Shown one piece after another: positions 1 through 64,000 of a stretch of 64,000 nucleotides of DNA. Positions within the stretch are counted from its first letter, which is position 1, and every line of letters begins with the position of its first letter. A program made the translations under genes and the position numbers. Source of the stretch: Neckera pumila (lineage: Eukaryota; Streptophyta; Bryopsida; Hypnales; Neckeraceae); assembly GCA_963969595.1 (NCBI GenBank), contig OZ018417.1, forward strand, positions 16,432,501 to 16,496,500. Reading direction: 5' to 3'. The notes beneath the pieces are model-generated. The model did not search any database and was not told where the DNA came from. It saw only the letters and a list, made by a program, of their open reading frames with translations.

Positions 1-1500
1 CCCTCAAAAATACTTCAATTATGAAGTATAATAAGTTTTTGAAAAGCTAGTCACATAATCTTCAATCTCACAAAATCTCATACAAATTCAAACTACAGCT
101 CATTCGTTGTAGGCCTCAAGAGTCTCAGCTCCTCTTAGTTGGGTAACCGCAAACTTTCTACCTTCAAATTATCACAACTCTCTCAATAATCCTTTAAATC
201 AAGCTTGCAATTTCATTTTGAAAAACGAATTTCACAAAGAACAAACTCACAAATTTTCATTTCAAAAACTTTCATACATATCGAGATATCTCTCCTTGAA
301 ATTCGGTTTTCTCCCCCAAAACAAAAACTACACACACACATCTTTTCACACCCCTCCACATACACAAGGAATCTCTTTATCTTTCTTTTTCTTTCCCCTT
401 TCTAAAGTGAGAGTAGAGCACATCAGCTCATACTCTTATCCCTAAAGTCCATCCAAAAGATAAGTATATTTTCTTGCCCTCTTCACACTATCATATATCT
501 GCATTCCCTAGCCATTTTATTTAATCAGAAAGTCAATATTTAAATCATCTCCAATCTGAACCTAATAAAATAAAACTAAGGGATTATTAAAAATCTCTAT
601 CAAAGGCCTCTATATGTCGTAAAGTTGTACTAAAGATTCTAAATAAATCTCCAATCATGAAGTCGTGGACTTGGTTGGCTGGAGAAGCAATGGTCAAAGG
701 TTGCGAGCTAGTCCGGGCCCGAAATCCATCAATTCGGGTTCGAATCTCGATGGCTCGTTGATTGGCTTGGGCGGCGCACGGCTTGGCACGCTAGTGAGGC
801 AAGAAAGTTGTACCAGCCAATCTGCTACCTACCCCCCTGAGCTGTGCATGTGACAAGAATAGTGAGCACCTATAAGGTGCAAATTGCCCTTAATAACCGT
901 GGTTCTCACCACGACCAAACCACTTTTATTCAATATTGTATATAGAGTTAATAAAGATTAAATCTAATATTTCCATGATGGAAGAATTTCCATCAGGACA
1001 ACATCTGCACTTCAATGTTATTATTGCTTTCTCTATCTGTACTACATATACTGTGCGGCACACGCAACATTACATGTAGTACAGCAAAGTACTATTAGTA
1101 TTCTGCACAATCCTTTGTAAAGAGTGGTTGCTAGTCCCTACGTTGCACATAGTCTCCTACTGGACAACATAGTAAAGCGCACACTCCAGAGAGTCTTCTT
1201 TTGACAGTCTTAGTCCTTCGTAGTACTTAGCGCATGTAGAATAGTGCCATGACTTACTCTTCCTATACTCCATAGTAGTAGTGCTGATTGCCTTATGTTT
1301 TGCAGTACTACTCAGTATTGATTACAATGAGAGAAAGTACTATAGGGTTCTAAAGAGTACTATAGTAGTACTCTGTGCACTACCATCATTGATCCATTGC
1401 TTCTCCACGTTGTCTGTTGCTGTAGTTATAGCCAATGGCAAAGATGAAAAGTACGATTTTGGATGGTCGACCAAGGCCTTGTACTAAGGATGCTGTGCAC
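1..1500. other. AT-rich spacer, no gene recognised
   Basis: No convincing coding region is visible. The first 650 bases are AT-rich with C-rich pyrimidine stretches. From about 1000 onward the sequence is full of AGTAC/TAGTACT words, a composition that continues in the non-coding parts up to about 9.4 kb. The open frame at 1281-1487 encodes a short hydrophobic peptide without family features and I regard it as chance. Confidence 0.5.
664..757 (+). mobile_element. tRNA-like internal promoter, possible SINE head
   Basis: A pol III B-box-like core, GGGTTCGAATCTCG, lies at 736-749. It sits in a small potential T-arm hairpin (TCGGG paired with CTCGA, one G-U pair). An A-box-like TTGGCTGGAGAAG lies about 60 bases upstream. 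The segment does not fold into a complete tRNA that I can see: there is no clear acceptor stem or anticodon arm. A tRNA-derived SINE head or tRNA relic fits better than a working tRNA gene. The 3' tail is undefined. Confidence 0.3.
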
Positions 1501-1630
1501 TCCCAGGAGCTCACTAGGGACAAGGCTGATGCTGTAGAAACCACAACCAAAACTTATGAGAAGAAGGGGAAACAAAGGGTTCAACCTCCATAGTTGTCAC
1601 TGAACACAAAAAAAAGGTGGACAAGAGACA

Positions 1631-2446
1631 GCACGTATTAGTGGAGAAGGTGGGAGCAACACCAAGCGTAGAGCTGGGAAATTGTCAACATCATTGCCGT
1701 GGACCAGTAGCCCAGCAAAGAAGAGGGCAGGCTACACTGCTTCGAAGAAGATCAAGCGCACAACGTTTGCATCAGCTGCCAGTCTGGCACTATCTGCATC
1801 AGCGGAAGATGAATCTTTTGAGGATGAGGACTCCGAAGAGCAGTGCATCAGTGAGCCTTCAAAGAATAAGAAAACTGCGGCTTCTGTTAAGAACTATATA
1901 GAAGAAGAGTGTAGGCGGCAATTACATGGTTTGAATCAGCCCTCCAAAAGGCCTCCCACTGCCATGTCCGAAGACATTTTCGCAACCGCTTGCAAGCTTG
2001 GCTGTGACGGGCAGAACCCACACAGGCTGAAAATGGACCAGGATTTACCCTTATTGGATGTGGAGGCCTTGTTCGGGTTTGAGAAGGGGTGGAATGGTTT
2101 CCTGCTTGCGGAGAAGCTTACAGCTGCACTACGGAAAGAGGTAGAGTCCTTGTATTGCCAATGCTACCAAAAGCCACACATCAGTAATCATGTCGGCAAA
2201 GAACTGGCAATGGGGTACACTCAACAAACAAAAGGCCAAGCCATCAATTGGATTGGCTTTGCCATTGAGACAAACCTGGGGCAACGTCGAGCCTACGCTA
2301 GGCGTGCTAAGACTTGGCTAATGCGGCTGGCGGAAGTGTTGCATAAGCCTTTGGAGGTGGTTGCGTGTGACAAAGGCTTCACAAAGTACTTGGACGTGCA
2401 TGACAGAAAGCAGCCTGTGGTGCAACTTTTTCAGAAGGCGGGCTAG
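1631..2446 (+). pseudogene. Orphan ORF, probably from a transposable element
   Basis: An open frame of about 270 codons without an ATG at its beginning; it is open at least from 1631. The N-terminal third is basic and Ser/Ala-rich (KKRAGYTASKKIKR, a possible nuclear signal), followed by an acidic patch (EDESFEDEDSEEQ). The C-terminal half looks like folded protein (LPLLDVEALFGFEKGWNG, GQRRAYARRAKTWL). I recognise no family. The terminal TAG at 2444 may itself be a decayed Gln codon, since the frame continues in lysine-rich coding-like sequence to about 2528. Its position beside similarly broken ORFs suggests an accessory ORF of a dead element. Confidence 0.4.
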
Positions 2447-2796
2447 ACTAACAAATTTGGAGACGGAAAGCAACAATTGAAGCTGAAGTTAATTGTTCGT
2501 TGCTTGACTGCTACATCACTAGCTTCCAGGTCCACTATTTCCCTTTCTCTTCCATTATTGACCTACATTCCTTGAATTCATAATGTGTGTGATATGAAGG
2601 CCTAGTCCCAGATGTCAAGCATGTACGCATGTACCCATGCTTGTTTTCCTTGGTTCTTTGTCTCTTCATCTCTGCTGTGAGCAGTACTCGCTACTTTCAT
2701 TTTCAATGTGAGCACAGTAAAATGGCACTTGCCATAGTATTGTCATTGACAATAAGGTCTTGCATATAAGAGTGAAATGTAACTGCTACAGTGGCT
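2447..2796. other. Spacer between ORF remnants
   Basis: The first 80 bases may extend the preceding frame to a possible splice donor near 2528. The remainder shows no coding signal and may be an intron of the same dead element. Confidence 0.3.
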
Positions 2797-3198
2797 ATGG
2801 TCCTTTGCAAGAAGGCGGAAGTTCAAGAACTTGTGAACTTACTCCAGGAGCAGCTGCAAAAGCTGCAGTGTGTTGCATAGGAATTGCAAGGAAAGGCCGA
2901 CGCGACAGGTGACCAACACAGAGCTCGGCTACTTGGAACTCAGCAACTAAAAGAGACAATGACAGAGATGAGACAAGAGACCGGATCAGATGTCTTGCAG
3001 CTTGTTCTTGACAGGCACCACAAGAAACTGTCTGAGTTCAGTGCTATGGAAGCCGAGATGTGCAGCACTCTGAAAGACGTTGAAGCTAAGGTCTTGGGTA
3101 CTTAGTCACGTCTTGCAACCCTTGAAGAGCACCTGCAGGAACTTGAGGACAACTGTAAAGGCGTGAAGTCATCCTCATCCGCAGGACAATCACGCTAA
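2797..3198 (+). pseudogene. Coiled-coil ORF interrupted by two TAG codons
   Basis: From an ATG at 2797 one frame runs to TAA at 3196 with two internal TAG codons (2878-2880 and 3103-3105). Reading through gives a Gln/Glu/Leu-rich coiled-coil protein of about 133 residues (VQELVNLLQEQLQKLQ near the start, RLATLEEHLQELEDN near the end). Both stops sit where CAG would keep the helix pattern, so this looks like one ORF decayed by C-to-T change. Function unknown; probably part of the same dead element as the ORF at 1631. Confidence 0.45.
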
Positions 3199-3968
3199 GG
3201 ACACCATAGGAGGCTTCACATCTACCATCATGCTACATGTTGCACGGTGCTGCATATGCCTTGAAGGTTTTCCCTATGGAGATCTTGTCCTCTGCAGTTG
3301 TCAGCATGCATACCACCTTTGGTGTGCCGCATAATGGTTTAAGACCACTTCCGTTTGCGCTGCAAGTGACTGCAACTTGGTGCATCCTTTATGGCCCAGG
3401 AGTTGGGGATTTGAGAATTGTGTTGACATTGACGGCCAGAGAATAGAGGATGTCCCTGTTTGACCATGTGCACAAACTTGGCTTGCCTGCCCCTCTCCTT
3501 TGGCTCGCATTGCACTTCCTTTCATTGGTATGTGACGGTTGTGTTCAAGAAAACTCTTGTTTTGCACCCTTTAGAATGTTTGAAATTCGTTTGCAAAGGT
3601 GTTGCCCTCGTCACTCAGTCAAGCAACATCATCAGCAAAGCATTTATCACTTCCTTGCCATACTGGCGTAATAGTGGACGTATGATGACTTCAACTGCCT
3701 CAAGACGTCTTTGACTAGGTCTAGAACTTTTGTGAATACATCCAGTTACTCCTCAGTACTACAAAACTGCAGACAGTACAATATTTTCACTGTAGCATTT
3801 CAGGGTCCTAATGTTGCTGCCTTCCATGCACACCATGTACTGAAGTCTTTCAGTTGGACTTCTTCCTTGTATAGATTTCACTCTCCACTACATAATATGA
3901 CCATATGTAGATGAATTACTACATCTACCTCTCACTCACTCTTGTCATAATGCTAGGCGTGTCCAGGT
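3199..3968. other. No supported gene
   Basis: Several short overlapping frames on both strands (3237-3714, 3301-3567) contradict one another and have no recognisable motifs. Probably non-coding interior of a decayed element. Confidence 0.35.
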
Positions 3969-4571
3969 ATGTCCTCCATCGACACAAGTGCGCCTAGGGT
4001 TTCAGCTTCCAATAGCACCTTCACAAAGGCAATAGGTGAACGGCAATACAACCCTCAAATGAGTGTCATGCAGGCAAGGGAAGGGGTGCATGAATTTAGT
4101 CCAGAGGTGGCCATTGTACGTGCCGCGTCGGGCTTGAATCCTTATGACTCTAGGTGTTCAGCCATGTATGCAAAGCAAAGAAGGCATTCCACGAGTGGCA
4201 GCGCATCATTAGCATTGGCCGGGGCAGTGGACTATATAGCCTGGATAGCGGGTGCCGCTGCAATAGATTTGCTGGACCTTTTGCACACGCCTCCAAGAGG
4301 GACTGTCACAATGCCTGGGATATTTACGTCGAGTCCGAACGTCTTGGCGACTGGCCTTGACACAGAATTGAAGGGAAACACAAACAAAGCACCTACTGAA
4401 GACATTGCAAATGCTGACAAGGAACAAACCCAAATCACCGAGGGCGGTGAGGAGGCCACCATTGATACAGAGACAAATTCTCCAGAACCTGCACCTACAT
4501 TTGTACCAGCCAGGCCTTCTTTTTTGGTTTTTGAAAAAGTGCCAGGGTGGCAATCACTTAAAATTTGGTGA
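3969..4571 (+). CDS. Hypothetical 200-residue ORF, element-associated
   Basis: An intact ATG-to-TGA frame of 200 codons. It encodes a low-complexity, Ala/Ser/Thr-rich protein with an acidic stretch (ITEGGEEATIDTETN) and a Pro-rich segment near the C-terminus (PEPAPTFVPARPS). There are no transmembrane segments and no recognised domain. Two minus-strand frames overlap it (4209-4553, 4232-4597), but the plus frame has the more natural composition. It may be one exon of the same degenerate plus-strand unit as the ORFs at 1631 and 2797. It could also be chance. Confidence 0.3.
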   Translation: MSSIDTSAPRVSASNSTFTKAIGERQYNPQMSVMQAREGVHEFSPEVAIVRAASGLNPYDSRCSAMYAKQRRHSTSGSASLALAGAVDYIAWIAGAAAIDLLDLLHTPPRGTVTMPGIFTSSPNVLATGLDTELKGNTNKAPTEDIANADKEQTQITEGGEEATIDTETNSPEPAPTFVPARPSFLVFEKVPGWQSLKIW

Positions 4572-4599
4572 AGCATTTTATTTCTTTGTACATTCATCT

Positions 4600-4800
4600 T
4601 TTATACCATAAAACACTTTTCAATCAAATTCATACACTTTTTCATCCAAATTTGACAATTTCATCCATATTTTAAACTGGATTGAAACTTTTCTAGCGAA
4701 AAAAGCTTACTTTTTTTTGGCAAAAAAAAGATTTTCACTATGAAATGGTGCTTTTTGGCTCCATTTTGCCCAAAAAAAAAGGGTTGGTACCAGCCGCGGA
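4600..4800 (+). repeat. Short dispersed AT-rich repeat, copy 1
   Basis: Poly-T/poly-A sequence with an ATTTCATCCA motif, then TGGTGC-(TTTTTGGCTC)-like elements, then a long A run and a terminal GGTACC. A second copy in the opposite orientation lies at about 48700-48850 with the same order of landmarks. Such paired copies suggest a small non-autonomous element. Confidence 0.4.
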
Positions 4801-4942
4801 CGTACTTTCCGTCGACGGGGTATGCAATCATAATTCCGCATAGAATCATTTTATTCATTTCTGGTTTTTTCTTTTTCATTTAACCTAGAAGTCCTCCACC
4901 GTCATAATTATTTCCCACTCACTCAATCATTGGCACTGCAGG

Positions 4943-5595
4943 ATGTAGAAGACCCGTGGGATATCACTATGACACATAGCCAAGTTAGAAGAGCTGGAAT
5001 ACAAGGCAGTAATCCATTGGGGGAACCTGTGGTAGTGGTGCGTGCTATAGAAAGAAGTACTGCAGAGCGTCAAGGCAAAGCAACGTCTGGTCTTCCGAAG
5101 AAGGTGGTGAAATCTTCCATCATTAGTAAGTACAATCTGCAGTTGTCCTTGCTATAGTGTACAATTATTTGGCTTCTTGTTTCCATACCTTGAATTGCAT
5201 GCCTTTGGAGAAAACTGGTGCAAAATATGTGCAAGTACTGGTTCCCGATTGCGTGGCTACTACTACTATATCGTCCTCTGTTAGTGATGATTAATACTTT
5301 TAATATAGACGATGACCTCAGCCGACAGTGTTGAGGACCTATTCATGTAGTATACTGTTGGTGGTGGCGCTCAGTGAATTTGCTGACATGCATTCTAGGC
5401 TGTGGATCTCCATTCAGGTGACAATGCATCACGACCATTGGAGAAGGCTGGCAGCCCCACTACATGCGGAAAAATAGTCTTTTTCAAAAAGACAATTGCG
5501 ACCTAGTACGACAGCTGCGGCAGCGTTACAAGACAAGACTTCTACAAAGGCTCCTCCTTGTCAAGCACAGGTTGTAATACAGGTGGGTAAGAAGT
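4943..5595 (+). pseudogene. Two degenerate exon-like segments
   Basis: The segment after a potential acceptor at 4942 (about 4943-5127) encodes DVEDPWDITMTHSQVRRAG and more, ending near KKVVKSSIIS before a possible donor. A second segment after 5398 encodes VDLHSGDNASRPLEKAG, then needs a frameshift near 5490 to continue in an Ala/Thr/Gln-rich frame (RPSTTAAAALQDKTSTKAP). No family recognised. The disrupted frames suggest a dead element rather than a host gene. Confidence 0.3.
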
Positions 5596-6197
5596 GACCG
5601 CCTTAAGTATCAGCTAGTCCACTTTGACCTCCTGGCCAATGCGTTGAAGGGAGAGAACTGCCTCTGGCATCTGGGGCTACCAATGGGATGATTTGCATGC
5701 ATTGGGCCCAAGCATTGAACGCTAGATTTGTATTGCTTGGGCCAGTTTGCTGGAAAAAAGGGAGGCAGTCCAAGGAATATTAACAACCATTGTCTATAAT
5801 TATTGCCCTGTGCTTTGTTTATGTCCAAATGTGTACCATGTACGCTTTGGAATACAAACTTTTGCCGGAATTTTTTGTGGTTTCATGATATATTGCTCTC
5901 AACAAGTTCCAGATGATATGTGGCATGTACAGCAGTGTGTAGGATGGTCACTCATAGTACGCAGTAGTAGTGCTTGACACAAAACGGATTCAGGGGTATA
6001 GCCTCGCCCTTGCGTAGTGACCATATAATGACATTCACATACTCTTATGTTTGAGATGGAAGTAGTGAGTATATACATGTACAAGTAGTGAAAATATATG
6101 CTAGATTATGCATGCTGTCACCTTATGTTGTAGACCTGAGAATGGAGGTACCAGTAGTCTGAGCGAATGCCTAGCTTCAGCCTTTTAGTCTTTGAGT
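5596..6197. other. Spacer, no gene seen
   Basis: Only short frames without motifs are present. TAGTAC-type words recur (for example around 5950-5970). This is the junction between the plus-strand remnants to the left and the minus-strand remnant to the right. Confidence 0.35.
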
Positions 6198-7100
6198 TCA
6201 TGATTGCATTTCCTCTAGTGCTGTATGTATGATGTCCACGGTTTCCTCTGCTAGGGTGTATATAACATCTCCACCTTTCACCTTGTGCTGTCGTGGAACC
6301 ATTTGGAAATTGCAAGCTAAGACGGACGTACTATCAACGTAAGCTGGCTGAGAATGTTGTAAGCACACATAGTTGGGGGCGTCACGACGTCCCCATTTTT
6401 GGTAGTATGTACTTGAGAGGATAATGTCCCCGGCTTGAAAATGTCCTCCCCAAACACAATTGACGTCCTCCTCCACCACTTGCTTTGGAGTCTGGCATTG
6501 CAAAACGTAGAACGACACACCCTCTTCATTGTCATCAGAAGCCGCAACTGCAAAATTGTCTCTTGGTTGTACAAGGTCTGCCATGCAGTCAACGTCATAT
6601 TCGTATTCCTAGGTGCCGTCATCTTTGTTGGGCAACATTGAGTAGCAGCAAATTCTACATTATGGGGCTGAATCTTGAGTACAGACCACAGCTGCACATA
6701 TGTCTTCCTCTCGCTATGAACAAAGTCCTCCTCCAGGCAAGGTCCGTAGAAGCAAGATAAGCGTTGTACCAACAACTTTGTTGGATCACATGCATCTGGA
6801 CCGAATATAGAGTGGAATTTTGAGGAACCAAGAATGGGGTCACATGCCTGGAGATGGCCACAGTCCATATCATTCACTCCTATGTGATGGAAGTAGCGAT
6901 ATGACTTGCACACATCCCAAGACGTTTATTACTATAATTGTAATCATCATGGAAGACCTTCAAGAAAAGGTCGTCATGCAGGTGCTTGTGGAATTGATAA
7001 TGCATGACGGCCATGACAAATTCACAAGATTTAGAATTAATGTACCTCATACCCCCGGAACGACTAGGCATCTGTCCAGCCAGAGTGGCATCTAAAAAAA
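6198..7100 (-). pseudogene. C-terminal part of decayed transposon-like protein
   Basis: Read on the minus strand, frames from about 7070 down to 6198 overlap and must be joined by frameshifts. One contains a Cys-rich stretch (QRLSCFYGPCLEEDF, then a YVQLW segment). The last frame (6584-6198) reads FAVAASDDNEEGVSFYVLQC and then CVWGGHFQAGDIILSSTYYQ. The conserved aromatic and glycine spacing looks like real protein, of a kind I associate with proteins of large eukaryotic DNA transposons, but I cannot name the superfamily. At least two frameshifts and stops make it non-functional. It is probably the downstream end of the remnant at 10390-9425. Confidence 0.45.
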
Positions 7101-9424
7101 GGACGCAGTCCGCTGCATTTTGGAGGCGTCTATGGGGATTCAGTAGCTATTTTGTCCGAGATGCCTTCTTGATGACTGCTCTAGCCCCATCCCATTCCCC
7201 TTTCCATGCCTTGTGCCATAGAAGCTCCACAACATCTTGCAACCATCTGTGAGCGACAGGTACCTACAAAAATGGAGACAGATTGCAAAATGGTTTAGGT
7301 AGGACGCTGCAGCCAAGTCTGGAATGCGTGAAAGATTTCCAATCAAGCTTTGACAATGGAGTGCTACGTGCATGGTCACTCGGAAAGCAGTCGCCGTTTG
7401 ATAGTACTGCTGCTTCTGCACATTACAAGGTACAATTGCATGGAGCGGTTGACGGAGTACTACTTGGTACCAGTGAAATATATTGTGGACATTTCACAGA
7501 ATTGTTGTATAAGCAGGTTATAGTACGTAGGACTACGTAAGACTACGTAGTATTGATAATACTCAATAGATAATACAGATAATACTCAAAACAGCAGGTT
7601 TGATGAGCACGACTATCACCTGGCTACAAAGTACATAGCCTTTGCACCCTTGAATTGTCCCGCACATCCATCACTGAAAACATAGTGTGTTTGCGGCGAG
7701 AATCCCCTTGACTGCATCCACCGCTAGTGCAACATGAGGCAGTGTTGGGCAAACAAGCTGTCGTGAGTCTTGTCGTCAAAAATGTAATAGTGTGTCTTTC
7801 TTTTCAGTTGATGACCTCCTTCCAACATCTACAGAGTACGTCACTTGCACCAATATAGTTACTTAATCAGAGTGATAATACATTGACTAAATTTCATTTT
7901 GAGCTTCGAACATATAATTTTTGGAAAAGTCAATGTGTGTCAAAGTAGTCCCTTCCTACAAACAAGCTTGGAGCAGTTTTGCTTGCTCTGTTTGCCACTA
8001 TGCTACAAAATTGTGGCAAATGAATTGCTCCACTGTGGGTTTGAAGAAGTCCAAGAACTCGGAGAACATCGTGGCTATATGAACTTCTTTAATGTGCCTC
8101 TTTGGCTGCCCATCCATTGACGTCCCAACAACTTCATATTGAAATTGTTTCCAATGAATGATTCACATAGCGTCTGTTACCCTCTCTTGAGGGCACACGT
8201 TGAAGCATTTAACTCCACAGTCTTGATAGGATCCCCACAAACATTTTGGCTAGCGGAACTCCTCGTCTTCCAACTTCAAACACAGCAACTGTTCCAGCGA
8301 TGCCGTCATGCCTCTATATCAACTGCTATCCACGCTGCAGTTTCCATCGTTATCAATGCCACAGATAATGCACTAACAGTTGCATAGGAAGAGGACATGA
8401 ACACCTTTGCCCGAGTCACGGAAAGCATTGAGTGCCTCAATGAGAAACAACACCTGAATGTGGTATCTGCAGCAACACACATTTCACTCTTTGCACTTGA
8501 TGACAAAAAAAAGGCGAAGGCTGAAAAAAGCTTGATGCTAGATGGAGCAGTCGGATGGGCATCAGTGAAACAACTATATAGCTGCATCTGCATGACATCA
8601 TGATCAGTTAACATGGTAGTAGCAAATTCACAGGTGGAAAGGGAACAAAAGGTTTACAACAACATACTAACGCAATAAAGTTCCCTCATAGGAAGTGGGC
8701 ATTGCAAAGGTTTTAGCACTGGATAGTACTGCAGGGGACTATAGTGTACCTTTAAGGATCCCAGAGTACAGCAAGACCTATCCAAAAGGTATTAACTGTA
8801 ATCAAAGACAGACTACTTGATTGGCAATAAGGGAAGGAATAGTACTTAGTAGTAGTTAGGGAGTACGAAGTTGGCATTATAGTAGTGTCTGCATGCCAAA
8901 AGTAATCTATAGTACTCTGAGAGTAGTCCTCAACAAGGCATAGTTTGAACTATATACTGTAGTGCTGTCAAAAGTAGAGTGCCCACGTCTTTCAAGTACC
9001 GATTAGCATGGGGTCTATGCTTTGATGACAGCACAGTAATGCTGGAGTGCGTTCAGTCACTCAGATGTACTACTGCAGTGCAAAGAAAGAGTGACTAATG
9101 TTGACATGTACTGTTGAAGCACTTGCTAGTACATTCAATAGAAAAAAAGGACAGAACTGTCTTGTAAGTGAACTCATTAGCACAATAGAGGATACACCAC
9201 ATACTCACAAGGCACTCTAAAAACGGCTAGTATTTACTGTGGGACTCGCATGGACAAGTGACGTTGTAGTAATGTGACGAAGGCATGCTAGGTGATCGGT
9301 GAAGATCACATCAATGTAGGCAGACGACGTACCCACCATTGAATAGTACTAGACAACATAGATAGGGAAATGCTAAGAGATATGTACTGCACATTGTCCC
9401 TTCTACATGTAGTGCAGGAGAAGG
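7101..9424. other. Decayed element interior with one weak plus-strand frame
   Basis: No intact gene. A plus-strand frame from 8139 to 8603 is continuous except for TAG at 8385-8387. After the stop it encodes a helical, charged segment (EEDMNTFARVTESIECLNEK, then DDKKKAKAEKS). A minus frame overlaps it (8306-8614) but has a less natural composition. The rest, especially 8650-9420, is dense in AGTACT/TAGTAC words and shows nothing coding. Confidence 0.35.
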
Positions 9425-10390
9425 TTATCTTTCTACATGCACAAGAAGGTTATTGTCCCTTCTACCTGCGATGCAGGAGAAATATGTGACCACATCATAT
9501 GAACCCTTGAAGAAGACGCACAGAAAAGAAGAGCCAAATAGAACAGTATGAGTAAGAGAACTACAGCATGGAAAAGGAGTGCACACCTGACTTTTGAGAA
9601 GCAGATGTGCTGCGTGTGTATTGTAAAGACTACGGCCTACGCGTTTCCGGCGCACATCCCATTGCCATGGACTGACTCTTGTTTCTACAGTCCACCATAG
9701 AATGACAATAGCCTTCACTGCTTCCGGAAGCCCACCTTCCTTTTTCTTGCACAATGGAAGTGGATACCGAGAGGACATTGTTGTCATTGTCGCTGATCAA
9801 AGACGCTCCACCGCAACTACCAAACTCTCCTTCCGCATTTCCAAGATGCTGTGGAAATTAGCAGTGTCAGAATCTAATTCCGACACCATCGCTTCCAAGA
9901 TTGCCCTCTTTTTGGCCAACATACCAGAGGAATGTGGTACCTTCATTGCCCGCAAGTCAACCCAAATTTTTGCAATATATCCCGCTATGCTCTCGCTTCT
10001 TCTGGGCTGGGATAATAACCAGGAAGCAAAGGACGGACACGATGGTTTGTAAAAACCTTGTCTAAAACAGCAACTCGCACTTTAGGATTGCCGATTCGCT
10101 CTAACCTCCTAATGAAAGAACTTGCAATCCTTTGTACACTTCACCAGATATTATTGCAATGCCTCCTTTGGCCCCATTGAGGCATTGCAGGGACATTGGG
10201 GACTATGTCTGCAGCTACATCTTCCACAATAGAATCTACCAGCAATTGCCCAGCCCAACGACGACACTGCCGTTCCCTCCACTCTTGTCAATGGGTGTTG
10301 ATAGCATCAGCTTCCGCACGAGCATGGGTTCTCGGACTTGGCCAAACTTCCCTCCCTCTACCATCCATGAATGCATGTGATGCTGTGGGA
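9425..10390 (-). pseudogene. N-terminal/middle part of decayed transposon-like protein
   Basis: On the minus strand, the region from about 10380 to 9950 reads as one frame with occasional stops. It gives RRWAGQLLVDSIVEDVAADI, then a segment ending in VAVLDKVFTNHRVRPLLPGY and YPSPEEARA-stop-RDILQKFG. After a frameshift it continues at 9787-9425 as GGLPEAVKAIVILWWTVETR and SPWQWDVRRKRVGRSLYNTH. The second segment resembles a conserved block (ETRVSP-x-DV-x-R-(KR)-x-(VI)-x-x-H) that I have seen in eukaryotic transposon proteins, so I call this a transposon remnant of unknown superfamily. Stops occur at codons where Gln or Arg would fit, consistent with C-to-T decay. Confidence 0.45.
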
Positions 10391-11033
10391 ACCTGGAACT
10401 CCTATCTTAGTAAATATAATTATAGATAGAAGGATAATATTCCTCTTTGCAGTAATTTTTTTTGTTTTGTAAAGTAATTATAGACCATATAGTGATTAGG
10501 ACCGGAAACCGGAAGTTGGCTGATCGGGAATAGATATAACAACTAATCATCGGTACCGGAAAATCAGAACCAAAATCCGGATTAGCCTATATAGGATCAG
10601 GAAACAGGAATCGGGAACTGAAACCCCAACGGTGACCTACCTAACCCTAGGGAAACGTTCTAATCATGGGCGAATGGTAATAATTAACGGGCTGGATTAA
10701 CGGGCAAATCTTGAATTAAGGAAATCATTAGGAAGGAATGTGGTTGGCCTTCTTAATGGATCAGCTGTTCAGGTATTGGCCATCCAGATTTCCCTGTCCA
10801 TATTGAAAACTTGGAGAGAGTGTATGCTTCCTATTTCCGGTCTCCAACTAGTATCGACGCAGGAGAATGCAAGTACAGAGAGAAAGAGAGTCTGTGGAGA
10901 GCTTTAGTGCGAAGGGAGGATCTGCAAGCAGAGAGGTTTTGTGGTAAAGTTTGCGCAGCTTAGAGAGAGAGAGAGGCATATTCCTATTCTGAGTTGTCAA
11001 TTGTAGACCAGCAGCATCCAGACGCGGGTAGAG
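10391..11033 (+). other. Leader of the gag-like unit, CCGG-rich
   Basis: The segment is unusually rich in CCGG/CCGGAA words (10500-10625), as is the coding region that follows, which suggests both belong to one element. A purine-rich GAGAGAGAGAG stretch lies just upstream of the ATG at 11034. I see no primer-binding site and no clear LTR boundary. Confidence 0.35.
10588..10595 (+). promoter_or_regulatory. Possible TATA box for gag-like ORF
   Basis: TATATAGG lies in CCTATATAGGATC, about 440 bases before the ATG at 11034. Transcription from about 10620 would produce a leader of roughly 415 bases. It is the best TATA-like match in this leader, but not proven. Confidence 0.3.
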
Positions 11034-13184
11034 ATGGCCTTGATCCAAGGAGAAGGATCCACGGTTGCGTTACAATTTGTGACGCCACCATTGCCAAAGG
11101 ATGAGCGGGAGAAAGAGGAGTTGCGGGCTGACCTGGAGCAGATGGGGTGCGCTGGATTCCTGACCCGACCATGGAGCTTCAAGAACAAGGAGATGGTGAG
11201 GGAGCTGTCGAGCAAGTTGGCAAGCCGACACAAGACGACCATCCGAGCTCAACTGGCGAAGTGGACAGTGGCGATGTGGAGGCAGGTCTACCTTTTTGAT
11301 GAAGAAGGTGAGGGACTCGCATCTCGGAAAGACCAATCCGCATTGGGTAAGTTTCGGAACCCTCTCAGCCGCAAGGATGGGTTCCGAGTCAATGACTGCA
11401 TAGACCCAAGAGAGAAGAGATTGTTGCAGTACATCTTTGCAATCCTTAGTCTAGAGAGGCCGAGTCGAATTACCCAGACCCTAGCCAACACCATCTTTGG
11501 TGCGTTAGCAGAGGACCGGAAAGTAGATTGGGAATTGATCATTTAGGATCAAGTAGATAAGATGGCAAAGGCGAAGAGGGCTAAGCCGTCCCCTTTCTGC
11601 CCCTTTCTCTATCATCTTTATCAGTCTAAGGGAGTAATGATGAAGGATGAGGAGGTAGAGTATGAAGCCGCATCCGCCCTCGTACAGTTTGAACTTCCGG
11701 AGTTAGAGCCTGAGACCGGAATCGAGGACAAGCCCTCAGATGAAGAAGATGAAGAGGAAGAGGGTGAAGATGATTTGAGTGAGTCAGGAAGTGAAGGCGA
11801 CGATGAGGGAAAGGATACAAGAGGAAAAGATCGAGTGGAAGAGGAACAGACCAAGGAAAGTGATTCGGTCTGGAGAGATGAACCACTCGAGAGGATTTCA
11901 CAAGAGCTGAGTGACTTCAAGGACTGGTATATGAAGGAAAGGAGAGTGGTGCAGATCATTTGCACCACTATAGGAATTACTCACCCGAGTCAAGCCTTAA
12001 TTCAAGTAAGCCGGCTTATTCGGGAAAAGGAGAGTCAAGAAAGAAAGGCGGAGCTGGCCAAGCAGGCCAGCCAATTGGCAGCCCTAAGGCAGGAGCTGCG
12101 GAAGAAGGATGAAGAAGTAGAGAGGGAGAAGAAATTTTCCACCCAGACTCGGGATACCCTATTCCGAATCCGGGACTTCATCAAACATCCGGGAGAAGTG
12201 GTAAAAAAGGCCAACCTCTTCGACGAACAAGTGATGGAGGAGGGTAGGTAGTTAGCTCCGAAGTTGGTTTTGGCGATGGTGACTTACCACAAAAAGATGG
12301 AATCTACGCTGGCGCAGCTGCAAGAAGTAATGAGCAAAATCAGACCGCAAGGTGATCCTGTACCGAGACAAGGACCGGAAACCGAGCCAGCCTCGCAACC
12401 AGCCAAGGAAGACAAGATCGAGGAGAAGTCTCCTCAGGTATTACCTAACCCACCTATTTTGGAGGAGCATCAAGAGGCCAAGACCAACCAGCCGGAGGAG
12501 ATCGAGGTGGAGATCACCAAGGTCACCGAACCGGAACCCGGTACAGTGGAGATAACGGGAGTGACTGTGCCGGATCCAGCAAAGGTGCAGGGACCGGAAC
12601 CAGCAACCGGTCCAGGCGGGTCAGTCCTAGGGGAGAGCGCCAAGACCAAGCAACTCAATACTCTCTCACCTTCTAAGTCTTTTCCGAAGACTCCTGGAAA
12701 GAAAGTGCAGTTTGGAAAAGAAGGAGGGATGACTGGCCTGATCCAGTCCATTGTCAAGATCGAATTGGGAGCCGGTCGCGAGCAATCATCAAGATCGCAT
12801 GGGAAGGGAGTAATCCGGAAGGTAATTGGAGGTGAAGCAACACCTCAAAGCAAGGCGGCAAAACCTGTCTCAATGGTGCACAAGAGGAAGGCTTTGGAAC
12901 CTCCGTCGGCCAAGAAGAAAGTGGCTCGGATTCTGGAGGAGGAAGAAGAAGATGACAAATCAGATGAGGAGGAAGAAGAGTCCCGGTCAGAGCAAGAATC
13001 TGAGCCTTACTCTGATCCAGACCAGGCATTGGCAGACACTCAAGCGATGAAGGCCAAGGTGACCAAAGAGAAGACCAAACTCCAGGCCAAACGAGCTGCC
13101 AAGCTTCAGATCGGAAAGAAGCCACTGGCCCGGAAGGGACCAGCCAGGACGGGCGATTCACCTGCAAAGAAGAACAGGAAGTAG
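11034..13184 (+). pseudogene. Gag-like single frame split by two amber codons
   Basis: Three open frames (11034-11546, 11562-12251, 12264-13184) lie in the same frame and are separated only by single TAG codons at 11544-11546 and 12249-12251. Read through, they encode about 716 residues. The N-terminal 170 residues look globular (LTRPWSFKNKEMVRELSSKL; DPREKRLLQYIFAILSLERP). A long acidic region follows (SDEEDEEEEGEDDLSESGSE), then a coiled coil (about 11990-12150), a Pro/Glu-rich middle, and a C-terminus with acidic and Lys-rich nuclear-signal-like segments (PPSAKKKVARILEEEEED). I see no zinc knuckle, protease, RT or integrase. It may be gag of a non-autonomous retroelement or a host-derived ORF carried by an element. 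Both TAGs could be decayed CAG codons. Confidence 0.45.
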
Positions 13185-14230
13185 GTAGAGGACTGTAGCA
13201 TAGACGGTAGGGCTGCAGGCCTAATTTTGGCAGTAAGAAAGTTTTAGGCAAGTAAGAGTTAGGACTCGGGTTATTTTCGGAATTATAGGATCTAAGATCA
13301 ACTTTTAGTGGACACCTTTTTGGACTGCAGTTTAAGTAAACTACTCTAGCAATCTGGGAAAGAATGAAATGTGTCATTCCCTTGGCTGAAATTAGATGTA
13401 GACACTTTTTGAGTTAGAGTGGTAGTTTAGTATTTAAGCTCAGATTATTGATGTGATCCGGGTTCATTTCCATACTTTGTTTTTCCAATAGAATATCTGC
13501 AAAACCCATTGGTATTTTCCAATACACAATTGTGTACTGCAAGCTTTTGCACTTGTCCATGTTTTTATTTGAGCAGTGTGATTGCAAACTTAGGTAAGGA
13601 AGGAGTGAGCCTGGATGCAGGAAGTATCGGGTCCCTGAAGAGATTGAATAGCAGACAGGATACAATAGGATTTCCTTTGAGGATTAGAGCTGGCTTTTGT
13701 CAAGAAGCACCCACTGCTCTCCCACTTTTCCTGACTCCCTTTCTCTACCTAGATCGTGGATTGTCCGGTAGTCCGTTGTCGTAGCCTTTGGTAGGAGAAT
13801 TCAGACCGTCTTGCGTGACCTGCTAGCCTGCGTAGCCCTTCCGGTCTAGTTGTAAGGAAGGTCTTGTTCTCAATGTTCTTTTCAAAGTTTTCTTTTCACA
13901 GTTTTCTTTTCAAAGTTTATTCTAAGGAAACTCCTGACACATTAAACTTAGGAGTTAAGCTTCCTTCTTCAATCCCAAAGTTGCAGATCCCTCTTGGTCC
14001 AGAGGTTAAACTTGAGTTTAAATACATATAGTAATTACCCTAGAGCGGCAATATAATCAGGAAAGCATTTTCTGATTTCGGATTATTGGAATTGGATCCG
14101 GTCTAGACTAGTACTTGGGATTTTGTTTTGTATACCAATTCGTAACATTCCGGTCAATTAGGAGAACTACAATCCAAATCTCTGTGGAACAATACACAAA
14201 TCACTTTAGGGTCAATTTGGACCTTAGAGA
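13185..14230. other. 3' part of the gag-like unit, no further ORF
   Basis: No coding region. CCGG words persist (for example near 13770, 13840 and 14098), linking this stretch to the upstream unit. TTTTC-rich tandem-like text lies at 13865-13915. No polymerase domain or clear terminal repeat was found. Confidence 0.35.
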
Positions 14231-15836
14231 AGGAATTGTGCTTTCTGTGCTATGACACATGCCTCCTTACAATTTTCAGAGAAATTGCAAGTCCGCTAAG
14301 TGCGAAGCAATTGGAGGTCATTGAATTTGCTGGTCATGGCCAGCACTGCCGGATGCAATCTTTTGCTCAAAATTCAAGCAACCCTAAGAACAAATCAATG
14401 AACGGCCAAATTGGCGGCAATTTATTCGTTGATGCCGTCGATATAGCATTCAGTTAACAAATCAGGAGATCATGATCTGCATGATCTGTAGAATCCACGC
14501 TGTAGAAATGAATATCAAGTGGGCCCTACCCCTACTATGCAGCACCATGCATTACCCTTGAATACTATTCTCAGACAGTGACTTCAAATTTCCCTGAAAA
14601 AAAGGGTCTTCCGGTTTTTTATTTTTAAAAATTTGTTGGAGCAATCAAAAAATTCAGGAAAAATATGGCCATTGTAGGAAGCTCAATGGAAAAGTATAAT
14701 CCCCAAAACCACATTGCATTCCAAACTTCCAGTGTTCAGTAATTCTTCTGCAATGAAGCACACTTTTGGAAAATCCAGAAGACACCTAAAGGCCATCCTG
14801 TGAAATCCCTCTCTTGAGAAGGTGTATGGTGGTCATAAGACCAGCCTCCAAAAGTTTCAGCTTCAAGCTCTTTGGCATGGGTACTCAAGAGTACTGGAAA
14901 CCTCCAAAGCTAATTTTGTGACATATTTTCGAAATTCCATGTGCCCATCCACATTTATTTAGAAAAATTCGAAAAAAATTTAGGACGTCAAGAACTGCCA
15001 TATACACCTTCCTTCCAAATTGCATGCTCATTGGATCTAATTTGCAATACTTATGCAAGATTACAACTTCCGCATTGAACGTGTGACAAAAAATAGTACA
15101 AATGTTTCTTGCAATCACCCGAAGATTAGTGTTTAAATCATTGATCAAAACCACACCTGTTGAAGCACCGTAGATAGCATTAATTATAGAATAAAACCTT
15201 TTGGCAAATGATCCATGGTTGCGTTGTTGACAAAGGCACAGTCAGCTGGGGTCTGCTGCAAACAGATATGTAGAGCTCCAATTCTTGAAAAATGAAGTAG
15301 CAGCATCATCCTCGTTACGCTAGCCTAAAGGCACGTGTAAACCTACTCGCAATTTGGTTTCAATTTGTCAGTATATTTGTGATAAACTAAAAGCCAGTGC
15401 CTACATTTTTTACTTAGACTCTTTAGACCAGACCAGCTCATTTTGTTGTGCTCAAAGTTGTAACGATTGTCAGAGAAATGCTGCTCTGCAATTGGAATTT
15501 GACTAATGAATCAGGGACAATTCGACAGCGTCCCAATTAGAACTGTTAGTCTTTCACAGAGATTTTTTGTGACCTTCCCCTGACTCTAACCAAGATGACA
15601 ATAATTTCCAGCATTTGTAGCACTCGTATGAAATCAAAAAACAGTTTTACATGCGATAATGGTGGAGTTTAGGGTTTCACTCTAGATACTAGGAGAAGTA
15701 AGAGAAGCCATTGATGCACCTTGTGAGCACTCGTCCTTACGATGTCGTATACAAAATTCCTTTTCCGGATGAGAATTGAATCTGCTTCATTGCAATCGGA
15801 ATCGCAGCTAAGCAAGACAAATTTCAAATTGATCAG
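14231..15836. other. AT-rich spacer, possible old repeat
   Basis: No gene seen. The text around 15080-15145 (TTTCTTGCAA followed by GTGTTTAAATCA) resembles 35535-35570, so part of this stretch may be a diverged copy of the repeat described at 34780-36100. Confidence 0.3.
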
Positions 15837-15918
15837 TTTTTGGGGTAGCGTGAGCTACCCCAAAAACTAATATTGGAGTCAATGGCAATTTTGAGGGTAG
15901 CTCACGCTACCCCAAAAA
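15837..15918. repeat. Fold-back hairpin element 1
   Basis: Perfect 24-base inverted repeat: the left arm at 15837-15860 begins TTTTTGGGGTAGCGTGAG and the right arm at 15895-15918 is its exact reverse complement. They are separated by 34 bases. Each arm also contains its own small palindrome (GGGGTAGC-GTGA-GCTACCCC in the left). It belongs to a family of five hairpins in this window with a shared core of GGGGTAG(C)GTGAGG and CTCCAAAAACTAC. Confidence 0.8.
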
Positions 15919-16205
15919 ACAGTCCAGCACTTTGCGCCTGTCGACCCTAAATCTGCAGCATCTGCGCTCCTCCAGCGCACGGGCACTTGTAGTTGGAAAA
16001 CCTGCCGCAGCCGCACTCCTCTGCCGCGCGAGGCGCTGAAAAAAGCATGAACTGAACAGTCATCCTACCGCATAGCACTGCCTGCCCTCGCCCTCTAGTG
16101 CTCATTTCTAAATTTGAAGGAAATTTGAAGCACATTCTTCTACATGCGTCTATGGAGGCTTCATCTTGCAGTCTTTGGTTTGAAATCCTTCATTGGACGA
16201 GGTAT

Positions 16206-16253
16206 GAAGACTGATTTTGGGGGTATCTCGCGCTACCCCCAAAATCGGTCTTC
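16206..16253. repeat. Fold-back hairpin element 2 (compact)
   Basis: Arms of 20 bases (16206-16225 and 16234-16253) match with one mismatch and enclose the 8-base loop TCTCGCGC. The core TTTTGGGGGTA/TACCCCCAAAA relates it to the other fold-backs. It looks like a deletion derivative that lost the central CTCCAAAAACTAC part. Confidence 0.75.
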
Positions 16254-16401
16254 TTGACAATGATCTACAAATGCTTGTAATCTCAAACCCTAATGAGGCG
16301 AGTTCAGTAAGAAATCTGTGTCATTGTATTGGACTTGCTGGAAGATGGCGATCTGGCCTAATGTCAATGTATCCTCACAATTGGTTGAAGTGTATCTTAT
16401 A

Positions 16402-16492
16402 TTGATTTTTGGGGTACTGGAAGGTACCCCATAAACTACAATCAGCCCCAATGGTAGTTTTTGGAGTACCTTTCGATACCCCCAAAATTGGT
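16402..16492. repeat. Fold-back hairpin element 3
   Basis: Imperfect inverted repeat. The left arm begins near 16404 (GATTTTTGGGGTACTGG) and ends in AAACTAC; the right arm starts GGTAGTTTTTGGAGTACC at 16453 and ends near 16492. The reverse complement of the right arm aligns along the left arm with several mismatches. It has the same core words as the elements at 25333 and 25614. Confidence 0.7.
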
Positions 16493-17941
16493 TTTTTACA
16501 TGTTTGAGATGACGGATGTTGAATGGAGGCAGACAGGCCTCAAGAATTGTACAACAAACTGCTTTCTCATTCCATTATTGTTGATTTCATAAAAGTTCAA
16601 TTGACAATTCTTTTTATATCAAAAATTAGATTCTTTCCAAGATATGCCATTCACCGTGTAAGACATAGAGTTAGTTTCATCTCCCCTTTGATACTGGATT
16701 GAAATGAGTATTGACATAAGCGCTGCTATTTAGTAAGTTGCATTGATATAGGAATGTAATCATCCATTAAACTTTGAACTTGGTTGATTGTAATGGAGTT
16801 CAAGTTCAATCATTGTTCATGCTTTTGTAGAAAATTCTAAATCATTGAGAGCAATAGATGCTAAATTGTGTAAGATCTCTGATTTAATTGGCTACAATTC
16901 CAAGTACTTTCTATTAAAATAGACAGTAGTTGAATGATTTTAAGAACCATATATTTTGAGATGTAGTTGGATTCTAGGTTTTGTAAGCAGAATTTATTCT
17001 TGGAATTTTATAGTTGAACTTAAGAGGAGAACAATTAGAATTTGCATCTTATAATGTCCTTATGTCAATTGCAAGGAATAGTAGAATGAGCTACAAAACT
17101 TAATAGTTGAATCCTAATTGATTATAAACTAAAGACATTGACAGTATTAAAAATACTATATAAACTTAAAAAGATTTTACATATAAAATTTAATTCTTTA
17201 CCTTAGGGAGTTATTACACCGCTTTCATTCCATATGAAGATTGATTTGTGTGAATGTTACTTAAATTAATAAAAATTATGATTGTTTTGTGAACCCTAAA
17301 CCTCTTTCAAACGATTTAGGAAATATTACACTTGAAATCTACTTGTTTTCTATTTAGCATGTGGTAGCTAGCATTATTTTTCAGGTTAATTTTGCTATCA
17401 ATTCTTGGAATTTGGACCTCTATTGTGTTTATGCTTAGTTGATGTTCATGACTAAATACTTTTCCGTTGAGATACTAGTATTTGATTATAATTGATTCTT
17501 TGATTAAAATTGATAATTTTGAAAGACTCTATTATACATTTCAAACAACATTGGTTTCATTGGTGTCCTATTGAAGTATCTTAAGTAATTCCTCAAAAAG
17601 TTTTTGAAAGAGTGTCAAATTGTCATACAATTGTATTACTCATGTTTGTTGTAGACATCATTCCATGGTTGGGATAACCTTTTTGGTTGAATAGTTTAGG
17701 ACTTTTCTACCTTATCCGAGACCTTTTTTTTGTAATCATTGTACAAATTTGTCATGCAATATGATACTAATCAATTTATTTGACCTTCTTGAATTGAGTT
17801 AAAGACAATTTTTTCAAATATACCTCTTTGCAATTAAGAGCTTTAGAACCTATTTCCACACTTAATTTGAGAATTCATGAAGGAAAAACAATGGATATGG
17901 CAGAGTGTGCAATGTCTAACATAATGCTTTTGGCATATGTA
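16493..17941. other. AT-rich sequence without gene
   Basis: No open frame of interest. It may be intronic or 5' flanking sequence of the pseudogene that starts to show coding signal at about 17942. The fold-back elements lie immediately upstream. Confidence 0.35.
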
Positions 17942-19393
17942 GGATGATCCTATACCAGATCAAATTGCAGAGCTTCTTCACCAAAGGTCCCGGACAAGAT
18001 TGAAGAGGTTCCGCAAGGTGCATTGCATTTGGTGTCCTTAACTCCCACAACTCCAAACCTTGGGATTAGCACCGGGTCGTTGCCACAAGAAGATACCAGC
18101 GTGGTAAGCTTGGGGGATATCTTAGATGCATGTGACCGAGCTTGCAATTATGTGGAACAGCCACATAGTAGTCGCATTAGCGGCCAAAGGAATAGAAAAC
18201 AAAAACAACATGTGTTTTCTTCAACGACTTCTGATACGGAGTATAGTTTTGAGAGTAGTTCTTTTGTCTCAGTTTGTAGCCCTCAATTGGAAGAGTTTTG
18301 TGCCTGTGCTTGTAGTGGGATTCTAGGTAAGCAGGAACTTGTTTTCATCCACCTGGGTTCTGACTCAGATTGTAGCGTTCATGTTGATTGAAGTTGATTT
18401 GACTTTCTACATGGCAAGAGTTATGTTTTTCAAACTTGTCTACTTACACAAGTCTTGGATTATTGTTTTATTATTGTTTTGTGATTATACTATGCAATCC
18501 AATGCATTTTATTACATGAATTTGAAATATAATTACTATTTATTATCAGTTGCATTTTCACTTGTAAAGATGTCATAAGCATTTGAGGTTAGAATAGTTT
18601 TTTATAAGTGTGATTATTTTTGCAAGTATATGAGACTCCTTTGAGTCCTCTCACTTTGACACAAGAAGAGCAGCCAGCCATGACACCAGGAACTGATGAA
18701 ATCATGCAACCGAAGATTGAGGGCAACAATGAAGGAGATATCGTAGTGGCCGACATAGATGAGGAGGACGAAGAAAATGAACTGCTTGAAGATGAGCTTA
18801 GGCGCCTCAACAAGGTGGACTTAGTGGCTACAATCACCAGTTTGAGGATGCGTCCAGAGAGTCATTCACGTTTGAGCATTCCGATAATCAGATTAGTGGC
18901 AATGCCAATAGTGAGACCTACACTTGCTTTGGATATAGTGAAATTGGAAAATGAATTTTCTCATGGATACCAAGAAGGAGCAGCGATGTTCTACATGTCT
19001 ACCACAAATGAGGCTGGTGAGAGTGTCCATTTCACTGCCGAGAAAATCAATTTGTGGGACTCATTGTGGAAGTAAGCAAATGATGAATTCAACAACTTTA
19101 TTGAGTTTGTACCTGAACTCACGTTCACGAAGAATTTTAAATTCTTTGTGTGCGACGGGAATCACCGTCGCATTGTGTGGATGAATTTAATTGACAAGAA
19201 GTACTCGGCAAACCCAAGATTCCACAACAAGGTGGATTGCATTATTTTGGACACTAAAGGTTGTAGGCGCTTTATTCCCACCTTTGGAATAAAGTTTACA
19301 CAAGGCCAGGTTCTAGTTTTTGTTGTAGTTAAATCTCTATTGGGTGTTAACACGTATAATCCAATTACGCCTTCCAAGCAATGGATCTTTTGA

Positions 19394-22300
19394 TGTTGTT
19401 CCTAGTGTTAGCTTTGTTGACTTCTAAATGCTATAAAATCCAAAAGATGTTAGTATTGTTCAGATGGTTTTTACTATGACCGATTAACAATCAAACTATG
19501 ATTTGGTTATTAGTCTACAAGCAAATAGATGAGATGGTATAATGTGTAGGGTTTATTTTACCCTTTCCAAAATGGTGAAGAAAGCTCAAATTAACCTAAT
19601 TTCTAACGGATAATTGTAGATGAAGTTAGGATTAATTAATCTCTTTTTTCCTTGTTGAGTAATTTTTGATAAGTTTTTATTATTACTAATGGAAGATAAT
19701 TCAACTACCTCTAGAACTAAATAGTTTTACCTTAGAGATGTTATTTCTATACTTGTTGTGGTAAAATAGAATTGCTTTTGACTTTCTTAGTGAAAGTAAT
19801 TTATTGATGAATTTTTACCGTGTCGGTTCATAAAATTTCTTACGTAATTCTTTTTTATCTTAAGTTTTTAATTTTTGACTTATGTAATATATTTTTTACT
19901 CTTTACATCTAATGTGAATTAGTTTTACTATCAAGATTTGATGTTTATCTTAAAGATAAAATAAAAGTACTTTTGACTTCCTTGGTAAAAGTTATCTTAC
20001 GGATGAATTTTGACCGTTATCCAGTTCATCAAAATTCCTTTGTAATTTCTTTTTTACTTTGGAAATTCAAAAACTATTTCTACTTTGATCTTTTTGTTTT
20101 TATTTTTACTCTAGATTCTAAAATCCTAAAAAATTCTATTAGGTAATTTTCTTTTTCTTTTCTACTTTTATTACTAATTTTTATTCAAGATAATGTTGGT
20201 AATTTCTAGTACAATAAATATTTGTAAATTACATAAAATTCTTACTAACTTGAGTTACTTTTCTATTGTAAAATTTAAACTCCTTGGTGAATTATTTTTG
20301 GATAATTCTTTCTAAATTGTTCCTAATTTCTACCTTAACTTAAATTTCTTGTATCTTTTGGATTTTTTATCCTATTCTTAATTGCAAATGTTTTCTAGAA
20401 AGCTATTCAAATTTTCTATCTAATTCTAAGTTCCAGTTCTTGTTTCTTGTGATTCCTTGTGTTCTAATTTTCATTCCAACTCCCTAATGCTACAATGTTA
20501 ATCCTAATTAACAATCCTAATTTAATTCACTAATTTGCACAGTTGAATAATAAAACAATAAAAAAAAAATTTTAACTTACTCCAAAAATTGCGGATTCAA
20601 TGATGCCATCCTTGGTTATCGTCATCATGATTCGTTGTAGTCGAATGTAGCATCTATGCCGTCTTTTCTTTTCTCTTTATAATTTTTTTTCTTCTTTTGG
20701 AGATATTTTGAAAACAAATCTAATCCTATCAAATCTAATCTAATAGGATTTTTGCTAATGGCTCAAAAGTCAACCAAACTTAAAAATAAACTTGTTATGG
20801 TTTTCCTACTAATACTAATTTGAGAACATATCCCAAAGTCAAACTATTCTTTATTTGTTTTTTCTTCCTTCTTTTTCTTCCAATCTAATAAAAAAACGTG
20901 GCTATTAAGTCAATCTTGCTTGGTTAGAAGCCTAATATTGACTTTGGTGTTTTTCTTAACAATTCGACTTCTATATCTTCCTAATTCCCAACTTGGTGTT
21001 TAGTTTTTTCCAACAATTTGGAATGAGAGTTTATATATGAGAGCTAGAACAAGTTCTTGGAGTGTGATCACTAGAGCTTGGAAGACTGAAAATTGAGTTT
21101 TATTCACAGAGAACCAGAACCGGAGGTTGATAAATTGTGATCCCTAGCCTAGTTAATCAGGGCAATTTATTGACTCAAGTCTGATTCGTTTGTTAACTGT
21201 CTTCACTGGCTCCTGATCCAGGGGAAGCCTGGGCTATCACTTAATTTCTCCAAGTCTCAGCCTTGTTTGGAATTTGGAATTTTTTGCAAATCACCCCCTG
21301 ATTTCTGCCTTCCCTCCTTCCTTGGCTTGTCTGAAATTTCTCTTGGGAAATTTGAGTTCCAACAGCATAAGGGTGAAGGAGGACTATGAAAAAATTTAAC
21401 AAAAAATCAAAATTGGAACCCAGCGGGTATCCTCCCGATGATTTTAGTTTTGAACTGATGTATGTATGGTGACCAACCTGGTTGATCAAGCAACCTGGTC
21501 AATCAAGCGACCTGCCACTTTTTCCGACTTGCCTGACGGCTCTGATTTGCCCTTATTGCTGGGTTGGCTGGCTTGGTGGTTGTTCTGGTCTTTGCTAGAA
21601 CTCTAATACTGGGTTCAGTCTAAACTTTTTGGCCGTTGCTTAGCCAAACTTTGGAATTCAAATCCAAACTTTTGGGATTTAATCCCAAATTTGGGTCTCC
21701 TTTGGGAACCCTTTAACAAAATAAGAAAAGACAAAAGTTCTAACCAAGAACAAAGCTTTGCCGTCCAGGCGGTTTAGGCCCGAATTTTGGCAAATATCCA
21801 CTAATGAGTTAGTACTAAATAAGAGGTTTGGATCTCACCCAAATCACTCTAAATAACATGAACGACTCTTAAAAAATCCACGACTTCCAAAGTCCAGGCT
21901 TCAGGGGAAATTTGCGACAACCAAAGGTGTGAAATTTCTCGCCAAAAAAGTTTGATTGGAAGGTTGTTAGTACATACAAGAATTTGAAATACAATAAGGC
22001 AAACTCCAAAGGATTCACACTAATGGCATCGCCAGAATTCAGTGTGAATGTTTTTGGGATTAGTACACAAAAACTTGAAATTGATCAAAGCTTCAAAAAT
22101 GTTTGAAAAAAACATAAAAGTAAGCAAGCTTTTCAAAGGGACCCCAACGTCCTTTGAAATAAGCAACAAGGACACAAAATAGGTTGAAACCACAAAGAAA
22201 TCTTGAATTGAATGAAAACAAAGGAGTTTTTGGACAAAATACCAAAATTCTCGACAACATGGCCGCGAATTGGCTGGAGTTTTAACAAAATAAAAAGGGG

Positions 22301-23740
22301 TGTGAAGTGAGGGGAGGAGGAGGCCTTATATACTCGCTCAAGGCCTCACCTTCCCCCTCAATCTTCTAATTCTACTTCCTAGGTAATTTCAAATTTACTA
22401 ATTAAAATTCTACACTATTGCTGTGATCACTCTAACTTTTGGAGAAATGCTCCAAATTCTAAACCGATTGTGCCATTGTCTTTAGAAGATCCAAATTACT
22501 CCACAAGTGTCCCTACCCCCTATTTCCAGACCGTTTTGTATGTAAAAACCAACATTCAGCATATTGCCTAAAAGGGTAAAAATCCAATTGTTGGAGATAA
22601 TTTTATGTTTAAGTTTTGATTGGCCAAGGTTGTCGAGGAGGTCCAAGATAGTAAGAAATGAGTCCAAGTTGACTCTAATCGGAATTCAAGAGCTTCTGGT
22701 GTGCCAGTCAACGTAACAAATCTTTTAAAATCCGTTAAAATTCCGTTAGTGCTGCCAGTTCTGGTCCTTGTCGGGGTTGGAATGTGATGGAATTTGGTCG
22801 GGCGCTTTATTAGCATTAAACATTCTATCCTAATTTTTAGTGGGATTTTACCACCACTTTGGGATTTTCTAGGAATTTCTCAATGCGTAAAAACACGGTT
22901 GCCTTCCCAGGGAGTCATTTCCGCAATTTCAAAAATTATGAAATTTATTGGGCAACTTCTAGGAAGTTCCCAAATGCCATGTGCAAACTTACAACTTCTT
23001 TTGCATTAATCTAAGGCGTGTGTGATTTACAACCTTCCAGTTTAATTCCCATGCGTGGGGGAAATCATTCTCAATATAAGTTAATTCCCTCCCGCAGGGG
23101 GGGGGATCATTCTTGATCAAGGGGATCTAGTCCTCCTCGTTACACTCCTGGCAATTTTTTTGGTCAAAATCTCCGTTCTTGGCCCACGGATTGCTTATAA
23201 TCTTGGTTTATGGTTTTACTTGCACTGGCACATGACTTCTTTTCTATCTTCTAATTTCTATTCTAAGTATTTCACATGCCCTTCAAAAGTCTATTTCTGG
23301 GTGGTTTTGTGGTTTGGTCATAAGGCTTAGTTCCACATGAACCGTCAAATGTTCTCTCAATTGCATAAATAGACTTAATATTAGCTCATAATAGTAATTG
23401 GAATGGTTCCAGGTTTTTTGGTCAAATCATATTTCATTTGTAGGGATTTCCCCCAAGTATCACCTGAATATACTCATACTATCTTCTTAACCCTAATTAG
23501 CCCTAAATATGAGCAAAAAGAAAAAAAAAGAAAAATTTGAGTTTCAAGTGCTAACTTGGGGGCTCACAAGGGTCATATTGAATTAGTCATGCATATGATG
23601 CATGACATCAATAAGTAAGTATCTCTTTGAAACAAATTGTGACTTTATTGCTTATTTGTATTTCTCCTACAAGTTCTTGGTGATTCTACACATAATTATA
23701 TTTGATATGTGAAAAAAATTATATGTATCTGTTTTCAAAT
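19394..23740. other. Long AT-rich insertion or intron, no gene
   Basis: A 4.3 kb stretch interrupts the ParB/methylase pseudogene. 19400-20990 is very AT-rich. 20990-22500 has more mixed composition with TATATA-type sites (about 21030, and TTATATACTCGCTC near 22328) and could be an inserted retroelement fragment. No RT, integrase or gag frame is visible. A run of 9 G occurs near 23098. The gap is far longer than the other introns here, so a secondary insertion is likely. Confidence 0.35.
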
Positions 23741-25332
23741 CTACAAAGGACTCCCATGTGAAGACGAACTTGATTTACACATTGTACCATGTACAAAAAT
23801 ATGGGCTTCTACCTATGGAGCAGTTTCTAGAAATGTTGAGACCATCAGAGAGAAAACGGTGTGCTGCGTAGCATCAAAGGAAGCATTGGTATTCAATGCC
23901 GATAGAGGTGTTTACAGCTTTTGTTTTCAGAGTGAGTATAGCAGATGTTGCAGTCTCACATATTCTTTAAATTCCAACTTTTATTTTTGCCTTGAATTTT
24001 TCCATTTTGTTAAATTTTGATGCATTGTATTGTTTCTGGACTTTCTCAGCAAGAAATTGCCAATGCAGCAGACGCAGTGGTACGGAAGTATACCGAGGTA
24101 ACAACATTAGATGACCAGTAGCCTGAGGGAGTTGCTGATGCAATGAGGGCGGGCACTAAAAATAAGACAAACAAGTTGATTTCTAGAATGGGGAAGTTGC
24201 TGGTTGTGGCAAATCCGGATTTGGGTCCTGAATTCCTTGCGGAGGTAAATCTAATTTTTATAATCATTATGTTTTGAATGATTTTCATTATTGCATTCTG
24301 TGATTCTTAATAACAAACGGAGATATCTCTTTCTAGATTGAAAAGCATTGGAGTATGAACAAAGTCCTAGAGATGACTCTAAAGAAGTTGTAGTTGATTG
24401 CAACGTGCTACACAACGCTATACCACAAGATTAAATTCCTGAAGTGGTGTAATTCCTCCATGCCGTCAAGAGAAGCGAGGCGGTTTCCTAGCAAGCCTGT
24501 TTCTGAAGAAAAGCTAACACCTTTCCTTAAGAAATGCGTTTGGTGGGCGGGGGGAAGTTCAAATGGATGTTTATATTGCAAAATTATATATTTGAAGCCC
24601 ATTACTGAAATTTTTGCATTCAAAATTGTTGTCTTGTCCATTTTCCTTTAAGTTGTTGAAAACTAAATCAATGTGGTCTTCATACAGCTTGAAGATGCCA
24701 CTGTGGAGTATTTTGACAATGTGGTGCAAAAAAACTACTTCAACATCAACATAGAAGCCCTGCTTGAGCCGAAGACTCTTCAAGAGTATATAGAAGGGTG
24801 AGGAGGAAGATTTGGAATGAAGCTTTTGGCCCTGCATTGAAGGGCCAAAATTGTTTTAGGAAGTCGGATTCCTTCTTGACTTATGACAGATCAGACTTGG
24901 CCATTAAACACGTCATTTTTTGGTAAGAATGTTACCCTAAGGTTTAAATTTCTGATTCATTTAAAGATTTGCTTTGCAGCTTCATTTTGTAGTCTATGAA
25001 CATTTTGTTTCATCTTTGAATGAAAGTTTAGTAAGTCCAAAGAAAAACTAATCTTTGGGTACCTTTAAATACTCCAAGCACTATCGTTGGTCCCAATTTG
25101 AGTTTTAGGAGAACCTAGCACTACCATATCTTTCACATAAATTCTTCATTCGCTTGCACCATTCTCTTTAAGAATTTTATTGAATATTTATTGATTTTGG
25201 TTTTGAATTTGCTTTCCATATATGGAAGGCTTATTCAATGTTTGTTTATTTTCATAGCATGATGTCCAAACTTTTTTCTATATCTATTTTGCCAAAATTT
25301 TAGTGTCATTTTCTAAAAAATATGGGATATAG

Positions 25333-25422
25333 CCAAAAACTGGGGTAGTGAGGGGTACTCAAAAAACTACCTTCAAACCCAAAGGTAGTTTTTGGAGTAC
25401 CCCTCACTACCTCAATTTTTGG
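25333..25422. repeat. Fold-back hairpin element 4, in intron
   Basis: Arms of about 41 bases (25333-25373 and 25382-25422) match with 3 mismatches around an 8-base loop (CAAACCCA). The core is GGGGTAGTGAGGGGTACTC and AAAAACTACC. Transcribed, it would form a near-perfect hairpin resembling a small-RNA precursor. It lies in the intron between exon-like segments 24688-24922 and 25915-26647 of the ParB/methylase pseudogene. Confidence 0.8.
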
Positions 25423-25613
25423 GTTTTGCAAATGTTTTACAATTCTTTTGCATAAATTTTATGATTTTGGTTTGGATTTCAAATATTATTTTGCTTCACA
25501 TTTTTTTCAGACTTATTCAATGGTTGTAAAATTCAAAGGATGAAGTTCTAATATCTAGTCTGTCATCATTTTGGCTGAGTTCTTGATAATTGATTTCAAA
25601 ACAGAAGAATAGA

Positions 25614-25705
25614 ACCAAATTTGGAGGTGGCGTGAGGTACTCCAGAAACTACTCTCGGATCCGAAAGTAGTTTTTGGAGTCCCTCACGCCACCCCCACTT
25701 CTGGT
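25614..25705. repeat. Fold-back hairpin element 5, in intron
   Basis: Arms of 40 bases (25614-25653 and 25666-25705) with about 7 mismatches and a 12-base loop containing GGATCC. The core GGTGGCGTGAGGTACTCC and AGAAACTACT matches the family. It sits about 190 bases after element 4 in the same intron. Confidence 0.75.
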
Positions 25706-28267
25706 TTACAAAGAAATATTTTATTTATTCTTGATTTTTTTTTATGAGAACTCTTTGATTTTTTTTACAGTGTTGCTATACAATTAATTTAGGTCCATTT
25801 CATGGTTGGTTACTCTTAAAATATGAAGTCATTATTGATAAGCATGTTTTTCAGGAATCTGTTTCTATTGCTCATGCAGGCTTGACACAAATGATTCCAC
25901 TATTTTTGTGGCAGTTACTTTAAGCACAAGCTTCTAGCAAAGAATGATATTGCACAGATGGATCTTCCTCCATTCTTGTCAATATGGCTGGATCGGAGCT
26001 CCAGCGAATGTATGTACACTCCAAACCAGCTTCGGACCTTTACAATAGCAGCACTTATTGGTGGAGGGTGGTACATGGATTGTCCCTTGTCATATACTCA
26101 TTCCTCAAAGTCTGTGCTTCGGAAGTCTTTTGATGGCCTCGGTGTCATTGATGGCCTCGGTGTCATAGAGGTTTCCAAGTTTGCTGATCTGAATGATACA
26201 CAGAAGAAAGGGGCCATTGCAAGGAGAATGGTTGCAGACAAGAAGAAAGAAGAGAAAGAACTAGAGTTGCGGGCAAACAAGGAAAAGAAAGAAGCTGATC
26301 GCGTAGCAAAGTTGGCGGAGAAAGAGAAGGAGAAGGAGAAGGAGGGGAAGGAAAAAGGCAAAGGTAAGAAAAAGCTTGAAGGTACGGGCCAAGTTCCAAC
26401 GTTGTCTACAGTGGACCAAGGCTCTCAAATGCAAATTGGATCACATGGTGGATTGAAGAAGAAGGCTGTATTTCAGGAGCTGACTGAGGACATGATCACA
26501 CAAGGCACACAAGTGATATGCCTTGGTGATGATGATGACGTTACATTAGAGGAGTTGATCCTAAATGCGTCAATTATTGACGTCAAAGATGACATGACTC
26601 TTCCCACTCTGGATTGCTATACGGAGGTTATGGATTTCTTGAAGAAGGTGAGTTTTTTCTGTTTGAGATGGGAAAATGCATATTATTATTGATTGACGTG
26701 TAGGTTTTTGTATTAAATACTGAATGATTTCAAAAAAATTGTTTGCAGATGGTGGCAAGGAAGGCTCGCACATATGATGGTGTTGTAAGCCGTCATCCGG
26801 ATGTAGACCTCATTTTCTTTGACTGCAAAGAAAATTTGCCAGTTCCGGAAGTGTCCAATCCATTGAATTCTGTGCCTGCGTGGAACTCTGACCCAGAATT
26901 GGATGCCCTGAATAATGCTTTTTTGTTTGCAAAGAATCATTTGCACGACCATGGCTGCATGATTCTTTTTCATTCACGGTAAGTGGCTTCCAAGGGCATT
27001 ATTGTTGGGTTGTGTAAGGTGTACCCCAAATTTGTAGAGAAGTCCAAGTAGTTGAGCATGAACCGTATGGACTTAACCTCTACCATTGATAAGACGTCTA
27101 TGGTAAGCTTTTTGTAAATGAAATGATTTGAGGATTCTTTGGCATTGCAAATTAGGTTATTTTTTTCTTATGTCTATTTGTTTCTAACGCTTGCAGACTT
27201 TGAAGTTTACCATCACCATGTTAGTGAAGGATTTCGGCCAGAAAGGAAAATCAAACTTTTCTTTCAAGCGCACTGATGCTATGGTGAAGGGAAGAGTGGA
27301 CCTTTTACGACACGACATGTTACTAAATTACACCACGGAGGACACCCAGTTGGTTAAAAAGGTGACAGGAATTCTGTGGAGGGGGGCTCGTGAAAAGGAC
27401 ATACAATTTCTGCAGTTCCTCATAGTAGGGACAGTGGAAGAAGGAGATTTGATTTTGGATTGCATAGCATCTACGGGTAAGTTCAAAGTTCAAAGTTTAT
27501 GTATTTCAATCTTAATTTATGTCATGAATCTTTAAAATAATGAATTGGATATCTTCCATCGCAAGTGCATCTATCATAGCATGTCGCAGCACAGGACGCC
27601 ACATTGTGGCTCTAGAGGAAGACAAGGATATTTTCGATGCCGTTCTCTTACCCATGAAGAAGACTATTTAGTCTTCAGTGGCAATGGAAGTCAAAGACCC
27701 TAAGTTACTACCGATTGCGGCTTCTCAAGATCCAGACGCCATGACTGTGGTGACTCGGAAGTTTACTTGGAAAGATAGACCTCGTAAATAAGTTTCAACA
27801 TTCTTGATTTGTTAATTTGCATGGCCTTTTTTGTGTTGTATGACTCTAACAATGTTTCATTTATATTTGCAACCGTCAAAGCGTGATGCAATCACATGCA
27901 TTGATGAAGAAACAAAGTCTTGTTTTAAGCCCAAAGAAGCCTTTTGATCTTCCCGTGTATGCCGAGCAAATGGCATCGGCATATGTGGATTTTGGTTGCT
28001 CTAGACCAAAACTCCAAAAATATACATATGCTTTAAATGTTTTAGAGTTTATTGACAGGTTAGCATCAGAGGGTAGAGAGACTTCTGAGTCATCTACAAT
28101 AAAGGATTCAATGACCGAATCCACTGCAACTTAGACTCATGAGATTGACATATCTTGTGAGTCAAACTATTTTGTTTTGATTGGATTTGTGTATTTTATG
28201 GCTACATATTGTACATCCATTTTTTCTCTTTACATTTTTTTATTGTGTGATTTATATGAAATTTGAC

Positions 28268-28365
28268 TGTAATATGTTGCTCCAATGTTTCTATGAAATA
28301 TAATTGTAATATGTTGCTCCAATGTTTCTATGAAATATAATTGCAATATGTTGCTCCAATGTTGA
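28268..28365. repeat. 37-base tandem repeat, about 2.6 copies
   Basis: The unit starts TGTAATATGTTGCTCCAATG and ends TATGAAATATAAT. Copies begin at 28268, 28305 and 28342; the third is truncated after CCAATGTT. Nearly identical copies imply recent duplication. It lies just downstream of the last ParB/methylase exon. Confidence 0.85.
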
Positions 28366-28541
28366 AATTTGATTGCAATAGATTTGTAAGTCCCCAAAAT
28401 TTTGGAAGAATTCACTGACATTACTAAAGAAATAAAACTATCTATATCCATAGTCATAGGGCCCTAACCCTTTTTAACTCTAATCTAAATCCCCGCTCAC
28501 AGGCTCACGGGCTCACAAGCTCACATGCTAGCAACCCTGCG

Positions 28542-29338
28542 GATTATCTCTCTAAATGGGCAAAAGCTGTGCCGGTCAGAAAATGCAACAAAAAGACCGC
28601 ATTAGATTTCATATTCAACCAAATTATATGTTGCTACGAGTGTCCCCTTGAGATAGTCACCGATGAAAGGTACACATTTTGTGAATGACTTAGTAGCTAC
28701 GCTTCTGCCAAGATTATCAGTCAAACATTGGCGTGCAAGCCCCTATCACCTGCAAGCTAATGGACTGGTAGAAAAAACCAATGGGATTTTCACGAATATA
28801 ATCGGAAAAATCGTACTTGAAAAACGTAAGGAGTGGGCTATACACGTTGGTGAAGCCTTATGGTCGTATAGAACGGCTTACAGGACATCGACAGGATTCA
28901 TGCCTTTTCAGTTGGCTTTCGCACTTGAAGCTATCATTCCAGTTGAGCTAGAATTAACCTCGCTCAGAATTGCATTCTAGCACAATATTAAAGACCCGCA
29001 GGAAATAATAGCCCGTATTCACTTGTTGGAGAAGCTCGATGAAACAAGACAGCAAGCTTTGCGTAATTATGAAATACTCCAAATGAGAAGGAAAATGAAG
29101 ATGACGCGGCCAAGAAAAATATCTACTTTCAAGCGAGCGATTTAGTCCTTATGATCAATCATTGGCTCGCTAAACAGCATGGACAGATATTTAAAGCAAA
29201 ATGGTTAGGCCCATTCATCATTCACAAGAAATTTGATAACACATCTTATCAACTAAGCTCTTCAAACGGTGAAATCATGCGAAAACAATATAATGGAACA
29301 AAACTTAAACTCTATAGGTCCAAAAACAAGCAGCTTTG
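28542..29338 (+). pseudogene. Ty3/gypsy retrotransposon integrase fragment
   Basis: The translation starts inside the integrase core: DYLSKWAKAVPVRKCNKKTA, then PLEIVTDE (second catalytic Asp region). After a one-base frameshift near 28663 it continues GTHFVNDLVATLLP, SPYHLQANGLVEKTNG (catalytic Glu context) and WSYRTAYRTSTGFMPFQL, all typical of plant gypsy elements. TAG at 28978 stands where Gln is usual (AF-stop-HNIKDPQE). Another frameshift near 29085 leads into the C-terminal segment SDLVLMINHWLAKQHG and FKAKWLGPFIIHKKFDNTSY. No RT or RNase H lies upstream, so it is 5' truncated. I found no LTRs. Confidence 0.85.
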
Positions 29339-30748
29339 ATTTGACGAAGAGTTTATCGAACTTGGAGAGGAAGATAATACGACAAATTTTGGACTTGAGC
29401 ATTCATTGTCATTAGTAATTCTTTATGATAATGTTTAACTGTAGTATATCGACAGGTCATTACAATTTTCTGACAGTTCAAGAACTAAACTGGCAGTTAG
29501 TGCGTGAATCAGGAGGTAGAAGTAGGGGAAGATCAAGTCAGGGAATGAGGAGACAAGGGACAGGGGAAGAGGCTCAAGCGAGCCTCAACAAGGCATGATG
29601 TAAAGGTCTCAGCTAATTTGATAAATAGAAGATCAATTCCAGATTCAATCACCAACATTTGATCTATGTCTAAATGAATTCATTAATTCTTTGGTCCCAC
29701 GTGATTCCTCCACTATCAGTACCTTCTTCTTACAGGTGTATACATTTCTCATATTTTTAATATTTTTTAAAATATATTTTATGATGGAAAAATGACCTTA
29801 GGACTTTAAGGATTAATAATTTAGCCTTGAAGTGCTTCTACAAATTCCTCTAGCTAGCATTTTGTAGAAACTTGACTTAGCTTTTATTTTATTTTATCTT
29901 CAATCTTGATATTGTAAATGAACATAAATAGTAGCTTTAAAAATGATTTGTGCACTTAAAAAATTACCATAGCTAATAACCATAGTTGAATAAATAAAGA
30001 TTTTCATCAAATTTAAACATGTTACATAGTGTGGTACAAGTAACACACTTATATAAAACAAACTATAAAAATTATAAATACAATGTTAGAGTTTTGAATA
30101 ATTTAATGAAAAGTTAATTTGTAAAAATTGAAAAAATCTTTCTAATACAAGTAAATTTTTTAAAGATTCTTCTATAAATAGAATGAAATATATCTTTGGA
30201 ATTTTGTGATAATTTTTTTCAAGTTTTCATATTTTACCAAATGAAATGTTACCAACCTAAGTATGACTATATGTTTAATTTTTTTTCCAATTTGCTACAA
30301 AAATTCCCTATTTATTATTTACTAAAATACTTAAGTTTATTGAATTTTTTATTTTTTAATTTAAAATTTTCACAAATAAATTTGATTAATTGATTAATTA
30401 ATTAATTAATTCTTAAGCTATTTAACTTTTTATGAATTTTTTTTTGCCAGTTTGTTACTTGTATTTCAACTTGTCCAAATTTGTTGAAAATTCTTATTCC
30501 TCAATTTGTTACAACAATTTTTGAAAAATTATTAGAACCATTGAATTAAAGTTTTATATTTCAAGTTTTTATTAGAGTTTAGTTGTTTTATCCTTTATTT
30601 TATTTGATTAGTGGTCACTTGACTATTTATAGGTTGTATTTGGTGAACAAGGATGAATGACAAGGTAACTGAAAGCCCTCAGAATTAGATGGAAAATTTG
30701 AGGGCACCAAGTTTGACAAGTAATCTAGAAGATCAATGGTGCAAAGCT
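29339..30748. other. AT-rich spacer with TTAA microsatellite
   Basis: No gene seen. 29780-30650 is extremely AT-rich. A short (TTAA)n run lies near 30388-30410. The first part may be 3' sequence of the gypsy remnant. Confidence 0.4.
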
Positions 30749-31560
30749 TTACATGGTTGCTTCACCGACTTGCTCCGCGTTGCCAGCTGAAGTCATGGGT
30801 TCCGTCACTCCGCTCAACTTGCTCCCAAACTTATTAGTACCGTTACTGTTTTTTGCTCCAAATGTATGTCCTGGTGCTCCTTTCAGGACTGTGATATTGA
30901 TCCTGTGTGTACGTACGTTATTAATCATGGCGCCGGCAATTGCTGAAGTTGAAGCGCGGCAAAACGTCTTTGCCTCCCCCATTCCCCACGCGCTACCCGG
31001 ATCCCCTCCTGATCGATCAGCTGATGATATAATTTCTCGCATCCGTCGGCTACTCGGTAGAAGTGGGGGCCATTGGCCTCCTCGAATCTGCTTCCTCAAA
31101 TCAGAATATAATCCAAGCCACACAACTGGCACTACTGTTGCTCGGTAATCATCAGACGGAGGAACGAACGGACAGCAATCAGATATCGATATATATCGGT
31201 AAAACAAGTACTGTGTTAAGGTATAGGATTCCTGTGCTGGTACGTTTCCTGTTCCTGTACTGTACAGACAAATCAGAGTCGCTGATCGTCTGTTCATGCA
31301 ATTAATTGCCAAGGTGGGGATGTCTGCCGCGCTCTCCGGTGCAATCCAATGGTAGACGTCTGAGGCGTTATTTGCGTGGGTTCTGTCTGTGCCTTCCTGC
31401 CAGGCCACTTGTGTCTGGCACTAACCTAGGCTTTGTACTACAGCAAAATCTCTCTAAAGTACTCCGTAATAGAGTTGGGGTCAGTCTGACACATTGCATT
31501 AGAGAGGTTATTACATTAGGGAGAGTCATAATGGTTGTATGTGGTTCATATTGTTAAGCT
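30749..31560. other. Higher-GC stretch with overlapping ORFs, gene uncertain
   Basis: A minus-strand frame of 219 codons (31408-30749, no ATG at its start) overlaps a plus-strand frame of 131 codons (30753-31148). Neither shows a recognisable domain, and I cannot choose between them. GC content rises compared with the preceding 10 kb, which marks the change to the gene-bearing half of the window. Confidence 0.3.
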
Positions 31561-32869
31561 GGGACCGACAATTAATACTTGTTGAAAGCACTTTATCGGT
31601 TTAGAAAATATTGGATCTTTTGGTCAACAAGGATATCAATGATGCACAACATTTAGAGTGTGGCTTCAGCGTGTTGGAGTGGGGCTGCTCTTAGGGAGGT
31701 TCTACTGTATTAGCCTTTCCAATGAAATTCCGTTTCATTTGTGTCAAATTGCTTTCATTAATCTCCTACACTACAGTAGTACTGTATTTATGACTGCGAA
31801 TAGCAGTGGTACATTGCGTCCCCACCTTTTGCTATAGGAAAGAAACGAGCAGACGTCGTTACAGACAAGGGTTTGCTGCCGCTACCCCTGACGCGCTTGC
31901 GCGGCACCCTAAGTCCTGACGTGTTGCCCAGATTCAAGGGACGTCAATTTAGTTCACGCGGGATCGGAGCTTCCAGTGCCCGCGCGTACGTATCGGAAGT
32001 AGAATGTTAATTTCATGGTCGAATTTCCAAGAGCCGATGTCGGACCTGTTGGTCATTGCCGTGAGTTAGAAGAGAACGCCCTTTGAATGTACGTCGTTTC
32101 CTGATAACTAGGGTATGCGATTCATATAAGTAGCTGAATACTGGTAGTTTTGAGGTGAGGGAGGTGTCTCTCTGTTTCCATGTGGCTTCTGTAAAGATGG
32201 CTCGAGGAATATCGTTGGCTTGACGGCGAATCCGATCGAGGTCGAGAGTGGGAGAATTAGAAGGCGCAGTGAGACGCTTCTATTAATTACGTGCTGGTAT
32301 TGGAGGACGAAAACTGAGATAAGGTACGTGAGTTATCAGCTCTAGTGTGCATTATTTTGTCTCTATTGCAAATGTTGCATCCCGTGTTGCGAGTGTAGCT
32401 CCCCGTATGTGGCAAGTCCGTTTCAGAACCTTGTCAGGAACTCCTTTTCTTCTATCATTGCATGTCATGCGGGAAGGATTGTGGGGTTATGTTCAAAATT
32501 CATTTTAACCCCATACCAGACATAAGTATATTAGCTTTGGGCAGGTACGGTTAATTAGGGAGAACAGGCGAAATTTTGCTACCCTTTTAATTTGGTTCAT
32601 CACACGAGTGCAAAACCTCCGGTTGAAACAACATTGGGCAGTCGAAACAATTGCAGCAAACAACTGATGTTGCAACCTACCAATGGTGTTTCAATAGCGA
32701 TTTTTACATTCGTGGTTTGCATAACTAGAATCAATTGTAGCGCCGGATTTGCTCCGCTTTTTAATGAAAAGAATCCCTAGAAGCTTCTCCTCAACACAGT
32801 GATGCGCTCACCAGCTTAACCCTACTCAGATTCCGTGGGTCTGTTTGCGCAAGTAACGTTTTTTTCGAA
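31561..32869 (+). promoter_or_regulatory. Upstream region and probable leader of first MGN gene
   Basis: No coding frame. The sequence has mixed composition with CG-containing patches (31840-32000) and leads directly to the ATG at 32870. A GGTACGTGAGT donor-like site at about 32322 could belong to a 5' UTR intron. The promoter is not located precisely. Confidence 0.3.
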
Positions 32870-33937
32870 ATGGGAAACCACCAAAGCAGCGACAAAGCCC
32901 GGGACAAGGACGCAGTGCTCCAAAACCTCTGGAAGGCACAGCGTGCGATACCAGTGGTACCATTGAGCCCTAATCTCGACGCTCTCTGCGTTCTCACCAA
33001 GCATAGCAACGGCTACCACGATGTCGGCAATGTCATTAGTTTAAACAAACCAGGGCAACACCAGGTCCTCTCCCCGCGTGAGCAGGAGAATTCCCTCACC
33101 ACAAATAGCATGGGCACGCAGTCCTACACCATCGCAGACAGCCACGGTGCAGTTGCAACCAAGCTCACAGACGCACCGGCATGGTTCAAGAACGCCACGT
33201 CAATCGAGGTTCATATCCCCGAGTGTTGCGTACGTGAGTATAACATGAAGAACTGGGACCACATGGTTTCCCAATTCAGTCCCGACATGCAAAAGGTAAA
33301 CTCCAAGCTTAAGAATCTGGACCGGAGCAGCGAGCGGGAGCTTTTCATTGTGCAGAAAGTGGTGCTGGTGTCTCATATTACAATCACCGCGACGTATACC
33401 ACGAGTGCAGGTCCAGATGTCCCATCTCCAGTAAAATTGCCATCAGGGTTACAAATCGAACCTAGAATTCTTGGCGGAGGCACCGTCGAATTCACGATTT
33501 CGGGCACTCAGAAGGAGCAGAAGCTTCCGATTGCTTTCTCGGGGTTTAAATACACGTACGACAAGTTTGGTGAATTGAAAGCAGAGCCTCGGACTCAAGC
33601 TGATACGGCGGGCGCTAGTTCCAGTCATGGTGAACACGACGAGGACGTCGAGGACGAGGACGAACAAGATGACGAAACTGAGGACGATGAAGAGGACGTC
33701 GCGGCCGATGACGCAAACATGGGCGATTTCTTGGACGATGGGGATTGGTGCGCGCAAATTGTTTCAGAGTATGATCCCACTGAACATGAGATCTTTGGTA
33801 AATGTGATGAAGGTGATGGACCTCCTCCTCCAGGGCCTCCTCCAGGACCTCCTCCTCCAGGACCTCCTCCAGGACCTCCTGGCACACCTGCAGGATCGCC
33901 GCCCGGATCACCTCAGGATCTGGAAGACATCGATTGA
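32870..33937 (+). CDS. Myristoylation-signal protein with acidic tail, paralogue 1
   Basis: Intronless 355-residue ORF starting MGNHQSS. Gly2 and Ser6 form a good N-myristoylation signal, so membrane attachment is likely. Residues about 25-235 look like a beta-rich globular domain; key segments are ELFIVQKVVLVSHITITATY (about 156-175) and LPIAFSGFKYTYDKFG (about 219-234). A strongly acidic region (about 255-295) and a Pro/Gly run (about 317-340, PPPPGPPPGPPPPG) follow. It is about 45-50% similar by eye to the ORF at 38917, so the two are tandem duplicates. I know no family with certainty. The order of segments weakly recalls the pore-forming domain of gasdermins, including the fungal type; this is a low-confidence idea. 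Apart from the tail, no feature suggests a transposon origin. Confidence 0.8.
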   Translation: MGNHQSSDKARDKDAVLQNLWKAQRAIPVVPLSPNLDALCVLTKHSNGYHDVGNVISLNKPGQHQVLSPREQENSLTTNSMGTQSYTIADSHGAVATKLTDAPAWFKNATSIEVHIPECCVREYNMKNWDHMVSQFSPDMQKVNSKLKNLDRSSERELFIVQKVVLVSHITITATYTTSAGPDVPSPVKLPSGLQIEPRILGGGTVEFTISGTQKEQKLPIAFSGFKYTYDKFGELKAEPRTQADTAGASSSHGEHDEDVEDEDEQDDETEDDEEDVAADDANMGDFLDDGDWCAQIVSEYDPTEHEIFGKCDEGDGPPPPGPPPGPPPPGPPPGPPGTPAGSPPGSPQDLEDID

Positions 33938-34779
33938 ATGCATTATGCATGCATTACTGAAGCTTCTGTAGGTATTACTCTGCCTCATTCTGTAATGGTT
34001 TCTGTAGATGTGATGCTATTGTGCAGGAGGCTAAGGTCCATTTAAAGTTGTGCTTAATTCAGTAGGTGCACATGATTATGGGATTAGGTAATTTCTGGTG
34101 AGGCGTACATTAATCTTTAATCCAATGTGGCTTAGGTTACTTCTAGGCAGAAAGTCTTCATCTTTTTTGTTTCAAGGAGCGCCTTTTCAAGGTTTGTGTA
34201 CATCGGTAACCTAGAGTAGCTGTCGAGGTAATTTGAGCCAAATTCTTGTTACAAGATACGGAGAGTGATTGTATACTTTATTGTAGTCATTGAAGCACTG
34301 CCATACTATTGGGGACGACTTGGATGCACATCTCGGACAAATAAAACTGGACTTAGGCTGTTCTGATTTGAAATGCTTAGCAGTGTGATTGCATACTATT
34401 AGTATTTGTTTTGGAGGTCGTCTACTGCACCGCAAGCCAATCTGAATCCATCATTCTGTTTGGGATTTTATACTCCGTAAAATGCATACCTGAAGTTCGA
34501 ATGCTAGCTAGCTTGCTGTCTTGCCATGCATTAATGAAGTAGTAGAGATACAGAAGATGCTTGGTAGAAGATGAAGTTTAGAATGCTTAATTAAAATTCG
34601 AGTTTTACAATGCTAGCCAATTCTCAGTCAGTTGTGTCAAGATGTATTGCTGATTCCGACTCTCCAAGTAAAGGAAGGTTGGAGCTAGGCTTACTTACAA
34701 GGAGCCTGTGACCATGAAATCTGTCTCAATTTATTTGTTTCCTCTAAATTGCAAGTAATCTTGAGTGAAACTTACTTAT
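33938..34779. other. 3' flank of first MGN gene
   Basis: Probable 3' UTR followed by spacer. Parts (34240-34460) resemble 40230-40510 downstream of the second MGN gene, with shared text such as CTGAATCCATCATTCTG, so the tandem duplication included about 550 bases of 3' flank. No gene seen. Confidence 0.5.
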
Positions 34780-36100
34780 TTTATTTTTCAGAGATGAAAT
34801 CACATGTCATGGGATGATTGCAAGAAAGACCGGTACTATTTTGCGTTACACTTGAAGTGACGGAGTTGTCATTGGTTATAACTTTTGAAGCATGAACCTG
34901 ATTAACTTGAAATTTTTATTAGAGATGGCTAACTCAGATCCTTTTTTTAGGAAAGTTTCAAAAATCATTTTATGTTTGAATTTAAATTTAAATTTTGCTA
35001 ATTTGTCACAATTTCTGTTTTAGGGGGTTTAATATTGGAGAGTACCCAAAATTAATGATCTAAAGCTGAAATTTTTGTGGTCTATTTCCATAGTAGGAAG
35101 TTATATTTCTATCAAAGGAAATTTAAAAATATTTTATTTTATGTCCTCCACATGAGTGCTAACAGGGCTCTTTTGCACGTGCATTTCTAAACATTCAAGA
35201 TGGTTTTAAGATCATTTGTTTGGTGAAATCTCTTCATCATAGAGTTCTTCCAAATGTCCAATTTTTAGTTTTCTTAAAAATTGATTCCCCTATTTTTTAC
35301 AATTTAAATCGTTGAAGTACCTATTTTTTTGAGATTCTATACTTTTCATGTAATTTTCTAGTTCTCCTATATAGAGAATTTTTCTATGCTTTTCCTTCCT
35401 AGGTTACCTTCTTCTTAAAGGTTCATACACTAAATATATTTTTTATATTTTTTAAAAATTGGTTTTCTATTATACAGAACTCCTGAAAAAAAAACATGAT
35501 CATTGTGGAAAATGCTACAAAAACCAATTGGTCTTTCTTGCAACCACCCCGTGTTTAAGTCATAAAATTTTCATATTTATTGGTGATGATTTCAAATTAC
35601 CATGATTTTTTGAAGAAAAAGTGAAGAAAATTCATATTTGGTTCTAAATTATCTAGCTAAGAAAATTTAAATTTTTCCACATGTATTTATTACAGTAAAG
35701 AATATTATAGTGTACACAAAATTTCCATGTTCAACTATAAATAAAAAAAATCAATGGCTAGATAATAGGACCAATGTTCAAATAATAATATTTTCTTTGG
35801 TATATGCAAGCTTGTATATTCATACATTTTTATTTTTTTATTTTTTAATGTTTTATAAATTCAATCATTGTCTTTGTTTTATTTCATTTTTATATATTAC
35901 AATGTTTTTCCTAATCCAAGAAGATGTTATGGGACTAGAAGATATTGAGGAATATATTTCATCCATCTCCAAATGATCTTCTAGTTGCTCAAAAAAAATA
36001 TTTTTTTGATTTTTTGATTTAGTAAATGGCCATAATAACTTCCTCAAAATACTTAGAAAATGGATGGAAATAATGCTATTTCAACCTTAATCTCAAACAT
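34780..36100. repeat. Diverged dispersed AT-rich repeat
   Basis: Landmarks TTTTTCAGAGATGAAATCAC near 34785 and TTTGAAGAAAAAGTGAAG near 35609, followed by a CACATGTATTTATTACA stretch, recur in the opposite orientation at about 55850-56050. The two copies are old and interrupted. No ORF with a recognisable domain. Confidence 0.4.
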
Positions 36101-37045
36101 TTTATCCAACCAAAAGATCATTTTGGGATAGAGGGAATACTATTTTGGGGCCTCAAAAAATAGTGTTGATTATTTGTTGTGTTGCTTTGCTATTACAAAA
36201 CCATTGCTGCATTTTTTCATTGATTTTATTTTTGTACATTCGTGTTTGAGTCACTTAGCAACCAACTTCTTCCCTCTTCATTCCTCAACAACACTCCATT
36301 TTGAGACAGTTGAAAACATTCCACTAGCCTTTGACATTCAACCAATGGGGTATCATGACTATGATCACACAAATTCTGCACGGCATTGTGTGAGTTGGGG
36401 CACTTTCAATATTTTCAGACCAATGGCACCTATATCAGTTGTAGATCTTTAGGACTGATATAGATTTTTGGACCAATGGCAACTACATCAGTCCTAGACT
36501 GTCCTAGGTGTCTAAAATCTATATCAGTCCTCCCCTTCTTCACATGATTAACATTTCTTCAATCAAGTTTTATTAAAATCCAAAATATGTTTGTTTAGGG
36601 GTTGTGAGAAATTAAAAGGAATCTTGAATTGCACATTTGTGGGCACGCAATACATTATTGATGCAATCCCATTCATCAAATATAGATAAATTGCAGGATC
36701 GGGAAAAGGCACAGAAAATTTGGCAAGAAAATGTTAATATTTGCTCGTCCGGATGATTCCTTTTAGGGAATTAGTACAATGTCCTGATGGACATACAAAA
36801 GGACATAAAAGAACATCCAAAAATGAATGATCCTACAAAGACTCACTGTAAATATTTTCAGGAGTGCTTGACAAGCATACCAATGGTCCTGTGAACCCAA
36901 TTTGCAAGCATGGGGATTACAGCTTAGGTGCCCAATTCAAAGGCTGGGCAAGTAAGGGGTATGCAAAAAATGCTTTGAGACCATCTGCAATGCAACCGGT
37001 AGCACGCACAATATTGGCACTGTACAGGGCCAATGATAACTTTTA
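36101..37045. other. Spacer with a possible exon remnant
   Basis: A possible exon begins after an AG at about 36860 and reads NGPVNPICKHGDYSLGAQFK and ALRPSAMQPVARTILALYRA until the TIR element at 37046 interrupts it. I do not recognise it. The hairpin at 36451-36531 lies in this stretch. Confidence 0.3.
36451..36531. repeat. Inverted repeat with perfect 18-base arms
   Basis: AGGACTGATATAGATTTT at 36451-36468 is exactly complementary to 36514-36531. The 45-base centre includes ACCAATGGCAACTACATCAG, which repeats in altered form the sequence just left of the arms (ACCAATGGCACCTATATCAG at 36419). The structure is therefore a duplication combined with a fold-back. Its arms differ from the 15.8-25.7 kb hairpin family. 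Confidence 0.8.
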
Positions 37046-37982
37046 TTTAACCCCTAAAAGCCCGTTGTCCCTACGGGGGACAAATGTGTTTTTGGGCAAG
37101 TACCTACAGGCTGAAATTTTCTTCTAATTTTTTGAAACTTTTTTTGGAGTTAGAAAAGCTGATTAGCTTCGTGGGAATATAATTTTTTCACAATCGGTGC
37201 ATGGGAAACAAAAGTTATGACCAAATAAGCTCAAAACAGGGGATAGAGGGCAGCGCGGGCAACAAAAAAAATTTGCACTTTTTTTTTTTTTTTTTTTAGT
37301 ATTTTTTTTCTCATAGATTATATTTTTGTCTATCTTGAAAGCTTTGATTCATTTCATTTGGATTTGTTATGAAAAAGTTATGGACATTCTTGTTTTTCGG
37401 ATAGTTAGAGCATTTTTTTGAAAAAAATAACTTGTAGGACTCATTTCTGAATGCAATTTCAAACTTTTCAAATTTTTTTTTGGCATGGTTTAGTTTCTTT
37501 GCTAGAACAATCTCACCATTGGGATTAGCGCATTTTAATTCTATCTAAAATATATGAATATTTTAGATTTTCCTTCTATCTTGTACCTACTTCTCTTTAA
37601 CAAATTTTTTAATAATGAAAATTAAGTTTTTTTGAATTCCTTTTTTCTGGTAGATTGTCAACTCAATTCTCCATTATAAACATTTAAAGCTCAAAACTCT
37701 GTAGTGCAAAAGTTTTAGGTTAAAAATGTTCAAAGTCAAAAAATCCAATCCCACAATGTGTTGAAAAACTTGTTTTTTTCACTTTGAACATAGATATCTT
37801 GCAATCTATGCGGTCAAAGATTTTGAAATTTTTTCCAAATATTCTTATATTAATTAGGTGCAAGATCCTATAGTTAGATGTGCAAAAAAAACATTTTTAA
37901 TTTTTTTCCACTCTTTGCTAAAAAAATGGCAGTTTTGCGTGTTTTTTGGCAGAAAAAAGGCCTTGGACTTTTAGGGGTTAAA
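37046..37982. mobile_element. Non-autonomous TIR element (AACCCCTAAA termini), copy 1
   Basis: Perfect 15-base terminal inverted repeats, TTTAACCCCTAAAAG at 37046 and CTTTTAGGGGTTAAA ending at 37982. The 937-base interior is AT-rich and non-coding with an 18-T run near 37280. It shares its internal order of sequence with the element at 52566-54041 (for example GCTTTGATTCATTTCATTTG and AAAGTTATGGACA). No clear target-site duplication seen. Confidence 0.75.
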
Positions 37983-38507
37983 ATTGTACTCCAATGCAAC
38001 TGGTAAAGAGACCTCCACTTTCACGGCCTCGGTATGCGACCACTTATGACCGACATATTTTGTTATTTTGTGTACCCCGCAAGTTGATTCGTGGGAGTCA
38101 TCATGATGAAAAATGGTAGTACCCAATGGATGCCAAGAAAAATCTATTTGACATCTGGATTGCCAGCTTTGCATTGGGTCAAATTTTCCAAAGAAAGAAT
38201 CGGTAACTGTAGAGGCCTCCTGGATTAGCCCTCGATTTGCTCTTGCAGGGCATTTTACAGCTGTTGCATTGCAGATGGTTTGAGAGAGTCCTATTGCATA
38301 CCGGCACATCAGGCCACCGTCCACATATTGTCTGCACTGCGTTTGATTGACGTCCACATATTTATTGTCTGTACTGCTTTCGATTGATACAGCAAGTCTG
38401 TCGGTATGGTCCATGTCGAAATCGCTCAGTGCGAGAAACGTCCGGTGCACGCCAACGTACACTGCACGCGGCGAATTACATCGTCGGGTACTCGACACCG
38501 ATAGCAA
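37983..38507 (-). other. Cys-containing minus-strand ORF, unverified
   Basis: The frame runs from 38507 into the TIR element at 37971, giving 178 codons without an ATG at the beginning; the first in-frame ATG is about 32 codons in. It has seven cysteines and segments such as VYVGVHRTFLALSDFDMDHT and QCRQYVDGGLMCRYAIGL that look like a folded, perhaps secreted, protein. It could be a 3' exon of a gene cut by the TIR element. It could also be chance. Confidence 0.25.
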
Positions 38508-38916
38508 TGTCCATTACAAGAACGATCTAGCTTAGGATTCAGCTTACTTCCATCTCGCAGTGTCGAAGTAGTGAAATCCTATCAGTAATCACGTACAAGC
38601 GTTTCATGAAGAGTGTCTTGCAAAGTAATTCTGGAAGCTTCGATTCTAGTAGTTCTTGAAAGCTTCGATCTTGAGGGCGGGGGTGCGATACGTTGAGTAC
38701 AAAACCTCTGTTCCGGCCCCATCTGACCTTGTTCTGATTCACGGTTGTGGAGTGGGTGCGAGCAGGTAGCGGCATTTCTTAAGACTGGATCGAAGGTGAG
38801 GAGATTTAGCATTGACAGAAACTACGAAGGTTGAGTCGAACCTTACTCGGAAACCAAGCCAGCTCAACACGAATTCGAACAGAGTCTCTCTCCTAGTGTA
38901 GCTCCTTTGTTTTGAA
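38508..38916 (+). promoter_or_regulatory. Upstream region of second MGN gene
   Basis: No coding frame supported. The last bases before the ATG (TTTGTTTTGAAATGGGAAAC) match the start context of paralogue 1 (TTTTTTTCGAAATGGGAAAC), so the duplicated unit includes the start region. Confidence 0.4.
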
Positions 38917-39960
38917 ATGGGAAACCTCCATAGCTATGACAAGGACCCCGTCGTCCGACACCTCCGGAAGACCCTCCGTGCGACTCCAGTCCTCCCCGTC
39001 GACCCCAACCTCGCTCCTCTCCGCGTTCTTACGAAGGACAAAGACGGCTACCACAACGTCGGTAGTGTTTATAGTTTATGCAAACAAGGAGCTGGCAAGA
39101 ACTCGTTACGAGGTCTCCTAAACCCCATTTTTTTCCAAACCTTCACCGGATTACGAGAGAAGTACTTCACCACCGGAAGCACCGGCTCGCAGACCTACAA
39201 CATCTCAGACGCCCACGGTGCGATTGCCAAGCTCTTAGTCGGGGAAGCGAACGCAGCGGCGTGGTTTTCCAGAGCCAAGTCGATCGATGTATACATTCCG
39301 GAGTGCTGGGTCAGCGAGTTTAAAATTGAGAACTGGGATGAGATGCTTCAACACTTCGACCCCGATGTGAATAAATCTTTTCTGGGGGAGCCCGAGTGGA
39401 ACGGCAAGCGGAAGCTGTATATCGTGCAGAAAGTGGTGCTGGTTTCCCATGTGCAGATCACCGCGAGGTACAAGACCACTGCTGGACTGGACTTCAAACT
39501 ACCGGAGGTGGTGCCTGGGGGCAAGGTGCAGACCGAAGTGAAAGTTCATGGTGAGGAATCCGTCATTTTCACTCTGTTGGCCACTAAGAAGAATCAGAAG
39601 CTTCCGATTGCGTTTTCTGGGTTTCAATATACTTATGACAAATTTGGTGTTCGGGAAGAAAAGCCGGGGAAGCTAACTCGGAATCAACCGGATATGGCGG
39701 CCCGTGTGGCGGGCGCTAGTTCCAGTGATGATGAGGACAATGAAAAGGATGAGGATGATGAGGTCGTTGATGAGGATACTGCGGCGAATGATGGAGACAT
39801 AGGTGATTTCTTCGAGGACGAAGACGACGACTGGTATATCAGTATAATTTCTAGCCATGACCATGACGAGGAAGATGATGATCCAGCGCCGGATCCTGCA
39901 TCGCCTGCTGGATCGCCTCCACGGGATCTGAAAGAAACCAATTCAAGTATTCAGCATTGA
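38917..39960 (+). CDS. Myristoylation-signal protein with acidic tail, paralogue 2
   Basis: Intronless 347-residue ORF starting MGNLHSY, again with Gly2 and Ser6. It aligns with paralogue 1 along the globular part: shared segments include YNISDAHGA, VYIPECWVSEFKIENWDEM, KLYIVQKVVLVSH and LPIAFSGFQYTYDKFG. The tail is acidic (EDEDDDWYISII) but lacks the long Pro/Gly run, ending with a short SPAGSPPRD. It has a longer N-terminal linker (about residues 55-80) than paralogue 1. Conservation of the body and divergence of the tail suggest that selection acts on the body. The gasdermin-like pattern (beta strands around YIVQKVV and a following basic/aromatic strand region) is present here too, at low confidence. 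It is convergent with the NLR gene at 42394-47294. Confidence 0.8.
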   Translation: MGNLHSYDKDPVVRHLRKTLRATPVLPVDPNLAPLRVLTKDKDGYHNVGSVYSLCKQGAGKNSLRGLLNPIFFQTFTGLREKYFTTGSTGSQTYNISDAHGAIAKLLVGEANAAAWFSRAKSIDVYIPECWVSEFKIENWDEMLQHFDPDVNKSFLGEPEWNGKRKLYIVQKVVLVSHVQITARYKTTAGLDFKLPEVVPGGKVQTEVKVHGEESVIFTLLATKKNQKLPIAFSGFQYTYDKFGVREEKPGKLTRNQPDMAARVAGASSSDDEDNEKDEDDEVVDEDTAANDGDIGDFFEDEDDDWYISIISSHDHDEEDDDPAPDPASPAGSPPRDLKETNSSIQH

Positions 39961-42393
39961 AGTTATTTCTCTAGGCATACCATTGCATCTAGGTATACCA
40001 TTTCAATCTGCAAACTAGCAGATATGCCTAGCTCATTCTAGCTGTAAACATTTCTGTAACATGTGTTGGTGATTTGCGATCTAGAGCTCAGTTCCCATTG
40101 CAGGTCAGCTCGTCGATTGCGGGTTTAGGGAGTTTCTGATAATACGCTCATCAACAAGGCACTAGACGTTCAATCCACAGGCGTGTATGCTGCGTTGGAG
40201 ATGGCGTTTTTCAAAGCTTGTGAACGTGTCTTAATCTAGAATAGCAGATTCTTTGGTTGTCTAGGGGATAAAACAAAAGCAAACTCTTTGACAGAAGATA
40301 GGGGAGTGATTATGCAATTCAGTTGTAGACTCTTAAGCCTAGCTAGCACGTACCCTTTAATTACTATGGACGAGTTGGGTGCACATTTAAGAGAGAAAAA
40401 CAGTAGAGGCAGTTGTGCGGATTTTCTATGCTTTGCTCTGTGATTGCATGGCAATTTTTTAGGTTCTCAACCCGAGAATCTAGCTGAATCCATCATTCTG
40501 ATTTTATTCAATGGTTAGCTGAAGTTTGTATGCTAACTTGTTATCTTACCAACAAGAGGAAGTGCACGGCCAGTACTAGATGGCGTGACATTTTGGCTCC
40601 AGAGGCGCTAGCACTGTTGCGCTTCCGGGCTGCCCGAGCTCCAGCTGCCCAGAGCATGCACATCTTCAAACCTGCCGGAGCTCCTCTTCTTCATTTCGTC
40701 GTCTACCAGCCACAAGAAGCTCTTCTCCCTCCCCTGTTTTTTGCAAGAGCATGCTGCTTCGTGTTTGTTACATGTGACGAACGTTCTCCCTCCTGTTTTT
40801 TTATGCTATCCTAGTCCATCTCAAACCCCAAATCAGCCGACCTCCTTTCATTTGAAGAAAAGTACTGAGTACCTCCAGGTGGAGACGATGAGGAAGACTG
40901 GCCTGAATCTGAGCAGCGGTTGAGAGAGCCCAGTATCGTAGGAGCTGTGCAACCTGTTGTGCTGCAACAACAAATTGCCCTAAGGGCATTTCTGAAATCT
41001 TTTTGACAGAGCAAAAATAGTATTCAAGAACAAATGATTCAATCGTTAGACGGAAGCCATTCAGAAATGTAGTTGGGTCCTGGCTTTGGTTTTGGTGAAA
41101 AATTCATTCTCAAGAAATCCTCAAACCCCACATGACCACATCTGGGTAACAAATTGCATGTCTTGGTCCCAAGGGGCCGTGATTAATTGTTTCACACAAC
41201 TGATTGTTGTTGGATTCTAATGGTTGATTCTGTTCATAGGCTTGAATGCAAAGTTTATGATTTTTCCAACTTATACTTGGGTGGCAACCACAAAAACAAG
41301 GTTCTCGATTGAGCATATTTCCATTTGAGCACTGTTGTATTGTTCAGTTGTATCTCCCAGAAGTGCACAAACTTTGGTTTTGTGTCTTCACCTCGATGAT
41401 TTAAAAATTCTCAAAAGTGGCATAGGTTGGAACATTGTTTGAAGCTTCACCATTGTCTATACAAATCAATGTTTGCAGCCCCGCGAGCTTCTTCAATGGA
41501 GAATTTTGATTTTTCATGCCTAGAAGAGAAGTTTCTCACAAGTTACTTTCATAGTCACAAGAGAGAGCCAAAATACTAGTATACATTTACAAATTCAAAT
41601 ATTGGAACATTAGAACATTGGAACATTGGAACATTATAACAGTTTCTTCAAAGAACAATAACGGTTCTCCACCAAGAAACAACTTTCAAATTGACCTAGC
41701 AATTCCACATAAATGAGACAATTTGTAGGATGTGATGCTAACTGTTACGCTTGAATTAAGAACATCCAAGAGTGAACAATGCTCAGAGAGAAAGAATTCC
41801 AACCAGCATGGCTTCGGAGTCTGGTTCCTCAAAATCCCACTGTCTAATACACTGAGAGGGCTCCCATAGAATGCAGCAGTATGGGTGAGCACACTCTCAC
41901 TCTTAACCAAAACGAATGGACACTTCTCCGTAAAATAATCAAGGAGTTCACGCGAGAATGTGTCTGTGGAGGCCAAACTGTGTTGAAATGCAAGCAGACA
42001 GCAGCTAGTGCCCAGCAGACACCCGTCACATCGACAGCAAAGCATACAACATCAGCAGACGCCCGTCACATCGCCACAGGATCATGTCATTTAGTGGCTC
42101 GGACACAACGACGCTACTGTAGTGTGCGAGCGTCTACAGGCTACAAATGGGGATTTCGCAATTCTAGAACCTAGAAAGAAACGACATTAATAAAGAAAAA
42201 TATTATTTGTAAAATTCATACCAAGTGAAAAATTCACCTAGACTACAGGCTCTGTTAGCAATATAGGAAAGCACTCTATGAAGGTATAAAGCAAGCCAGA
42301 TAGCTAGCGCTTCATCTCCACCCACTTACCAACTAGCTTTGAAAGCTTGTGATTGAAACTAGAATCCACGGCCCTCACAGGCGGATCTCAAGC
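39961..42393. other. Intergenic region between MGN gene 2 and the NLR
   Basis: 3' flanks of two convergent genes. It includes the duplicated 3' flank at 40230-40510. A direct repeat CAGCAGACRCCCGTCACATCG occurs at 42013 and 42053 (40 bases apart). Frames at 40530-40814 and 41686-42045 have no recognised features and I do not call genes. Confidence 0.45.
41601..41639. repeat. Short 9-10 base tandem repeat
   Basis: About four copies of a unit like TTGGAACAT (with one TTAGAACAT variant). Simple microsatellite. Confidence 0.8.
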
Positions 42394-45300
42394 TCAGAAA
42401 ACGTTTTTAACCCCGAGAAACTTGGACCTACCTTGAGTAAAAAAACTGAACCAGTGCTGGCACCAGATACAAGCGCAGCCCCTGTGGCCAAAGGTATGCC
42501 CACATTTTTCTAGAATCTCTGAGAGATACGTAAACTCATTCTCTATCTTATCGCCTTCCCTAATCCAAAGTAAGGCTTGAAAGACGCTATCACTCACCTC
42601 ATCCTTTCTATGTAAAGCTCGCGTGAGGATATCAAGCCCGTGAGGTGAATCAACGATCGCTTTGTGTGTTGAAGGTGTGACACACATGTTGGAAAGTGTG
42701 GCTGCCGCACAAGCACCACAAGCATTAACATCGCCCTTGTCGATGCAACGGAGGAGGACAGGAACACCACCGCATCTCACAATAGCGTGCCTTGTTTGCA
42801 TGTGGTTGCCCATGGTGTAAATGATTCGAATGGCCATGTTGAACCGCGGGCTCATGAATGGCTCGTTCTTCGCCAAGGTCACAACTCTGACTATCCCAAA
42901 AGACAAACGTCTCTGCTCCTTGTTGCTAGGGTCATAGAGAGATGTGGTATTCACAAGCATACCTCGCCTGTGCGACCAGTATGGCCCATCAGGATTATCT
43001 GCCGTCGAATCCACTTCATCATCTTTAATAGTGCCGTCAAAGGGTCGTGGCAGAGCACGAAGATTTGGCGGAAGATTCTCCCAATTAACACCAGTATTGT
43101 AAACATTAAACACTGTCAGGCTGCCCTCTGTCACCAACTTGTCCAGCTCAGCCGGCACAACCGTCAAATTTTTAGAGTTCACGAACCACAAGCAGACGAG
43201 GTTTTTTAGATTCACGAACTCTGCAGGGATCTCCGTAAAATCACCACAAGCACCGAACGAAAGATACTTCAACTTGCTCAAATCACCCAAAGCCCTCGGT
43301 ATCTCCATTATCTGCAGCATGTCACATTCCAGCCTCTCCAAACTGCTCAGCTTTCCCATCGCTTCAGGAAGAGCTCTAAGCTGGTGGCAGTCGTTCAGGC
43401 ATAGATAGGTCAGACTCGTCAGCTCTCCAATCTCAACAGGCAACTCCACTATCCCGCAGCTTTGCATGTTCAATTCCACCAACTTCTTCAGTTTGCCAAC
43501 CTCAGCCGGAATTGCAGTCAGAGAGGAACACCCGGCCATGTTCAGCTTCTCAAGGCTCTCCAGCTGACCAATTTCTCGTGGCAATCGCTCCAGGCCTAAA
43601 CACCAACTTAAATCCAGCTTCTCCAAACACTTCATGTATCCGATTTCTGGAGGTAGTGACACCAGATTCAGATTCGACGTCAAAAACAGCATGCGTAAAT
43701 GCGTCAAACATCTGAAAAGGATGGCATCGCTCGGGTGGAATGTCTTTATCTCACTCTTCGCTATCACCATCTTCTCGGTCTCAAAATCGTCCTCAGAATC
43801 TCCTGATCCAACATTCTGAGAAATTCCCCACTCCTCTGGTAGCCTGCTATTGCTCAACTCCCATGCGAACAGCCTCTTCCTCTTCTTGAGGGACTGCTCT
43901 TCAACTAGCTTCAAGGCGAGGGCTCTGAAAATGTCGTGCACGTGGCACCAGTAACCGACGATCTTCACCAAACACCTTTGCTCCAGTTCTTCGAGTATCC
44001 TGTACGCCCCATCCTCTGTAATACCAGGTTTGGTCCACATGTCCATGAGCACGGCAATTTCAATCTCCTCCCGCTCGGGAAATGCTGCAAAGTCCAGAAA
44101 GTAGTCCTTGAAGTCAATCCCTTCACCAGATACAGGGTCACTCTCAGGGAGATCATCATAGCTGATCCTCACTTGCTTGATCAGGTTCTGATATTTTGTC
44201 GACTCTTCGTCACCCGCGTTTTCGGCCGTGACGTGTTTAAGCCGATCTCGAACTTTTTGCCACGACTCAATAGACCTTTTACCCCATCGATCGGCACCAA
44301 TGGTCGCGAGCAGGATTGGCATGTTACCACAAGCAGCAATTACTTCGTCCACAACAACTTTCAAGTTGTTGTCCATCGGCATTTTGCCGTTTACGAACGC
44401 CTTAGAACAGAACAACGTTCTAGCATCCTCATCCTTCAGAACATCCAGTTTTTCAATTTGCTCATCTGTGTCTAGTTTTGCCAACTCCGCAGGTTTCCTA
44501 CTAGTGATGATGCACTTGCTCTCTTGAGGGAACAACTTCATGAAGGAGTCTCCCAGCAGCCTGTCCACGTGGTTCTTCTCCCAGACATCGTCTAAAAAAA
44601 GCAGCACCCTCCTCAGTTTTGATAGTTTTCGCTTGAGCTCCTCTTGTAAAAGCTTCTCCGTGTCTAGTTCCTTCGAAGGCATCTCTTTGCAAATCTCTAA
44701 GAGCAAACGTCTTTGACAGTCGATAATGTTAGGATGTCGTTTGACAGGAATCCAATAGACGCGGTGGTCGTAGTAGTTTTTGATATCTTCATCCTCAAGC
44801 AGTGAGTTAGCTAGCGTGGTCTTCCCTATTCCACCCATTCCAGCAACACCGAATGTTTCACCTCCCGTTATCCCTGCAACTGATGCGGCCTTTGTCTCTC
44901 TTTTCAACAACCAGCTTTTGAGTTTCTTACGGTGGGAATCCTGTCCAACAATAATGTCTGTTCGATCTGCAAGCAAATAGCATTACAAAAGTCTATCAGA
45001 ATGTAACAATGGTCACCTGCAAAATCAATGAAATCTCAACAGTGAAATAGCAGTAGGACAACAGAGACACATCTTTTGCCTCGGAATTTTATAGCACACA
45101 AGAAAGACCGGATTATGTGGTTATTGCGCTGTTTCAAATGCATGAACCATCTTCTAAACCAATCTTCAACGTAAATACTTCTGGTCCAGATCTTCGTATA
45201 CCATTCTGTCAACTCCCTATACCACAAAAAAAAAAGCAGCAAACAAGAAGTTTCATCTGCTCTATACTCCAGAGGTAGTCAATAAAAGACGCCCAAAGTG

Positions 45301-47294
45301 AAAAATTTGGACAATACCGGGAGTCCAAAATAATTGTTCAAACTATAGCTAAGACTCAGCACAAGAGAAGATGTTGGATAATTCCTAAACTTATATATCT
45401 GGCTTCATTGTGCACTCTAGACTTCTAGAAGACTTTTCCTTATTCAGAGACCATGGAACGTACCACAATCGCGAAGTTGCTTCCTGATGAAGCGCAGCAA
45501 ATCAGTAAATATGCTGTCGTCGAGAGTTTCTGGCCTACATATATCAAAATGATTGCGCGACGAACATTTCTCTACTATCGTATTCACCTCTGTTGCATAC
45601 TGCTGTGCAGCCACCAAATTTATTTTCTGCACAAAACAAAAAATTCATAATAACGAACTCAGTAAATACAATACCTCTATGACAAATAAAACTAGTTGAG
45701 AAAACCAGCCACACCTCAAAAACTGAATCCGAGGAGCAAGCCAGCCACACCACTATAACTGAGAGGCAACTACGAAACCACCTTCTACCACTGGTCAATC
45801 TCAAAGTATCGATCACCGAGTTCTCGTAAGCCAAGCAAGTGGTGACTATAGCGGGGAACTTACGGAACCATATGCTTCTTTTCCTTCCTCAAAAGACAGG
45901 GTGATTTCCTTGTACTTTTTGCAGAAATTCTGGCGTGCTGCTTGCATTGCTCCTGCAGATTTCATAGCCTCTTCAATCTCTGATTTCCTCAAAACAGACA
46001 GATTGCCTTTCTCCCGCGTGAGTGCACTTTCTAATGCCAGGAGTGAGAAGTTCTTGGCTCCTGAATGCAAATCATATGGCACCCCGTAGAATACAATCCC
46101 TCTTAACCATTTCTTGAGATTTCGAACGGATTCTTCCTTGCTATTCAGAACATCCTGGATGAGCAGACCCCCCAATCCATGCGCTATGAATATCAAAGGC
46201 TTTGTAGCCAGCGTTCCGAGATCCTTTCGTACCTGCTCAGCCAGCTCGTTCAATTTCCGCTTACTTGTCTCAGGCTCAGGCTTGTCAGTAGACTCGGAAT
46301 ACTTCAAGCAAAACACACGCATTGGAATACCACCCAGTGCCTCCGGTAGCCACTCCACAGGCCAGCAGACTGGAGTCGCAGATTGTGTAAACCAAGAGGA
46401 TAGAGCTGCTGCAGGATATCGCACGCTGTCACCAAACTCGTAGCCATGGAATAGGACTATGTCCAGCTCTGGAGCTTGATCTGGTGTTTGGAAAACCAGC
46501 GGCATCCGCTTGCCAAATTGGTCAGGTGTTCTCCAGAAAAGTTTGTGGTCCAAAGTGCTCTGGACAGATACTGTCCGACGAAAGTTGGCCTCGTTGACAA
46601 TTTCCCTGACATCTTTGTCATTGTGGTTCTGATGAAGTGAATCAATAAGAGCCGGGACGAAAACAGTTTTATGACATGGATCTGGCCCGTCAACGTTTTC
46701 TTCCTCAGATGAAAATACAGTCAAAAAATCTTTGCTTGGGTCTTGATGTCTGCCTTCCGTGTTCAGGGGGATGGTAGACGATTCTCCAGCTACTGAATTG
46801 AGAGTGTGCTTATCAGAATTCCAGATGCGCGAATTGATGAAGAATACTTTAGGCTTTCCATCCAACGCCTTACATCTCTTAAATGGCTCGATGATATCCT
46901 CCATAACGTATACTTTGTTACCCTCAAGATCTTGGATGAATTGACGGCCATCGCAATCCCTGTTACCGTATGCGCTTACAAAGCATACAAAGCAATTTGT
47001 AAATTCGCTATTGAGAAAGTTGCTAGAAAACAATTTCATGTCAGTTTTCAATTCATCAGCGCTTTTATCCACCAAAATCTTGACGCGGAAACCTAGCATT
47101 TTAAAGAGCTGGTTCATCCTCTTTCTGTCATCAACCGCCCGTTGGCGAGGTACGCCTTCCCATTTCTCATAGCTCACAATGACCGCATCGACTGGGAACG
47201 CACCTGGATGTCCTTCACACCAACCTTCAGGGTATGAGATGAGATATTCTCCCTTCTCCTTTTCTAAGTTTCTTAATTGTCTGGCAGTCGGCAT
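42394..47294 (-). CDS. HNL-type NLR: caspase-like, hydrolase-like, NB-ARC, LRR, ARM
   Basis: Exons 47294-45864, 45626-45464 and 44966-42394; phases fit and give 1388 residues. Start: first in-frame ATG (MPTARQL). Residues 34-160 resemble a caspase p20: RMNQLFKMLGFRV, NCFVCFVSAYG, KPKVFFINSR. Residues 208-255 resemble p10 (FVPALIDSLHQNH, QSTLDHKLFW). The catalytic His and Cys positions appear as Tyr109 and Arg156. Residues 275-470 resemble a SERAC1-like alpha/beta-hydrolase (DIVLFHG, CWPVEWLP, FIAHGLGG), with Gly373 instead of the nucleophile Ser. NB-ARC: P-loop GVAGMGGIGKTT (571-582), kinase-2 LLFLDDVW (653-660), VHD instead of MHD (874-876). About eight LRRs of SLPPEIG type (953-1153) and ARM-like repeats (1243-1328) follow. 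Probable intracellular immune receptor; hydrolase-NLRs are known from Marchantia. Both enzyme-like domains look inactive. Confidence 0.88.
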
Positions 47295-48699
47295 TGTAAG
47301 CTCGGAGATGCAATCGACCAGGCTTGACAACAACCAGCTTATTCTAATTTCAAACCCCACAAACCTTTATCGATCCAGAAAAACTCGGAAGGCCAACAAT
47401 CACAAGCTCCTCGATCGAGCCTGAGCAAATTCCTCGATCCACTAGACTGTAAAAACACAGATTGCTTCAAAAAGTCAGATGGTGCTTTTTTAAAAGGAAC
47501 AGTACGAAGGAGACAGGTTATATGCACCAGGAAATTTGTTCAACCTCAATTTTAATTCCCCTTAACCAGTCTGCCTAATCTCCATTCCACTCACTCGATC
47601 TGTGTTTTGTTTGAAAGGATACACTTAGACCAAACCCAACGCCTCTCAGACTCTGTTCCACAAAAAGCTGCAACCTAGCCCAAGTGTGTGAACTATGGAA
47701 GGCGTGAAAATCAACTCCCCAAGAAAAACACCAGAAGAGTTCAGAGACTACTTTAAACAAAGAAAGCCAAATCAAACTTCAATGAAGCTGCCACCCCCAA
47801 ACGAAAGGCGTAGGTGGGTGTATTTGTCTCTGTGAAAAGGTGAATACCACGAGATATCTTAAGATATACACACCTGAGGAGGAATCACTAAGGGCAATTA
47901 CCAAACCAAATATCTGTAGGACGTTCATAATTATCTTCCTGAACCTCACAAGAACAATCTAGAGTCCAGTCGAACGCCTACCTTCAACTTGAGCTGGTCG
48001 GACATCGGGCCAGAGTAGAGAAGAGATGGTGAAGGTGGACGGCATCCATTTCCACACACGAATCGAACTCGTAATATTCAAGTTACCGACAGTCACCATA
48101 CTCTGCTTAAATCCACCGTTCCTCGCCGCTTTATTGCTCGACGATGTACTGCCTAAATCCCATGCGCATCACCACAAGAGATGTGCAACGACTGACACAT
48201 AACTGAACAGCCAATACGACGCCCAAAACTAGGTTACACATGACGCCTTGACAACGATCACAGTTCCTCTCTACATAGTGATGCTGGAAACATCATAAAT
48301 TGGAAATGAGACGACATCTCGGAAAACATAGAAGAACAGGGTGGAGCGGCTGTGATCTAATGACATCAAAAGAACCACAAATACTGGCAAAGCTCCGTGA
48401 CATAGTCTGGCGAAGAGCACCTTGTGAAAAGCAGATTGTGCGCCCCACACCTCCTCAACCACAACCACAACACATCGTTTACCGACACAAATGCTTTGTC
48501 TGTAGGAGAAGAAAATGCCGACAGAAACGGTCCAGTCCAAACCAAGTGCGAAAACGCGTGCGGATGTGGGGTCCACCACTAGGACGAATGGCTGATTTGG
48601 GTTTGCACAGTCACTCCGGGCCAGACGGACAAACCCTACTTCGGAGGTCGAAGCTCCCAACGTCCTGGTGAGTGCAACACGGCAAGGTAAGGTGGAGGT
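47295..48699. other. 5' flank of NLR and spacer
   Basis: The sequence directly upstream of the NLR start remains open to 47360 without another ATG, so a 5' UTR or UTR intron is likely. A 172-codon minus frame at 48271-48789 has no ATG-supported domain content and includes simple hydrophobic stretches; I do not call it. Confidence 0.4.
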
Positions 48700-48850
48700 A
48701 CCCAAATCAAGGCTTTTTTTTTTGGCTTTCTGGTGCCAGATTGCACCAGAAAAAAAAATCTGGCTAAAAAAGGTTATAAAAAATGCCAAAAAAATTGGAT
48801 GAAATCGCCAAACAACTTTAAATTTAAAAAAATATTAGATGAAATCGCCT
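48700..48850 (-). repeat. Short dispersed AT-rich repeat, copy 2, with hairpin
   Basis: Inverted counterpart of the repeat at 4600-4800, sharing the terminal GGTACC, T/A runs and ATTTCATCCA. It contains a small perfect hairpin at 48727-48752 (TTTCTGGTGC, loop CAGATT, GCACCAGAAA). Confidence 0.45.
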
Positions 48851-49819
48851 AATTGTGGATGAAAACCATACTATACATCCAATAAGTGGATGAATGTTGC
48901 AATTTGGAACACCACTGTAACATTTTATATCGCCACTATGGCACTTCTTCAAAAAGAAAAAAAAAAGCCCTGACCCAAATACAACAGCCTACCTTTGGTT
49001 GTACAATTCATATTCTATTGGACGGAAATGATTCTATACTCCCATCAAAGAGGGTTCCATATTTCCAATGATTATCAGGTCAAATTATCCCGAACAAATC
49101 AGAATAATCATCATTGAGGGTGTTACTTTCGGTAAACCTTGCCTAGTTGCAATCACATGTCTGAGTTCAGTCGTCTTGCTTTTTCATGCATCGTGCTGTT
49201 TCGCGCTTAGGAATAGACGATAAAGTGCACTCATCAGATAATGTAATTGCATGGTAAACCTTCCTTTCTATCCCGTGCAGTGATGGAGCAACAGACTTCG
49301 ACGTTTCTCGCAAAATACCCCGAACGAGATGATCTCGTAGACCCACCTTCCCAAGCAGATCCGTTGTCCCGAACAGCGAATTCTTACTCAGGTCGCTGGG
49401 ATCCTTCACACCATCAGGATGACAGCCCGATAAGGCATAGGGTTTCTTCGAAAGACTGCATATTTTTTATTGAATACAACGAATTTGTACAAAAGCAATG
49501 CCCTGGGTTTCAGAATTCAACTTCACTCACTATAAACTCATACTTGCGGTATTGCTCAATACCAATCTCTAGATGTGCTCCTGTTCTGAGATGTTGATTG
49601 ACATTTGAAGAATCTGCATTTCCCAGCGCACCTTCAAAAAGTTTGAATATTGACTGCATACTGTAGTGTCGAACCACGCTAATCCACTCAATAGTTCTTT
49701 AAAAATCCCAGACACCAGTTGGATGAATTTGCTCTGATCTCGCAATTTCAAGAAAATAAAACTGAAGACGATAAAGAATCCGGAGGCGAAGAATGAAAAA
49801 GAGTAAATCGTGCCTCAGA
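48851..49819. other. 3' flank of helicase gene and spacer
   Basis: No independent gene seen. The segment from about 49600 to 49819 is probably the 3' UTR of the minus-strand helicase. A plus frame of 116 codons at 49247-49597 has no recognised features. Confidence 0.4.
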
Positions 49820-52565
<2,746 letters not shown>

Positions 52566-54041
52566 TTAACCCCTAAAGAACCAAATTCCCCTTGGGAGAC
52601 ACTTGCGATTTTGGGTAGGTTCATGTAACCTCAAATTTTGACTTGATTTTTTGAAACTTTTTTGGAAGATAGAGAATCACATTCGCTTTGTAAAAACATA
52701 ATTTTTATTTCAATTGGTGCCCAAGAGCAAAAGTTATGCCATCCAAGTCTTAAAAGCAGTTCCTCAAACAATATATAAAAAAAGTATGAAAAAAATGGTT
52801 TTTTTAATTTTTAATTTTTTTTTGAAAGACTTTGTTTTTGTGTACATCTGAAGCTTTGATTCATTCCATTTGGACTAATAATGAGAAAGTTATGGACAAT
52901 ATTGTTTTTTATGCAATCTAAGCACCTTCTTCAAAAAAAAAACTTATAGAATTCATTTTTGAATGCAATTTTTTTTTTAAAAAATCATTAGAAGAGATTT
53001 GAGGCCTCTTAGAACCCGCGAGTTATCATACATTCCTAGACTGCGGGAACGCAAGAAAGCTATTGGCTGATGTGGTTGAAACAGTGCCATGTCACTTTTA
53101 AAAAATAAAAATAAAAATGCTTGAAATTATATTTGGAAAAGATTTTTTTCATTTTTTAAAATTCTGACAGCCCGTATCGGTTGTTCACAGATCTGGCCAG
53201 ATTGGGGAACGGGCCTAAAAAGGCCCTCCAATGCCCTCAAATCTCTTGTAATGTTTTTTTTGACGAGATGAAGTTTGTGTGCAAGAGCATTCTCACCATT
53301 TGCATTATGATGTTTCAATTCCATCTTAGAGCTATCAACAATTTAGTGATTCATTCAATCTTAAATCCACTTCTACTTAACAATTTTTTAATGAATGAAA
53401 ACCAAATTTTGATGTTTTGAAAAATAAATTCCCTAACTTTCAACTCAAATGTTAAACCAATTTTTTTTTTATATTTATGGTCCATAGTGCAAAAATTCCA
53501 CAAATGGTAGTCAAAGTCATTTGAAATTGCAAGCCAACATTCCAAAAAACTTATTTTTCCAACTTCAAATGCTAATACCTTCCAATCCGTACGGTCAATT
53601 TCATAAAAATTTTACCATATGCTCTAAGACAAGTGAAGTACAAGATCGGTTATAGTTAGATTCTAAAAAAAACGTTTTTTGGTTTCTTGGATGATCGCTT
53701 CAAAGATGGCAGTTTCATTACAAAGTTTTCAGGCCTCAATAAGGCCATTAGTTCTGTAGCCCACATTTGCAATCTCGGTGCAATTAAAGAATTTTTTTTA
53801 TATTAAAAAATTGATTTGATGTGGCACTACTTGTGCCATGTCAATGCCACATCAGCACATCTAAATTTTTTAATTTTTTTAATTTTTTTATATATATTTT
53901 TTAAAATAATTTTTTATTTTTCTGTACTTGCACTGCCGGGGGGCCGAAAATCAGAAACTGGCGGCCTTTTGTAGGCCTCAGAATTTTCCTAATGTGCGTG
54001 GTTTTTGAGCCAAGAAATACCTTGGTCCTCTAGGAATTAAA
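52566..54041. mobile_element. TIR element (AACCCCTAAA family), copy 2
   Basis: The left end TTAACCCCTAAAGAACCAA at 52566 pairs with the diverged right end CTTGGTCCTCTAGGAATTAA ending near 54040. The interior matches the copy at 37046-37982 in the same orientation: shared landmarks are TTTTTTGAAACTTTTTTGG, GCTTTGATTCATTCCATTTG and AAAGTTATGGACA, and the right ends align (TGCGTGGTTTTTGAGCCAAG against TGCGTGTTTTTTGGCAGAAA). It is 1.48 kb because of inserted sequence (53000-53250 and 53750-53950). No transposase frame, so non-autonomous. Confidence 0.6.
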
Positions 54042-56160
54042 CAAAACCTTATCAAGTTATTATTTTTAGTAGTTTATATTTTTCAAAAATTCTTTTTGAA
54101 GTTTGGTTTTAGCATCAAAAATTTGGTTTTGAAAATTATGATTATGATTATGTTTGAAAATGTCAAAAAAAATTCTTTCCAACCCTTCTATGAAATTTGT
54201 CCATAACTTTTGAGTGGAAGATCAAAATCTCAAATGGTTTTTTGGAGATGAAACCCGATTTGATGTCTCAACTTTTTTTAGTTCAAAGTTTTTTGCAAAA
54301 TGTCATTCTACTATGCCTAAATGAGGTCTAAAATTCTAGTTTTAACACAATTCCTACTTTAGACTTAATTATGAGCGGTTGAGAAACTACAAATTCTAAA
54401 TTATGTATTGCACATAGGTTGTTCTACCTCCTACCACCCCATGTGAATATAAAGAGCTCATCTCCTTACTCCAAATTTAAAAAATGACTTTCAAAGCTTG
54501 AATTAGTAGCAAATTGATTATTGGCAATGGATTTTTTGCTCAATGTTTCATAGTTGTATAATACTTTAAAGCTTAGTTTTATACTCTACTAAAATTGGAA
54601 GTGCCACAGCAATGAACTTGCTAACTAAGTACACTACTAACAAGTCTTGCCACCTGACCTTGTAGTTACTGATAAGGTGTAGAAGATACCGCACCACTTC
54701 ATCCTCTGGATGAAATAATGTAGTACATTCCACATCATTCTAGTAGGGAGGAGGCACTAGTCAGTGAGACTACTGAATGTTATGAGTGTTAACAATTGAA
54801 TAAACATGGCACAAAATACGGAGTCTTTATCCCTTGGCTTTTAAAAGCATTGCAAAAAAACAAATTAGGTGTTAGATTATTGCTTACCCTACCCCCACTT
54901 GGGATGATGAATCCTCCATTCTAAATGATTGCAAGCAAAAAAACAAATCATATCGTATTAGATAGATGACACAAGACAACTACAGTCCTAAAGTTTGCAA
55001 TATTTTGAGGCCCAAAATGATTACCTCAGCAAGAGGCTCGTTGCACTAAATTCACTAAGGTAGAAGCACCAGTTGTTGACCACGTCCAGTACCCGACTTG
55101 TAGGGTGTGCTATTTCCAACTTTAGGTTGGAAATCAGGCTTGAGTGTTTTTTTTTTGTCTTTTTCAAGTTTGGGACTAATATGGTTATGACACATGTCCC
55201 GGAGTAGTGAGCATCCTTGACGATTGGAATTGAAAGACTCTAGACATTGTTTACTAGTGAACGCACTTTTTGGCTCCCAAAATTCACTGTAATTTCATTT
55301 TTGGCAATTAAATTCTGAAAATTTTGCAATCTCTATATTTCCTATCTTCCTACATAGAAAAATTTCCACCACCTCATACTGTGCACAATCTGCTCCAAAA
55401 CTCCTTAACCTTGTAATGCCGGGACAGCCATTTTGTGGCTTTTGGATGACTGTGCAATCATCTGTACATTGCTTGGAAACATTTTTTCATCAGTTTCTTT
55501 TTTTTGACATTCCATGGTGGATTATTGAGAGTGTGTAGTTGAGTTTGTAGTCATGCAAGTGTCTATCTACACATAAATTAGAAGTTAGTAAAAAAAATGG
55601 ATCACAAAATATGCTATTTTAGTGTACTTTGGGAAGTTGTCGTTCCTTGCTCTAAATATGAAATTTCTCCACAAAAATAATATTTTTTGAGTTTGAGCCC
55701 AACTAACAAAATGAAGGTCATCTACTCTAGTTTCTTCTCCAATTTGAAGTTTGAAAAAAATCTTAATATTGAATATTTTATAGCAATTTGAACTTTGGGT
55801 GTATTTTCAATGTCTATTATTTTCTAATTATAGAATGATACGGAAATTGAGTTTACACCATGATGTTTGTCATTGTAATATATACACATGGTGAAATTTT
55901 CAGATTTTTTGAAATAATTTTCTATTTGACGTGATTTTTCTTCACTTTTTCTTCAAAAATTCTCAAAAAAATCTGTTTTCCACAAAAATGTCTAAATTTT
56001 CTGTGAAGTAAAGAAGACATGTAATTTCATCTCTGAAAAATAAATATAAAATTTTTCATACATATCTAGTTGCAAAATGGCAGTAAATTGAGTGATAGAC
56101 ACTAAGGCCTGAAATCAGTGGTTATAGGTCCGTCATTTAGGGGTTAAATGATCGACTACT
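54042..56160. repeat. Repeat-rich spacer, partial TIR element
   Basis: No gene seen. A TIR-family right end, CATTTAGGGGTTAAA, lies at about 56138-56152; its left partner is not obvious, unless it is the word near 52509, which would make this an outer element with copy 2 nested in it. The part at 55850-56050 is an inverted, diverged copy of the repeat at 34780-36100. Confidence 0.45.
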
Positions 56161-56695
56161 GGTGCTTCTACCTTACACTGTAGACTCAATGAGGAAGCCA
56201 CCCTAGAAGCTCCCCAAAACTCCCCAAATCCACTGACACACTGACAAGTAAAACTAATTGCCGGCTTTCTCAAGTCCTCATCCAAGCCTAGCCTAAAAAA
56301 GCTTCAAAAGCTTAATTACTGTACCAAAGTCCTCCATCAGCCACTGTTTATGCTGCAACAGAGCAGTTCATGATTGAGCTCTGTCCCACAAGTGTCGCAG
56401 CCTGTGTGCTCCACACGACTCTAGAGGGTGAAGTGCATTCCTTCCCATTTTCAAATGCTTGGAAAACAGTTTCCCAACTTTTCTTTTGCCATATCCAACT
56501 ATCGAAGTGCGTGTAAAGCTCTCACCTTGAATCCTTTCCCATAACATAAAAGGATGGGATCCGTCTTGGATTGAAAGCTCCGTCTCTTTCTGCGTTCACA
56601 GTCCCACAGCACTGATTTTGGACTCTTTGTTTGTGTCTGGTTGCAGTTTGCGGTTCTTTTTTGTGTGTTGGCAGTGGAAGTGTTGTTGTGGAGCT
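56161..56695 (+). promoter_or_regulatory. Upstream region of cytochrome b561 gene
   Basis: Mixed-composition sequence leading to the ATG at 56696; it presumably holds promoter and 5' UTR. No reliable TATA box picked out. The short ORFs on both strands here are not supported. Confidence 0.4.
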
Positions 56696-59555
56696 ATGGC
56701 GGCTTCTTATTCGGGTCTGACGCATAAGCAGACGGCGCCGGTGGAAATTTTCTTGGGAGTAGTGGCCTTCGTGCTGCTCGTCTTCTGGACATACCATTTC
56801 CGAGGGGGGTATGGACTCTCTGGGGCGCCTGTGTTTAATGTAAGTGCCTCCTTTGGGTTTTTGTTGTTGGGTTTTGTTGTGGTAGTATAGGGGTGTGTGG
56901 TGGGAAACTGGGTGACTTGATCTAAGTAGGGTTAGGAAAATGTTGTGCTGGGTTGGGTTCAGTAGCTCTGTGTCTTAGTCTTGGACTTGTGGTACACTGA
57001 TTTGTGACTATAGTGCGTGTGACACTAATTTTCCAATTTCACACGATTTTGAATTAGTGCAAGTTCTGTATTGTACCATTTCCACAAAAATGAATTTTGG
57101 AGTGACGAACTTTCTATGGGACGCTAATTACCCCTTCACTATTACGACAATCAGTGAAGTCTGTTGGAATGGGGGACTGGTTTTAGAGGGAGACGTATCA
57201 CTGTGTCGCAGTTTCTAAGGAGGCTCTTCTTGTTCACTGTTGGCTAAACATCACGAAAGTCCTTCTCCACTAATTGTGTACTGTCTCAGTGTGGCTTGAA
57301 TTGATCGATGGGTTAATAGTAAAATGACACTCTTTTAGTGTCATTTTTTAGTATTTTATCTGTGTGTTTTGAGGGTGTTTTGAAAGATTTAAGTTTGCAA
57401 AAATACTAAGAAGACGTTAAAGAAATGTGGCATTCATTATTAACTGAAACAATTGATAATCTGTGTGGAGGAAATTGAGGTGGATGGGAGTTATAGAATC
57501 TCTAGATGTGGAGTTTTTATTTTCATCGCAATTAATCAGGCCTTGCCGTCCTATCGGACATGCTAGTCTTTCAGTTTGCGAGTGGAAGCTGGCTGTCGGT
57601 AACTCAGTTCGCCTGTAGATTTGTGTCCCGAAACATTGAATGCTAGAGCCGTTCTGACTCTCCATCACAAATTGGATTAACCCAAGGCGAGCAAGAGTTT
57701 TCCTTTTTTATATTTTTTCTACGGATATTCTAATCCTTGTCACCTTATTTGAGAGGATTCCAATGCATTAAAATACATATTATTTGGATATTATTTGAAT
57801 AAATTATATAATTTTAAAGTCTACCTGATAGGGTGAGTAATAGCATGGGTGGACTTTTGACTCTTGGGCCATGGTACATTGTCATTTGCACTAGATTCTA
57901 AGTATGGACGTGTTGCTACTCAAGTTAATTCAATTTGTGCGAGACACACGAGTTGTTTTATATTCCACTTTTTTTACTGGAAACCATTTTTATTTTCATT
58001 TTTGTTTAGTGGCAACTGGGAGAAGAATGGAGTATCCTATTTACCCTGCAGTTATTAAAATTTAGGGCAAAATTTGATTTCATTTAGTGCTTCTTGCACC
58101 GATTGAATTAACTTAACATTTACTCACTTCTGGCCTACACACGGCAAAAGGTCAGTCATGGGAAAGTGCTCCCTACCTTAGAAGATAGACTTCTTGGTTG
58201 TGAATGTCTGCAAGCCTATGTTATACTCTACCGTCTTTTTGTTGTATGGAACAAAAAAAAATTCACAAGGGAACCCATTTGTTGTAACTCTTCCATGGAG
58301 TCGTTTTCATCTCAGAATTCAAAGCTGTTGGATTTGAATGGTGTTTTCTTTCAAGTGATTGAATGAATAGCAATGTCAACAGGAGCACTTGGAATTTTGG
58401 GAAAACTGAGATGATGTACAGTAGCTCGTTACTGAACGCTTTGAGTGATGCTGGTGATAATTGCAGCTTCACCCCCTCTTCATGTTCGGAGGTTTCATCT
58501 TCTTTTCGAGTCAAGGTGAGCGGCTTGTTTCCTCTTTGAGTTTTGCTGGTTTGAAATCCTATAATCCAGTGTTTTTTCAATCGAGGCAGCTTCTTAGTTC
58601 TGACGGAGCTTCTTTTGGTGTGCAGCTATTATTGCTTACAAGACTGTCAATGGAGACAAGAAGTACCAGAAGGCCGTGCACATGACTCTGCAAGGAGTGG
58701 CATTGCTTTTGGGTATTGTGGGTGTCCTAGCTGCATACAAGTTCCACCGCGATTCCCAGATTCAGAACTTCTACAGCTTGCATTCGTGGTTTGGAGTCAT
58801 CGTGATCGTGTTCTACCTCGTCCAGGTAAATCTTTTTCTTCTCCCATGGTGCTATCCTGCCGCTACTTTTCAAAGGCTCAAGAATTTGATTTTCTTTCAC
58901 AACTGTTTTGAACCTCTTGATTCACTAGTTATTACTTACTATTAAAATTGAGGGTTCTAGATGATGTAAGTGATCTCTGACATCATCAAAAATTTCTCTT
59001 GCATCATCTATAATCTCAATTGTTCATCTTTAATCTTCATTTCTTCTAATCAGTAATTACTAGGAAATCAAGAGATTCTTAATAACAATAATGTGAATTT
59101 TTCCATATTCATCTCTCATGTTCACTTGTGTTGAGTTTCACATCTTCTTGACAGTCCAGACTCTTGACGTTCATGAGAGTTGTGACATCAGAACTGTTGT
59201 CATTTAGGCAGGCTTCTAATTTAACAATGGTGCCGTATATGTTTTGCAGTGGGTGCTTGGATTCGTGGCCTTCTGGACCCAAAGTGTGTCTGCTGCAAAG
59301 CGTGCGGAGATTCTTCCCTGGCATGTGTTCTTGGGCCTGGCTGCGTATGTGGCAGCCCTCATTACAGCGGAGCTTGGATTGCTGGAGAAGCTGACCTTCC
59401 TTCAAAAGGGCGATCCACCATTGGATTTCTGGGCTGGGGAAGCCATGCTGGTGAACTCCATCGGCCTGGTGGTCATCGTGTTTGGGGCTGTGGTGGTCTT
59501 GACTGCGGTGATACCCAACCCCCGTCGGCAGGAAGGGTATAGCCCATTGGAGTGA
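56696..59555 (+). CDS. CYB561: Cytochrome b561, transmembrane electron transporter
   Basis: Four exons: 56696-56839, 58467-58515, 58626-58825, 59250-59555. All have GT-AG borders, phases fit, and the product has 232 residues. It has six hydrophobic segments and four conserved histidines: His50 (LHPLFM), His83 (KAVHM), His117 (YSLHSWFG) and His156 (LPWHVFLG). In this family they ligate two haems on opposite sides of the membrane. The protein is expected to move electrons from cytosolic ascorbate across a membrane (tonoplast or plasma membrane) to monodehydroascorbate or ferric iron. Length and His spacing match plant CYB561 proteins without extra DOMON domains. The first exon encodes the start and first membrane helix; intron 1 (1.6 kb) is long. 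It is convergent with SWI3C. Confidence 0.95.
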
Positions 59556-61295
59556 AGTTCCACAGTTTTTTGCAGAGTGTTGGTTCTGTCCACCTGAATG
59601 TAAAGTTTTAGAGACCTGTAATATATCTTCTTTTCTACTCTATTGCTGTGTTCAGATAAGTTCATTGTAAGTCGACACTTTAGCTGTTGTGGATAGTTCC
59701 TATTACTAGACTGGTGAAGTACTGTCTACATTCTTATTGAAGGCATCAAAGAACGCTCTGTTTGGATACTGTATGGGAAAGCTTTTAAGGGTCAATATTT
59801 TATTCTTAGATGTTTGAAGATCACTTCCTTGGCAATTCCTTGCCGAATGTTTTCATATTTAATAGGTGGTACTTTTGGGTGGCTTGCAACATTGGGTGTT
59901 CCTACCTTATGTGCTATCTATCGCGCCAGTTGTTGTATTGTGTTTTATATTATCCTACATAAACTTTGAAAGGATGGGTCGATGATCACGTCGTTAGTTG
60001 AAAATCAAAATCTTTCTCTTTCTATGCTCCCATTTTGCGACTATATATGAAATAGAATTCATATGAAGACAAAATTCTCCTTGGGATTGAGAGAGTTCAC
60101 ACAAAGCGGGGTCATAAAATTTAGTTAGTTCTCGTTTCTTAGGTTTATATGAGGAAGGAACATAAAGACCCGACCTTCCTTCTGGGCTGGTCAAATACCT
60201 TCACAGTTCAATTCCAAACAGTTGATTAATTTGAAGATAAAAACCCTATAGGTGTACCCTTCAAGAGTTTAACCTTGTAAGGATGGATTAGTCACTGGAA
60301 ATCATCATGTTTGGTGTTGTATGAATCATCTACTTCAGAAAACCAAAAGCACCAAGATTACCCACTTGCTCAAATATGCAAGTTGAATTTGAAATCTTAA
60401 TCTCCATCATTCATGTACTCAGTGGTCACTAATTAGTGAATGGAAAAAGGATTGTCAATTATAATTCTACAGTGTACAACTTCTAGTTCAGACTTACACT
60501 AGAAATTCATACGTATACTTATTGGCCATGTTCTTAAAACAAAGATTACGGCAACAACTCTTGGTTTCTAAACCTAGTTTCCAAATCCTATCTATAACCA
60601 CATTCACACTTATACAATGCAATCAGGGTTTGGTTGGAGTGGGTACTAGGGACTGGGGGTCCAATTGTTATTGTTTCATTAACGACGACAGCATCCAAAC
60701 GTGAAAAATATTTCCGACCCTTGCTGCAGTGGAGATGCGGCAGTTAACTCCATAAACATTAAAAGTAGAATGATAATAAGAATTCTACTGTGAGCACTGA
60801 GCAGTTCGCGGTCACAGACAATCATACGAGATTTAAGTGTCCAGCCTTGGCCAAAAACTGACCATCAAACCAAGTGCAGAAGGTTGTGCAACACTGGAAG
60901 TTAAAAGGGACATACAGAACTTGAATTTTGCCTTCAACATCAATGGAATAATATCAAAATATCAAAGACGTTCTTTGCGCCAGATCGAATTCCTTGGTGA
61001 GTCGGTATAAGTGGTCAATCCCCATCGATCTTTTCTCCGTGCACTGGATCATGACCACATTCAAGTGCAGCCAAAAATGAATGAACGAGGTCACAGACAT
61101 TGTCTTGCAACCGTATCACTGCGATCGAATGGCTTTCGTGCCTAGTCTAAGGAAACTCAGTTCCAACTCTGGTACGACCAGGTCGACGTAAAAAAAAACT
61201 CACCCTGCAAGGAGCCTCCGCCAGTCCAATTCTACTCTACACGTCGAAAGCAGAGTCGGCTCCTTTCAGGTTGTAAATATGAATTTGAATGCTAG
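59556..61295. other. Intergenic, between convergent b561 and SWI3C genes
   Basis: 3' UTRs of both genes and ordinary spacer. No ORF with recognisable content; frames at 59994-60194 and 60522-60704 are short and featureless. Confidence 0.5.
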
Positions 61296-64000
61296 CTACT
61301 GTGGCATGCCACCACCTAAGGCGCCCCCGGGCACTGGTCTGGCCAATCCTGGCAGTAGCCCAGGAGGGGTGTTATCGGACGAAATCATGGGCCTCCCCCC
61401 CAACATCACTTGAGGAGGGGTCATATTAATCTCTTGAGGACGCCCACCAAGCATATGAGGTGCAGTTCCTGCAATCATCATCTGTCTTTGGAAATGGCCC
61501 TGTTGCATGGTCATGGCTCCTGCGTTCATGGAATTCGCCAGCCCTTGGTACATTTGCTGTTGCACGAACGCTGCATGGCTGGGCATTGGGTGGTGGTTGG
61601 CAGCACCAACTGCACCTGCTTGGAAACCATGGCCATACAATTGCCCTGTAAAAGGAGGAGGAGGAGGAGGAGGCGCTTGCGCAAGGACAAGCGCCTGCTG
61701 CTGCTGCTGCCTGGGCGGAGATGGGGGCGGGTCATTAGAAGAATTAGAAGCTCCACCCAGATGCTGGGCTGCTATCCGCGCATCATCCGCAAAAAAATTT
61801 AATCGGTCACGGTCCACTGTCTCACATTCTTTTCCTATCGCGCCTTCTAACTCGTTCAGGAATTTTATCTTCAGCTCCAGTTTTTTTACCTGTAGGGAAA
61901 CACAGAAAGTCGTTAACCCCAGGAAATTTTCTGAGTATTGAAGGTTATATGTGTCAAAGTACCAAGGCAATGCATGAAAGCACCGTCCGAGCTGTGCAAA
62001 GAAAATCATTGGCATCTACTAGTGGAAAAATGGTTCCCCCCAGTTGTTCCAAAATCTAGCTGTCTTACACCCTGCCAATTGTAACGCAGCTAAGTGTTCT
62101 AGTAAGTCTTCGGGAGGTAGATTCTCTACTAGCGAAACAAGCCAAGGCACGGGCAGTGCATCTAGCTTGCTAACAATGCTCACTTTGTCAGGCCTTGCAA
62201 AACCTGTTGTATTGCAATATGAGAATGTCAAAGTGCCCACAAGTACATCAGAGCCCCTGCAATGAAGAGGCTATGGAAATTACCTGTTGATCAATGACAA
62301 CTGTGAGTAATCGCTGCATCTCACGCTCTTCCTGATCAGCCAGGAGCTTGGCTTTCACTGATGCAGCTGCAATGGCACTTGCTGCCGCCCGCTTCACACG
62401 CCCTGCCACTTTAGCTTCCTCCGGGACATCCAAACTTTCCGGAGCATCTGATTTTCGAACAATTTCCTTACCTGTATGCATCATTCAGGTTCTCTATATA
62501 AGTGGCAAGCAGCACAATCCCATTCCACACAAAGACCAAGTTACGCTAATCCGTATGTGCCCAAGCTAAAGATTTCAAGTTCACAGTGAAAAGTTGGTAG
62601 TTCATTTTAGTAGCTCTTAAAATATAATTCTGATATTAGAAAACGTAGGGCATGATTTCTTAATTGAATTGGTACATTCGGCTACCTTTTCCTAAATGAT
62701 TTGCTTCAATTCCTAGAGATAGAGAAGCGGCCACTTTTCTCCATTTCGACACTTAGGGTTTCGATAAGGGGAGACTGACTAACCAGATGTACATCACCAC
62801 AAGTACTTACTTTCTTGAAAATCAGGTCTAGTTCAAGATAGAAATAACAATATCACCACAAAAATCCATGAAAAATTGAAAGATAAGGCTGAATCTCGAA
62901 CCTAAATTGGGTTCTTGTCGAGGTTCTTGTTGAGTGGGTGCGTCATCATCATTTTGAGCAGAAGCCGTGCCATCAGACACAGGCAGTTTGGCCCCAGCGG
63001 CCGGGCTCGAGCCAGCATCACCTGTTGCTGCGGTCTCATCTCCACTTTGCGTCTCCTCATCTCCCTGACCTGATCTGCATATTTCAAACACGAGAATTCA
63101 ATTGGGATGCGCTTTAGGTCGCAAGTTGTGAGACGTATATCTAAAGCAATTCAAAGCAAAATACGAGAGCTATAACTAACTCAACGATTAATTGAGACAG
63201 ATCCTATCTACACCACTACCACCTTTGTTGTCCAGTTCCAATTTATCCACTAACTCCCAAACTAAAATAAAAAAGGTCATCAATTATAGTAACTTTATAA
63301 ACATAATTCTATCATTAAGAAATGAAGGACAAGATTCATGCTTTCTATTGACACATTCAGTTCACCATACTTACAGCTGCCAAAATATTGATTCATTCAA
63401 ACTCCTAAAGATATGAAAGCAGCCACTTCGGGGCATTTAGAAGTTAAGACCTGTCCGGATGCTGTGAAGTACTTGGATCAACATCAGCAACTGGATCTTC
63501 CAGTATCATAGCAGTCCCTGCCGCAAGATGAACTCCGGGGTCCTTCATTGTCAGTGCAGCTAAAGCAGCCAGAGCAGCCTCTCCACCCAATTTTGACCCA
63601 ATCATAGTCGCAAGGAAAGACATCTATAGCCCACCAGAAACGGTGTCAACAAAATTTATTACAGCTACAGAGTGATATCCTGAAACAAGAGTCAACTCAA
63701 AATTGCTTGAAATGACCAATTTAATTCATCACAATGTGAAAAATCAATAATTCAGTTGAAGTCAGATTCTGTGTGAAGAACATTGGTCAAAAAGTAAATA
63801 AAATTGAAACCAGAAAAGTCCCCGTGTAGGGTCATTACTGAACAAAGGCACTCATAGGGGGTGCACTGCCGCGGTAGATCTTATAAGAAACAACGTACCT
63901 GAGCCATGACAGGATTGCCAGCTTCTGCAAAGGCTGCAAGATTTGGTGGCAGCACAAGCTCTCCAGTTGGGGACTCGACTGCATTGTCCGTGCTTGTTAC
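61296..64000 (-). CDS. SWI3C: SWI/SNF subunit SWI3C, C-terminal exons (partial)
   Basis: Minus-strand exons 63899->64000, 63623-63451, 63074-62902, 62471-62284 and 61889-61296. Borders are GT-AG and phases fit, giving the last 409 residues. The 5' part, which should hold the SWIRM and SANT domains, lies beyond the right edge. Visible parts: NLAAFAEAGNPVMAQMSFLA (the conserved region after SANT), an acidic linker, and the coiled coil RLLTVVIDQQVKKLELKIKF, which continues through CETVDRDRLNFF. A long Gln/Pro/Gly/Met-rich tail follows (PPPPPPPFTGQLYGHG; MLGGRPQ twice). Sequence order and the coiled coil fit SWI3C (CHB3) better than SWI3A/B/D. It is a core subunit of BRM/MINU-type chromatin-remodelling complexes in the nucleus. 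The GC-rich tail includes a CTG/CAG run (about 61696-61712) encoding Gln. Confidence 0.92.

What the first reader, a model, noticed from the sequence alone, without database searches (positions are those of the whole stretch)
42394..47294. Plant NLR with N-terminal caspase-fold (p20+p10) domain ahead of the hydrolase
The receptor's first 255 residues show, in order, motifs typical of animal-type caspases rather than plant metacaspases: RMNQLFKMLGFRV, NCFVCFVSAYG, KPKVFFINSR, then p10-like FVPALIDSLHQNH and QSTLDHKLFW. The His of the S-H-G motif is Tyr (109) and the Cys of Q-A-C-x-G is Arg (156), so it would be a pseudo-caspase. The NLR class with a hydrolase (HNL) is known from liverworts; I do not know of a described caspase-like domain at its N-terminus. 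It could serve as an interaction or signalling module.
Basis: partly seen in the sequence, partly recalled or inferred. Interest (0 to 1): 0.9.

Follow-up and report, generated by a model that had tools for sequence, protein, structure and literature searches.

The report
Moss immune receptors with animal-type caspases
A moss immune receptor carries a disabled copy of the animal cell-death protease caspase at its front end, and a sister receptor on the same chromosome carries a copy whose catalytic residues are intact, although caspases are said to exist only in animals.

Summary

Relatives take it further. The nearest named kin are from the moss Ceratodon, not liverworts. The 25 caspase domains aligned form two types: 12 pseudo (His to Tyr in 12 of 12) and 13 apparently active (His and Cys in 13 of 13). 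The two active-type genes read nearly whole join the caspase directly to NB-ARC-LRR. The window's own genome has one of each type, 87 kb apart on one chromosome. The active-type profile scores 54-67 bits on caspase-8 and under 2 on three metacaspases. The pair shares a converted LRR tract.

Best reading: a moss caspase/pseudo-caspase NLR pair in which NB-ARC assembly brings caspase domains together; the window gene is the non-catalytic partner. Protease activity, Asp specificity and joint action are inferred. Nine literature searches found no description.

The parts
45864..47294 (-). exon 1: short N-terminus, pseudo-caspase domain (res 37-255), first part of the hydrolase
   Evidence: open frame from ATG at 47294, GTAAGT donor; Pfam
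46815..47186 (-). caspase p20-like part, about residues 37-160
46530..46736 (-). caspase p10-like part, about residues 187-255
   Evidence: strands and helices of the model
47145..47147 (-). Arg50, aligned with the p20 Arg of the caspase S1 pocket
   Evidence: alignments, (pocket role recalled)
46968..46970 (-). Tyr109 at the catalytic His position
46827..46829 (-). Arg156 at the catalytic Cys position
45464..45626 (-). exon 2: end of the hydrolase (NHFDICRP); preceding intron phase 0, following intron phase 1
   Evidence: 68% identical stretch in P0003
46176..46178 (-). Gly373 where four liverwort hydrolases of the alignment have the Ser of GHSxGG
42394..44966 (-). exon 3: NB-ARC, LRR, ARM-like C-terminus, stop
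44152..44856 (-). NB-ARC with intact P-loop (GMGGIGKTT), Walker B (LLFLDDV) and VHD motif
   Evidence: PF00931 E 1e-31; motifs
43201..43701 (-). leucine-rich repeats (approximate)
43300..43911 (-). gene-conversion tract shared with the active partner gene (approximate ends, chosen after seeing the profile)
   Evidence: 69 of 72 fourfold sites identical inside, 89 of 157 outside (sums over the windows)
42568..42897 (-). ARM-like repeat region (Pfam hits under the curated cut-offs here; Arm passes its cut-off in P0003 and P0014)

Best explanation
The gene is the non-catalytic half of an old pair of moss NLR receptors. One half (C10:16384477-16388114 in this genome; KC19_5G008800 in Ceratodon) has an animal-type caspase with intact His/Cys fused directly to NB-ARC-LRR-ARM. 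The other half, the window gene, has a pseudo-caspase and a nucleophile-less hydrolase on the same chassis. Proposed mechanism: ligand sensing frees NB-ARC to bind ATP and oligomerise; caspase domains are brought together and activated by induced proximity, a one-protein version of the apoptosome or inflammasome; the window protein joins the complex as sensor or regulator, its pseudo-caspase pairing with the active one much as c-FLIP does with caspase-8. Shown here: domains, fold, residue states, co-occurrence in one genome, gene conversion. Inferred: that the unnamed organism is a moss (from nearest kin), protease activity, substrate, hetero-assembly, immune role.
For: Fold and family. Animal caspases rather than metacaspases: the type 1 p20 profile scores 66.7 and 54.3 bits on two vertebrate caspase-8s and 1.8, 1.6 and -0.1 on AtMC4, AtMC9 and Yca1; the all-member profile 60.3 and 48.7 against 1.8, -0.6 and -1.3. 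Among the fetched loci, which hold 8 of this genome's 10 PF00656 matches, the moss profile hits only the two caspase-NLR loci and the metacaspase queries hit only others. Two types: His 13/13, Cys 13/13, p20 Arg 13/13 and p10 Arg 12/12 in type 1, against Tyr 12/12, Cys 9/12, p10 Arg 0/12 and p10 Gln to Pro 12/12 in type 2; type 2 is one clade, support 100/99. All 23 scanned members hit PF00656. Pair: same chromosome here; neighbouring locus tags in Ceratodon; a Tyr-type and a His-type caspase ORF (P0132, P0139) listed with the same longest contig of 116,872 bp from one source, and P0130 and P0133 likewise at 30,696 bp. Concerted evolution: early LRR 93% and 99% within a genome against 79% and 78% between orthologues, while caspase and C-terminal parts are closer between orthologues; fourfold sites 69/72 inside the tract. 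NB-ARC motifs intact.
Against: The Gln of QACRG is Asn in 13 of 13 type 1 sequences and Asp in this genome's copy; the metacaspases shown have Asp there, so Asp specificity is uncertain. 2 of 14 type 1 interdomain linkers, this genome's among them, have no Asp for self-cleavage. The two genes are 87 kb apart and convergent here, not head to head. No expression, proteomic or functional data were available. Most relatives are unnamed metagenomic ORFs and not independent (P0138/P0144 and P0141/P0142 are near copies). The type 2 Cys is kept in 9 of 12, which a purely dead domain would not need. The NB-ARC tree does not fall into two matching types: P0013 and P0015, whose contig lengths equal those of the His-type ORFs P0141 and P0143, group with the window gene (96/99), and P0007 stays unresolved. 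NB-ARC identities are mixed, in Ceratodon partly higher within the genome than between orthologues. The His-type clade has only 80/77 support and long branches meet at the root.
Confidence: 0.6

Rival explanations
1. Integrated decoy: the pseudo-caspase (and dead hydrolase) is bait for pathogen effectors that target a host caspase-like protein; it does not regulate a protease.
For: Both N-terminal enzyme domains lack catalytic residues in the window gene; NLRs with integrated domains are reported as expanded in the mosses Ceratodon and Sphagnum (PMC11218826 passages).
Against: The intact paralogue has the caspase in the executioner position directly before NB-ARC, and the Tyr and Pro replacements are fixed in 12 of 12, more like a specialised partner than a fast-changing bait. 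Both points are inference.
Confidence: 0.2
2. The type 1 caspase is a protease but not Asp-specific, or works as a scaffold only. (This overlaps with the pair reading and can hold beside it.)
For: Asn or Asp replaces the pocket Gln.
Against: His, Cys, the p20 Arg and the Arg after the Cys are kept in 13 of 13 type 1 sequences and the p10 Arg in the 12 that span it.
Confidence: 0.3
3. Gene-model artefact: the caspase exon belongs to a separate gene or to contaminating animal DNA.
For: Splice sites were read by eye; no transcripts were available.
Against: Caspase and the first part of the hydrolase lie in one uninterrupted 477-codon frame; the Ceratodon protein P0003, annotated by others, has the same order; the gene sits in a 23.5 Mb contig.
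Confidence: 0.02
4. Decaying gene: the window copy is a relic of the active type.
For: His, Cys and nucleophile Ser are lost; the catalytic Cys is Arg here though kept in 9 of the 12 pseudo-type sequences.
Against: Long open frames, intact NB-ARC motifs and 12 pseudo-type copies in one well-supported clade speak for a kept function. Selection itself was not measured.
Confidence: 0.08

Closest known systems
Animal caspases (caspase-1, -3, -4, -6, -7, -8, -9, CED-3)
   Same: p20+p10 fold, 16-25% identity in the 50 structural alignments shown; type 1 copies keep His, Cys and both S1 arginines
   Different: found in a plant; fused to NB-ARC-LRR; Gln of QACRG is Asn or Asp; window copy lacks His and Cys
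c-FLIP with caspase-8 (recalled; one chain of the complex entry 3h11 is listed)
   Same: a pseudo-caspase and an active caspase of common descent kept side by side
   Different: here both are N-terminal domains of NLR receptors; no death-effector domain was found; binding untested
Liverwort hydrolase-NLR (HNL; PMC3352924)
   Same: alpha/beta-hydrolase before NB-ARC-LRR; one intron inside the hydrolase in phase 0
   Different: caspase domain in front; second intron in phase 1; Ser nucleophile replaced; moss kin, not liverwort
Plant metacaspases (AtMC4, AtMC9)
   Same: the same Pfam family, PF00656 (one search finds both kinds with it)
   Different: no profile similarity (under 2 bits); separate loci in this genome
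Bacterial NLR-related proteins with caspase N-termini (PMC10952240 passage)
   Same: NTPase receptor with a caspase-type effector domain
   Different: plant NB-ARC-LRR-ARM chassis and animal-type caspase; no prokaryote relative in the one scan made, which used two short patterns

Membership tests
Caspase (C14, animal type) | p20+p10 caspase fold | tested here: met
Caspase (C14, animal type) | catalytic His/Cys dyad | tested here: not met
   window gene Tyr109/Arg156; met in the partner gene C10:16384477-16388114 and in 13 of 13 type 1 sequences
Caspase (C14, animal type) | basic S1 pocket (Arg in p20, Gln before and Arg after Cys, Arg in p10) | tested here: not met
   window gene: p20 Arg kept, p10 Arg and the Arg after Cys lost, Gln to Asn; type 1: the Args kept, Gln replaced
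Caspase (C14, animal type) | cleavage after Asp | not testable with these tools
   needs protein
Metacaspase | p20 sequence similarity to known metacaspases | tested here: not met
   three metacaspases tested; fetched loci of this genome
Hydrolase-NLR (HNL) | alpha/beta-hydrolase N-terminal to NB-ARC and LRR | tested here: met
   Pfam itself does not call the hydrolase in exon 1, the homology is through HNL relatives
Hydrolase-NLR (HNL) | hydrolase is the first domain | tested here: not met
   caspase domain precedes it
Hydrolase-NLR (HNL) | two conserved introns before NBS, both phase 0 | tested here: not met
   phases 0 and 1 by my gene model (criterion from PMC3352924)
NLR receptor | NB-ARC with P-loop, Walker B and MHD-type motif, then LRR | tested here: met
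Paired NLRs | two NLRs encoded together and acting together | tested here: inconclusive
   same chromosome 87 kb apart; neighbouring tags in Ceratodon; joint action not testable

The most novel reading that the evidence does not exclude
Mosses hold a true, Asp-cleaving animal-type caspase built into an NLR: a one-gene plant inflammasome that kills or signals by caspase proteolysis, held in check or aimed by a pseudo-caspase NLR partner. That would end the rule that caspases are confined to animals and add a protease-executed branch to plant NLR immunity.
Probability: 0.45. Interest if true: 0.96.

Novelty: new variant of a known kind. Interest (0 to 1): 0.88.

Why it matters
Two abstracts confine caspases to animals (PMC5756287, PMC10896300), and a review of plant NLR N-termini names coiled-coil, RPW8, TIR, hydrolase and kinase (PMC10952240 passages). 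A moss NLR with an intact-looking animal-type caspase as its N-terminal domain, kept beside a pseudo-caspase sister, contradicts the first and extends the second. It makes an old question directly testable: whether any plant kills cells with a real caspase, as plant caspase-like activities have long suggested (recalled). It also offers a natural pair in which receptor and protease are one molecule.

Tried and rejected
Liverwort HNL as the home of this gene: rejected on nearest relatives, intron phase and the extra domain. Metacaspase origin: rejected. Prokaryotic donor: one scan of genome contigs with alignment A3 matched 47 stretches, none a relative by tblastn; it used two short patterns only, so it is weak evidence. 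NCBIfam scan of four proteins: no caspase family at cut-off; best caspase-type hit 13.4 bits against 140. Partner gene inside the window: none by tblastn; found about 44 kb beyond its left edge. Other copies between the two genes: none at E 1e-3 in the fetched stretches that fill the gap to the window, nor in 10 kb beyond its right edge, and none in the window. Single-sequence AlphaFold: discarded. Deciding from the tree whether the moss caspase came by transfer from an animal: not resolved, as only two vertebrate outgroups were used and long branches meet. A whole-genome search for further NB-ARC relatives of this gene never got an answer, so the number of related NLRs without caspase is unknown. 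Literature: nine searches listed no paper that I could see describing a caspase domain in a plant NLR; the library lacks most subscription journals and preprints. For PMC11218826, PMC3352924, PMC10952240, PMC7145615, PMC11126693, PMC5756287 and PMC10896300 I saw passages only; all other papers only as search listings. The supplements of PMC11218826, which surveyed Ceratodon NLRs and their extra domains, could not be read, and UniRef already names the Ceratodon protein P0003 by its caspase p20 domain, so the domain exists in machine annotation.

Not counted: P0144 has no p10 stretch and was left out of the p10 count; P0042 and P0066 matched the hydrolase only partly and were left out of that alignment, which held 13 sequences. 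The script ended in an error at its last print line, after the identities used here had been printed.
Full report
WHAT IS THERE. The minus strand of 42394-47294 holds three exons (47294-45864, 45626-45464, 44966-42394), 1388 residues with splice sites read from consensus. Pfam finds Peptidase_C14 on residues 37-239 (E 1.4e-18), and NB-ARC (E 1e-31), LRRs and weak ARM hits on exon 3. Between them lies an alpha/beta-hydrolase recognised through hydrolase-NLR relatives, not by Pfam directly.

ANIMAL TYPE OR METACASPASE? A p20 profile of the intact type scores 66.7 and 54.3 bits on two vertebrate caspase-8 sequences and 1.8, 1.6 and -0.1 bits on AtMC4, AtMC9 and Yca1. In the window's own genome (339.5 Mb, 18 contigs) PF00656 has ten matches; the tool's 14 control genomes have none. 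Eight of the ten were fetched as loci with the search. Among all loci held at that point the moss profile hits only the window gene and C10:16384546, and AtMC4 or Yca1 hit L002, L003, L005, L006 and L007 but neither of the two. A ninth match, fetched as L016, is a degenerate metacaspase piece. L008 and the unfetched C2:25053049 lie just 3' of L006 and L005 and cover only the p10 part of the Pfam profile; I take them for p10 exons of those genes, untested.

THE RELATIVES. Search one (window residues 1-500; 7992 candidates scored) found only Ceratodon purpureus KC19_5G008700, P0003. Search two (residues 265-720) found 165 proteins, 120 listed; of these only P0003 and the neighbouring locus tag, KC19_5G008800 (P0014), list PF00656. 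P0014 has no hydrolase: caspase, NB-ARC, LRR, ARM, Peptidase_C14 E 2.4e-25, with motifs SAHG and NACRG. Search three (caspase alignment) found 24: 22 unlabelled ORFs of 209-382 residues, all with PF00656, and then bird and frog caspase-8 at E 2.0e-10 and 1.1e-9. That the unlabelled ORFs and the window are from mosses is inferred from the Ceratodon kin. These searches need shared five-residue words, so absence elsewhere is weak evidence.

TWO TYPES. Of 25 caspase domains aligned, 13 keep His and Cys (13/13 each), the p20 Arg (13/13) and, where the stretch exists, the p10 Arg (12/12). Twelve, the window's among them, have Tyr for His (12/12), Pro for the p10 Gln (12/12) and no p10 Arg (0/12); 9 of 12 still keep the Cys, two have Ile, the window has Arg. 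In the tree the Tyr type is one clade (100/99), the His type less firm (80/77), and long branches make the root unsure. The two Tyr-type genes read in full (window, P0003) have the hydrolase; the two His-type genes read in full or nearly so (P0014, the partner) lack it.

THE PARTNER IN THE SAME GENOME. At C10:16384477-16388114 plus, a caspase exon (SAHG, DSCRG, intact p20 and p10 Arg) and an NB-ARC-LRR-ARM exon join to 1115 residues; its start codon, probably in a further exon upstream, was not found. The window gene is at C10:16474894-16479794 minus, so the two converge, 87 kb apart. A Tyr-type and a His-type caspase ORF (P0132, P0139) share a longest-contig length of 116,872 bp and a source with two NB-ARC ORFs (P0007, P0011), so most likely one contig; P0130 (Tyr type) and P0133 (His type) likewise at 30,696 bp. 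P0011 groups with P0014 (98/100), P0007 is unresolved; and P0013 and P0015, which share contig lengths with His-type P0141 and P0143, group with the window gene. So NB-ARC history is not a plain copy of caspase history.

CONCERTED EVOLUTION. Comparing window gene, partner, P0003 and P0014: in the caspase domain orthologues are closer (52%, 59%) than the two genes within a genome (41%, 36%), and in the C-terminal part too (71%, 75% against 49%, 56%). In the early LRR it is the reverse: 93% and 99% within a genome, 79% and 78% between; NB-ARC is mixed. At DNA level the window gene and its partner have 69 of 72 fourfold sites identical inside about residues 884-1087, and 89 of 157 outside in exon 3 (the tract was chosen after seeing the profile). 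The simplest reading is gene conversion in the presumed sensor, in both mosses, while the heads stay distinct: two different outputs on one sensing surface. It also indicates that the pair is older than the split of the two mosses.

DOUBLY DEAD HEAD. The hydrolase Ser of GHSxGG is Gly in the window gene and P0003. In the alignment of 13 hydrolases Ser is present in 4, all from the liverworts Calypogeia and Riccia, and in none of the other 9 (8 from Ceratodon and the window's). So both enzyme-like domains of the window protein are predicted inactive, while P-loop, Walker B and VHD motifs are intact. A regulator or sensor fits better than an executor.

MECHANISM. Established for other systems (recalled): NB-ARC receptors oligomerise on activation, and initiator caspases are switched on by dimerisation. 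Joined in one protein these give a plain model: receptor assembly concentrates the caspase domains and turns them on. The pseudo-caspase partner would shape this, as c-FLIP does with caspase-8. Residues and co-evolution are shown; activity, substrate, assembly and immune function are inferred. The weak point is the pocket: Asn (13/13) or Asp (this genome) stands where caspases have Gln, and the source I read names that Gln and the Arg after the Cys as the basis of Asp preference in caspase-3 (PMC5756287 passage); the Arg is kept in 13 of 13.

NOVELTY. Abstracts of PMC5756287 and PMC10896300 confine caspases to animals. PMC10952240 lists caspases among bacterial NLR-related N-termini and, in the passages seen, not among plant ones. 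Nine searches turned up no description of this. I rate it a new variant of a known kind (an NLR class with a new executioner-type domain), with the bolder reading in the section on the most novel reading.

Noticed in passing
32870-33937 and 38917-39960, plus strand: Two tandem paralogous ORFs (355 and 347 aa, 47% identical over 276 columns) with no Pfam family at E 0.01; unknown family.
   Followed up: partly
49820-51700, minus strand: DEAD-box helicase with a weak C-terminal zinc knuckle hit, DDX41/RH35-like by recall, upstream of the receptor.
   Followed up: partly
61296-62015, minus strand: Piece of a SWIRM-associated (SWI3-like) protein.
   Followed up: no
P0016-P0022 (Ceratodon hydrolase-NLRs): Ceratodon hydrolase-NLRs lack the Ser nucleophile (Gly, or Asp in P0017; 0 of 9 moss sequences aligned, the window's and P0003 among them), the four liverwort ones aligned keep it; the moss hydrolase class may be non-catalytic as a whole.
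   Followed up: partly
L016 (C10:3726500-3730500): Degenerate metacaspase fragment in the same genome.
   Followed up: partly
9 of 12 pseudo-type sequences: The catalytic Cys is kept although the His is always Tyr; why a dead caspase keeps its Cys is unexplained.
   Followed up: no
P0013, P0015 against P0141, P0143: NB-ARC ORFs that seem to belong to early-branching His-type caspases group with the window gene's NB-ARC, hinting at a third lineage or at exchange of chassis between types.
   Followed up: no
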